Shown here: positions 1 through 64,000 of the stretch, piece after piece
How the letters are laid out: each line of letters begins with the position of its first letter
How positions within the stretch are numbered: the first letter of the stretch is position 1
Source of the DNA: Gossypium raimondii
Lineage: Eukaryota; Streptophyta; Magnoliopsida; Malvales; Malvaceae
DNA: 64,000 nt
NCBI RefSeq assembly: GCF_025698545.1
Contig: NC_068575.1
Location: 57,855,980 to 57,919,979 of the forward strand
Direction of reading: 5' to 3'
Made by a program: the position numbers and the translations under genes
The notes under the pieces: generated by a model
What the model saw: the letters and a program-made list of their open reading frames with translations, nothing else
What the model was told of the DNA's origin: nothing
The model's database searches: none

Positions 1-145
1 GTTTTATACTATAAAATTGTCTTTAGCTATCCTTAATGACAGTATTTAATGTTATTAAATATTAATTTAAGATGCAATTTATAATTAAGTTAAATTAATT
101 TTTCTAATAAAATATATAGTAATTTGAATTCAGTTAAATTTGTTT

Positions 146-545
146 AGAGGTGTTCACGGGTCAGATAGGATTAGATTCGGGTCAGACTTAAGCACGATAT
201 TAATATATTTTATGTTTACCCAGCCTTGACTTAGGCGAAAATCTTACCCAAACTCATGCATATTTGTAAATAATTAACCTAAATGTAGTTTAAGCTCACC
301 CATATTATTTTTTAATTTCTTTTTAAAAATATTTATATTATTTTTAATTTAATATTTAATAATTTTAAATATTTTTATTTATTAAAATTTTATAAACAGG
401 CAATCAAACATTTTTACTATGTTTATATTATAATATTATTTATTACAACAAATTTAGCTTTTATGCGTCAGACGAGTCTAATTTTTTCAGATTTGGGTGA
501 GTAGTTTAACCCATAAATAGGTTTAGATTTATTATATCATTTTTT
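146..545. repeat. hAT-type MITE remnant (probable)
   Basis: The stretch starts with TAGAGGTGTTCACGGGTC, which resembles the AGAGGTG/TAGGGGTG ends of the better-preserved hAT-like MITEs at 24.5, 50.9 and 60.2 kb. It carries the same kind of GGGTCAGA and CAGACGAGTC filler in inverted orientation. I could not find a clean right terminus or target duplication, so the right border is approximate. Confidence 0.4.
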
Positions 546-605
546 ACTGGTTTAAAGTTATTCAATACATGATTATCATATTTCAAAATGTTTAAAACAA
601 ATGTG

Positions 606-649
<44 letters not shown>

Positions 650-1157
650 AATGTGTCTATATACCTTTAAAACAAATGTTGTCCTTAGTAAAAAACATAA
701 ATATACGGTTTGTGAAGTTTTTATTTATTTATTTTATAAACATGTTTCACAAACAAATTAAATATATGAAATGTGTTTTTAAATATAATAAAAAAGTTAA
801 AAATATAATAAGACATATGTCATATTTTTAATTTGTTTATAAAGTCTAAAAATTTCCATAAATTACGTATGAGATAATTTTCTTATACATACTTGAACTA
901 AACTTATTTGAGAATTAAGCTATTCACTTAAACTTGAAAATTAACATAATATTTAGAAGGGTTTAAATAAAATATTAAACTTGAAAATGAGTTTTGAAAA
1001 AATGTCTATTTAAAATATTAATTTAAGAGTTAATTGCACCAAACATCCTTAAAACCTTGTTTGAAATTGGTTTTGAACTTCTAAACGATCTAATTACATC
1101 CCAAACTATCAAAATTCTATCATTATTAAATTAGTTAATATAACCATTAAATGACAC
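546..1157. other. AT-rich intergenic DNA with (TA)n microsatellite
   Basis: No coding signal is visible on either strand. A TA dinucleotide run of about 39 bp lies at 610-648. The rest is AT-rich filler. Confidence 0.6.
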
Positions 1158-2013
1158 ATAGTTTGATGATGATTGGTTCATATAAAATAATTGGCTTTTT
1201 TTTCGCCTCAACAACACTCATATTATTACTAAATAAAAAAAAAACCGATATCATCTCTAGTACTAAACATAACCAACACAAAAAATAAGAATCTTTTAGA
1301 GGAAGGAAGGATCGATGTAAGCAAGTAAGATGGATTGCGCCTACGGTTGGTTATTGGATTGTTAATTGTGATGGTGCCTTCAATTTATATATTGTCGAAG
1401 GAAGTTGGAATTGGGGTGATCATTTAGAGATTCTATGGGTGCTTTAGTTGCTGAGAAGGGAAGAAGTTTCTTGGCTAGCTCTACCCTTGAAGTTGAGGCT
1501 CTTGCTATGCATGAAGGTTTGTTACTTGCTGACAACAAGGGATTCAGAAATACAAAAGTTGAGATGAACTCTAAAGTTTTGTACAAGGAGATCATTATTA
1601 CTAAAGGATAGGGTTATTGGTGTATTTGTCCAATTGTAAAGAATATGTTGGGTATGATACAAAGGCTTGATAGAACACATTTTGTTTATGAAGAGAAGCC
1701 AACAGAGTTGCAGATTAGGTTGCATCTCAATTCAGGAGGAGGATGTGCCTTTCTAACTGGGTGGATTCATCCCATCTTCTCTGGTTCCTATTCTGAGTTG
1801 AGATGAATTACCAACGCCCCATTGAGTGTGTTTTCTTAATCGAAATCTTAGAGATAATCTATAACACTTCTCTAAAAGATTCTTATTTTTTGTGTTGGTT
1901 ATGTCTGGTACTAGAGATGATATATGTTTCTTTTATTCAGTAATAATATGAGTTCTATTGAGGAGGAAAAAATGTCAATTATTTTTGAATGCACCAATCA
2001 TCATCAAACTATA
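1158..2013. mobile_element. Fold-back (long-TIR) element carrying an RNase H-like fragment
   Basis: The sequence 1158-1303 is repeated in inverted orientation at 1868-2013; both arms share blocks such as ATAGTTTGATGATGATTGG and AACCAACACAAAAAATAAGA. The roughly 560-bp centre includes, on the + strand, a translation containing VNCDGAF, STLEVEALAMHEGLLLAD and VEMNSKVLYKEI. This is the signature of the plant RVT_3/RNase H-like domain found at the end of LINEs and in related domesticated genes. The arrangement resembles a Pack-MULE or fold-back element that captured a LINE-derived fragment. No open frame spans the domain, so it is not a functional gene. No clear target-site duplication was found. 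Confidence 0.6.
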
Positions 2014-2689
2014 GCCATCATTTTAAATTGGTTCATAAACATGAAAATATTCTCATTACATCTCAAATGATTGAAGTTATATCAATTATGTCATTCTATT
2101 ATTAAAATATTCAATTTAATCATTAAATGATATGTCAAATCTTATGTGATTTAATTTAAAATGAATTTTTAACGAAAAGTGAAACGTTGCCACATAATTT
2201 TAAAAGTAAAAACAAAAAAAAAGTAAAACTAGAAAGAGAGAGAGAGTAAACAATAAATCTTCTATAAACTTTTCAAAATCTCAAAACTAATATTTTTAAA
2301 AATCTATTTTTGCAATATCCAGTTCTTTAAAAAGTCACTTTAAATTATGTCATATAAAACTGTTAATACATTTTAAAATGGCTTATTTTCCATTCAAAAT
2401 TACTTATTCAAAATTTAATATTTTATTAAATATTTTTGAAATTATTATATAGATGAATTGAATTTTGAATAAGTAATTTTATCGAATTAGTGACTAATTA
2501 AGATATAAAGATTAAATCATAAAATGACAAAAATTAATTGCTAAATTTTTATTTGTTAAAAGGCTTAAGTGATAATTTAACAAGATTTTAAATGGAAAAT
2601 AGGTCATTTTTAAATATATGGGACGGTTGGTAGATGTTTCTTTTCTTTTATATTAAAAATTGTTTTAATTAAATAAATATTATATGTTT
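2014..2689. other. AT-rich intergenic DNA
   Basis: No gene or clear repeat boundary is visible. A short (GA)n run lies near 2233-2246. Confidence 0.5.
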
Positions 2690-5468
2690 AAAATATGAAA
2701 ACAAAAGCCAGTTTTATCTTTCTTTCTCCTCCACCGTTTGCATTAGCTAAAGGAACCAAAGTATTGGCCTAAGGGTTTCAAGCTTAGCATCTCCAATTGG
2801 TTAGTTTAATTTAGTTATTTTCTTGAAATTTTTATATTTTTAAGGTTCAAGAGCTTGATTTAGCTAGCTCAGGTAAAAAATTGTAAAACTGTTAAAATTT
2901 ATAAAAGTTGTCATTGTTGACTATTGAAACTTTTGGCGCTAAATTGTTAGATTTTAAGCTTAGATATGAAAAAGGACTAATTTGTAAAGTGAAAATTGTT
3001 AGTTTTGAACTTAAGGACTAAAGTGTAAATATTTCAAAATTTATATGAATTTTATGTAATTATAGATAATTTAGGGTTATAGAATGATGAAATCGAAATC
3101 GGATTGAAAAACAAAGCTTAAATGTGAAAGATATAGCTATTTTGGTTTTAGGGATAAATTGAATAAAATGTAATACTTTAGGGGACATCCAAAAAATAAA
3201 ATTGAATTGATACATGTTTATAATAGGCTATTAAAAGATATTTAGAATTGATAAATTGAAATTAATTATTATAGGTCGGGATTTGAATCAATCGAAAGAT
3301 AATTGAAGAAAAGGCAAAATTGTAGATTAGTCCTCGATGTTTCATTTGTTGTTGTTTTTGTCAGGTAAGTTCACATGGGACTTACTTTATTAGTTCATGT
3401 TATGTTTGTATTATATTGTTTTACCTATTAGTTCGAAATGTTAGGTGAATAATGTTTTTAACATCAAAGGACTAAATCATAAACATGAAATAAATTACTA
3501 TTATGAATAAATACATGATAATGATTAAATTTGAAATTGATATATAATTGAGTAGTATGTATATGATGATGTTACAGGGTTAAGAATGTATATGAATTGT
3601 AATTCGAAATGTGAAAAGTGGGTATATAGTTTCAAGGTTTGAAATGATATAGAAATGATAACAGTGCCCATGTGAACTTAGTAAACGATTAAGATATGAA
3701 TGGAATGCAATTAAGGTTTAAAAAGAAATCGAGTGCTGGTCAGGGGTTTCTTTATCGATGACTAAGATCGAGGATGTGTTGCGAATTCTCGACAGCTTAA
3801 GTAAGCAGCATCAAATAAAGTTTGCAAAAGTAAACCTGACCTATAGCTTGTGTGAGCTACCCAAATATCACAACATGTGTGAGTAAATCAAATTATTCCT
3901 ATCGATGGTTGAGATTCAGCACATGTTGTGAATTCTTGACAGCTTGAGTGAGCAGCATCGAATAAATTAGTCTCGTGTATAAGTAAACCAACTCTACAAT
4001 TTGTGGAAATAAATTAGTCTGTGTATCCGAATTTAAATTGCTATAGTTCTCTGAAAAAGAAAATGAAAATTATATGGTAATGAAATGATTGAATATGAAT
4101 TTCATTGATGTGTTTTAGTATCGAACAAAGTTGAATAGTATGACATAAATTAATTTGGTTGTACATATATATGAATTTAAATCTCATGATCTTGTTATGT
4201 GAAGTACTAACGTACAGGTTGTCTTGTGGAATGGTTTATGAATATATAAATAAGGATGCCAATGATATGCCATGTTGTGCCTTTGTGTTTCAATTACTTA
4301 AATTGTTATAATGACAAGGTAAGTTAAGTTAATTTATTACGAAATTACTAAGCATTTGATATGCTTACTCTATTTCGTTTTTTGTTTCTGTAATGGTCAT
4401 TTTGCGGAATGCGTCAATCGGATCGTATCGGAGCTCACACTATCCAATTTTTGATTCAGTAGATTTTTAAACGATCCGAACGCAATTATATGGCGTGTAT
4501 ATAGGAGTTGTGTTGTGTATGTGCTTATTTTGAATGTTCTTGAGTTTGATCCTTGAATATGCTTGATTTTATACCTTAAACAAAGTTTGAAAATGAATGG
4601 TTATAGGTTATGTATATAAATGTGCATATTGGTAACATGTTTAGCTATATTTGAAATATATGAATAACCTAATTGAGAATGAAATGGTTGAGTTAGATGA
4701 TGCAATTGAGGGGTATCAAATGTTTGAATAGTTGATGATTTCATAGGTTGTTATGGTTTTACAAAGTGTCTAATTGATGTGTAATGACTTGGATGATCTT
4801 GCGAATGGTTAAATGGCTGCCTTGGTATATTTTTTAGATTGGCTTTGTGTAGGTTTAAGTGTTCATTTATGCACCAAACGAACTATTGGTTTGGTTTGAC
4901 ACGAAATATATATCAATTTGTCAAAATTTACCAAAAACAAGGTTCTCATCATGACGTGGAATATCCATCGTTGCAACATCGTTCAATAGTTTGTGACATC
5001 GCAATGTTGTATGGCTTGATGTCGTGACGTGACAAATTATTTGGCGACGTCATGACGTCAAGCCCAACTTTTAAAATTGTATAATTTGGTCATAATTTGT
5101 GCTCAGATCACCAAAAGAGCTTTCGTAAGCTCGATCAAGGTTTGGATTTATTTGTGTATCATTGTATTTGAGTGCTTATGACATGGTTGAATATTTTAGA
5201 ATTTATTTATGATTTATATTTGATTTGAAATTTTAAGAATGTTGCAAAAAGGTCCCTATTCGATCTCGAGTTAACTTTAAAGCATTCCTATGCCCATATA
5301 AGACCTGGAAAAGAATGTTCACGATATTCAATGTTGTATTGTTATTGATTGCATGATATATTATGTGAAATGATGGTTTTACTGTGAAATTATTCGTAGT
5401 TACTCTGGCAACGAATGTGGCATCCTATTGCTCGAACCCGGCAATCGGGTCGAGTAAGAGGTATTACA
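2690..5468 (-). mobile_element. LTR-type element relic, reverse orientation, non-coding
   Basis: The right border GTATTACA at 5468 is the reverse complement of a TGTAATACCTCTTACTCG start. This is the same style of terminus as the TGTAACACC-class elements at 6.7, 42.6 and 44.5 kb. Interior blocks (the AATACTTTAGGGGACATCC region, the GCTTACTCTATTTCG block near 4365, repeated GAATTCTCGACAGCTT-type motifs near 3783 and 3930) fit a long non-coding LTR. I see no gag or pol. The left border is only approximate and no target duplication was identified. It looks old and heavily decayed. Confidence 0.45.
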
Positions 5469-5469
5469 T

Positions 5470-6511
5470 GAATCTCCTTAATAGCTCTAGCAATAATTTC
5501 ACAGACTTTACTTGGATGATTAAGCCCAGAAATATCCCTAAACTCAATGACCTCGATTCCTTGAGGAAATCTCTCCAAATGTTCACCTCATTCCCATTAA
5601 AATCATGCCAAATAATATTTTCCTTGAGAAAATCTTTACCCTCAAGCAGGTTATTCCAAACCCATGAAGTTCTAGATCTCTTTCGAGCTTCCATAAAAGA
5701 ACCATTAGGAAAGTACCTACCCTTAAAGATCTTTACCTAGTACAAATCAGGTTGTTGGAGAAGCCTCTAGCATTGTTTAGCGAGCAGAGACTTGTTCAAT
5801 AGATTGAAATCTCTGAAGCCTATACCTTCCTTTCCTTTTCTCCCAGTTAACTCCAACCAATTAAGCAAATGTATTTTCTTTTCTTCTTGACATTGTCCCA
5901 TCCAAAATTTTTCAATCTCAGCATTAATCCCATTGCACACTTTTTTTGGAACCTTAAAGCATTGCATAACATATATTAGAACATCACTGGCATTTTCCTT
6001 GATCAAGACTTTCTTTCGACTTTGAGACAACAATTGTTGCTACCAGACTTGTAATTTCCCCTTGAACCTCTCCTTTAAAAACTCCATAGCTTTGCATTTT
6101 ATCTTGCCCCAGAGAGATGAAATCCCAAGATAAGATCCAAGATTTGTTATAACTTTAACCTGCAATCCATCAGCCACTTCATTTCTTATCGCATCAGTGG
6201 TATTGGAACTAAAGATGGCACTGGACTTTTGAAAGTTAACTTCTTGTCTTGAAGCTTTGCAATAAAACCTGTAAAATTTTCTTCATCTCTTTACAATTTA
6301 TTGCATCAACTTTAATAAGAACAATGAGTTGTCATCAAAAAGCAAATGTGATAGAATATGACTTTCCTTTCCTAACTTAATACCTCTAAGACTACCAGAC
6401 TCAATAGATTTGTTTACAAGCCTAGACAATACATTAATGACAACAAGAACAAGTAAGGGAATAGAGGATTCCCTTGTCTAATACCTCTAGATAGGAAGAA
6501 AGTAACAAATT
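5470..6511 (-). mobile_element. LINE (L1-type) 3' part: reverse transcriptase second half and C-terminal region
   Basis: Read on the - strand, the sequence gives SRGIRQGNPLFPYLF, then HLLFDDNSLFLL at the position of the FADD catalytic motif, then KVLIKENASDVLIYVMQCFK and GKEGIGFRDFNLLNKSLLAK. These appear in the order expected for the RT palm and the C-terminal zinc-finger region of plant L1/RIL LINEs. The frame is interrupted and the palm motif reads FDDN rather than FADD, so the element is dead. Its upstream half lies at 11665-12400. The LINE was split by the LTR-type insertion at 6517-11664. Confidence 0.75.
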
Positions 6512-6516
6512 GTTTA

Positions 6517-9500
6517 TGATAAAGGGTGAAAACGAAAGAGGATCGTATTCAAGTTGTTCGATTCATTTGGATCTGACTTGAAAAGAAAATATCAAATCAA
6601 ATACATTTAGAAAAAAAACGAAATAAAAAATAACTAAAACAAGATATTTAAGAACAAAGAGTAAATATTCAAAACAATAAATAAATAAACAAAAAAAACT
6701 AAAAGTGGAAGATGAATCGAATAAACTTGTAACACCCTCTAACCCTAAACTGTCACCGAAATAGGGTTATGGAGCATTACCAGACATATCGGATAACTTA
6801 TAACTAATTCACAAATAAATAACAGACATAGCATACTTTAATCATTTTCATTTCATATTTGTATAAATTATGTCATTTTTGTTCCAATTCATACTTATAA
6901 CCAATTTAAACATCATTCTACAACCGTAATAACAAAACTCTTATACTTAACCTATACATCACCTAGGTACATGCCACATTATCAAAACAAAGGTACATCA
7001 CTAAAATTTCTCTGAGGTCGGGATTGCTCTGGATGCTGGACTGGACACTGGCTTTCTACTAACCTGCGCACAAAAACAACCGTACATTGAGTATAGGTAT
7101 ACTCAGTGGTATTACCATAATTCAAATTAATAATATTAATCGATAAATTATATAAATTTAATTTATGTCTACAATTATTCATTAATTATCTCATACTTTA
7201 AATCAACTTGATAATTAATAACAATAAACAATATTTCAAATCTTGTATTTAATTGTATTTATACCTTATTTCACTATCTCAATTCCATTGGATTTTTCAC
7301 ATCTCATTTCAATAGTTCATTTCAATTCATATACAATTCATTCAATTTATCACTATATTCAATATCAATTCTATTGCAATTTGTACTCATTAATATCATA
7401 TAACAAAAATTTATTCTTAATCACATCATGAACTTTGGGTTCATATCTTCAAATCCCATATCTCGATTTTCAATTCACATATCAACTCACAATTTCACTT
7501 CCTCATTTCTTTCCATAGCTCAATCAATCACACTTATTCAACTTTTCTCATTTCAATTATTTACCCCTATTAACAAGACTCGGACATTGGCAGATACACG
7601 GATCTAACCAAACACACCAGAATGGCACCCAGTGCCTCATCGGATAGTTCGAAGCAATAAAGTGACACCCAGTGTCTCATCGGCAGAGCCGAAGAAAGTT
7701 GGTACCCAGTACCTCATCGAATCTATTCGAAATAACAGTATGACACCCCGTGTCTCATCGACTCAAGGTCAAAGTATCCCTGAACACTTCCAATCCTATG
7801 GCATGCCAACTATATCCGACTCAGCCCGACTAGTTAATGGGGTATTCAAATCATTTTTTTATTTCAAATTCACTTTCGATTCAATCACAATTCAATTCAG
7901 ATTTACTTCCCACTTTCTAATCAATATACAATTCAATACCAATACATATTTCGGATATTCACATATAATCATACTTCGGTTCTATTCAAACCACTTTTCA
8001 ATCAATACACAATTCACATATTCACACATATTCATAATTTAATTCACTTTTATTCAATTCATATACAATTCAATATCATTTAATTCAATATCGGTATTCA
8101 CCTTATTTTTCTTTACTAAACATATTATTCAAAATTCAACAATTGCTATTAATAAATTCCATACCAATACGTATTTATCATTCAATTCAATCGTGATACT
8201 TATCTCAATTTTCTTATCATATATATTAATTTAAAATTTAACAATTAATAATTAAATTCGAATTATAGTAATACTAACCGAAATTTCTCTCGAGTCACTC
8301 CTTGTTCGCCTTCTCCTTTCCTTTCTCGGACAATGACTCTTGTACGACATTAGCTACGTAATTAAACAATTAAAAATCATTAATACACAATTTCATTAAA
8401 ATATTTCCATTTATACCAAAACTTTACCTAAATTCTAATTTAATACCTTATCAATACTAATTTTATTTTTCCAATCTAACTCCATATTCTCTCTTAATTC
8501 TTACTATAAACTCATATTAACTCTTCATTTTCACCATAAATCCCTAATTTCAAAATTTTCTCAATTTAATCTCTATTAATTCAACTTATGTTTTATTTTA
8601 CAAATTAACCTTTTACTAACTTCTAACTTAAAATTCAATCAATTTAATCCCTAATTCATCAATTAATTCAACATGAACAACATATAAAAATTTACTAACT
8701 TTCAAAATTTCAACTTAAATCAAGTATATTTTGTTCTAGGATTCTAAAATATCAAAATTACAAGAAAACGGGCTAAATTGACTTACCAATTGAGCTTGGA
8801 ACTTCAAAACCCTAATTCTCCTTTTTTTCTTTTCTTTCTCCTTTCTCCTTCTCTGTTTCGTTTTTCAATTATGTTTCTTTCTCTTTTATTTCTTGTTTTA
8901 TTATTATAATAATATAATATAACAATATACTTATTATTTAAGTAAACATAATATATAATATATATTTTAAATTAAAAATATCTTAGATATTTCTTTTCTT
9001 ATGCCGCCTCAATTTAGGCTGATGGCATAATTGCCTATTTGGTCCTTTTAACTTTCTTTAATTTATAATTAAACTTTTATCTCTATTGCAATTTAATCCT
9101 TTTTCATAATTAACCTCAATTTAGAAAAATTCACTTAATTAAAACCTAATTAACTACACAACTAACTTCAGAATATTTATCATAAATATTTACGAGTCCA
9201 ATTTACCAAATGGAGTCTCGAGAATATTTTTTTCAATTTTATCCTTTTAATCAATTAACCATCGAAACGTTAAAATTTCTTAACTAAACTTTAATACTAC
9301 CTTAATGACACTCCGTAAATATTTATAAAAATATTTACGGCTCAATTTATAATATCGAGGTCTCGATACCTAGTTTTCGACCAAATTTACCTAATAATTT
9401 CTTTTAAATCACAAAATTCACTAATTCAAAAATATTTCTAAAATCACGCTTAACTTATAATTATTAATTAATAAAATTTTCTAACTTTTTCATCGAATTT

Positions 9501-11664
9501 AGTGATCTAAAATAACTGTTTTGACACTACTGAAAATTGGGCTGTTACAAAACCGATTGATAGATGGGTAAGTGTTTAATTGAACCTTTTAATATATAAA
9601 TCCCAACAAACTCAATTAACGGTTTTAATCATCCCTTTAAGAAATAATCCTTAGCAAATTGAATGATGATGAATGAATTCCCACGACCCTTTGAAGAAAA
9701 TCGAGAAGAAAACTACTTCTAATTAAAAACTTTATTAATGAAAACAATTGTGTATCTAATGAACAATCAAGAGGCATTTATATATGATAACTAATTAAAT
9801 CCAAGTAAAACTTTAAAGTATAATGAAACTCTAATTAATCTATGATGGGCGTCGAAACCACCAAAAATAATTCCTACAAAATAACTCTAAATAGTAGTAA
9901 AGAGTGGTAGTAGGGTTGAGCCCACAGGGATTTGTGTTCTAATCAACTTTCGTGTTTAACTTGTGATCAGAATTTCTGTCGTGTCGTTAGTCGTGGCTAT
10001 AGTTGTGCCCACGACTCCAAACAGACCTACTAAAAAATAAACAAATAAATCAGGAGAGTTTTGAAATGTTTAGAAACTAAATAATTGAAACAACATAAAT
10101 AAATAATTAAATAAATTAGAAATTAAATTTGGATTTTTTAATTAAAGATAATAAGCCTTAGCCCTAGACTCAGTGGATTTCGGATTTTTGAATCGATCCT
10201 TGAAAATTAATTTTCTCCTCCAAACAATAAGCTAGTTATAGCAGTTAAGAACGTCATAACCACCAATTCTTCTTCTTGTAGCTGGTCTGGTACGACCTGC
10301 AAACCAACCTCTATCGATTATCTAATCAAGATACACGTGTTCCCAGTTTAAGATTACGACAGCCTTGCGCTCTGAAGAACCCAACTCGAATTAACAGCCT
10401 CAACCGCATGGGTCGTTTAAACCCGTTCACTTATTCCTTGATTTGTTCTCGGAGATCCGAATACAGCACGGCTGACTCGTTTCTCCAACTGTCAGCAGAC
10501 ACGACTCCAACCCAACATGCACTTTTTCGACTTGAAATCGAGTTAACTTTAAGGGATGAGTTGTCAATCTCGATACTTAGGAAAGATGTGAAAACAGTTT
10601 GGAATGATTTTTAGTAAGGATACGTATCTCACGATTCCCGACCGGAAAGAATACCGACCTAAAGCTAAGATGGAATTTAGTGAAATATGAATTTAATCAT
10701 GCTTGTAGGTTATGGAAGGTGATTTGATGATAATGGAGGAAATTGAAAAAAGTAAAGACATAGAAGGCAATTAAACGAATTTTGAAATAACAAAAAAATG
10801 GAAATGGAAGTAACAGAACTTCACGCCCAAATTGGAAGAAAAAAAAAAGAATAACTCCTCTTTAATTCTAAATGAAAATCAAAATGTAAAATTAAATGTG
10901 TCTTTCCTAAGTACATTAAAGTCCTATTTATACACATGGTATTTACTAATTTTGGCTTTAACACTTCAACACATAATTAAAATTAAATAAATAAAATAAG
11001 ATTTTTTTATTTTTGGCTTTTTCCACATTTTTTATTCGGCCTCACTTTATTGATTGTGTTTCAATTTGGTCCTTTTCTGCTCGTTTTTTACTCTTAGCGT
11101 CCCAATTGCATCCCTAACAAGATTAAAACATAAAATTACTAAATCAGCAGGGATCAATTCAAAAATAAACCGAATTAAACACAAAATTTCATGCAAATTA
11201 ACATGTTATCAATCTAAAATTAAATATTATTCTTCGACTAATAAACATACAATTGCTAAACAACTTAAAATACTTGAAAATATATTTAAAATTCAAAATA
11301 AATAATAAAACCTAATAAATACAATATTTGGCTCATATATAATAAAATTAAACCCAATATTATTTAAACTTGAATTAAAAGCTCGAAATTCATAATTTCC
11401 CATAATAATTCGGTCCAGAAATTCTGTTCGCGTAGTTTTCATTAAAATGGTTATAATTTGAGCTCCCGAGCTTGAAATTGAGTGATTTAAAGTGCGTTTT
11501 GAAGCTAAAAGATAGATTTTCGAATGCTATGAAGACATCTCAACTCAGAAATGCATTGATCACATCCAAAAAGTCGTCGCAAGTTGATTGATTTTGCAAA
11601 TTTAAAAATTGGCCACTTTTATGAATGAAATTTAATAAATTTCAACCCATCTATACATGTATCA
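6517..11664. mobile_element. LTR-type (TG...CA) non-coding element inserted into the LINE and itself interrupted
   Basis: The borders were deduced by rejoining the LINE reading across the gap. The insert starts TGATAAAGGGTG and ends CATGTATCA, flanked by GTTTA (6512-6516) and ATTTA (11665-11669), a 5-bp duplication with one mismatch. Subtracting the nested element at 6728-9549 leaves about 2.3 kb of non-coding sequence. A second TGATGGGCGTCGAAACC start-like motif near 9846 suggests two related modules or a further nested copy. I see no protein-coding domain. A TRIM/LARD-like fossil is the most economical reading. Confidence 0.5.
6728..9549 (+). mobile_element. Solo-LTR-like element of the TGTAACACC family, nested
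   Basis: The element begins TGTAACACCC and ends GGCTGTTACA, and so has TG...CA termini with a short inverted repeat. Flanks are AAACT and AAACC, a 5-bp duplication with one mismatch. Its length of 2822 bp is almost the same as the 2826 bp of the copy at 44483-47308. The two share long blocks, for example the CACCCAGTGCCTCATCGG region near 7630 and 45410. No coding domain is present. It is read as a solo LTR or LTR-only fossil and is the youngest layer in this nest. Confidence 0.65.
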
Positions 11665-11669
11665 ATTTA

Positions 11670-12400
11670 CCATTAACAAAAAGATTGTAGGAAACAAATG
11701 ACAAGCACTCCAAACAATTAGATCCAATCCCATTTTAATCATCATAGCTTCTAAAAAAAACCCTCCACCCTCACATGCTTTATCCATATCAACCGCTCTT
11801 CTTAAATTTCAGATGATGAAAGGTTTCATTAGCAACTAGGATATTATCATGAATAATTCTGTTCTCCACAAAAGCACTTTGGTTCGAAGTGATACACCTC
11901 CCCATAAGCTCTTTCTGTTTGTCATTACTTTCGATATGATTTTATAAGCAAAATTGCAGCAACTGATAGGACTGACTTGAGTTATTTCTTCAAGTCGTTT
12001 CACCTTTGGAATAAGCACGATACTAGTCTGGTTTAGTTCTCGAAGCATACGGCCATTTTGGAAAAAGTACTTCACCGTACAACAAATGCTCTCCTTAATA
12101 ATATCCCAAAACTGCTGAAAAAATGCACCACAGAAACCATCAGGCCCAGGAGCCTTCAGGGCCCCATCTAAAACACAGTTGCGACAATTTCCTCTTCAGT
12201 CACTTCTGAAACTGGTGGGCTAGAACTGAGTCTAGATCATTGGGCCGATAATCGAGATTTGGGAACAGTTATTACAATTTTCATGGTGGTTGTCTGTAAA
12301 TTAGTCAAAAGATAACAACTGCAAACAAGATAACTGCATCGAACTGAACTCCTGCGTCGGATTGGGAAGATAGAAACTAAAACAAGTAACTATATCCTCT
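11670..12400 (-). mobile_element. LINE (L1-type) 5' part: start of the reverse transcriptase domain
   Basis: On the - strand the sequence reads GPDGFCGAFFQQFWDIIKE, then LNQTSIVLIPKV, SCCNFAYKIISKVMTNR and VENRIIHDNILVANE, ending at LVNGK where the insertion begins. This is the canonical order of RT fingers/palm motifs in plant LINEs (GPDG, LIPK, CN..YKIISK, DNIL). It continues at 6511 downwards, so both pieces come from one insertion. It is interrupted by stops and non-functional. It ends a few hundred bp before the MKK3 transcription unit. Confidence 0.75.
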
Positions 12401-12867
12401 GATGATAATTCTCTACTTTTTTGCTGATTTTAAAGTTTTTCAATTTGAATTTTTAATGCTATTCTTATACAAGTTTCCAATTCTGTTGTAGTTCTTCCGT
12501 TTTTTTAACTCAATATCCACTGGTTTTTAGAAGAAAGCTTACAAGTTTTTCTTTTTCTTTTTCCCCCTTTCTGATTTCATGGGAATTTGAATTGGATCGT
12601 TGTTTCATTCGATGGGCAATGATAATTACAGAACAATTATCCCTTAATTTCGTTAGATTAGTGAATCACGGTTGGTTAATTTGAAATTCCTTGTGCGTGT
12701 GCAGTAAAATCTGTTCAATTATTTCCTTTTTCTTTATTGTTAGGGAATTTTTGTTTGTTAAAGACATGTTATTGCAAGATTTTTATGAGATAATGAGACT
12801 GGTTCTGCATTTGGACAGTGTGAGAACGAATGCATCATTGTCGAATTTCCTGTCATAGTGAGTTATA

Positions 12868-15800
12868 ATGTCGGGATTAGAAGAGTTAAGGAAGAAGCTA
12901 GCGCCTCTGTTTGATGCCGAGAAGGGATTCTCGGCTGGATCAACACTTGATCCTTATGATTCTTACATGGTAAACTTCGCCATCGATGAGTTTTATGTGA
13001 TTATGAAGCTAGTTTTTATCCTTATGATGATTCTTACATAAAATGTTTCTGTTTTGGGATTTCTTTGAAGCTGTCGGATAGTGGAACTGTCAACTTGTTG
13101 AGTAGATCATATGGAGTGTATAACATTAATGAGCTTGGATTGCAAAAATGCACATCTTCACCTGTGGACGAAACGGATCAAGGTGAAAAGACGTATCGGT
13201 GTGCATCTCATGAGATGCGGATATTCGGGGCAATAGGTAGTGGTGCAAGCAGTGTTGTTCAAAGAGCTATGCATATTCCATCTCATAGAATTCTTGCATT
13301 GAAGAAAATTAATATATTTGAGAAGGTAATTTTGTTGCAAAGATATGCTTGTTTTTCGTTTAAAAATCGGCTAGATTTATTTCAATCATGAAGAGCACCA
13401 TGGGGTTTATAGATTTGGTTTATATCCGAGTTACATTTTTGCATATTAGGAGAAAAGACAACAACTTTTGACAGAAATACGGACACTTTGTGAAGCACCC
13501 TGTTCTGAGGGTCTGGTGGAATTCCATGGAGCTTTCTATTCCCCGGACTCGGGACAAATAAGCATAGCTTTAGAATACATGGATGGAGGGTCACTGGCAG
13601 ATATCTTAAGATTGAAGAAAAGTATACCAGAACCAGTCCTTTCATCTATGTTTCAGAAGCTCCTGCAGGTAATAACATCTCATCTTGTTCCGGGATCGGC
13701 CTATATATGCTACATATTTTTAAGTTGAAACCACATTTCCTATCATCTAGGGATTAAGCTACTTGCATGGAGTTAGGCATTTGGTTCACAGAGACATCAA
13801 GCCTGCAAATTTGCTAGTAAATCTTAAAGGGGAGCCCAAAATAACAGATTTTGGCATAAGTGCTGGCCTAGATAATTCAATGGCAATGGTTAGTGATTAG
13901 ATATTAATCAGTTCATGCTTGATTTTTTTCTTTGCTATCATTACGTTTGATTATTTTAGTTTATTAAAGAGATGTCTTTGCTGGAGTTGCTCTCAAAGAT
14001 GATAATCAGTTATTAAAATCTATGATAAATGTCTAACAACTGCTTCGGACTTGTTACCAGTGTGCTACCTTTGTCGGAACTGTTACATACATGTCACCCG
14101 AGCGAATTCGAAATGAGAGTTATTCTTATCCTGCTGATATATGGAGCCTTGGTCTTGCTCTCTTTGAGTGCGGAACTGGAGAATTTCCATATATGGCTAA
14201 TGAAGGACCTGTTAATCTCATGTTGCAGGTAATATACCAGTGCCTTTAATACAGAACTTGACATTGAATGTTGCTTGAAACTTATATTATTTTTTAGTTC
14301 ATTTAATCTGACATTATAATTTCTGAATTTCATGGAAGATCTTGGATGATCCTTCCCCATCACCGCCAAAACACAAATTTTCACCAGAGTTCTGTTCATT
14401 TATCGATGCTTGCCTGCAGAAGGATGCAGATGCCAGACCAACAGCTGAGCAGGTAACTTATACTCGATGAATATATGACCTATGTTACTCAGATTCGGTT
14501 GTAAGTACCAAACATGGTTATGTATCTGACATGGGTATGTTCAATTTTTCTAAGATTTCCATGTATTTTGAGAGTCCTTAGAGCCTGGCTGATCATATCC
14601 CTGTACCTATGTCCAGACGAATATGTGTTAGATACAATTGGCAGACGTAGGTACTTAAAAGAAAAACGAAAAGTTGGAACAACATAACATGTGGCAATTT
14701 GAGCTTAACAATATGCTGAATTGATATTATCTGATTGCAGCTTCTTTCCCACCCATTTATCAAAAAGCATGAGCATGATACAGTAGACCTAGCAGCATTT
14801 GTTCGAAGTGTTTTTGATCCAACTCAAAGACTGAAAGATTTGGCTGATGTGAGTATATGAACTCGTATTTTAGATTATATTCCAAAAGTTAAACACATGT
14901 TTGGTATTTTCATTGTGGCATAGGACGTAGGCACGAAGTTTGAGATATTTAAACTTGAAATATTGTCCATATTGTTACATAATAGTATAGCATTTCAAGG
15001 TTCTTACTTTAGGGGAATATAGGACCTCAAATGTTGCTGCTGATTAGATGGTCAAAGTTAGAATATCAATCATACATTATGGCGGTTGGCAGATCAATAT
15101 CTGTTAAAAGAATTCTCTGTTAGTTTGCATCCATTTACTTTCACTGTCTAATATCCGTATTGAGCATCTTTTTCAAAACTTTGGAGGTAAGATAATAGAA
15201 CAGGTGTCTGGTTATAATATGGTTAAGCATTCAAGGTAAAATATTTGATTTAACATTGAAAAGTTACTGGAACTTGGAATTTGTATCTTGTTTATCTTTT
15301 TTTTATTTTTTTAATGGATACTAATGTTTGCATGATCAGATGTTGACATTACACTATTACTTACTATTTGATGGACCGGACGAAAACTGGCAGCATGCAA
15401 GGACCCTATACAATGAAGATTCGACTTTTAGGTAATGAACTAGCAACTGATAGATTTCCTATCATTTTTTCATGGTAAATCAGTGGAATAATTCTCATGC
15501 TTACATATTTCATGCTTTTTAGTTCTCTTCAGGTTTCAATAACATTATGGTTCTTAATTAATTTACTTTTATTCTTCCAATAAATGTATCACTATGGTTA
15601 TAAATACCCCATTAGAGTAATCTCGATCAAAAACATTTCTGCAGAAGAAGATACCATTTAAAAGCTTTACAGTTGAATGTTCATATGGCAAAAGTATTTT
15701 AGTTATGGAACATGTTTGAATACGGTTAAATTTTTTTGGGCTGCCTGCTGTGGCTTTATGGTTTGCATTACTAAGAGGAATTTCTTTTTATATATTCAGT

Positions 15801-16160
15801 TTCTCAGGGAAGCAGTTTGTTGGTCCAAATGATATCCATGCAAAGTTGTCCAGTATCCGGGGCACATTAGCAGGTGACTGGCCCCCTGAAAAGCTTGTAC
15901 ATGTTGTAGAAAAACTCCAATGTCGTGCTCATGGTCAAGATGGAGTAGCAATCCGTGTCTCAGGATCCTTCATTATTGGAAATCAGTTTCTAATTTGTGG
16001 GGATGGTTTACAAGTAGAGGGCATGCCTAACTTTAAAGATCTTTCTATCGATATCCCTAGTAAGCGAATGGGTACATTTCAGGAACAATTTATAATGGAA
16101 CCAGGAAATGTCATCGGTCGCTACTTTATAGCTAAACAAGAGCTTTACATTATTCAATAG
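12868..16160 (+). CDS. MKK3: Mitogen-activated protein kinase kinase 3 (MKK3), kinase plus NTF2-like domain
   Basis: Nine exons: 12868-12969, 13071-13325, 13450-13668, 13751-13888, 14061-14228, 14339-14452, 14741-14848, 15340-15431, 15800-16160; 518 aa, close to the roughly 520 aa known for Arabidopsis MKK3. Visible kinase motifs are GSGASSVV (Gly loop), ALKKI (ATP lysine), [17 protein letters not shown] and MSPERI. The activation segment SMAMCAT gives the plant MAPKK S/T-x5-S/T phosphorylation spacing. The last two exons encode an NTF2-like domain (about residues 370-518), the hallmark that separates MKK3 (group B) from all other plant MAPKKs. Family knowledge: dual-specificity kinase in jasmonate, ABA/dormancy and wound-related MAPK cascades, acting in cytosol and nucleus. 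The start ATG opens [14 protein letters not shown], the usual MKK3 N-terminus. All introns are GT-AG. The gene is convergent with CDT2, 619 bp apart. Confidence 0.95.
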
Positions 16161-16779
16161 ACGAACTACGAGCATGCTCTCCGCTTGAGGTTAGTAGTTC
16201 TTGACTTGTTCACAAAGTTTACATTAACATTCGGTTTCATCTTGCTACCGGATTGATTATTGCAGTCATGGAATGAGAAATTTCCTCATTTTTGAGCTAA
16301 ATTACTTTTTTCTTATTACAGTTTCTACAACTTTTTCAACTTCTTCCATTGACTGTTGATCTCATGTAGTGCATGTTGGTATCACGTATATTGGTGTAAA
16401 CCACATGTTCTGCTTTTGAAACATATAAGTATTGCCATTGTTATCGATGTTATTTGCTGGACTTATCATACAGACATGTGTAGACCGACTGATAATGACT
16501 TTTATTATCTGTATTCAATTTTATCCGTGATATATTTAAATAATCATATACATACCCTATATTGATACTTGAATGTGTCAAACACAAATAAACACCCATG
16601 TGTTTTTACAGTTGGCTGTTTAGTGATTAATTGACCTCTCAAGATTACATGTGTATATTATCATATACATAGAGTCCGAGCAACTATTAAACCTATGGAT
16701 TAGAATTTAGAAGGAACTTGAGTTGCCCATCTGAATTTCAAGTACTTTTATACAGTCTGGTTCAATGTGGCGACAAGTT
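16161..16779. other. Convergent intergenic region between MKK3 and CDT2
   Basis: This holds the 3' flanks of both genes. No open frame with coding character or structured RNA was recognised. Confidence 0.6.
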
Positions 16780-19700
16780 TCATTGAATGGCTAGAAAGTA
16801 ATCGCGGATGGTCTTCCGTTTCAACGAGGAAGGAGGATTCAGCACTGAAGTCGGACTCCTCATTGAGGCTTCAGGTGTTTTCTCAAAGGTTTCATTTGAG
16901 TCTGAACTTGATGGGAACTTTTTCTTCTGGGCTTCAGGAGTTCTAAGTAAAGATGCAGTGGCAGGACTTGATGAGTAAATTTGGAGTGCTTCATCTGAAG
17001 AATATGAACTACCAGTACCAGGTTGCTTTATTTGATCCATTGGTTCTACAGTCTCATTCACCAATAGCTTACTACTTTCTGCGCTTGGAACTGCCATTAC
17101 TCTTCTTCGGACAGAAGATGGCAATCTTGTGCTTGAGCAGTATCTGGGTTCAATGTTCCATAGTCGAACCTGAAAATTGTACGCAGTTCTGGTTAGAACT
17201 GAAGCATAAAAATTTCCAAATAATGTTCAATCTCAGCAATTGCCATTCAAATTCAAGTGTGAACATCGTATACAAACATGCTTAAAACATGCAAGTTTTT
17301 TTTCTTTTTGAAATTTTCACACAGATTTTAGACGCAAATATAACAAGCTCAACACTGACCGTGAAATCATCTGCACAGGCTTAAAACATGCAAGTTTTTT
17401 TTCTTTTTGAAATTTCACACAGATTTTAGACGCAAATATAACAAGCTCAACACTGACCGTGAAATCATCTGCACAGGTTGCTATCTTCCCAATTTCAGAT
17501 GGGCACCTGCAGAATATGAAGAAAAGAAAGATATAACATTTAAAACTAACATTCTAGCAATATGGGGCTAAAACTTGAGTTTCATAAACCATGCAGCTTT
17601 AGGCAAAAATTTAATTTCATATCTGCCTAAATTAACTTAATTTTTAAAAGTTAAATTTCAGAAAAGAAATTCTCTAAACCATCAAAAGTAAAAGCAGACT
17701 CAAGTGAAAAAGCAACCAACAAATAACAAAATTACAAAAATACTAAACACAAGAAAAATCTTTGAACTATCACAAATTTAACGATACAATTTAAATGACA
17801 TCGATAGTCGAAATTAAAATCTATCTACAAAATGAGAGTCTAAAGAATTTAAACTCTATACAAATTTATGTTCTAAAATTATAAATATTAACCATAATAA
17901 TTCAAAATTTTACTAATGTATTCAAATAGATAGATTTCTATTTGCATTCATCATAAATTTCGATCTGTGACCAATAACATAATGACATAATAAAAACAAA
18001 ACAATAACAATGGTTGCAATGAAAGGAAATTACCAATCTACTGCCGTAACTTCTCCTTTATGACTTTTCAAGATGATAGGCTCCGCTAGAGGCTTGTTTA
18101 CCTGCTTTCCATTGTTAGCTATATTATGTTCTGAAATAAAAACAAGAAATATTTATTCCAAACATATATTTTCATTTTAAGAACCCAACCTTCCATATGT
18201 AAGCATCTCCATCACTTGAACCACTTAATACGTGATCCCCATCTGGACTGATTGCAGCCTGCAATTTCATATATATTCAAAGTATAGGAGAAATTAGCAA
18301 TCAAACAAAAGCAATCATCTGCAATTGCATGTTCAATTTTCTTTCCATTTATTTTGAGGATTTTGTTAAGATACCCGAATATGCGCTGGGACCAAACACG
18401 GATACTTCAAACATAGATGAATAGTACATAAAATTAAGTAGAACGTACGTTTACATAAAAAGATTCTATTTGGCATCCAGAGAAAGTGTGAATCGGGCCC
18501 TTATCAAGCTGAAGTACATTATACAAATATATCCTGGTAAAAAAGAAAGAAAATTGCAGCCGAATTAGACATAACAATTAATGTAATGATGTTTTTAGTT
18601 AGTGCAAAGCCAAATTAAACAAATTCTGGCTGTACGGTAAGTACAATCAGACTTAAAGAAACGGATGCTTGTCAGATTCATTACCTGTTATCCATGCAAG
18701 ATGCTGTGAGAAATACTCCTTTCAAATCCTGGGACAAGCTAGATATACCCTGAAATGGTAACATTAACATGTTCAATATGAATAACTCTAGTTAAAACTC
18801 TATCTATGAATCTATGTTGCTCGAATTTAAGTGTGAGTTGAATATAAAAATGCATCTGACACTACGTTCAATCTTCTTATTAGTTTTTTATGCATTTGAA
18901 GAACCGTATCCTTATACCCATATAACATTAGATATGAATGTTAAGCATGACTCAAAAATGAGAGTAGATGTAGAGCAGCTAATAAATCTCAATTTAAGGG
19001 TGAGCGTTTGATCGAATCGAGTTGAATGAGTGAAAATTTTTCAAATTAATCAAATTGACAAATACTATTTTATCATCCTAACTCGATTTGAAATTTTTTC
19101 GAATCAAATTGAGTAAAATGAAATTTGAGTCAAAGTAAATCGAATAAAATTGTTTGAGTTAAATTAAAAATTAAACATGTCAAATTAAAATCTTGTTATA
19201 ATATAACTAATTTCATGTTAGAGCACGTAAATTTAAAACAATATATAATTCAAAATTTTTCAAAGCAAAATAATAAAAAACAAGATATTTTAATATGATA
19301 AACTTAAATAATTAATTAACTTATTTAAATCTCAAAATTATTATTCTAGAATTTTTTAAATTTAACTTTTTATATATTTTTAGAATTTTTAAGATTTTTA
19401 TAATATTTTAAAATATATAAAATTTGGAATTTTATAAATATTTTAATTTTAATTATTTTAAAAAATTTAAAATTATTTTGAATTATTTTTGTTAAGATAG
19501 ACTCATTTGTTAATTTTCAAAATTAACAAGTAAAAAAATATTTATACCTATCAGTTGTGCAATCTTCAATGGACAATTAACAGTAGATTGCTGGGTTGGA
19601 CACCAATATTCCTTTCATGTATGGGAGTGAATTTTCTTATTTAGTAAAATACTGTTTTTGAAATATATTGCGGGATAGAAAATCCAACCTTTTGAGTTGA

Positions 19701-21941
19701 AGACTCTGGATGTGGACATGCCTGAGTAACATTAGATTTCAGATTTCTGGTATCCCAGAACTTCACAACACTGAAATAACCACCAGGATTAAGCGGGAGA
19801 GGATATTAAGTAAGCATGATATAGCATATGCACAAGAACTCAAAACTTGATCTTAGTAATGTCACTGAGCTTCTAACGTACCTGTCTGCTGCTCCAGAAG
19901 TGGCAATGGAAATCTCATCTTTGAGATAAATAACTGATGTAATGCTGGCAGCAGCAGCCTGAAAAGATATAAATAAAGCATTAAAATTTGCTTACAGTAT
20001 ATTGAATAAACCTCAGCAGTGAGCAAACCTTGCCACGCCTCCCCCGCCTTGCTTGAGATGAAAGATGAGCTCCTTTCACCATGGAAGTTGATCTGAATCA
20101 GGTGAAAATAACAACGAATGGAGGTATTATTTCCTAATATCACAAATATAAACTCCTAGGCTCAATTTCATTTTTAAAGTATCCATATCCGACAATCGTG
20201 TTTGATCCATATATACAAAGATATGATCTCCAAGAATCTTTTGCGTATATGAAAATACTTTTAAAAAATCATATAAATACTCTCACACAAAAAACATAGT
20301 CCTAGACCATGTATAAGAAAATAAGTTGCAACAACTTACGGATGGCATACTTCATCACATCTACTTTTCGAGTTACTCTTGCATCTTAGATCCCAAATGG
20401 CAAAGGACCCATCTCTCGACCCAGAGAGAACAAGATCTGTTGGACAATCAATGGTAAATGGCCAGCTCTTTCTGAACAAACAAGGAAAAGAAATATGTTC
20501 AAGAGAGCTACCAGAATTGGTTGGATGAGAACTCAAACATTTAACACTTCCCGTATGCCCCATCAAGACTCCAGCGCATTTCTTATCCTGAGCATCCCAT
20601 ACCTTTATCTGCACAATGTTCAAAAGGAAAATTAGTTCATTTGGTTTCTTTGTTTCTTTCTCGTTGAAGCAATAAAATAAACTGTTTTCTACACATGGCT
20701 ACTTACAGTTTGATCCCCTGAAGCTGTTAAAATGTGGGTATCTTCCTGCAAGAAATATCAGAATATTAGCATAAAAAAAGCATAAATGCATTGGCTAGAA
20801 GATTTTGTATGGTAATTATCTCTTCAGTTCAACCAAAAATAGGTTTAATAGATACGAACTGATGTTACTCGGATTTGGACGTAGTATCAAATATGAGTGA
20901 GTGTATCTTGAAAGGTTATATTAATTTTCGAAAATATACATTTGACATGAGTGTAATGAAAAGCAAGAGCAATATAGGCATATACAGCACTCCTCTATTC
21001 TTGATGATTATTTCAAAAGATTGGTATCAACCATCCCACGGATGTTTTACAACCAACAATTTTTAATGCAAGCACAAGAACTATCCTCAGGAGTCTAAAG
21101 CCTGACGATATATGATAGTTCTAAGATATATATTTATAGGACTGCCTATCTAACATGGATAATATCTTCATTTGAAGTTTCAAGCTGAAGCTACTAGCTT
21201 ATGTTCAATTCATAATTGCGTAGAAAGAATAAAAAGTGTGACCTACCTTGATCCAACATACATCAAATATGGCATTGTGATGTGCTAGCCAATCATCGAT
21301 TCTTGCTTTTTCTATACAAATTTTATTAGGTGAAAGAAAACACCATTATTAGAACTGAAAGTAAAAGTGGTATTTGAAGACAAAATAAATTGGATTTTAA
21401 TGAAAATCCTGACAATCTAACCTGCATTTTCATGATAAGATGCAGCAGAAGAAAGCTCCCGCCGAGAATCAAACAGGTTTACATATCCAGCCTCATCAGA
21501 TACAGCGAAAATATGGGAATTTTTACTTGCCTGAAATTAGGGATTTCATTCAAAATACAATAATTTTTATTAAAATCACTTACACTCTTTTTACATGGGG
21601 AAGAAAAATATACTCCATGAATTAAATATTATTTGTACAGTTTTAATAAACTAACAAAAAAATAAGAGTACCTTACAAAAGGAGACGGCCAAAGGAGGCG
21701 TTTCTAAAACATTGTTTTCAATCGCTCCGATTTCAGTAAAATCCGAAGCTAATTCGTCAATCCATGCTCGTTTTCTAACTGAATTTTTTCCATAAGATTG
21801 AAATAATCTTAGATAGATTTCTTTTAAAAGAAATTCTAGATATGAAAATAGAGAAAAATAAGCCTTACCTCGAAAGCTACTGAGTTCTCTGGATCTGATA
21901 CTGTGGAAAAAATATTGGAAAGTTGACGAATCGGTTCGCAT
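16780..21941 (-). CDS. CDT2: CDT2/DTL-type WD40 substrate receptor of CRL4 ubiquitin ligase
   Basis: Sixteen exons in transcript order: 21941-21869, 21778-21672, 21530-21422, 21311-21247, 20745-20707, 20608-20512, 20436-20340, 20092-20029, 19958-19882, 19770-19689, 18749-18685, 18533-18449, 18258-18190, 18101-18034, 17506-17458, 17169-16780; 511 aa. The protein has about seven WD40 blades, with motifs such as [34 protein letters not shown] and GDAYIWK. The WDLR and WDTR motifs are the WDXR type used to bind DDB1. A Ser/Pro-rich tail (from about residue 380) ends in [13 protein letters not shown], a degenerate PIP-box-like end. Family knowledge: CDT2 directs CUL4-DDB1 to PCNA-bound targets such as CDT1 during S phase and after DNA damage, in the nucleus. 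An E2F-type site lies about 150 bp upstream. One exon edge is tandemly duplicated in the intron (17281-17477). Exon borders are inferred by hand. Confidence 0.9.
17281..17477. repeat. Tandem duplication of 99/98 bp across a CDT2 exon-intron boundary
   Basis: 17281-17379 and 17380-17477 are near-identical, differing visibly by one T in a T run. Each copy contains the last 20 or so bases of the 49-nt exon 15, its GT donor and about 77 bp of intron. The copy nearer the exon supplies the working donor. The distal copy carries a second donor preceded by TGTGCAG. Confidence 0.9.
19000..19560. repeat. AT-rich repeat (GAGCGTTTGATCGAATCGAG family) inside a CDT2 intron
   Basis: The block starts GGGTGAGCGTTTGATCGAAT and contains repeated TCGAATCAAATTGAG-type words. 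A related copy is at 55090-55540 and a partial reverse copy at about 25660-25865. It lengthens the intron between exons 10 and 11 of CDT2. Its superfamily is unclear. Confidence 0.5.
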
Positions 21942-22091
21942 TTCTTCTTTTTTTCTGCAGAAATCACAAGCTCAAAGAGAGATATAAAGAAGACGATATT
22001 AGAAAGAAAAATGAAATTATTTGGAGATTGAAATGTTTTATATATTTCATTTGGATTACGCGCGAGGGAATGTTTTGCCGTGGTTTGTGCT

Positions 22092-22100
22092 GGCGGGAAA
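22092..22100 (-). promoter_or_regulatory. E2F-type site upstream of CDT2
   Basis: GGCGGGAAA on the + strand reads TTTCCCGCC in the gene's direction, matching the plant E2F consensus TTTSSCGS. It lies about 150 bp upstream of the CDT2 start codon. S-phase control by E2F is expected for CDT2 family genes; binding here is inferred. Confidence 0.6.
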
Positions 22101-22654
22101 TTTCAAATTTCTTTTTTCGCAGTTTACCGGCGGTTTCTCGCTGAAAAATAAAAAATAAAAATACTGGTAGAATTAATACTTAATTACCAAAAATAGTTTT
22201 CAAGTTAGATGGGTAACTTTTAAGGTTAAAATTTGTGAAATTTGATCCTTATAGGAGTTCAAAATTTAATCTTTTTACTTTTTCAATTTGAAAATCTTAA
22301 TTTAACTGTTGACATTAATGGTAGTTTCTATCAAATTTTATTAATTTAATATATTTATTTTATGTCAATCATATATCATATTATTGAGGATAACTTGATC
22401 AAAATTTTAAGTTGACAATTTAAAAAAATACTTACAATTTTAATGATCAAACTTAAATTTTAAAATAAAAATAAAAAAATTAATTTTTAAATATGTAATC
22501 GACCAACCTTTTCTTATCGTCATTTATCACCTCGTTGCCTCAATATATATAAGAAATAAAATCATTGATATTTACTTTATTGGTGATTCTTTTGAGTGTT
22601 GATTAATTAGTGAATGTTGAGAATAAAATCTTGTTCGATAAAATAAAAATAAAG
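22101..22654. other. Upstream flank of CDT2, AT-rich
   Basis: Apart from the E2F-type site just inside it I see no gene. A CAATATATATAAG stretch near 22539 is TATA-like but far from any gene start. Confidence 0.5.
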
Positions 22655-23990
22655 GTAAATTATATCGGATATCGCTCTAAAACTGTATTGCTTTTATTTT
22701 GGTCACTTTGATTAAGATGATTGTTCAATTAGTTATTACTTTTAAAATTTTCGATAATCCACTAATGGATTGTTGGTGTGGTCTTATTTTTTATTTTATT
22801 TTTTACTTTTAACTAAAGCTAAGTACCTCTTTATTATAATTAGTCCAAAACATCTTTTTAAGGTTTGTTTGGAACATGAATATTTCAATGATGACATCAT
22901 TATCATTTGAATGCTCTTTAAGAATGGAGACTCTAATGATGACAACAATTAACCATGACTATAACCCCCACCCTTTACGATGAGTTTGTCAGCAAACATA
23001 ATAGAACCAGCCACTTTTTCAATGTTGAAACCTCTGAAATTTATTTGTAATCTATTTTTAGTATTGAGATTTTTTTTCCTCTATTTGATTGTCGAAAAAT
23101 AAAGAGAAAAAAGAAACTCGAATCTTGAGTTTTAAAATCAAACAAGTGAATTAGCTAAAGCTAGACTTAGTCAAGGTTATTATTTTACCTTTTTTTATTT
23201 TTCATACCCTAATGAACAAATCGAATAATGAAAATCCTAATATCGAAATTCAATTAAAAAATGTCAAAGAAAAGAAGAAAAACCGCTTTACGCCTATACT
23301 TTAAGGAGCATATTTGAGTTTAGAAATTTTTTTTTTTAAGTGAAAGAGTAATATTTCCGGTAGCTTGTTTGGTCAATTTTGTACAATCCCTTAACAATTT
23401 TGATGGTCGGTGGTTGTTTTATTATTCATTCTACCATCTTTTTATCGAAGAGTTCTTTGATATAAGGTTATGATGGAAAATTTGTAGATCTAGTTAACAA
23501 TATATAAAAAGCAAATTTAATTGGTTATTTTACATGAATGATTTTCGTTTTTTTAAACAAATGATGCGTTAATAATTTCTGCTTCGTCAAAAACTTTAAC
23601 TTGGTAATGGTAATCGGTGGCAGTAAGGTGGTAGATGGTGTTATGCTAACAAGTAGGCTCGTCGGAAATGGTGTGAGTATGGTCATGGTCCGTCGTCGCC
23701 ATTATTGAATTCCCTATCCTTAAAGATGATTCAAATACTGATGATGCCACCATTGAAATATTCATATTGCAAATAAAAAAACAGTTTTGGACTAATTACA
23801 GATAGGTCTTTAGCTTTAGTAAAAAAAATACCACTTTAGCAATCCATTTGTGGATTAATAGATTTTTAACAACGGTGACAAATTTAAATAATTGTCTTAA
23901 TTAGAGTAACTAAATTGATAAAAAATTTAAAGTGACCAAAATAGGAACAACTCTATTCTAAAATAAACTACAATATAATATTCTACCCTG
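22655..23990. mobile_element. Non-autonomous DNA transposon with arms of about 330 bp
   Basis: The left arm (22655-22985) and right arm (23660-23990) are imperfect inverted repeats. Paired blocks include TATTTTGGTCACTTT near the ends, CCACTAATGGATTG versus CCACAAATGGATTG, AGTCCAAAAC, and ATGAATATTTCAATG followed by an ATGACATCATTATC-like block. The centre of about 670 bp is non-coding. Long arms with no coding capacity suggest a Mutator-like or fold-back family. I could not identify a 9-bp target duplication with certainty. Confidence 0.6.
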
Positions 23991-24506
23991 AAAATAAAAT
24001 CTTGTTAATGTAATTACAAGTGTCACTAATGTGTGATTTTTGTCAATAAATATTTTCAGAAAAACTTTAATGGAAAAAAATCATATTTACATTTAAATTT
24101 AAATGTCAATATATATATTTATAAAAAATTAAGCATTTATAAGTATATGCAAAAAAAATCATATTCACATTAAATTTGAAAAGGGCTATGATAATATTTT
24201 ATTAATTCAAAATCTTTATTAATTGCTTAAAAGAACACTTAAATTATAAAAGTTACTATCACATCACAAATTAAAAATATGAATCTTGCAATCCTCCATT
24301 TATAATTTAAACATCCCATGCCAAAGTTTCGTGGAATATCACGTTACCGAAGAAGATTGTGCCAATACAGTGGTTAAGCTTGTTCCAACATTATGATTAC
24401 AGCATTCCAGCACATCACTATTTTTTAGTTCGTAGATTTTGACTTCATATTTATGGTAATTGTTCAATTGTAATATGCAACAAAAATAGATAAATAGGTT
24501 ATTAGC
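23991..24506. other. AT-rich intergenic DNA
   Basis: No recognisable gene or bounded repeat. Confidence 0.5.
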
Positions 24507-24942
24507 TAGAGGTCATCATGGGTTGGGCTACCCGGCCCGGCCTGACGGTCCGCCCGAAAAATGAGAGGTTTTGAGTAAAAATATAGGCCCGAAATATGGG
24601 TTTGAAAAAAATATGAGGCACGTTTAGAAAACGGGCCGGGTTTCGGGTAAAACTTTTTTTGGCTTGGGCCCGGCTCGGCCCAAATTATATATTAAATATA
24701 TATTTTTTATTTTTAATCAAATATACTTTTTAACTTTTTAATCAAATATGTATATTTAGGTTTTTGATGCTATTTTGGTGTTGTAAAATATAATATGGGC
24801 CGAGCCGGATTCGGGCTTAGCAATTTTTTCGGGCCGGGCTTGGACAAAATTTTAGGCTTATATTTTGGGTCGAGCCAGACTGGAGCCTAAAAAACGGGCC
24901 TAAAATTTTGTCTAGACCCAACCCGGCCCATGATCACCTCTA
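24507..24942. mobile_element. hAT-type MITE
   Basis: The termini are TAGAGGTCATCATGGG and CCCATGATCACCTCTA, an inverted repeat that continues into GGGCC/CCCGG-rich arms. The flanks TTATTAGC and TTATTATC form an 8-bp target duplication with one mismatch, as expected for hAT elements. The length is 436 bp with no coding content. It is the same family as 60192-60572. Confidence 0.8.
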
Positions 24943-25230
24943 TTATTATCTATGGAAATTGTCTTTATGAGATAAGAAGCTATAATACGGAAATTGTAGT
25001 AATATTGAAGTTGAATTATGAAGTATTTATGATGGATTAATGTTACTAAAGAAGATGAAGGTGAGATGGGTGAGATGGCTCCAGCTTTGGATTTTATTTG
25101 TATGAAGGGTGCTACGAGCATAAAAAAATTAGTTGCTTGTGATTGGAAAATTGAGCTCAAACATATATTTCGTGAAGGGAATCAACTAGCATATTAATTG
25201 ACGATAATAGCTTTTAATTTGGAATCAAGT
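24943..25230 (+). pseudogene. RNase H-like (RVT_3) C-terminal fragment, LINE-derived
   Basis: The + strand translation around 25080-25200 contains LVACDWKIELKHIFREGNQLA, which matches the end of the plant RVT_3/RNase H-like domain (W..I.L.HI.REGN..AD). It is followed by a stop where the conserved ADxLA would continue. No upstream domain is joined to it in frame. It is read as a degraded LINE tail or a broken RNase H-like gene. Confidence 0.5.
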
Positions 25231-25911
25231 ATTTGTATTTTTTTGAAATCATCAAATGTAATTTTTCGAATTTTACATGAAGATTTAAATAATTTTATAA
25301 TACCTAAAATGATGACAGATTAATTCTTATTATTTTATCTATTTATTTAGACAATATATCTTAACAGTTACCAACTTAAACAGAGGTTTTGAGAGGATTA
25401 TTTGCTTGAATATCTGTTTATGTAAGGAACACTTTTATTTAAAGAATATTTTATCATTTAATGATTTGAAATAATCATAGTGGGTTGTGAAAATCAAAAT
25501 AAGGCCTAATTTGAAAGAGAAAGAGTTGAGTTTATTTATTTTTATTGTTTATTGTTTATTTAGTTGATCTAAGGTTTTTATATAAAGTTTTGTAGATGTA
25601 AATTAAATTCTTAGTTATTCTGTGTAAAATATATGTATTCTATTATGAAATTAATTATATTGTAATAAAATTTTAATTTAATATTTTTAATTTAACTCCA
25701 ATAATTTTATTCGATTCAATTTAACTTAAATTTTATTTTACTCGACTCAATTTGAAAAAAATTAAATTGAAATAAAATAATAAAATAAAACTCATCAATT
25801 CGATAAATTTAAAATATTTTCATTCGATTCGATTCGACTCGATTCAGTCAAACATTTACTTCAAAAAAACTCTAAGAACTTTAAAAGACTGAAGCCGCTT
25901 AGCTGCCGTAC
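25231..25911. other. AT-rich intergenic DNA with a partial copy of the GATCGAATCGAG repeat
   Basis: 25660-25865 contains ACTCGACTCAATTTG and ATTCGACTCGATTCAG, the reverse-oriented relative of the 19000-19560 repeat. Otherwise nothing is recognised. Confidence 0.45.
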
Positions 25912-25974
25912 CTGAAGGGCTGAACGAGGGGATACAGATAGAGCTGTCCTATGTGTCTTCTGAAGCTGTTCAAC
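25912..25974 (-). pseudogene. Orphan exon-like block of 63 bp
   Basis: On the - strand an AACTAG acceptor is followed by 21 open codons (VEQLQKTHRTALSVSPRSAL then Q) and a CAG|GTACGG donor. The base composition is clearly higher in GC than the surrounding DNA. No neighbouring exon of the same gene was recognised, and I do not recognise the protein. It may be an exon carried in by a transposon or the relic of a lost gene. Confidence 0.3.
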
Positions 25975-28485
25975 CTAGTTTATTTCCATAAAATTTGTTT
26001 AAAATAATTCCTTGTTCATAAAAAATAATGATATTTAAAGTGTGTTAGAAAATGATTGCAATTATGACATTCTTCTTCGTATCTGTTCGGATGTTCCTTA
26101 AAATTGTAACATACTTTTCTTTTTCTTTTTGGGTTAGACATAAACTTTGGGAAATAATAATTTTCACTTACAATCTATGTTCATAGTATGTATGATCAGG
26201 TGAAATAATTCATATATTTTTAAGGTATTTTTATAATTTACTATGTTTTATATATTAACAATTTAAATATTCATCAGCCTCTCCATTTGGAAATGGCAGA
26301 CCGAAATGATTAGTTTATCACCTAATAATACACGTGTCAAAAATCAGAAAGCATGACAGAGTCAGTTGGCAATATCAGACATCCCTTCAATCTCACTAGG
26401 CTAGGGACCGTTCGATTTTAGAGAAATTCCCTCGTCACCGTGGGATCATCATAAATTTATGTGGTCAAAGACGATGGTTTAGTTAATTCAAGGGATACCC
26501 TTAAAAGAGAAAAAGGTCTTATAATTAGGGCGGGATTTAGGGTTACCAGTCTACCCTTTGTCTAACATAAGTACCCTACGGATTCTCGAAAAGACCCTTA
26601 AGGAGGGCCCCACACAGTGCCATAGCCAGCCATACAATAGAAAAGCAAATTGTGGGACCCTCCAGCGTGGCAGGGTGCCTCCATTCGTCTTAAAGGAACT
26701 CCTTAATCCTATCAAAAATTAAAAGACATAGATATTCCCTCTTTTCTTTAGGCAATAATAAAGAAGATGGGGTCAAACGTGAAAAGGCAGATTTACCCCC
26801 GGTGATTAACGGCGTTAATTACTGAATTCATGAGAGGGTGCCCCTAAAGCGATCACGTTATGTGATCCCCGTTCCCGCCAAAAGAAAAAAAGAAAATCTA
26901 TTTAAAATATAATACAATTATTGCATTAAAAAATCTATATTGTTTATAAATACCCGGTAAAAGATACCCATGTAAAAATAAATAAATTGTAATTTTCATT
27001 GGTTTTTTTTAAATAAAATAAAATGAGAGAATCTTATTGTTGACTACTGCTTTTGATTATCAAGATTGATTGAAAATGAATTATTGAGTACTTAATAATC
27101 TTTTGTTAAACAATATTATCTCTTTATAAATTATTAAAATTTACTTTGACCAAACAAAAGGAATTTATAAATCAAGTTTAAGAGTAAGCATTGTAATCAT
27201 TTATAAATGTATTGTTGAACGCATTAATTTTAAGGGAAATTCCAACACCTATCTCAATTTTGTTGACTTTTTATCCAGTATTATCAATATATTTATATTT
27301 TATTTTATCTCAAGTTAAAGCATATAAAATTTTGGGTTTGATTTGCTAATTTATTTATTTAATGTATTTTATATTTTAATTGTACTACATGTGTTTTTTA
27401 TAAAATGAATTTTAGTCAATTAAGAATATTTTAACTCATATGATTTTAATTTTGTGGTCAAGCTTTACTAGTTAATAAATCATTTATAACTATAATAATG
27501 TCTTTTAACAATTTTTGGTATTTTATAAAATTTAATGCATTTTAAAAATAAATTATCACACGCTTATATTGTGAAAGAAAAAAATGATATGAGTTCAAAT
27601 CTTATCATAATATTATTTTATTAAAATATATTTATAAAACCATGAAAACTAAAGCATATCATTTTATTATTAATTTTAAAGTAAAACTCAGTTTTGAAAA
27701 TATTTTATTTGAAAAAATACTTAAAATAATAAAAACATATATGGCTTCCTTAAAAATAATTTATGATAATTTTAAACATAACACACAATACAATATGAAT
27801 GCAAAAAGTATTTTAATAATTTATATTTGTACACTAAATACATAAATATATTAATTAAAAATAATTACAAAAATTCGAATATAATGAATGAATAAGCATA
27901 AGATAGAGAAAAAAAAAACCGAAAGCTGGTAGTAGGAGGGAGATTATCAAAAAGTAGGGTGGCCAAACAACAAAACAAGAGCAAGAAAAGTGAGGAAGCA
28001 AAGCAAAAAGGGAAAAAAATAAAGTAAAAGAAAGAAAGGAAAAAAAAAAATAGAGTTTAAGAGTTTTATATTTTATTTATTTATGCTTGAGACTTGAGTT
28101 GAGAGGAAGACCAATCCAAGGACAAAGGACGGCTTTAATCTTCGTTAATTGTTAACTTTAGCTTTGTTTTTTCTTTTCTTTTTTCAAAAAGCGACGGAAA
28201 ATAACATAGAACATCAACTTCCATCCATAAATTAAGATTTTGTTTAAAACGAAGTTATTATCATTGTTTTCTGATTCTTTCTCCTATTTTTTTTTTTGCT
28301 TTCTTTCTTTTCTCTTGTTTGGATCGGATCTGTAATAGGCAAAATCAACCCCCCAAACAATTCAGGAAAGCTCTTTTCACTTTTCTCTTCAAAGAAGAGC
28401 TTTTGTCTCCTTAGTAATTTCTGGGTTTTTCATTTCATGAAAGATATCACCTTGTCCTGCATTCTTTTATCTGTTCTATGATCAG
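25975..28485. other. Long upstream region of the D6PK-like gene
   Basis: 26290-26900 is richer in GC than its surroundings and contains ACACGTGT (G-box/ABRE core) and TTCCCGCCAAAA (E2F-like on the reverse strand). 26900-27900 is very AT-rich. 27905-28060 is a strongly purine-biased tract just upstream of the likely transcript. No coding ORF is credible. Confidence 0.5.
26330..26338. promoter_or_regulatory. ACACGTGTC G-box/ABRE-like motif
   Basis: A palindromic CACGTG core with ABRE-type flanks, about 2.7 kb upstream of the D6PK-like start. Motif only; function not shown. Confidence 0.35.
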
Positions 28486-28624
28486 GTAACTTGCTTTTGG
28501 CCTCTTTAAATTTTCTTTTTTGATGATGGGTTCTTTTCTTTTTCTTTATCGATCAAGATTACATACACACACGCAGACACACTAAGCTTGTTTCGTTTTT
28601 CATGCATTTTCTTAGTAACCAAGG

Positions 28625-28625
<1 letters not shown>

Positions 28626-28659
<34 letters not shown>
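28626..28659. repeat. (TA)n microsatellite in the 5' UTR intron of the D6PK-like gene
   Basis: An uninterrupted TA run of roughly 33 bp lying inside the predicted leader intron (about 28486-28964). Confidence 0.85.
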
Positions 28660-28662
<3 letters not shown>

Positions 28663-28988
28663 GATTGTTAAAATACAGTTTATTGATTTCTTAGTATACC
28701 TGTAATCATATTTGGTCTTTTCTTTAATCGTAAGATGTGCTAGTTGATTATATTTTGTTTTGAATTTAAGACTGCTGTTTTAAATTTTCATTTCTTGGTT
28801 TTGAACTGATTCTCTTAGCATTCGATTATTTTGTATTTTGTAACAGTTTTTGTGTGCATTTGGGATATTAAGTTGGTTGATTCTGCAATTATGGCTTTAT
28901 CAAAGAGTTATCATGTAGAGGAAAAAAAAGTTGAACGTTGCTGAATTTCACTTTGGTTTGGCAGTGATAGGTGTTGTTGAATTGTTCA

Positions 28989-31900
28989 ATGGACTCCCTT
29001 GCTATTTCTTCATCAAAGAATCAGAATCTAGGTTCTGGTATAGGAAACAATGACCCTCCTTCAACATCCGGGATGCCTAGGCGGCCTTCTCGGCCTCCAT
29101 TACCGAAACAATCTGAAAATGAAGGGCTTTCTTCTGCATATCATGGTGTAAGGACCGTTCAACATCATGATGGTTCAATTGGCTCTCAAAAGCATTCATG
29201 CAAAACAGCCTATGACAACTTGGTCTGTGAAGAAATGCCTAATATGGCAAAACACTATTATGATTCAAGCAAGATGAAATCTGAATTGACGGGAAAGATT
29301 TTGGCAGTGGCAAGCAAATCTTCCTTCAAACATCCCATTGATGACCATAAGAGTTCCAATTCCACTGCTTCATTGGAATACGAACAAACTGTATCTGGTG
29401 TACACTATTATGATTCTAGTAAGGTAAAATCCGAATCGGTGGGAAAGATTCTGACAACTGCAAGCAAGTCTTCCTCAAAGCATCCCATCGATGATCATAA
29501 AACTTCTGATTCCATTGCTTCGTTGGAATATGAAAAACCTGTGCCTGGTGCACACTATTATGATTCGAGTAAGGTAAAATCTGAATCAGTGAGAAGCAAA
29601 TCTTCCTTCAAACATCCCATTGATGATCATAAGAGTTCTAACTCCTTTCGTTCATTGCAATCTGAAAAAACTGTGCCTGGTGTACACTATTATGATTCGA
29701 GCAAGGTGAAATCCGAATCGGTGGGAAAGATTTCAACAACGGCAAGCAAGTCTTCCTTCAAACATCCCGTTGATGAAAAGCTTGTGCCCAGTGCCATTCA
29801 GTTGAACAACCACATTGTATCTCAATCAGAACCAAGCATTTGTGTGAGTCCATCGAGTAGTATGTGCACCAGATCTCTGTATGCCGAAGCTAAACAAAGT
29901 TTCACCAATACAGAAGTTAGTGAATGTGCAAGCAGTGATGAAAGCGGTGAAGTGAGCAGGAAGACGAGCATCAATAGGGGGAGCAATTGCAGTGATATTA
30001 GTGAAGAAAGCAGCTCAAGTTGTTCAATCAGTGCCATTTACAAGCCCCACCAAGCAAATGATATAAGATGGGCTGCAATTCAAGCTGTTAGATCACGGAA
30101 AGGAGAGTTGGGCTTTAAGCACTTTAGGGTGTTGAGGAAACTGGGATGTGGGGATATAGGCAGTGTTTATCAATCTGAATTGACTGGCACCAATACTTAT
30201 TTCGCCATGAAAGTTATGGATAAAGCTCTTTTGGCAAGTCGAAAAAAGCTTCTTAGAGCCCAAACAGAGAGGGAGATTCTCCAATCTTTGGATCATCCTT
30301 TCCTCCCCACCTTGTATACACATTTTGAGACAGAGAAGCTTTCTTGCTTGGTTATGGAGTTTTGCCCCGGAGGAGACTTGCATGCTCTCAGGCAAAGGCA
30401 ACCTGGAAAGTACTTTTCAGAGCAAGCTGCCAGGTTAGCTGTCGCTCTTCTAATGCTTTTTCAAAGTTAATTTTTCCCGTCTTTGGAGGACTCTTGGAGG
30501 TCATATATCACCCTTGTCTGGGTATGTATCCTTTATTCATTACTCTTTATGCTCAAGCTATGTTACTCGGACTTGGGTGGAAGTTTCGAACATGGACAAC
30601 TGTCCACTGTGAGTATGGTGATATCCCTATATCCTTATCAGGTTATGTGAAGAATGGAAGCAGCATAATATTCAAGTTTGCATTACTGCATTTTCTAACA
30701 TAACTGCTGCATGCATTTAAGGTTTTTCATGGAAACCTGTGGATCCATTTCCTGTTAACTCTATTGCCCCATCAGGTTTACAATACAACACTTATAGGAA
30801 ACTCAATGCTGCAATTTTGTTGTTACTACATTAAGATTAGGAAACCACCTTTTTTTTCCCTTTATGTACTTGTATCCGACACAGTTGTCCTTAATACAAT
30901 ACAACACTGCTAGGGAAATCATGTTACAATTTTGGTTTTACCACGATAAGAAGAAGAAACCTCCTATGTGGAAAATGGAATAACTTGTATCTAGTGGCTT
31001 TGCTCGAATCTGAATCCATAACATGATCATCTCTAGTTGGCGGCTCTAAACACACCTTTTGGCTGTTCTTGGAGTTGTTAGGCTGTTTATATCCCTCCTT
31101 TCCTTTAAGTCTCAATTATAGTCAACTTTCATCGATAACATCTTCTCCAGGTTTGTTTGCTGTGATCCCTGATTGATGTTTTGTTAGTTCAGGTTTCTTC
31201 ATATCAGATGTTTTAGGAAGTATTCATGTTCTTATCCCACTCATCTAGTTTTTACGACATGCAATTTGAATAAGTTGTGTTCTTCAACATATTGGATGAT
31301 AACTAGGTCCGATACGATGAACTGATTGCAGCAAAAATATCATCTATATTATTGGCATTGATCTTCTCTGTTGCTTTGCAGATTTTATGTGGCCGAAGTT
31401 CTCCTTGCTTTGGAGTATCTGCACATGCTTGGGATTATTTACAGAGACCTTAAGCCAGAGAATGTTTTGGTTCGAGAAGATGGACACATAATGCTTTCGG
31501 ATTTCGATCTCTCACTAAGATGTTCTGTCTCGCCGACACTGGTTAAGTCTTCAAACTCGACTCTGGCGTCGAAACATTCAGTGTACTGTGCTCAGCCTGC
31601 ATGCCTCCAGCCAACTTGTGTAATGCAGCCAGATTGTATCCAACCAGCATGTTTCGGACCGCGTCTTTTTCCGAGCAAGTCCAAGAAAGAAAAGAAGAGC
31701 AAAATAAAGAGTGAAACGAATCAGCAAGTTAGCCCTCTTCCTGAGCTCATTGCAGAACCTACCAATGCTCGATCAATGTCCTTCGTTGGCACTCACGAGT
31801 ACTTGGCACCTGAAATTATTAAAGGCCAAGGCCATGGAAGTGCTGTCGATTGGTGGACGTTTGGGATCTTTCTATACGAACTTTTGTTCGGAAAAACCCC

Positions 31901-32225
31901 GTTTAAGGGAGCCGAGAACAGGGCAACTCTGTTTAACGTGATCGGCCAGCCATTGAGATTTCCAGAGTATCCAAATGTGAGCTTTGCAGCGAAGGACTTG
32001 ATCCGAGGCTTACTCGTAAAGGAACCACAGCATCGGCTTGCATATAGGCGTGGGGCTACTGAAGTTAAACAGCATCCGTTCTTTCAGAGTGTGAATTGGG
32101 CACTCATTCGATGTGCTAATCCGCCAGAGGTGCCAAAGCCGTCCATGACGGATTTTTTTGCCGGAACCAACATGTCAAAAGCTCCAACGAATAACATGGT
32201 TCCGGGTTTAGATGTGAAGCCTTCT

Positions 32226-32255
<30 letters not shown>
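28989..32255 (+). CDS. AGCVIII protein kinase, D6PK-like
   Basis: Two exons, 28989-30433 and 31382-32255; 772 aa. The kinase domain starts near residue 375 ([17 protein letters not shown]). It shows [10 protein letters not shown] (ATP lysine), [10 protein letters not shown], and SDFDLSLRC, where DFD replaces DFG as is diagnostic of AGCVIII kinases. A long insertion before the activation loop carries the Cys/Pro-rich [18 protein letters not shown] block. [13 protein letters not shown] and the C-terminus GNYLEIDFF are typical of D6PK members. Family knowledge: plasma-membrane kinases that phosphorylate PIN auxin exporters. The N-terminus is unusual in carrying four tandem HYYDSSK repeats (residues 89-270), making the protein longer than the roughly 500 aa of Arabidopsis D6PK. 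The ATG at 28989 is preferred; an upstream in-frame GTG is not a plausible start. A leader intron (about 28486-28964) is predicted. Confidence 0.93.
29250..29790 (+). repeat. Four-copy coding tandem repeat in the D6PK-like N-terminus
   Basis: HYYDSSK(M/V)KSE recurs at residues 89, 139, 189 and 233, each time followed by a SKSS(F/S)KHP(I/V)D block. The spacing is 50, 50 and 44 codons, with the third unit shortened by the loss of the GKIL segment. DNA-level similarity between units is high, indicating fairly recent expansion. Confidence 0.9.
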
Positions 32256-32257
<2 letters not shown>

Positions 32258-33037
32258 CTTGTGATTATTTTTCCTTTCTTAGAAACCAGTGTTGTAAACA
32301 TCTCTTTGAACAGAAATGAGGAATCACAAGTTGCTGCTCAATCTCTATTGATCCAGGTGTAATATACTCATTTAACCGGGCAAATCATTGGTCGATTAAT
32401 CTATTTTTCTATATATAAAAAAATAGTAAAAAATAAATATGAAAATACATAATTATCACACCGATGAATTCAAACAATCATCAATGGATGACATAACAAT
32501 GTTATCGTAATAATGATAATATAATGCTAACCGCGTAAGCATCAGTGGAATTTCAATCAAATAAAAAAAAAGTAAAAGGGAAAAAAAAGTACTAATATGT
32601 GATTTTCTTTTTTATAAATGGAAATGGGAAGTTGATAAATTCAAAGTGTTCCAACCGACCAACGTCCCCATTATCTTGAAACTTGGGATGCAAGTAGGAA
32701 ATTCAAGTTAATTACCAAAAATGCCATGAAACACCTGCTTTCCATTTCGAACCTGCCAAGTAGTCTTCGGACATTAGCTTCGTGTCGTTAAGAGAATGGT
32801 TTGGATCTAGGTTCAGTCAACGGTGGGACCTACATATGTCTTTCGCCGAAGCTGAGGTTCAGCTTCCGAATCTCTTATCCCGTTCCGAAGCAACCGTTTC
32901 CCGCTCTGTCTCTGCCTCGAGTTGACTCAAGTAATAGCCTATTGTAGAAAGAAAAGGCAAAAGGACAAAGAAGAGAGAGCTTAAAAGCTTCGCTCACACT
33001 CTCTTCTTCTTACTCTGTATTTCTTTTGTTCTTGTTC
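32256..33037. other. Intergenic region with the promoter of the SOG1-like gene
   Basis: D6PK-like 3' flank followed by the SOG1-like upstream region. TTTCCCGC at 32897-32904 is noted separately. A CT-rich leader precedes the ATG. No other gene is seen. Confidence 0.55.
32897..32904 (+). promoter_or_regulatory. E2F-type site upstream of the SOG1-like gene
   Basis: TTTCCCGC matches the TTTSSCGS consensus, about 134 bp before the start codon. The same octamer is present upstream of CDT2 in this window. Confidence 0.45.
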
Positions 33038-35046
33038 ATGGCGAGGTAAGGTTAAGAAATTAATTAAGAAAATCCAATTAATTAATTAATTAATTTCGAT
33101 TATGCGAGATTAAAAGTAATCTCTTCTTTAATTTTCTTTGACATGGGGATGATTTTGGTTTCTGGGTGTTTTTCTTTATATAAATTCATGGAATTTAACT
33201 TGAAAATCCAATTCCCAAAGAAAATATTTTCTTTTTTCTTTTTGGTTCTAATAAAGTTCTGTTTTTCTCTTCCTCTTCTTCTTCTTTTTTTTTTGTTTTC
33301 ACTTGAGTTTGAATGTGTAGGGAGGTTATTATATGCTAGAGTTTCATCATCTTTTATGAGCTGCATTGTTGAGGTTGATATGATTTTAATGGAAAAAATC
33401 TTCCATAGTTCAGTTAAAAAGAAACCCTTTTTCAATTCAACCGTAATGAAACATCCCATGATTCATTTCTTACAGATTGATACGATTTTAATGGAAAATT
33501 CTTCCATATTTCATTGCATCTTTATTGACAAAAAATCATTGTAATTTGCAGCAGAAGCTGGCTCATTGACAGTAGATCAATTGCAAAGAAAGTAAAAAAC
33601 GCCATTCAAATCACTGACCCTGACTGTGGAGCAAATCGTGAATGTCCGAACTGTCATTGCCGTATTGATAATAGTGATGTAAGTTCGACACTTCGAGTGT
33701 TTCATAGCATGAATTTTTGGCCTCAGTAACGTCCACCTTGAAGCTGTTTTTCTTTGTTTTTTTAATGTAGGTTTCGCCTCAGTGGCCTGGCCTTCCAATT
33801 GGATTGAAATTTGATCCCTCCGATATCGAGCTTTTAGAGCATTTAGCTGCCAAATGCGGCATCGGAGACTTAAAACCACACCCCTTTATCGACGAGTTTA
33901 TCCCCACACTGAACGAGGATCAAGGAATCTGTTACACTCATCCTCAAAATCTCCCTGGTAAGGGTCCATGCCCGACATATTCGAGTCTTATAATGGTTTA
34001 CAATTTTGATTCTGATGATCATCTTCATTTTTTTTTTGCAGGTGTAAAGAAAGATGGGAGTAGTATCCACTTCTTTCATCAAACCATCAATGCTTATGCT
34101 ACTGGTCAGCGAAAGCGCCGCAGGATCCAGAACCGACATAGTACGATCGAGGAGCATGTTCGATGGCATAAGACCGGAAAGACCAAACCTGTCATAGAAA
34201 ATGGAGTTCGCAAGGGCTGGAAGAAGATCATGGTTCTCTATAAACGTTCGAACCGAGCTCACAAGCCCGAAAAGTCGAATTGGGTGATGCATCAGTACCA
34301 TTTAGGGGCTGAAGAAGTAGAAGTTGGTGGGGAATATGTGGTTTCTAAAATTTCATATCAACAACCAAAACAGACCGATAAGAATGATGGCGTTACTAGG
34401 ATGGAAGATTCAGATAACTCGATGATTCGTGCGAGTCCAAGGACCCCGAAAACGATGACTCAGAGTCCACCTCGGCCATGGGAATCAATGATATATGAAG
34501 ATGACATTGACGAAAAGGTGCACCAGGTACTTGGAGTTTTGCTGTTTATGAATTGAAAGGAAGAAATTGTCACTTGAATTCATTCGATCCTCACCGAAGT
34601 TTGGATACCGTGGAACAGGAATCAAAATTTGCTGCACAAGGATCTAATCTACCGATCCAGGGTGTTGAATGTGAGGATCATTTGGAGTATCCATTATGGT
34701 TGGCTGGGGAATCTCAGGCTGCTGTAAATTCCGAGATGAATTGCTTGGATAATTCTTCTCTGCAGGTAAAGAATTCGGTAAAGGATCGAGTCTCGTACGC
34801 CGTTCATGATCCTGGCACGATGGAGATGTCGGCCGGAAACAAAGATACATGCACTTGCGGAATTTCCGAGCTTGAGAACTTGGAATTTGATACACCACCA
34901 GATGTGCAACTATCTGTAAGTTAGCCTTTCAAAGTGTTCATCATATGATTATCATAAAAATCTCGAAATTTTCTCATCCATATGTTTTGCAGGATCTACA
35001 ATTTGATTCCCAGGAAAGCATAAGTTCATGGTTAGACCAGGTATGA
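33038..35046 (+). CDS. SOG1-like NAC transcription factor
   Basis: Six exons: 33038-33045 (8 nt of coding), 33555-33678, 33771-33957, 34042-34526, 34619-34915, 34993-35046; 384 aa. The N-terminus MARSWLIDSRSIAKKV and the CPNCHCRIDNSDV block precede a NAC domain (WPGLPIGLKFDPSDIELLEH, then HPFIDEFIP, ICYTHPQNLPG, VRWHKTGKTKP, NWVMHQYHLG). The C-terminus LEFDTPP followed by FDSQES matches the end of SOG1. Family knowledge: SOG1 is the plant master transcription factor of the DNA-damage response, activated by ATM/ATR phosphorylation of clustered SQ sites. Here only two SQ and one TQ are visible and the protein is shorter than SOG1 (about 449 aa), so it may be nearer the ANAC044/ANAC085 branch or a diverged SOG1 paralogue. 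The 92-bp intron at 34527-34618 has a weak, purine-rich acceptor, but it is needed to avoid a stop and keeps the frame. Confidence 0.85.
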
Positions 35047-36393
35047 GGAGGATGTTGCAGAGGTGAAGTACCCCAATGACAAAGTCAAAGTTTTCGAGCT
35101 CCTTGAATCTCTTTCATGGCTGTTTGAGGCTCTTGAAGTTGTTCATCCCACCGGCACTGCCGGACTGCTCTCCTACGTCAGTTTCCGATGATATGAACTC
35201 CAATTCTATGTCAAATGTTAAAGTTTCATTCTTGTATTGTGTGTGCGAACAAATACTATAAAATATATGAACACAATTCGAATATAGAATTATCGCGCTG
35301 AATGATCTCAATTAGAGTATAATCTTGTTTAGTCGAACAAGCTTGTTAAATTGGAGGATCTCAATTAAATTAGATTAATCAATTAATATTAGGACTAAAA
35401 AAATTTAATATTAATCGTTGAGGAGTTCAGCTTTCTTGAAAGAAGTTTCAAAGTGCTACCTATTGTACAACTAGTCGATTCCAACAATAGTTTGATATTG
35501 TATCCATGCTAGAGGTTTATCCCTTGCTTCTATTTAGTGGTACCCACTTTATTTACAAAGCATGGATTGAAACACCATCAAGAGCAAATACTTACATTCC
35601 TTAGGTGAGTGAAGGATTCTGCTCTTCAAAACTCTTCATGGAATTGTCAAAATTGAGCACAAAAATTTCAAGCATAATACCAGTTATGGTTGAAAAGCCT
35701 GTATATTTTTATAAATGATATTTTAAAAAAATTATTTTAGAATAAATTTGACGTCCTCCCAATATCTAGTTAAAATTTTAAGCTATTTAAATTAAGTATC
35801 ACAATAATTAAATTAAATTCACTAAATTACTCAATTCAACAGTAACAGGAAATTTGAGGTTTCTTTTACGCCCTTGTTTATAATACATTTCCATTTTATT
35901 TTTGGACCATAAGATTCTTTTCCCATTTTGCCCAAACTTCAATTCAAGCGAGGCCCAGAAAAAACCAGAGAAGAATGGTATTTGAATCTTTTATTTATTT
36001 ATTTAGTATTGGCATTTGAATCTAACAAGTGGCAAAGATGGAAATCTAGACATAAAAAACCATTTATATTTTCTCCCACGTGTCAATAATTAGGGCATGA
36101 CCATAACGAAAAGTACAAAAAGGTCAAAATTTTATCCACCATTAACTTCTATTTTTAAAAATTATAAGTTTGATATTACTATTATTTCCTTTTTCCTGAG
36201 GTAAAAGAATATCAATTATTATTGAGTTATAAATATTTTATTCAAACTTCATTTGAAAAAAAAAATAGTTACTTTTTGATCAAATTAAGGATTTGATTCA
36301 TTAAAGAAAAAAAAAATCCAAGCTTCGAACTTGAAAGTAATCTGGCAAAACCGGCAACATTGTATTTCCGACGAAGAGAGGAAACAGGAAACG
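35047..36393. other. Intergenic region between SOG1-like and SGF29
   Basis: AT-rich DNA without a credible ORF. CCCACGTGTC (G-box core) lies near 36075, about 320 bp before the SGF29 start. Confidence 0.5.
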
Positions 36394-39300
36394 ATGTCGT
36401 CTCCGGACATTGCTTCAATCTTGGAAAACTCGAGGGAACTCGATCGGTTAAGGAAAGAACAAGAAGAGGTGCTTGTCGAAATCAACAAGCTTCACAAGAA
36501 GCTTCAAGCTAGTAAAATTTCTCAACCCTATTTTATTCGTTTAGCTTCAAATTTCGTGATCTGGGTTGTTTCATTTGGTCCCTAGTATTAATGGATTTTG
36601 TTTTAGATTATTATTACAATATATAATTGTTTTGGTTCTCTAGGTATTTATTGTTTCATTCAAAAATTTGATTTTGGAGGTGGGTTTGGTTTAAAAGATC
36701 TTAAATTTTGTTGATAACGGATTTTATTGGATAAATAAGCTAACATTTTTGCACATTATTGCTGATCGCTTAATCCATGAATATATATATTCGTTTTTAG
36801 GAGAAAAGGAAATTAGAGATAATCTTAATAACAAAAGATAGGATAGTTTGACTATTGACTTTTGCTTTAAAACTTAGCTGCATTTGTTTTATGGTGAAGT
36901 AGTTTACAAGGTTTTTATGATCTAAATTAAGGTTTAATGCTAAGTGTGGTTATCTGTGTCATGTAACTTTGGTGTTAAGGATTTGCTTCTAGGATAACAA
37001 AATATGATATCAGTTAACATGGCTGCTTATGGGGCTTAATTTTCATGGAGAATCAAAGTTGTGTTGTTTTTCGCGCATTATTCGTTATGTAGTAGAGAGT
37101 GGTCAAATTTGTATGCAATTAATGGTCAAATCTTCATGTATGATTTACCTTTTAATTAGTGAGCCTCATGATTATTCTTTGAGTTGTTATCACATAATTC
37201 ATATCGTAACTTTGAGATTGTCTGCACAAAAGATATCAGAAATCAGACTATTCTACAAATTAACAACTAACTGTATGGATTGGAACACTAAATATGTTGT
37301 AGTCAATTTGATATGGTTTAAGTTCGATCAGCAGTTTTTTGGATGCGGATAGCCTAATCAGGAGTGTAGAAGAAGCATAGCAGGAATTTCGAGATCCATT
37401 ACTTATTATCATTTAAAAGTCATAACAGAAATTACGAGATGCATTGTCAAGTTTGTGGTTTGGTTTTGTGCATCCTTGATCCCAACCCACCGCATGAAAA
37501 AGTTCCAGATTTGAAGCTTAGAGATTTCTGCAAATACTTTATATAATTGCTTTTTGAATTGTTGTCTTGCATGAAGTGATCTACTACACCTTTAATGGAG
37601 AGAAAATTTGCTTAAAGTATAGGACACAAATGATTAAATTGTATTGTTTAAGATTCGAGAATCGTTTTCCTTCTTCTTTAACCTTCTTTGGCCTTATTCT
37701 TGTTTAACTATTACTGATAGTGACTGTTTATAACTAATCTAGAACTTCTATGTATATGCAGCTCCTGAGGTAGTTGAGAAACCCGGCGATTCTTCATTAT
37801 CGAGGCTGAAAAGTTTATATATTCAAGCTAGAGATCTTTCGGAAAGAGAAGTAACGTATGCACATTATCTCTAAGGAAGTCTTGTACAATTTGCTTTTTC
37901 CTTCTCTCTCTTTCTCCCTCCACATTTCCTAGTTAACCTGGGCTTCTGCAAATTCACAATTCTTTCTCTATTGGTATTTGGGGCCAGTGTAGCAACGAAC
38001 TTTCTGTCTAGCCTTTTATGTTTTCCAGTACTGTTTCTGTTGTTTTTGACAAACCCATTGTTATGGCATTGATACAGGATTTCGAACTTGTTACTAAATC
38101 AACTTGATGCTTTCTTGCCATCTGGACCTCCGGGACAACAACGAAGAAAGATGGGTACGTGCTACTACCAAATATGTCTATATCAGACATTTTGATTGCT
38201 TTAACCTCTATATTCATTTCTCCCTTTGCATGACAACATTTAAGCTTGGTTTGATTGGTGCTTTGCTTTTTAGATATTCACACCTTTTTTCTTTTACATT
38301 TCGCTTTTTATCCCGAAAAAGGAAAAGGCAACCAAGCACTTGACTTACCCTTTAACCGTGGTTATATAATAATGAAAAATATGTTAAGATAATGCTGTAA
38401 TCTTGTATGATTTGATTTTCTCCATGTTATGTCGTCTCTTTGTCCTATCGGAAAGTACAATAGGTGAGTTGTTTAATGAAACATACATTTGCTTGGTTGA
38501 TGACATGAAGGTTCTTGAAGTGATATGACTACAGGTCCCGAATTATTTTGTGATAGTTGAAATTATTAAGTTTTTATGTTCTTTGTATTCTTCCAAAACT
38601 CGGACATTGAATGTATGAGATATGCCAAAAAGGAAAACTCATTTCTTTTTGTGGATTTTGGATATTAGTATAAGAGTATCGGAACTTCCCTATTTATGTA
38701 GCTGACATTAAACAAACTGCAGATGGTAATGATCAGAAAAGGAAAAGAATGAAGTCTGATTCGGATATTTCTCGCCTTTCTCCTTCAATGCGGAGTCATA
38801 TCGAGGCATGTGTTAGTCTCAAAGATGAACAGGTAAGTTTTTAGATGATGTAGCAAACATAAAAAACCAGATTTGTATTGATATTTGTTCGTAGACCTAA
38901 TTTATTGCATTCATATACTCAGGTAGCTGCAAGAGTCACCTCGGATGCTGAGAAGGATGAGTGGTTTGTTGTAAAAGTGATAAATTTTGACGAGAAAACA
39001 AAAGAGTAAGTACGGTTCCTATAAGATGTTTCCATTTGGAGTCTTCTTTGTTCTTGGTTAAGGTTTCATTTCCCATTCGCAGATTTGAAGTACTCGACGA
39101 GGAGCCGGGTGATGAGGAAGAGGGCAGTGGCCAAAAGTACGCTTTTATGCTTTAGTTCTTTTTAAGTTAAGTTGCATCGAAATAGTTTTCTATATTATGC
39201 TTGTTCGAGTTTTGTTACTCACTGGTAAGAAGGGACTCTATCATGTTTTATTGTTTCTGTAAATTAAGACTGGAATTGGAAATCAGTAAGGAATTTACTT

Positions 39301-40108
39301 GTATACTACTAGAGTTTATTTTTTCGACCTTTTTATATTTTAAAACATAAGAAATGGTGGCTCAATTATTTGTGTTGACAGCATGCTTTAACTGTAATTT
39401 TGAGTTATATTACCCATATTTGGATGTGTTGGACATAGTCAGAGCAGCATAGATTTCAAGAATACTTGAAAAAATACAAATAATATTCGGTTTTTGTTAT
39501 TGCAACTTCAGGAAGTACAAGCTGCCTGCATCTTGCATTATACCATTCCCGAAGCGGAACGACCCGGCTAGTACTCCAGAATTCCCTGCCGGGAGACAAG
39601 TTTTGGCCGTTTATCCTGGAACAACCGCACTGTATAAGGCAACTGTCATCAGCACTCCTCGAAAGGTGATGATTCCATGCATCACTCATCAGTGCCCGAA
39701 AATTGATCCTGGGTCATTTGCTCCGGTTTTTATGTTACTTTTTATATATTGAACTGACTACTAATTTCTTGTGTGTATCGATGGGGGGCTGTCAACCATT
39801 TCTGTCTTTCCAGAGGAAATCAGATGAGTAAGTGACATCCTCAATTCTTGCCCTAATGTAGCAGATAAATAGGTCACTTGTTGTCTGCCTGATAATGTTC
39901 TTCCTTGTTTTATCGATCTTCTCCACGTATCTGAGCATGAACTTTTCATTTCGGACTGTTCGTTATTGTTATTATTAGTTAATTAAATGTGGGTTATTTG
40001 TCTAGGTATTTACTGGAATTCGACGATGACGAGGAAGATGGAGCTTTGCCTCAGCGGACGGTACCGTTTCACAAGGTGGTTCAATTGCCGGAAGGACATC
40101 GGCAATGA
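36394..40108 (+). CDS. SGF29: SAGA-associated factor 29 (SGF29) homologue
   Basis: Nine exons: 36394-36511, 37762-37855, 38078-38154, 38723-38832, 38923-39005, 39083-39136, 39512-39665, 39814-39827 and 40006-40108; 268 aa, close to the roughly 270 aa expected for plant SGF29. The N-terminal part is a coiled coil (ENSRELDRLRKEQEEVLVEI). The C-terminal part is a tandem-Tudor SGF29 domain: VAARVTSDAEKDEWFVVKVI, the acidic FEVLDEEPGDEEE, LPASCIIPFPK, VLAVYPGTTALYKATVISTP and YLLEFDDDEEDG followed by RTVPFHKVVQLP. Family knowledge: reads H3K4me2/3 within the SAGA histone acetyltransferase module in the nucleus. Exon 8 is a 14-nt microexon whose inclusion is required for frame. Confidence 0.95.
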
Positions 40109-40805
40109 GATTTTTGTATAAAAATGTGTATAATTTAGAGCTATATAGCTGGCGTTTAAACCTGTGAATTTAAATCCTGATTTTTCACGTCATATTGGAT
40201 TAGTAAATGAAAGATTGTCACTGTTATATCTATTAGTGATTGTTAATTCAGTTCATTATTTGTAAATGGCTGCCGTTCTCCAAATCGAAGCACTAAAAAG
40301 TAGTAAGACTGATGTGAGATGAATTCTAAATCTTCTAAAAAATGATTTTATGTCAAACAAATATAAATGTTTTTGGAAAAAAAATAAAAATAAAAAGGAT
40401 TTTCGGCTTCTTTTCCTGCTGTATATTGGTTTTTACGGATTGAAGTAGTTTAACACAGTACATTTGTGGCGGATGGATATTAATTTAAAATTTTGGAGGA
40501 TTTAATAATAAATTTTGTAGTTTTTAATTTTGAGAAATTTTTCAAAAGAGATTTAATTAAAATTAACATTTTTAAGAGTAATGGGAATTTCTAAAAGCTT
40601 TAGGCGAAAAGGTCTCAATTCTTTTTAATTTAATTGATAATTTTATTTTTGGTTATAAAAAATTGGATAAAACTAACCCTATGTTACAAAAGAAAATCAA
40701 GGAAAAGAATATCCTTTTCCTCATTTGGATAGTTTTTTTTAAAAGGAAGGAAAGCTAACATTATATATAATTAGAATAAACAACATCTATCTCATTAAAT
40801 TATTA
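40109..40805. other. Intergenic DNA after SGF29
   Basis: AT-rich with poly(A) and poly(T) runs. No gene or bounded repeat recognised. Confidence 0.5.
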
Positions 40806-41318
40806 ATAAGTTTATATTTTAATTAATTAATTTTAAAAGTTACAAAATTATCATTGAATTATTTAAAAATTTTCATTTAAGTTATTGAATTATTTGAAGG
40901 TTTTTATTTAAGTGATTGGGTTATTAAGGTTTTTTTTTCTTTCTTTTTTTAAGTTTAGCTAACAAGCTCTGAGCGATAATTTGACGATTGGTACGGTGGA
41001 TCAGTATCCATTGACGAATAGAACATACCTTAGATCTAAGTAGATCTAATGGTCAGTGTCAGATATCAGAGAAGAAAGTTGTTTGAATTTGGTTCGTAGA
41101 TTCATGATGTTCAAAGTTGCTTCGTTAAAAAAAAAAAAAACTAAATTGTAGAAGAGAAGGGAAGCGAGAGCTTTCAATTGGTATAAATGTTGTGAACAGA
41201 GAAGATCATACGACGATGATTTTAACATTTCAGTGACTTAAATAAAAACTTTTGAATAATTCGATAACCATTTAGTAACTTTTTGAAGTTGAGTGACTAA
41301 AATATAGACTTACTAATA
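40806..41318. mobile_element. MITE with arms of about 100 bp, copy 1
   Basis: The left arm (from AAGTTTATATTTTAATT) and the right arm (ending GACTAAAATATAGACTTA) are imperfect inverted repeats. The TTATCATTGAATTATTTAAAAA block pairs with its counterpart near 41260. The centre (TTGACGATTGGTACGGTGGA, TATCCATTGACGA, AGAAGAAAGTTGTTTGA) recurs in direct orientation at 60650-61085. It is non-coding. Confidence 0.65.
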
Positions 41319-42610
41319 GCTTGGTCACAACAAGCATACTTTACCCATCTAATTAAAAAAAAAAGGAAAGAAAGTAGGGGAATGTTAAAAAAAAGGAAAG
41401 TATATATTTCTTATTCGGATAGTTAAAATTTATAACGGGAAAGAACTCTTAACTGCTTTTGTTTGGGTATATTGTGAAAAGGAAATGAAATATATAAATT
41501 TTTTGAAAAATTTCTTTATATAAATAATTAATAACAAAATTAAATTAAATTAAATATTATAGAAAAATACCAATATTCTTCATAAAAGATAAAAATTAAT
41601 GACGAGGTTGTTAATTTTAAATACAAATTTAATAAATATATGCCTAATTATAAAAAATATTAAATACATTTGATACGATAAAAGAGTTCTTTTAAATTTT
41701 TTGCAAAATTAAAAATAAATTGTTAATAATAAAATCCTTAAAGAACAAAATTAATTTTTACATCATCTAATTTGTTTTATGTTTCTTTCCCTCAAATTGA
41801 GGCATTAAAAGTAAAAGAAAACAAGAGATTCCCAAATCCCTTTTGCTTAATCACATTTGTTTTATCATTGCCCTTCATTTACTTAACTTTCTGTTATTTT
41901 TAAGAAATCCGAACACACTCTAATCATTTTTACCTTCTGAAAATATTACTATCAAGTTGGTTCTCGTTTTAGTGAAAATACTTCTCCATTTGAAAAATAT
42001 TATATTGAATGAGATATATTTAAATGTGTAGATATAGACGATTGAGTCTTACCTCAGTTGGCATCATTATTGTTACTAGTGTAAAAATACGTAGGTTCAA
42101 GTGCGTTGAAGCGTACTATCATTTTATTTAAGGATTAGGCATGACATCAAAAAAACAAATATTAAGAATCATGATGCTATATCCTCACATGACAGAAAGT
42201 AAGTAATATATATAAATATGATTTTATTTTATAAAAGAATGAGTGTAATATTTGGATGATGCTCTTAAATAGTGTATAATATAATTTATAATTTCAAATA
42301 CCAAATTGTTTTTATAAATTTAATATATAACTATAGAATATAATTTTCAAGGTTCAGTGTCAAATTCTTTTGTTTTGTTCACAAGTTAAATTTTGCTGTT
42401 AGTTTATATATTTAATAAAATTGTAAATTTAATCTATGTATTTTATTTAATCAATTTTAGTTCTGTATTTTTCAATTGATAAATTTTAGTCCTAGCTCAT
42501 ATAATAGTAGTTAAATTTGTTAGTTTAAACTTAATTACTAGTCTAATAGTATGTGTATTGTTGTAGATTTAGATCATTTTTCTCCGATTGGATCATTCTA
42601 TGTCTCTATA
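41319..42610. other. AT-rich intergenic DNA
   Basis: No gene-like signal on either strand. It contains diffuse low-complexity A/T tracts. Confidence 0.5.
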
Positions 42611-44482
42611 CTTTTTGTAACACCCCTAACCCGTAACCGTCGCCGGAATAGGTTAAGTGGCATTAACGGACTTTCAACTCAGTTCAGATCGGTAATTCAT
42701 CAAACATTTAACAAATATCATTCCATTTCAGTAATTATCAATCATTCATATTCATAACATGCTTAAACCGAGCATGCAAAGCTTAATTCGTACGTTTGGG
42801 ACTGAATCGATAACATATAAAAGTTTTGAAAAAACTTAGAAAAATTTTCAAATAAGGGTCACACGCCCATGTACTCAGGCCGTGTGGCATGAAATAGGCT
42901 TGGTTTAAGCCGCTTTTCACACTCCAAAACACATGTACCTAAACCTTTCATATAGTACCAAATTCACATGCAATATGAGCAACTATAAACAACCATTTCA
43001 ATGCTCATATATGCCATTTCAAAACCAATCATTTACATACTCAAATCAATACCATTTGTGTATTTAAACACATATCAAACTAATATGATTCAACCTCATA
43101 CCTATCCTAATATCAAATAACATTCAAGCATTTTCCAATTCACCAACTCATCACATACCAATATTATCATATGCATCAAATCCTTCATAAGCAAACTTGC
43201 CAAAACATACCATCTTATACACATTTGACCATTATAACAACTAAGCCAAATCTCATGGCTTAAGAACATCAAAACACATAACTATACAATAAGCTAAAGT
43301 AACCAAAAACATATTCCCATAAACTAGCCTATACATGTCATATTTTCACAACTTCCATGAGTTCAAAAGTACCGAGAAATCGACTGGATAATGTGATGCT
43401 TATCTCCGACGTCATCCGAATCGAGCTAGCTAACAAAACTCTATAAAACACAAAGAAATAAACTGAGTAAGCATTAAAGCTTAGTAAGTTGATATGTAAA
43501 TAATAAGCAATCTGTTAACATGCTTTTACTAATCCTCACAACATGTTCTCAAGTTAATACAATCAAAATTGCACATAGTTCCACTATTTACTCATGTTCA
43601 CATCATGCTGTCTCCTCGAGTCATAGTCACTAAATTATTTATATCTTGCGCTACGGAACTCCAAATTAAGATCCGCTTGATTTTTCCAAAACTAGACTCA
43701 CATATATTCTTACCATAAAATTTTTATAATTTTTGGTTTAGCCAATAAGTATAGTTAATTCTTCAAAATCGTTCATGTTCTGCTGTCTGACAGTTCCGAC
43801 CCTTCTTCTCTAAACATTAATTATCTCTTGGAACGAGATTCGGATGATACTTCTGTTTGTTTCTCTTGAAAATAGGCTTATTAATAATTTTAATCATATA
43901 AATTCTAACCCATAATTCTTTTTATACAATTTTTAATGATTTTCCAAAACCAGAACAGGGGATTCCGAAATCATTCTGATTTTATCTCACAAAAATTCAA
44001 ATATCTCATAATACAAGATTCTTTTGCTTACACCATTTCTTCTATGTGAAAATAGACTCAATAAGATTTAATTTAATGTCTTATTCAACCTCTAATGCGA
44101 TTCCCACAATTTTTAGTGATTTTTCAAGTTTATATGACTGCTGCTGTCCAAAACTGTTTTATTGCAAATTTTACTCTTTCATGATTTCTTTCATACATTT
44201 CATAAAATTTCGTTTCCGGTTCCATACGTCCTCATAACACATATCATATTTCATCTATACAATTCACATAGATCATATTCTATTTCATTCTCAATTATAT
44301 AATCGGTAACAATATAATGCCCGTTGAACCTAATGATATCAAAGGATACTCAGGTAATACACACTATGTACATTAATCGGTAATCTATCAATTCATTATC
44401 ATTTCCGCTCTTTTGAACCATGATCGATAAGCTCATTCCGAGCTAAAGAACAGTAAGCTCATAAGAGCTGATATATCGGTAA

Positions 44483-45863
44483 TATAACACCCCCTAACCC
44501 CAAATCGTCGCCAGAACAGTGTTACAAGGCATTACCGGACATATCAGATAATTTACAATAATTCTTAAATAAATAACAAACATATTAAAATAAAATCATA
44601 AAATCATATAATATTTATACTAATTTACTTCATTCATTTCATTTCTTTTTTTTTTACTTTTTTTTATAAAAATTTGGCAAGACTTCTACTTGTTTTACAT
44701 AAAACCCCCGCAATTAAAAACCATAACATTTTCAAATATAATCAAATCAACCAATTCATATCACATTCTCATTTTCTATTCTAAATACCTTCTAATCAAA
44801 CTCAATCAACATAATATAAATTTAAATTTAATAATGTACTACTTAAATAAAAATAGATAAATTTCTTTCATTATAATTCATAAACTTATAATACTAACAT
44901 TTTTAACCATTTATATTAAAACATAATAATCTTTATACACATCCTATGTACATGCCACATTACCAAAAGAAAATATACATCACCAAAGTTATGCTGAAGC
45001 CGGGATTAATCTGGATGCTGAACCGGGACCTTTGACTTCTATCGACCTGCGCATTGAAACAACCGTACGCTTAGTATTTCATACTCAGTGGTATTACCAT
45101 AATTCAAATTATAACAATAATAAACATATAATGCATAAATCTTATATACAAATTTTAATTCAATATCTCAGCAATAGCAATTCATCAAACAATATCATAT
45201 ATCCACAATTTAAATTTGGACATATCATGAACCTTAGGTTCATTCCTCTATCTCATATCACATTTCAATTCACAATTCAACCTTTTCATTTTATTTCAGT
45301 AGCTCGTTCAATCAACTCGTTCGGTTTATCATTTCATTAATTACCCTATTAACAAAACTCGGACTTTGGCGGATACACGGATCCAACCAAACACACCAAT
45401 ATGGCACCCAGTGCCTCATCGGATAGTTCGAAGCAATAATTGACTCCCAGTGTCTCATCGGCAAAGCCGAAGAAAGTTGGTACCCAGTACCTCATCGAAT
45501 CTATCCGAAGAAATATAATGACACCCAGTGTCTCATCGACTCAAGGTCGAAGTATCCCTGAACTCTTCCAATCCTATGGCATGCCAACTATATCCGACTC
45601 AGCCCGACTAGTTAATAGGGTATTTAAATCACATATAATCTCAATTCAATCACAATTTCTCACATTTCAATTCAATCATTTTTCCTCCTTTCAATCAACA
45701 ATTAATCCACAAATTCACACATTTTCACAACTCAATACATTTCCATTCAATTTAATATCAGTCACAATTCGATTCAAATTCACTTCCCGTTTTCAATCAA
45801 CAAACAATTCAAATATTAATTCATATCAACTATTCAATTTAATTCCCACTCATCTTAATAATG

Positions 45864-45937
<74 letters not shown>

Positions 45938-47308
45938 AATATTTACCTCACATTTTATTTACTAAACACATAAATTAATATTTAACATTTAATAATAAAT
46001 AACTTGAATTATAGTAATACAAACCGTAAATCTCCCGTTTTAATCCTCGATAGCTTTCTCCTTTCCTTTTGATGCCGATGCATCGGGTTCTTTGTTAGCT
46101 ATGAAAATAATAATAATTTATACTATTAATTACAGCACTAATTATAATAAATAATTAAATTTCTAATCGATTCCTACCTTGTTCTCAATTTAATCCTAAC
46201 TAAGTTTACTTACTTTCCTAATTTAATTCACACTCTATTTCTATTCAAATTTCATCCAAACTCAATTTAACTATTAAAATTTCAGCATATTTTCTTAATT
46301 TCGAATTTCCCTCAATTTAGTCCCTAAAACATAAAACTTATAGTTTCTTTTACAATTTAATCCCTTTATCAATTCTAACTTAAAATTCATTCAATTAAAT
46401 CCCGAATTCAACAATTTATTCAACATGAACCATTCTTAAAAACCTATAAACTTTCAAAACCTCAACTTATTGTCAGCAAAACTTTGTTTTAAAACTTCTA
46501 AAACATCAAAATTAAAAGAAAATGACTTGATTGACTTACCAAATTAACTCCAAGCTTTAAAAATCTATTTTCCCTTTTTCTTTCTTTCTTTTTTTCTTTC
46601 TTTCCCTGTTCCGTTTGTTTCTCTGTTTCTTTGTTCTTTCTATTCTGTTTTTTTTTTCTTTTGCTTTGTTTTTATTTCCTTTTATGTTTAATTAATTATT
46701 ATTTATAAAATATCTATTTTAATAACAAATATAATTAATACATTTGTACCATATCATAACCTTACAATTGTCACTACTTAATTTGTTTATCAATTAAAAG
46801 TTTCATTATATAATTATTTAGTTAATTAATATATTTTATTTAAATTATAAGAAAATGTTTTATTTTATTACAAGTGTGTTTTATATATTTTACACATGTT
46901 CTACCACCACACAATTGTCTTTATTTCATTTATTTCTTATAATATAATATTTATAATATAATTAATTTAATAATATACTTTATAATTAATTTATATATTT
47001 ATATAAATAAATAATATAAAAATCTAAGATTTTTACAATCTTATGCCGCCTCAACCTCCAAATGTGGCTTAATTGCCCATTTAGTCCCTTTTAGTTTCTT
47101 TTGATCTATAATTAGACTTTTACCCTTTATTCAATTTAATTCCTTTTTCCTAATTACTCTTAATTAAGCTAAATTCACCTATCTAAAACCTAATTAAACA
47201 CACAACTAGTCTCGTAAATATTTCTAATAATTATTTTCAAACTCAATTTACTAAGATGGAGGCCCGATATTATACTTTTCCGATGCCCGTGAATTTTGGG
47301 TCATTACA
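44483..47308 (+). mobile_element. Solo-LTR-like element nested inside the 42.6-kb element
   Basis: Termini TATAACACCC and GGGTCATTACA, flanked by a perfect 5-bp duplication GGTAA (44478-44482 and 47309-47313). Its 2826 bp and shared interior blocks place it in the same family as 6728-9549. It contains a long (AAT)n run at about 45857-45935. It is non-coding and must be younger than its host element. Confidence 0.8.
45857..45935. repeat. (AAT)n microsatellite
   Basis: About 25 uninterrupted trinucleotide units inside the nested LTR-type element. Confidence 0.9.
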
Positions 47309-48581
47309 GGTAAGCTCATACGAGCTGTGGTGAGTCCGCAACAAATGTAGGAGCTCGACCAAAACGGTAATCCTAATGACTTGTCACTCGTATCCTACGA
47401 TTTTCTATAGCTCAAATGAGGCTCGATATTACTCAATACATTTCAAATTAAGCAATTCAATATCGTTTATTTCAACCATTCAATTCACATATATATACAT
47501 ATTCATTTCATACAATTGCAATTAAATGAAAGTTCGATTCTAATTATACGAACTTACCTCGAGTTGCTCGGATGGAAATTATCGACTATTCGTCCACTTT
47601 TCCTTTTCCCCGATCTAATCCCAATCTCGACTTATCTTGATCTACATATTATAAAAATCAGCTTATTTAATCAACTATTTATTCAATTTAGTCCAAAACA
47701 CACATTAGTGCTATTTTACACATTTTCCCCTAAACTTTCACATTTTTACAATTTAGTCCTTATCACATAAAATTGCAAATTCTTGCAATTTAGTACACCC
47801 ATGCTTAACCGAATTTAATACATGTTACTAGCATATTCAATTTATTCACACTTTTAACCACCACATTTCATATTTTATCAATTTAATATCTTTTGACATT
47901 TTTGTCAAAAATCACTTTACAAAACTTGTATTCTAACATTAAACCTTCATAATCTATCATTAAACACTTAAACAACCAAGCATTCAACAATGGAATCATT
48001 TGAAATCTATAACAGTTTCAAAAATGAAGGTACGAGCTAGCTAGAACACGAAGCAACGATCTCAAAAATATAAAAATTAATAAAAATGGAACAAAAATAC
48101 ATACCATGCATAAGAATTTAAGTTGGCCAAACCTAGATTCTTCAATGGCTTCTTTTTCTAATGAAAATTGGTTGAAGAAAGGTAAAAGATGATACTTTGT
48201 CTTTTATTTTATTTAATTTTAACCACTATTTACTTATTTACTAAAATACCCTTTAAAAACATTTAATATTTCAATAATGCCAAGCCATGTTCATCCACTA
48301 ACACCATTAATGGTCTATTTATTGTATAAGGACTAATAATTTAAAGTTCTATAGCTATTTAATATCTTTAGCTATTAGAACTCAACTTTTACACTTTACG
48401 CGATTTAATCCTTTTTATCAAATTGAGCACGTAAACGGTAAAATTTCTTTACGAAACTTTCACCTAATAATACTATCATGCTGTAAACTTTAATATAATA
48501 ATAAAATTAATATTTTAACTTTGGATTTGTGGTCCCGAAACCACTGTTCTGATTTAGCTAAAATCGGGCTGTTACACTTTT

Positions 48582-49268
48582 CAGATTTTGAAATTTCAGT
48601 CTTAACACAAATGGTAGCCGGTAATCTGTTAATTGGATTTTTAGTAAGTAATGTGTGAAAATAATAAGCTGGCATGACATTAAATATATGATAATATGTT
48701 TGACAAATCAGATTTTGAAAATAGCGAACTTTACTTAATGAATTTAACAATTATTGTTTGGTGAAGACTAAAATTTCAAAATTTAAAAAGTATAAGGATT
48801 AAAATAATCAAATAAAATTATAAGAATTAAAGCTATAACTTTTACTAAATATAGGGACTAATAGCATAATTTAAATTTTTATGCATTGGTTTCATTTCGT
48901 TTACTCATAAATTCCAATTACTAAAATGTTCATGTCAATCGAGTTAAGACTCAAACAACATATTTATATTTATATTTAATTATACAATATTATAAATATT
49001 AACAGAAAATAATTTTAATATATTTACTCACATAGCTCAAAAATATATATTTACTCATAAAATATATCTTTCAAATTTAGAAGCAAAGAAGTTGAATATA
49101 ATGTAAAATATAGAACACTAACACCCATTTAATCTAAAAATAGGGAAAAATATATAACTACCCCCTTATTTATCAACTAATTTAAAAAAATAAATAAAAA
49201 CCCCACGAAAATCGGTAGACCAAATGGTTGATTTACCAAAATAGAAGCCACGATGACATTCGCATTCC
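48582..49268. other. Intergenic and upstream region of the AGP gene
   Basis: AT-rich with no coding signal. The last part forms the promoter of the arabinogalactan gene. Confidence 0.5.
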
Positions 49269-49276
49269 CTATATAA
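49269..49276 (+). promoter_or_regulatory. TATA box of the arabinogalactan gene
   Basis: TATATAAA followed by CCC, about 150 bp before the start codon, a typical plant core promoter layout. Confidence 0.6.
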
Positions 49277-49423
49277 ACCCTCAGCCTCTGCCTTGTTTTC
49301 AAAGCATTCAACCGTTTTGCAGTGTTTCTCTATTTACATTAGAGAATATATTACTGCATTTCCCTTGAATCACATTAATAAACTATATTTCCTTTATTTT
49401 TAAATTTAACCCAGCAAATAAAG

Positions 49424-49693
49424 ATGGCTCGCCAAGTTATGCTCGTCGTCGCCCTTGTTCTCATTGCCGTTGTTGGGGCTTATGCGGCGGATGTGCCCAA
49501 GACCTCTTCTTCTTCATCACCTTCAACATCTCCCGCCTCATCTCCCTCCTCCTCCATTAGCACTAGCAGTTCCCCTCCTACACCAGACGGCGGTGCTCTC
49601 GCTCCATCACCATCTAGTGCCGTTTCTCTCAAAGCCTCCAGCTTCGTTGGTGCTGTTACCGCTGTTGCCGGACTGGGACTCTTTTACTTCTAA
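49424..49693 (+). CDS. Short classical arabinogalactan protein, GPI-anchored (AGP-like)
   Basis: A single exon of 89 aa. Residues 1-21 are a signal peptide (MARQVMLVVALVLIAVVGAY), followed by ADVPKTSSSS. The mature region (about 22-65) is built from Ser, Pro, Thr and Ala with SP, AP and TP dipeptides (SPSTSPASSPSS, LAPSPSS) suitable for hydroxyproline O-glycosylation. The tail GAVTAVAGLGLFYF is a hydrophobic GPI-attachment signal. Family knowledge: extracellular plasma-membrane-anchored proteoglycans of the cell wall, often strongly expressed in elongating cells. Purine-rich AATAAAG precedes the ATG; a TATA box is present upstream. Confidence 0.88.
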   Translation: MARQVMLVVALVLIAVVGAYAADVPKTSSSSSPSTSPASSPSSSISTSSSPPTPDGGALAPSPSSAVSLKASSFVGAVTAVAGLGLFYF

Positions 49694-50884
49694 GGTTTAA
49701 CACGCCACAAGCATGGCCCGTGGATCAACGCTTTTTATTTATTTATTTATACATATATATGATTAAAATGTATTTTGCTTGCGAATAGCCGCGGCATAGA
49801 ATGTGTGAACAGTCTTGAATAATAATAATAATAACAAGACTTTGGCGAGAGTTTATTTATTTATTTTATTTTCATTTTTTCCATTTTGTTTGCCTTTACC
49901 GCATAGGATATTTCAGAGGATATAATAAAGTTTTTTAATTACACATTTGTGTTTTATTTGATTTAGGTAAATACAAATTGAATTATTTTAAATAATAAAA
50001 AACATTAAAATCTTAAATAAACATATCTATATTATATATTAACTCTATTAACTGAATTGATATTTTTAAAAAATTAATTGAATCGAAATATTTTAGTTAA
50101 TTCGGTTAGTTAATTGAATTAATCGAAATTTATATCTTTATTTTTGTTTAAAATAAGTATAAAATATATTTAAAAATAAGTTGTTAATGTTTAATTAACG
50201 AATTATCTGAATTAACTGAATTAAAACTATATATATTTTGTATTATTAATTATTAAATTCGATTAATTATTCGATTTTGAACTGAATTAACGATAATCGA
50301 ACTTTCAAAAAATCATTAACTGACCTCTACAAATAACTATATTAAATATATTATTATATTATAAATACAAATGCTAAAGTAAATCACTTTTAATAAAAAT
50401 TGTTCCATGTGTCCCTTTAAAAATGGTTCCATGTATAAACTTTTTATTGGTTGATATGTGCTTTGAGTAAAATAGAAAAATAAGAGTTTAAATACCAATT
50501 TTATTAATAATGCTTTAAATATTTAAGTGAGAATGACTTAATAACAAGAGGAGGAATTTTACATTTAAATTTACTAAATAAATGATTACGTGTAATAGTA
50601 AGATACAACACACTTTTAAAAGGAGGATCAAGTTCAAATATTGAAGATGATATTATTGACCGATTCGGAATTGTCTTTCATTTCAAGTCATAACTTGCAT
50701 CCATGCGTTTCATATTTGCCTGTAGTTCGCTCCTAGAAATATAACCATCCCTACCCTCTCACGTCAATCCATCCAAGAGTTCTTATGTGTTTTCACGACC
50801 CTTTAAAACTCCAAAATTTTGACAATTTTCTATTCTTGTTTTAAGAACACATACAAGATTCATCATTACAAACAGGATAATGAT
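49694..50884. other. Intergenic AT-rich DNA with a degraded TTCGGTTA-type repeat
   Basis: 50040-50330 contains repeated GAATTAATCGAAATT and TTAATTATTCGATTTTG words related to the hAT MITE at 50885, ending in ACCTCTAC. No gene recognised. Confidence 0.45.
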
Positions 50885-51443
50885 TAGGGGTGTGCAAAAT
50901 TCGGGTAAAATCGAAAAAATTCGGTTAACCGACCGATTAACCGAATTCGGTTGGGTAACTGAATTTTTTCGGTCAGGGGTCGGTTAATTATTTTTTGATT
51001 TTTCGGTTAATGGTTAATTCAGTTTAACCGAAAAAATTAATAAATAAAATTATAATATATAAATAGGCCCACTATTCACCTAAACCCAATTCAAACCCAA
51101 GTATTCAACCCAACCCAATTATAAAAATTACAAACAATTTAATAAATAAAAATAAAATTCTAAAACTAAAACTAAAACTAAAGTCTAAAAGTCTAAAAAT
51201 AATTTAATTATGTAGTGATTCAATTCGGTTAATTTGGTTAATTTTTAACCAAAAATAAAAAAAACATATAATTTTCGGTTAATTCGGTTAACAGACAGAA
51301 TTAACCGAAAAAATTTCGGTTCGGTTAATTTTTTTGAAAAAATTTCAGTTCGGTTAACGGTTAAAAATTTTAAAAGGTTGGTTAATTCGGTAAATGTTAT
51401 TTCGGGTCGGTTAACCGGTTGGTTAACCGAATGAACACCCCTA
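50885..51443. mobile_element. hAT-type MITE with perfect 8-bp target duplication
   Basis: Termini TAGGGGTGTGC and GAACACCCCTA. The flanks ATAATGAT (50877-50884 and 51444-51451) are identical. The element is 559 bp, built of GGTTAACCGA-type inverted words, with no coding region. The intact duplication implies fairly recent insertion. Confidence 0.85.
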
Positions 51444-51451
51444 ATAATGAT

Positions 51452-51957
51452 AACCCTATGATTAATTACTTCATTTATGAATTTCATAGTAATAGAAATA
51501 CATGTCCTACCGAAACAGAAGTTACATTTAAATTTTAGTTAATAAATTTTTATTTATTTTTTAAAATCACAATTATTTGATTTCATGGAGTTTTACAACC
51601 AGATTAAAATAAATCTTTAAATTCTATTTCAAAAATAAAATAAATATGGATATTTTTCGACCTGTTGACAGAAAAAATGGCCTCTAATGTATAAAATAAT
51701 ATATATATTTTCAATGCATAATATTTCAAAATTATTAACAAAATATTTATTTTTAGATTATAGAAAATAGAATCAGTGTTTCAAAAAAAAAAAAATAGAA
51801 AATAGAATCGAACACTTCGATTATAGAGGTGGAGAACGCAAAGAACGAATATATCCCAAAAGAAGGACCCGATACAGAAAAAACATAACTCCTTTGGGTT
51901 TTTAAAATTTCCATCTCTGATTTTCTCCAACCCAACCGGGAAAATCAGAAAAAAAAA
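51452..51957. other. Upstream region of the cystinosin-like gene
   Basis: AT-rich with a poly(A) tract near 51785 and no coding signal; it serves as the promoter and leader of the cystinosin-like gene. Confidence 0.5.
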
Positions 51958-54163
51958 ATGGCTTCTTGGAATTCAATTCCACTGGAAATCACGTACGACA
52001 CTTTTGGTTGGCTAGCCTTTTTTTCGTGGTCCATTAGTTTCTACCCTCAAGTCATCTTAAATTTTCGAAGAAAAAGGTACTCATTATAATTCCTTGAAAT
52101 CCCAAATTTATAGGTTCAAATTCTTTTCCCTGATGCTCCAAGTTTTTGCTTTTGTTTGTTCCAAATCACAGCGTTGTTGGGTTGAACTTTGATTTCGTGC
52201 TGCTGAATTTGACAAAACACTCCTCTTATACGATCTACAACGTTTGCCTCTACTTCAGCCCTGTTATTCAGAGGCAATACTTTGAGAAATATGGCTCTGG
52301 AGAGGTTTCTTTCCTATTATTCCCTTTTCCTCCCCCCCCCCCTTTATTTTGTTATGTTTTATTTGGTGAATTAGTTGTATTTGTAGAGCAAACTAGTAAA
52401 ACAATTGAAAACAAACTTCATTTCTGGTAGTTCGTTTGTATAAGTTTGGGATTTTAGCTTAGTATCACCAAAACCCAATAACTTATCATGAATTAATGCC
52501 TCTTGTTAATGGGGATTTATGAAATATTTTCACTGAAATTTATATGGATTTCATATATCTATTCATTTCTCTTTTGGTTTATTGATTGGCAGATGATCCC
52601 AGTAGCTGCTAATGATGTCGCGTTCTCAATACATGCTGTTTTGTTGACGGCTATTACTTTGTTTCAAATTGTGATTTTTGATGTAAGTTTCACTAGTTTC
52701 TTTGTTGCTTGGGTGAGTACTTATCCTAGACTTTGTAAGTTGAATACCAATGTTTCATTGGTTCGGTTTTATGCAGCGTGGGACGCAAAAGGTTTCTAAG
52801 ATTTCTGTGGGAATCGTCATTGCTGTGTGGTTAATCGCCGCCATTTGTTTCTTCATAGCATTGCCTAGCCAATCATGGCTTTGGTTAATCTCCATCTTTA
52901 AGTAAGTTCGTTTTTAACCCTTTTTATGCATGTGAGAAACCGATAGTAAACGACATGGTAGCTCCAATGTAAACTACTGTTTAAATTTTGTTGCAGCTCG
53001 ATACAAGTTTTCATGACGGTGGTCAAGTATATTCCCCAGGTTAGATATCATCCTGTTTGATATGTTTCGAATCATTTATTAGATTTTCTTGTTGATGAAG
53101 CTGATTGATGATGCATCATTGGCTCAATTATGGAAAACGTCTATTAGCACAAAAGGTAGTACTTTTCCTCTAGCAGTTAAATTTCAGATCTTATGGAGGA
53201 AAATGAGGAAAGAAAGAAAGAATAAGAATGATTTTGAAAAAGAAAAGCTTCTTGGTTTCCTTGAATCACATGAGGGCACGATGTCGGTGCCCATTATTTA
53301 ACTAGTCTCTTCTAAAAACCAACATGGTTGCATAGTGTCCTTGGCTGCACTCGTAACATAGGAAGTTGGTTGATTTTTATGCTTACAAAGTTTTATATCA
53401 CTGAATTTCAGGCAGTCATGAACTTTGCACGAAAGAGTACAGATGGGTTCAGCATCGGAAACATTTTGCTTGATTTTGTTGGAGGATTGGCAAATTACGC
53501 ACAGATGGCTGTACAGTCTATAGATCAAAGTATGGTTCTTCTTCACCGATCAATCTCACGGTCCAACATTATGCTTCATATAATAATATTATTAATTGTG
53601 AGATTAATTTCTTTTTCAGATTCTTGGGTGAACTTTTATGGAAATATAGGGAAGACATTGCTTTCTTTGGTATGTGATATTCTCCCACCTTATTTGCTTT
53701 CATTATTTACTCCACCAATGCTACTGTCTTGGTGCTCGGTGATCTTTTGCCGGTTTATATGTGATAAAGAGGATCTGCCATTTTCCTTAGCGTAAATTCT
53801 CCCCGGTTTTAACAAGTATTCCTTGAAAAATGCATACGGAAGTCTTGTATGTAATGACCCGAGCGGAATACAGCAAGCAAGAAGTAAAAAGTTGAACTCA
53901 GCTTGCAAATTGGATTTATTGCTTCAAATTTTTTTCATGTCACTGCATTTTAAATCAGATTATGTAATTCTTATATGTTCTTTGTCATGATTAACTGTGG
54001 TGTAACTCTTTTTCAGGTATCCATATTCTTCGACATTATTTTCATGTGTCAACATTATTTGTTGTATCCTGCTAAGAAAGCAACCTTTCGTTCTAAACTT
54101 GAACGTGAGGGCAAGGAGCCACTTGTCAAGTCTCTCGAAGAAACCGCCTCGGAAAATGTGTAA
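51958..54163 (+). CDS. Cystinosin homologue, PQ-loop lysosomal/vacuolar transporter
   Basis: Eight exons: 51958-52076, 52172-52304, 52593-52682, 52777-52901, 52997-53039, 53412-53529, 53620-53669, 54017-54163; 274 aa, close to the roughly 270 aa of the Arabidopsis homologue. Two PQ-loop repeats are visible: FYPQVILNFRRKSVVGLNFD and YIPQAVMNFARKSTDGFSIG. About seven hydrophobic segments surround them (for example VGIVIAVWLIAAICFFIAL). Family knowledge: human CTNS exports cystine from lysosomes with protons; plant members are predicted tonoplast or endosomal transporters. The long luminal, glycosylated N-terminus of animal cystinosin is absent, as is usual in plants. The start MASWNSIPLEITYDTFGWLA is the first ATG after a purine-rich leader. 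Confidence 0.93.
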
Positions 54164-55720
54164 GTCTTGGCAACTCACATAGTAGTAAACAATGCAATTC
54201 TATATGCAGGAAAAACAATTACAATGTCATAATATGTAAAAGTCATAATCTTTTTTATTTGTTTTTCTTTCCCTGTTGTATATAGAAAGAAGATCATACA
54301 TCTGAATTCGTTGTGAAACAAACAAATTATGCAAGTTTGCAGAACATCTATACTTATTAACTTTGCTGTATAACTTTGATTGTGATCGAATTGGAAAGTT
54401 TGTTGATATAGATTAACACTACTAGAAGCTGAATATGGGCACACTGCTGATGATGTATGGTAACAAAATTGGAAAGTACATGCAGCACATGTATTAGGAT
54501 TTAAATTGTATTTTATTTTCACTATTTAAAAAATAAGTAAATTAATCCCTGTACATTAGATAAAAGGTAAATTAATCATTCTGTTAAAATTTTTATCCAA
54601 TTTTACTTTTAAAATTAGTTTCTGTACATTAGCATGAGGTATATATGTTACATCACATGTTACTATATAATTATTTCATCAACCATGTTAGTTTTAACAA
54701 TACAAATAGATAAATATTTTCACTTAAAAATCTATTTATTCTTTAATCTAATATATAAGAACTAATTTACTAATTTTAAGTAGAAAAGATAACATAATCT
54801 GACTCTTAGTATTTTTACTTAATTTGATTTTCGCAAGGTATAATAATAATTCAATTCTGTTGGGTGCGTGTGATTCTAAATTTTTTAAATACCCAATTGA
54901 ATATCCTAAATAACCGAATCTTAAATTTCATTATGGATTCAATTTTATAATTTTTAAAAAGTTTGAATTATATTTTTATATAAAATAAAATTCTAATAAG
55001 TTCAAATAGTTATGATTTTTAAGGTTGAAAATTAAACCAAACATTATAATTTAAATTGATTTTTGATTTTTTGGTGATCACGAAAAAAAGTAGAAGTGAG
55101 CGTTTAATCGAATTATGTGAAAATATTTTAAGTTAGTCGAGTGAATGGTTGAATTTTCTTTTCCAAATAAAGTCAGTGATTTCGAGTTAAGTTAAATAAA
55201 TTTGTTTCAAATAAAATAAAAAGATTAAAACGGTCATAAATCTTGTTGACAATATAACTAAATTTTAAATTAAAAAACATAATTTCATAGATACCATGTA
55301 TAATTGAAAACAAAACAAAAGTTTATGGTCTCAAGATTATCATTTTATAATTTTAAAAAAATTATAATTTAGCATTTTAAAATGATTTTAGTAACTTTTA
55401 ATAATTTTAATTTTTTATAAATATTTTTCAAGATTATTTTAATTATTTTTGTATTTTTTTTATAAATTCAAGTCACTTAATTTCGGAAAACTAAATTACG
55501 TTATTAGAAAAAAACTAAATAAGTTTTGCTCAACCCTAGAGAAAGGGATAAGATTTCTAGCTGGTCAACACTCAACAGCTAAAGCAGGGAAAAATCATTG
55601 ACATGTTTTCGTTGTTACCAAGCAAATGAACTCCTTGGCTAACAAGAATCATGACCAGACAAAATAAAAAGAACTCCTTGCTTCCCAAGCATATATGGAC
55701 ACGGACCCACTTCTCTGCTC
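54164..55720. other. Intergenic region after the cystinosin-like gene
   Basis: Transcript tail and AT-rich DNA, then 55090-55540, which is a copy of the GAGCGTTTAATCGAAT repeat bounded by GTGAGC and GCTCAACCCT. No gene seen. Confidence 0.5.
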
Positions 55721-55728
55721 TATAAATA
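55721..55728 (+). promoter_or_regulatory. TATA box of the Asp-rich gene
   Basis: TATAAATA lies 74 bp before the proposed start codon. Confidence 0.5.
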
Positions 55729-55794
55729 AAATGATAATTAGTAAGATAACCAACCTCATTCATCACACTCAACTTTCATTTCTCAGGCCCTCTA

Positions 55795-56125
55795 ATGAAG
55801 AGGGAGGCTCCCCAACAAGGCGTGGTTCGGACTTATCCAGTCCACCTATCTCCTTGGAACCCCAAACCCAAAACCCGAAGTGTACAGACACTCGATTCCC
55901 TCCCGGTTTCTGGATCGTTTTCCAGGGTGACACCAAAGGCCAGCAACCATTCCAAGTTTAGTGGAAAATGTGGGAGGTTACATTGTGTTGAGTATCATTT
56001 AAATCCGGTTAGTAAGTCCAAGGGCAAGTCAAAGGGTACTCAAAAGTTTAGGACATTTAATTTGGCCGGTTTCAATTTTTCCGGGTTTTCTGCCACTGGA
56101 GTATTGGAATATTTGTATAGTTTTA

Positions 56126-56172
<47 letters not shown>

Positions 56173-56394
56173 AATGAGATTGGTAATCATGTCAATGATC
56201 ATGATTATGTCTATGAGGATGTTGGTAGATGCGTTCTTAACGACAACGACAACAATGATGATTTCCTGGCTAAGTTTTGGTCTCTGCATGACAAGCAGAA
56301 CGATGACGACGACGACGATACGAGTTATTGTGATGTGGATTTCATGCTAGACATTGAGGAAGATGAAGGGTGGTGTTTATTGAGAGAACTGTGA
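55795..56394 (+). CDS. Unknown protein with Asp-rich acidic tail
   Basis: A single exon of 199 aa; I do not recognise the family. The N-terminal 90 residues are basic and Ser/Pro/Lys-rich (WNPKPKTRSVQ, SKSKGKSKGTQKF). A short hydrophobic/aromatic stretch follows (FNLAGFNFSGFSATGVLEYL). The C-terminal half is very acidic, with 15 consecutive Asp from a GAT microsatellite, a second DDDDDD run, and the ending FMLDIEEDEGWCLLREL. There is no signal peptide or membrane segment. Support for its being real: a TATA box 74 bp upstream, a 600-bp open frame, codon choice changing from GAT-only to mixed GAT/GAC between the two Asp tracts, and an AATAAAA signal at about 56454. Convergent with the WVD2-like pseudogene. 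Confidence 0.6.
56127..56171. repeat. (GAT)n microsatellite inside the coding region
   Basis: Fifteen GAT units, which give poly-Asp in the + strand frame of the unknown protein. Confidence 0.9.
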
Positions 56395-56589
56395 TTGGCA
56401 GACTCTCTATCTTTCCATGTATTGGCTTTTGTTTGTATTTAGCCTTTTTTCTAAATAAAACAATGCTCTATTAAATACCCAACCAAAAGGTGCGCATACA
56501 AACATGACTTAAAAAGAATTAAAAGGGAATTTCCGGACAGCCTTCTATTTCCATCCAATTTTAGGCATCCAAAGTTGTGTTTAATCTTA

Positions 56590-58669
56590 TCAAATGTGAT
56601 TAGCAGCCATTGCAACTGAAATTTGCTTCTTAAGTGAAGACTTTTGATGGGGAAATGATTATTTGCTTTCCTGGGAGTGGATTTTCTTCCTACGCCAGCT
56701 GATTCTGGTCGTGTCAATGGAATCTATGAAGATGAAGGCGAGAAACTATATAATATACTCGAATTCAAGTGTAAGTGTATTTTTAGTATCATCAGAGATA
56801 AAACTAGATTTGTATACCTTTTGCATTTCATCTTTAATTGTTCCTTCTTTCTTTATAAAAATCTGGAATTGGTCTAGACTTGACGTAGTTTCTTCAGTTC
56901 TGTTTCAGCTTTTTTTCTGCAAATGTTTAATTAGCTCTATAGAACAGGACAAGGTGGTTTTGATTTTTGATCCTATGAAAGATAGAACAAACGATGCTCA
57001 GTTCAGGATTTAAGCACACAAGTTACCTTGAGTGTCGTTTGCTGCTCTACTTTTTGTTCTTGACTTGCATTGAATTTCTCTTCCAGCCTCTGAAAAGGGA
57101 AATATGAAGTAAATTTGAGTGAGTGAATACATACATATGGTAACAACACAAATGTCCATGCCTGTTTTCTTCTTGCAGCTCTCTCTTCAGTTCTCAAACT
57201 GAAAGGTGCAAATATAGCAGGGGACTTGGATTTTTTCATGCAGGCACCATTGTTAACACTTACGTATGTTATTCGGATGCAAGTGTCGGGTAAGATATGT
57301 AACTGACAAGGGCACGTTCAAAATTTTCTAGTTTATCAATGGTCATCCCTATATCTGGATTTGCATCCGACATGGACGTGCCATACTAATACTTCAAAAA
57401 ATTCATAAAAACATAGTCTCTTACAATATTCTTGATCACTATGAAAATTTGTTACTTCTTTTCTGGTTCACAGTAGTGAAAAAAAAAAAAAAAAGGAAGT
57501 TCCTTACTCTGTTGGAAGAAGGTTCCATTTTCCACGAGATGTTTTGCTCACACTGGCTGAGGAATTAAAGGGCGTTCTAGCACTGTAACGCATACATGTG
57601 GAAACATTTCTTAGTAGTTTCAATTTAACTAGCATTTTTCTTAGTCATATATATGTCTGATACCTTCTATTTTCCAACCATGGAGTGGCTAAGGACTGCT
57701 TTGGTCTTCCACTTGTAGAGGCCTGCAGAACATATTAAAAAAAAAACCCAAGTTATCATCCATGGCAAGAACTAGAAAACACAATGACAAAGTTGCAGAG
57801 AAAAAATGATACCATGTTTGAAGTCCTTAAAGGCGTGGGGCATTCTTTAGATGGTTTAAAATTGGAAGCAATTCTAGAACCATCTATCTTTCTAATAATG
57901 GTGGAAGTTAATCTACTGATTTCTTTTGCAGGGGTGGAGTTGATAAACTTATGGCTTGATTTTGGAGTTGATCTCTTTCTATCAGAAATCTTCATTGCAG
58001 ACTTGTTGGACATTGGAGTGACATTATTCCCTTTGTTGGGACGAATAGCAGATGAAGATGGCACTTTGGTTCTTCTTCCATAACTTGACACCTTAAGTAG
58101 AGGTTTCTCCATCTGGGTTTCTTCACTGAGCTCCAATTCCATTCCTTCCTCAAGCTTTCTCGACTGGTTAACCTTCTTCTCGAGATTCTCCACATGGGTT
58201 GCTTCACTAAGCTCCAAATCTTTAATTTCAGCTTCATTCTTCAAATTAATTTCCACAAGAACATTGTGTTCACCAACTGAGTCAGCTCCTTCCACTAAGC
58301 TGCTTTCAAACTCGACAAAATCCGAGTTATTATTCTCTTTACCATCATAAATGGAGCCAGTTTCTTCATGGCCAAGGGCTGCCATTTGAGAGCTTGAGTT
58401 CATTATCTCTGAAACTTGGGTTCCAATATCCTGAACCATACCTTCATTAGCTTTGGCTTGCTCAAGCAGTGCTTTCCTAGCTGCAAGGGTCTTGTAATGA
58501 GCTTCAAAGAAAGCTTTCTTTTGAGCAACTGAACCGGGTCTAGCATATCTCTGAGCCTCTTCTACATATTTTTTGTGAGAAAAAGTTGACTGTTTCTCCC
58601 AAGCTAAGGACTGATCTGACATAAATCTCCCAAAAGATATTGACTGTCCAAGAACAGCAACTGGGTTGC
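56590..58669 (-). pseudogene. WVD2-like (TPX2-domain microtubule protein) pseudogene, 5'-truncated
   Basis: Exon remains in transcript order: 58669-57813, 57722-57664, 57582-57508, about 57235-57162, 57089-57027, 56916-56818, 56723-56590. The first block reads GNPVAVLGQSISFGRFMSDQ then RYARPGSVAQKKAFFEAHYK, typical of the WVD2-LIKE 7 subgroup. Later blocks give FAPFSLRTEERAARRKQ and RLEEKFNASQEQKVEQQTTL of the TPX2 domain. Signs of decay: the usual first exon is absent, and the block begins at a CTATGCAG acceptor with mitochondrial-like DNA about 120 bp away. The acceptor before KKSKSP reads GCATG instead of GCAG. The next donor is GC. An A run shifts the frame before AETELKKLRQ, and codons between LRQ and RPIPDFYKE are missing. 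The last exon is frame-shifted near its end. Exon 1 of the block keeps a 300-codon open frame, so inactivation is recent. A short protein from an internal ATG (58676) cannot be excluded. Confidence 0.75.
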
Positions 58670-58789
58670 CCTGCATAGTTTTCGCATTTCTACAAGTTTC
58701 AAACTCAAAAACTTTGAATAATCTAAAATTATACCCATTTTCAGAAACTCAAAAGATCCATAACAAAAGCAAGTTCAAAACCAGCAGCC

Positions 58790-59760
58790 TTCGCGCCAAG
58801 CAAGACCGCCCTTGTCCCTTTCCTTTCTCCATTCTGCCTCTTTCTTTGCTTTATTCTAATAGAGTCTAAGGCAAAGCAAAAGTAAGTGGTTCGTATGCCT
58901 ACTTGACGAAAGGGAACGAACTTTGTTTCGTTTCCGGGGTTATGGATTGGATTCAGTCAGCGTCACGACATAATCAAAAGGAGGGAGTGACGCTTTGGTT
59001 ACCGGCGAACGCTTCCAAAGTCGACCCTCTCGAGTTTCCGGCTGTTTCCTAGATTGAAGTAGCCTTTCGTCGCCCTAGCAAACGAAAGAAGAACTATCAA
59101 ACAGCTTGCCCTACTGAAGTACCAAAGGTGCGCTCCGCCCGGTGACTAAGGGTGGATTTGGATGAGCGATTGAGTGCGGTGCATTTAGAATTCCCAATAA
59201 AGATATCCCCATAGTCAATCTATTAACTTAGATTGGTATCCCAATAGGAAAAGCATCAATAAGAAAGGGTGAATCACCCATAAAAGCTGTGGAAGTAGGG
59301 GTTTAAGCGAAGAATAGCCCTGCGGAGTTAAGTTGAGAAGTAATAAGCAGCTTAGAAAGCTTCCTTACTAAGTTGCAACTTATTATCCGATTCGCCTTGA
59401 CCCGGATCACATAGCATTAGCGGAGCGATAAACAAAGCTGCAGGAAAGATCTTCTCGATTACATAAGAAAGATAAAGTAATGTTTGTTAGGTCTCTTGAG
59501 GCTACTTCTAGTGGTGAGACTGAAAAAAGAATGAGCATTGACTCTAATCGGCGGAAGATTGATCAATTCTTTTATAACCGCTTTCTCCTCTAAGGCACGT
59601 GAAAGTCGACCCTTCGTGTTCATGCCCCACGGTCTAATAGATGTCTCAAAGAGTGGACTAAAAGAGCGGATATTCCCCTAAGAGCGGAAATCCCGCATCC
59701 AAAAGACTAGCAGCGTATTCGTCGCAAACAGTCTTCTTAGGAATTCTTGCAAGTTTTATT
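58790..59760. other. Probable nuclear insertion of mitochondrial DNA (NUMT)
   Basis: Roughly 970 bp with GC clearly above the surrounding AT-rich DNA and a texture typical of plant mitochondrial spacer DNA: CCTTCGCGCCAAGCAAGACC, GGTGCGCTCCGCCCGGTGAC, TAGCATTAGCGGAGCGATAA. There is no TIR, LTR, poly(A) tail or target duplication. No mitochondrial gene was recognised in it. Borders are approximate. Chloroplast origin is less likely because I see no plastid gene signature. Confidence 0.6.
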
Positions 59761-60191
59761 TCCATCTACCCATCTAATTCTAGGAAACATGCACCAACAA
59801 AATAATCATTTATGTTATTCGGATTTTTTTAACATATTTTAGATATGGATATAGACATTATTATTAAGGTAGGAAGACGTAAATTTGAGTACATTAAAAT
59901 ATATTATATTTCTCTATAATGCGATTGTTAAAAGAAATATAAATATAAAAAATAAATTTATTTATAAAAAATCAATCATTCAAATTACATACATCACCGT
60001 AGTTAGACAAATTCTTTTGTAAATCAAGAATAGATATACATTATCTAAGAGGCAGGTGGGGAAAAATAAAATACATCCATCAATATTTAGTAAAGAGTAT
60101 TTGGTCCTTTAATTATATGAGATCCACGGTTTATCTAATAGTTCCCAATTAGTCCTTATAAAATTTTAAGGGGCAAATTTTATAGTTCCAG
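59761..60191. other. AT-rich intergenic DNA
   Basis: Contains one copy of the dispersed TATGTTATTCGGA motif near 59811. No gene seen. Confidence 0.5.
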
Positions 60192-60572
60192 TAGAGGTGA
60201 TCATGGGTTGGGCTACTCAGCCTGGCCCGATAGCTCGCCCGAAAAATGAGAGGGTTCGGGTAAAAATATAGACTCGAAATATGGATTTAGGCAAAAAAAT
60301 GAGGTCCGTTTAGAAAACGGGCTGGGCCTTAGGTAAAATTTTTTTGGCCCGGTCCGGCCCGAATTATATATTAAATATATATTTTTATTTTTAATCAAAT
60401 ATATATATTTAATATGGGCCGGGTCGGGCTTAGCAATTTTCTTTCGGGCTGAGCTTGGATAAATTTTTAGGCCCATATTTTAGGCCGGTCGGGCTTAGAA
60501 AACGGGCCTAAAGTTTTATCTGGGCCTAACCCGAATTCGAACCTGGCCCGGCCCGGCCCATGATCACCTCTA
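60192..60572. mobile_element. hAT-type MITE, second copy of the 24.5-kb family
   Basis: Termini TAGAGGTGATCATGGG and CCCATGATCACCTCTA. The flanks AGTTCCAG and GTTCCCAG form an imperfect 8-bp duplication. It is 381 bp long. GGCCCGG/CCGGGCC-rich arms match the copy at 24507-24942, which is longer in the centre. Confidence 0.8.
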
Positions 60573-60649
60573 GTTCCCAGGGATAGTGGCATAGTGCTTT
60601 TATTTAAATGCCCATAACAACGACAATGATATTATACTTAAAGTAATTA

Positions 60650-61085
60650 ACTTATTAGTAAATTTACGTTTTGATCATTAAATTATTTAAAAATTTTGTT
60701 TAAGTCATTAAACAGTTAAGTTTTTCTTTAAAAGCTCGACTAGTGATCTCTAAATGATGATTCGATGACCAGTACGATGAATCCGTATCCATTGACGAGT
60801 AGAAGAATATATCTTAAGTCTAAGTTAATTTGACGGTTAATGTCAAAGATCGGAGAAGAAAGTTGTTTAGATTTTGATTTACAAATTTGTGACTTTCAAA
60901 GTTATTTTATGAAAAAAAAATCAAATTGTAGAAGAAAAAGCGTAGAGTTTTTGATTGGTGAAAATGATGCAATCAGAGAAGGCTATACAATAATAATTTT
61001 AAAAGTCTGACGACTTAAATGAAACCTTTTGAATAATAAAATGACTATTTTATAACTTTCGAGTTGAGTAACAAATACTTAATAA
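60650..61085. mobile_element. MITE with long arms, copy 2 (family of 40806-41318)
   Basis: Shares in direct orientation TATCCATTGACGAGTAGAA, GGAGAAGAAAGTTGTTTAGA, AAATTGTAGAAGA and the inverted GACTTAAAT/ATTTAAGTC arm words with copy 1 at 40.8 kb. Non-coding. Confidence 0.65.
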
Positions 61086-61870
61086 TTAGCTAAAACTTTC
61101 AAGACAAATATGTTGTAACCAATACTAATAATAATTAGCTAAAATTTCAAGACAAATATGTTGTAACCAATACTAATAAGGGCAAACTATCAAAATAGTC
61201 ATTTTTATTTACCTCAGGTTAATTTTAGTCACTTATATTTGAAATGTTACATTTTAGTTACTGAGCCGTTAATTGCCATTAATAGTGTAACAGTAAGCTA
61301 ATGTGGCACGTTAAATCATCATTTCAAATAAAAATTTTAGGTTAATTTATACAATTGGTCCCCGTATTTTTTTGTTTTGAGCAATTTAATTTTTTTTCTT
61401 TTATGTTCTTTTAACTTTTTTTTCTTTTTTTTTTCATTCTCTTCTGCTTCTCTCTCTATTTTCCCCCCAAATTTTGACGCTCTTCATGTAAAGCATTTCT
61501 GCATGGTCACTTCCAGCAATCAACAACTCTATGACATGTGCAACTATCCTGATGAAAAGAAAACACAGATATATATATGTCTCAAAAGAATGTACAAGAA
61601 ATTTCAAGCTCTAATTTCATGATAAGCTCTTATTGTTGTAGAACAAAGATATATTGAAATAGCACCCATATAAGGCTCCAAAATTGCACTACTAACAAAC
61701 AATAATATATGAAGATGAAAATATTACAACTCACCAGGGACCAAATCCTTTTAAGCATTCTGCTAATACAACCTAAGAAATATCCAAAGCACAATTTAAT
61801 TTAAGGTTAAGGAATCAAAAGGAAAATTAAGTCAAGCAAAGCTGTACAAAAGTAAGTATTTTGATAATCA
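61086..61870. other. Intergenic DNA with a short imperfect tandem repeat
   Basis: TTTCAAGACAAATATGTTGT recurs at about 61097 and 61145 as part of a roughly 47-bp tandem duplication. 61190-61340 has the look of another MITE (TTTTAGTCACTTATATTTG words). No gene recognised. Confidence 0.5.
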
Positions 61871-61943
61871 TGTTGCTGCCCAGGATCGAACTGGGGACCT
61901 TTAGTGTGTAAGACTAACGTGATAACCACTACACCACAGCAAC
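61871..61943 (-). tRNA. trnV-UAC: tRNA-Val (anticodon UAC)
   Basis: 73 nt and intronless. The acceptor stem GTTGCTG pairs with CAGCAAC, with an A discriminator. A box GTGGTGTAGTGG and B box AGTTCGATCC are present. The anticodon stem TTAGT/ACTAA encloses the loop CTTACAC, giving anticodon TAC (reads GUA, valine). All four arms can be folded. The CCA end is not encoded, as expected for a nuclear gene. Confidence 0.93.
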
Positions 61944-62719
61944 CTTCATGTCAGCCGTAAAAGAATTAATTAGTTCAGTGCATTAACTTTTGGAAACAAA
62001 GCAATCATCCAATTTAACTAAGTGCTGCCATTAACTGACCATTATCGAAACTAATTTGTAAAATTCAAATATTTTCGGTAGCTACAACTTCGATTCACCG
62101 AAACAGATGGAATAATCATTATACCTATGGGTAGATTTTAGAAAATATTTATTCAAAATATAAGAAAAATATTTTTAAAGAAATTAAATATATTTACTTA
62201 TGAATAATTTTTGATAGCCTTTCATATTGTTACAAGGCTGTGACAATTTATATACTCAAATTTGAGTGCAAATGTAAAATATAGATATATTTTTTAAACA
62301 AATACGATTAAATTTTATAATTTTTTTTTACATTTTTAAAAAATAATTTCAAAGTCATATCCTTATGTCTGAAAATGCATCAGACGCGGAATTCGGATGT
62401 ATGGTCCAAGTTAAGAGTTGAAACATGGGCAATCAGGAAGCATTTCAGAAACCCATCGATCACCCCAGCTCTTTTTACATCTCTAACAAATCGCGCTTAA
62501 GACTTGTATTCAATTATTTTAACTTCATTTAAAAACATAAGTATTCCAATTACAAACTCATTTGTACCCAATAACCAGCGCAGTTCTAAAGTAAAATCTC
62601 CTAAACCAATACTTGTAAGCAAGTATAACAGTATAACCGGACCCCGACTCTTAATATGAAGCAATCACTGTTAAAATACCAGAAAACAATAACAATGGCG
62701 TTTATGACATGAAGCTATT
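61944..62719. other. Intergenic region between tRNA-Val and alpha-SNAP
   Basis: AT-rich with the alpha-SNAP 3' untranslated region at its right end. A fragment of a dispersed repeat may lie near 62350-62410. No gene seen. Confidence 0.45.
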
Positions 62720-64000
62720 TTAGGTAAGATCATCTTCCTCCAGCTCTTTAGCTTTCAGTTTTTCCTTCACTCGAAGTAAAAGGGTTGTCTTCCATGAATC
62801 CTGCAATGCATATTGTGTATAGAGAAAACACATTGTGATTGTAATTTCATCCAAGAAGCAGTTCTAATTGAGATCGACATACCAATGGGGTCATGCTGTC
62901 AAATTCCTTGACAACATCTGTAAACTTCGTGACATCTTCCTCGTCCAGAGCAGAAGCAATGTCCTGTCACAGAAAGCATAAGCTCGTTACGATACCGGAT
63001 TCTTAAAATTACTACCATTTAAAGTAAATGAATTGTATAGTTGACAAGTTTTTTGGTTTGGATGTATGGCAGTAACCGGATAAACCATCAGCCAATGCAC
63101 ATGAAGGATCAAAAGAACCAAAAGGAATCTGATAAATTCCTTTAGTAATAGAAAAATAAATTCGAACAAAATAAATAAACGGTTTCCTTACGATAACTTA
63201 CAGCTAATAACCTATACTCTCGTGTTCCAGAAAAAGTTGGATCCAGATCCTGAAGAAAGCAAATGCAGATATAAGTTCAATATAACCAAATGTAAACGTT
63301 TCACAATGGAAAAAGGTCAACCTGATATCGCTCTAATGCATTGGTGATAGCAACGACATCGCCTTTGCAGAGTTGACAAAGGCCAGCATTAAGAAGATGC
63401 CCTTTAACTCCATACTTCAGCAAGTTATTGGTAAGTGACTGCCGTGCAATCTCTTCGTAGATCTCAATGGCTTTCTGGTATCTGGAGAAATATCAGAACA
63501 GAGCTATAAAATATATCTCGAATTTTACAAGGGGCGCTGTATTTATGCAACCGTGTTAGCAAGTAAAGTAATACACCAATAATTATTACAAATCATATTT
63601 AGTAGTAGATAGCACAAAATAGTTTCCCGAACAACATATATGAGAATTGAGTATGCTTACTGTTCTATCTGAGCAGCAAATTGTGCAACTTTCTGCTTGC
63701 ACTGGTTGGCAGAAGTAGATACTTCTTCACTTTGGAAGAAATCTGCAGCCTTTTCGTAATGATCAATGGCCTGCTCAATGTTTTGTTCAGACTCGTATAA
63801 TTCAGCAATTTCCTGCACACGAAAGAGGCACCAATGCGTCTATGAATAACCACAAGTAACATCATGATACAAAGTTATGGATATTGTGGAAAATCACTAA
63901 CGGTAGTACAGAAAAACATGAATGCCTAGAAGGCTTAACACCACTGGCAACAATGTGAATGAAGACTGGAAACAATAAAAATATGTCACTCGATTCTTTG
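62720..64000 (-). CDS. Alpha-SNAP (soluble NSF attachment protein), 3' exons only
   Basis: Five exons in transcript order: 63812-63661, 63481-63322, 63249-63202, 62963-62883, 62800-62720; 173 C-terminal residues of a protein usually near 289 aa. The 5' exons lie beyond the window. Visible sequence: [99 protein letters not shown] then T. These are TPR-like helical pairs followed by the C-terminal acidic LEEDDL tail that stimulates NSF ATPase. Family knowledge: cytosolic adaptor that recruits NSF to SNARE complexes for disassembly after membrane fusion; alpha-SNAP variants with altered C-termini underlie Rhg1 nematode resistance in soybean. The tail here is the ordinary form. Confidence 0.95.

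Follow-up and report, generated by a model that had tools for sequence, protein, structure and literature searches.

Mitochondrial DNA and a MITE terminus upstream of a WVD2-like gene remnant in Gossypium raimondii

Rearranged (mosaic) plant NUMTs, in which pieces from separate parts of an organelle genome are joined in the nucleus, resemble the locus analyzed here on chromosome C11 of G. raimondii, where such pieces likewise lie near a gene. The locus differs from them in the MITE terminus found between the pieces and in its neighboring gene, which lacks a recognisable first exon. About 25% of Arabidopsis and rice NUMTs and NUPTs were reported to be located within genes (PMC7037861). Pseudogenised ohnologs also come close, as the gene next to the C11 NUMT has a collinear intact sister on C7 and displays exon loss, a missing splice site and frameshifts; in contrast to them, its decay was polar, with an open middle and both ends gone. 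The MITE, which we take to be Tourist-like (PIF/Harbinger), shares with that class its length (about 134 bp), GGGTG...CACCC ends, a TAA/TTA target site and hundreds of matches in the genome, whereas the C11 fragment retained only the first 39 nt. Among the literature matches listed on NUMTs and WVD2-like genes, no title described the C11 locus.

The WVD2-like remnant and its sister on C7

The window, i.e., the whole 64,000-nt stretch of DNA analyzed (C11:57855980-57919979), was taken from an assembly of 750.8 Mb in 281 contigs. A WVD2-like remnant and a SNAP gene (PF14938; 62712-64000, minus strand), presumably alpha-SNAP, were found in the window in the order and the relative orientation that they have on C7, where C7:1045496-1048327 corresponded to window positions 58672-56663 (WVD2-like gene) and C7:1033082-1036135 to positions 65302-62712 (SNAP gene, the C7-matching sequence of which extended past the window end). 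This collinearity rested on one neighbor, the SNAP gene, and on the WVD2-like gene itself. The C7 sister was an intact WVD2-like paralog with a TPX2 domain (4.2e-15), and its model, built from splice signals without transcripts, had 537 codons in nine exons, with an exon 1 of 69 nt (MGDSTCLMQPFSYTAGLPNEAKE) and an intron 1 of 179 bp. Taken together with the course of events favored below, the remnant is probably a pseudogenised duplicate (ohnolog) still at its original position in the duplicated block.

All exons of the remnant lay on the minus strand. Exons 2 and 3 were fused in frame (57813-58670; 858 nt, open over 286 codons, with a donor GT next), intron 2 together with the 5' portion of exon 3 being absent in comparison with the C7 paralog. 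The start of exon 2 at 58670 was preceded by ...CTATGCAG; the splice acceptor that an earlier note on this DNA had placed at 58669 was thus present, one base away from the exon start. Exon 4 (57664-57722; 59 nt) and exon 5 (57508-57582; 75 nt) were intact with their splice sites, and reading through the exon 5 donor led immediately to a TAA. Exons 2 to 5 therefore amounted to 992 nt of open sequence with intact splice sites, and the decay that the same note had ascribed to the rest of the gene was concentrated in exons 6 to 9, where the gene is indeed broken. The exon 6 remnant (57162-57237) was open, with CAT (57240-57238) in place of the paralog's 3' splice site CAG, and the exon 7 remnant (57027-57089) was open as well. 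The exon 8 remnant (56818-56916), covering the second half of the TPX2 region, carried indels of +1, -14 and +4 nt and a stop at its fourth codon, directly after the first indel, although the indels total -9. Exon 9 (56572-56723) was degraded. The lost exon 6 acceptor and the three exon 8 indels made four lesions in the 247 nt of exons 6 to 8 versus none in the 992 nt of exons 2 to 5 (Fisher p = 0.0015, for a grouping picked after the data were seen).

The dN/dS ratio against the C7 copy was 0.32 over 313 codons and 0.12 over the first 75, and the WVD2-like gene was therefore long under selection. The N-terminal segment GNPxxxLGQSISFGRF... of the remnant was common to the paralogs. The N-terminus also displayed the private changes E20Q, W27Q and N33K and a 2-residue gap versus no private change in C7, a change being called private where one or more of five further paralogs (of which four were partial in coverage) shared the C7 state; when the count was limited to columns without variation among those paralogs, N33K and one gap column remained versus none in C7. 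These changes suggest relaxed constraint on the branch of the remnant. Neither the 380- nor the 331-residue reading of the remnant matched TPX2 (PF06886) in Pfam at E<=0.1, and a short exon 6-7 piece, queried in a partly inexact form, reached 18.8 bits for TPX2, under the 25-bit cut-off. A count of 21 TPX2 genes was reported for G. raimondii (PMC6678848). By alignment, intron 6 started with GC rather than GT in both WVD2-like copies (57160-57161, minus strand; L011:7219-7220), so that a GC-AG intron 6 seems to have been conserved since the duplication.

Mitochondrial DNA, the MITE terminus and the missing exon 1

Upstream of exon 2, an AT-rich intron-like stretch of 118 bp with 31% GC (58671-58788, minus strand; ending in CAG, with an ATG at 58676-58674 in frame with exon 2) was followed by 947 bp with 45% GC (58789-59735), in agreement with the earlier description of about 120 bp of intron-like sequence and then about 1 kb of higher GC. 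The next 456 bp had 25% GC. Maximum-likelihood segmentation placed the GC borders at 58781 and 59795, the latter 60 bp past the end of the mitochondrial match. Raised GC thus began 118 bp, and the mitochondrial match 224 bp, upstream of exon 2, the NUMT being set on a nuclear chromosome between WVD2-like exon 2 on one side and repeats and the SNAP gene on the other.

The mitochondrial origin that had been proposed for this DNA was confirmed by sequence search for two pieces, both on the plus strand. Piece 2 (59189-59735) was identical to C280:492223-492769 over all 547 positions. Piece 1 (58894-59150), of mitochondrial type, shared 98.8% identity with a C9 NUMT; its part 59032-59150 corresponded to C280:225001-225120, with 117 of 119 positions identical (2 substitutions) and one 1-base gap. 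At the sites changed in piece 1 the C9 copy agreed with the mitochondrial contig, so the changes most likely arose at the C11 locus. The source places of the two pieces on C280 were 267 kb apart; 40 of 112 candidate places were scored in this search, and further copies may exist. Contig C280 (676,078 b) had 43-47% GC in the ten pieces measured, and its two scanned ORFs matched Oxidored_q3 (nad6, 4.6e-29) and Proton_antipo_M (4.9e-54); on the basis of this GC content and of these nad6 and NADH-oxidoreductase transmembrane-family matches, C280 was assigned to a mitochondrial genome of plant type. A G. raimondii mitogenome of 643,914 bp has been published (PMC5683544), and is hence a record distinct from C280. 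The remaining 105 bp of the higher-GC stretch (58789-58893) had no other match in whole-genome DNA searches, which covered part of the mitochondrial contig, or when viral contigs were scanned for exact 23-nt matches, and are putatively mitochondrial by their position. Two more young NUMTs were observed on C9 (L014, C9:15676000-15685999; L015, C9:47213000-47222999), matching the mitochondrial pieces compared over 479 bp (99.8% identity) and 272 bp (100%); they overlapped in part the two mitochondrial source places of the C11 NUMT.

The two pieces did not form the single organelle insertion previously supposed. The upstream block consisted of two mitochondrial pieces and, between them, a MITE terminus (59150-59188, plus strand), i.e., the first 39 nt of a dispersed, TAA-flanked element of about 134 bp. 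Two of the three MITE copies examined were complete, with 134 bp, a TAA on each side (140 bp) and terminal inverted repeats, while in the third (L008) the exact end motif was absent. Searching with 33 nt of the MITE end, up to 2 mismatches being allowed, returned 494 genome matches (245 + 249, the window's own included), several of which begin with TTA. At the junction the mitochondrial sequence was GACTAAGAAAG, and in the window GACTAA ran directly into the MITE, beginning at its exact first base, so that the TAA at 59147-59149 belonged to the mitochondrial sequence and at the same time was the MITE target site. In the simplest reading, the MITE would have entered a TAA of mitochondrial DNA already in the nucleus, and a deletion or a second capture would afterwards have joined it to piece 2. 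The likely order within this one NUMT would then be a mitochondrial piece, the MITE and a second mitochondrial piece. Filler DNA introduced by end joining is disfavored as a substitute for MITE insertion, because the junction coincides precisely with the MITE end and with a TAA of the mitochondrial sequence.

Since the SNAP/WVD2-like block is collinear with C7, exon 1 was expected in 58671-62711, the SNAP gene being the upper limit of the interval. The absence of a first exon, formerly noted for the next kb, held when the search was extended to this next gene. The C7 exon 1 DNA reached a best score of 25 in 58671-62711, attained by 56 of 200 shuffles, versus 83 for an equally long (69 nt) piece of exon 2 used as reference, and the C7 exon-1 peptide reached 29 (39 of 200 shuffles). 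Exon 1 of the paralog on C3 scored 27 as DNA (95 of 200 shuffles) and 26 as peptide (93 of 200) in the same interval. The C7 and C3 exons 1 scored only 38 against each other, and a strongly diverged exon 1 could therefore escape detection; exon 2 of the remnant was less diverged than such an exon 1 would be. In the window extended upstream by 20 kb and in the opposite direction by 10 kb, tblastn with the C7 and C3 exon-1 peptides gave chance-level matches among those listed (at most 30 per peptide; best E 0.23), and when the C7 5' region was searched by blastn, the first 40 matches included exon 1 only at chance level. When C7 exon 1 and its leader were compared as DNA with the whole genome, C7 itself was the only match; this search also missed exon 1 of the C3 paralog, and rules out near copies only. 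A reading frame beginning MGDS at 59281-59234 was rejected as exon 1, being a chance occurrence inside the part of the NUMT identical to mitochondrial DNA.

The segment 58671-58893 scored 23 against intron 1 of C7 (196 of 300 shuffles) and 31 against that of C3 (62 of 300); because neither similarity was significant, the segment can be regarded only tentatively as intron 1. The C7 promoter (1 kb upstream of exon 1) scored 83 against 59736-62711, compared with a mean of 68 and a maximum of 85 in 60 shuffles.

Age of the NUMT and order of events

Substitution rates of 6.5e-9 and 2e-10 per site per year were applied to cotton NUMTs in PMC5683544. With these rates, the age of piece 2 was below 0.82 My (95% bound) and that of both pieces pooled was 0.45 My (0.05-1.6), while piece 1 alone, with 2 substitutions in 119 readable sites, gave 2.5 My (0.3-9.1). 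The difference between piece 1 and piece 2 had a Fisher p of 0.006 when 3 events in 119 sites were set against 0 in 547, of 0.03 with 2 substitutions in 119 or 3 events in 257, and of 0.10 with 2 substitutions in 257, which is only suggestive of an older piece 1. Under the assumption that indels occur at 0.1-0.2 of the substitutions, the probability of at least four lesions in exons 6 to 8 was 5e-6 to 0.004 within 0.45-1.6 My (4e-5 to 0.004 at a ratio of 0.2), and 0.016-0.078 at 4 My. As the four lesions exceed what the pooled and piece-2 ages allow, the 3' decay was probably earlier than the insertion; most likely it predates the young piece 2, and it may not be older than the first mitochondrial piece. 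This order of events rests on dating from few changes.

We consider it probable that the duplicate lost its TPX2 end first and its 5' end later, and that the NUMT marks a repaired break. The C11 copy, backed up by C7, would first have lost the TPX2 end; a later double-strand break near exon 1 would have been mended at the cost of exon 1 and promoter, mitochondrial DNA being captured in the process. This would have taken at least two steps, the MITE inserting between them. The NUMT would accordingly be a repair scar, a late or bystander event. No exon 1 was recognisable and the NUMT was present; a causal tie between the two would be conjectural. Since a single genome was compared, loss of exon 1 before, with or after the NUMT is possible in each case: the insertion itself could have deleted exon 1, or it could have landed at an already deleted place, both fitting these data. 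Against the probable account, the open exons 2 to 5 would equally fit a truncated copy that is still expressed.

The proposal of the earlier note, that NUMT insertion with local deletion took exon 1 and promoter from a working gene, the rest of which decayed later, is unlikely. Mitochondrial DNA and the absence of a recognisable exon 1 were found as it had stated, the NUMT adjoins the missing exon, and exons 2 to 5 are still open, as expected of a recent death. The lesions, however, are concentrated at the far 3' end (p 0.0015) and too numerous for the pooled age, and some N-terminal residues common to C7 and other paralogs were already replaced. Insertion as the cause would gain from piece 1 alone, possibly up to 9 My old, as at 4 My and an indel ratio of 0.2 the probability of the lesions rises to 0.078. 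The NUMT is thus not a demonstrated cause of gene death, and the mitochondrial DNA probably did not start the decay; the insertion had little to kill, because the gene was duplicated and its TPX2 end probably failing already. What happened to the WVD2-like remnant is an ordinary kind of gene decay. The case is small and roughly datable: a cause is suggested by the insertion site, but the way the lesions are spread indicates that decay began earlier, at the opposite gene end.

It is very unlikely that the locus is a living shortened gene, transcribed from or before the NUMT and translated from the ATG at 58676-58674 into about 333 residues without a TPX2 domain. The ATG is in frame and the frame stays open across exons 2 to 5 with good splice sites; yet three residues common to C7 and at least one other paralog were replaced, and the remnant gave no Pfam TPX2 match at the threshold that C7 passed by far. 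Organellar DNA was moreover reported as seldom expressed in cotton nuclei (PMC6852956). That the NUMT-MITE block would serve as the 5' end of such a gene, encoding, e.g., a protein regulating the C7 sister, is even less probable; the protein from ATG 58676 would in this case keep the conserved N-terminal WVD2-like segment. An assembly artefact, with mitochondrial sequence misjoined into C11, is highly improbable, as the full identity of piece 2 and a precedent in the genus (a large Chr01 NUMT of G. raimondii judged more likely an artefact in PMC6778788) are opposed by the 2 substitutions and gap of piece 1, absent from the mitochondrial contig and the C9 copy, by source places far apart and by a nuclear MITE terminus between the pieces.

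Other features of the locus

On the plus strand, a 199-codon ORF (55795-56394) with a long Asp run from a GAT repeat lay tail-to-tail with the WVD2-like remnant, and Pfam gave no hit for it at E<=0.1. A second, unrelated element of 381 bp (60192-60572), bounded by 22-nt terminal inverted repeats (91%; TAGAGGTGATCATGGG...), was situated between the NUMT and the next gene, SNAP. It had 44% GC amid AT-rich surroundings, and by its look we take it to be hAT-like. The interval from the NUMT to the SNAP gene also contained a tRNA-Val(TAC) gene (61871-61943, minus strand); in the C7 block, ARAGORN detected no tRNA over the 30 kb examined. A tandem duplication was present at 61093-61131 and 61141-61179, with a 48-bp step and 39-nt copies 97% identical to each other.
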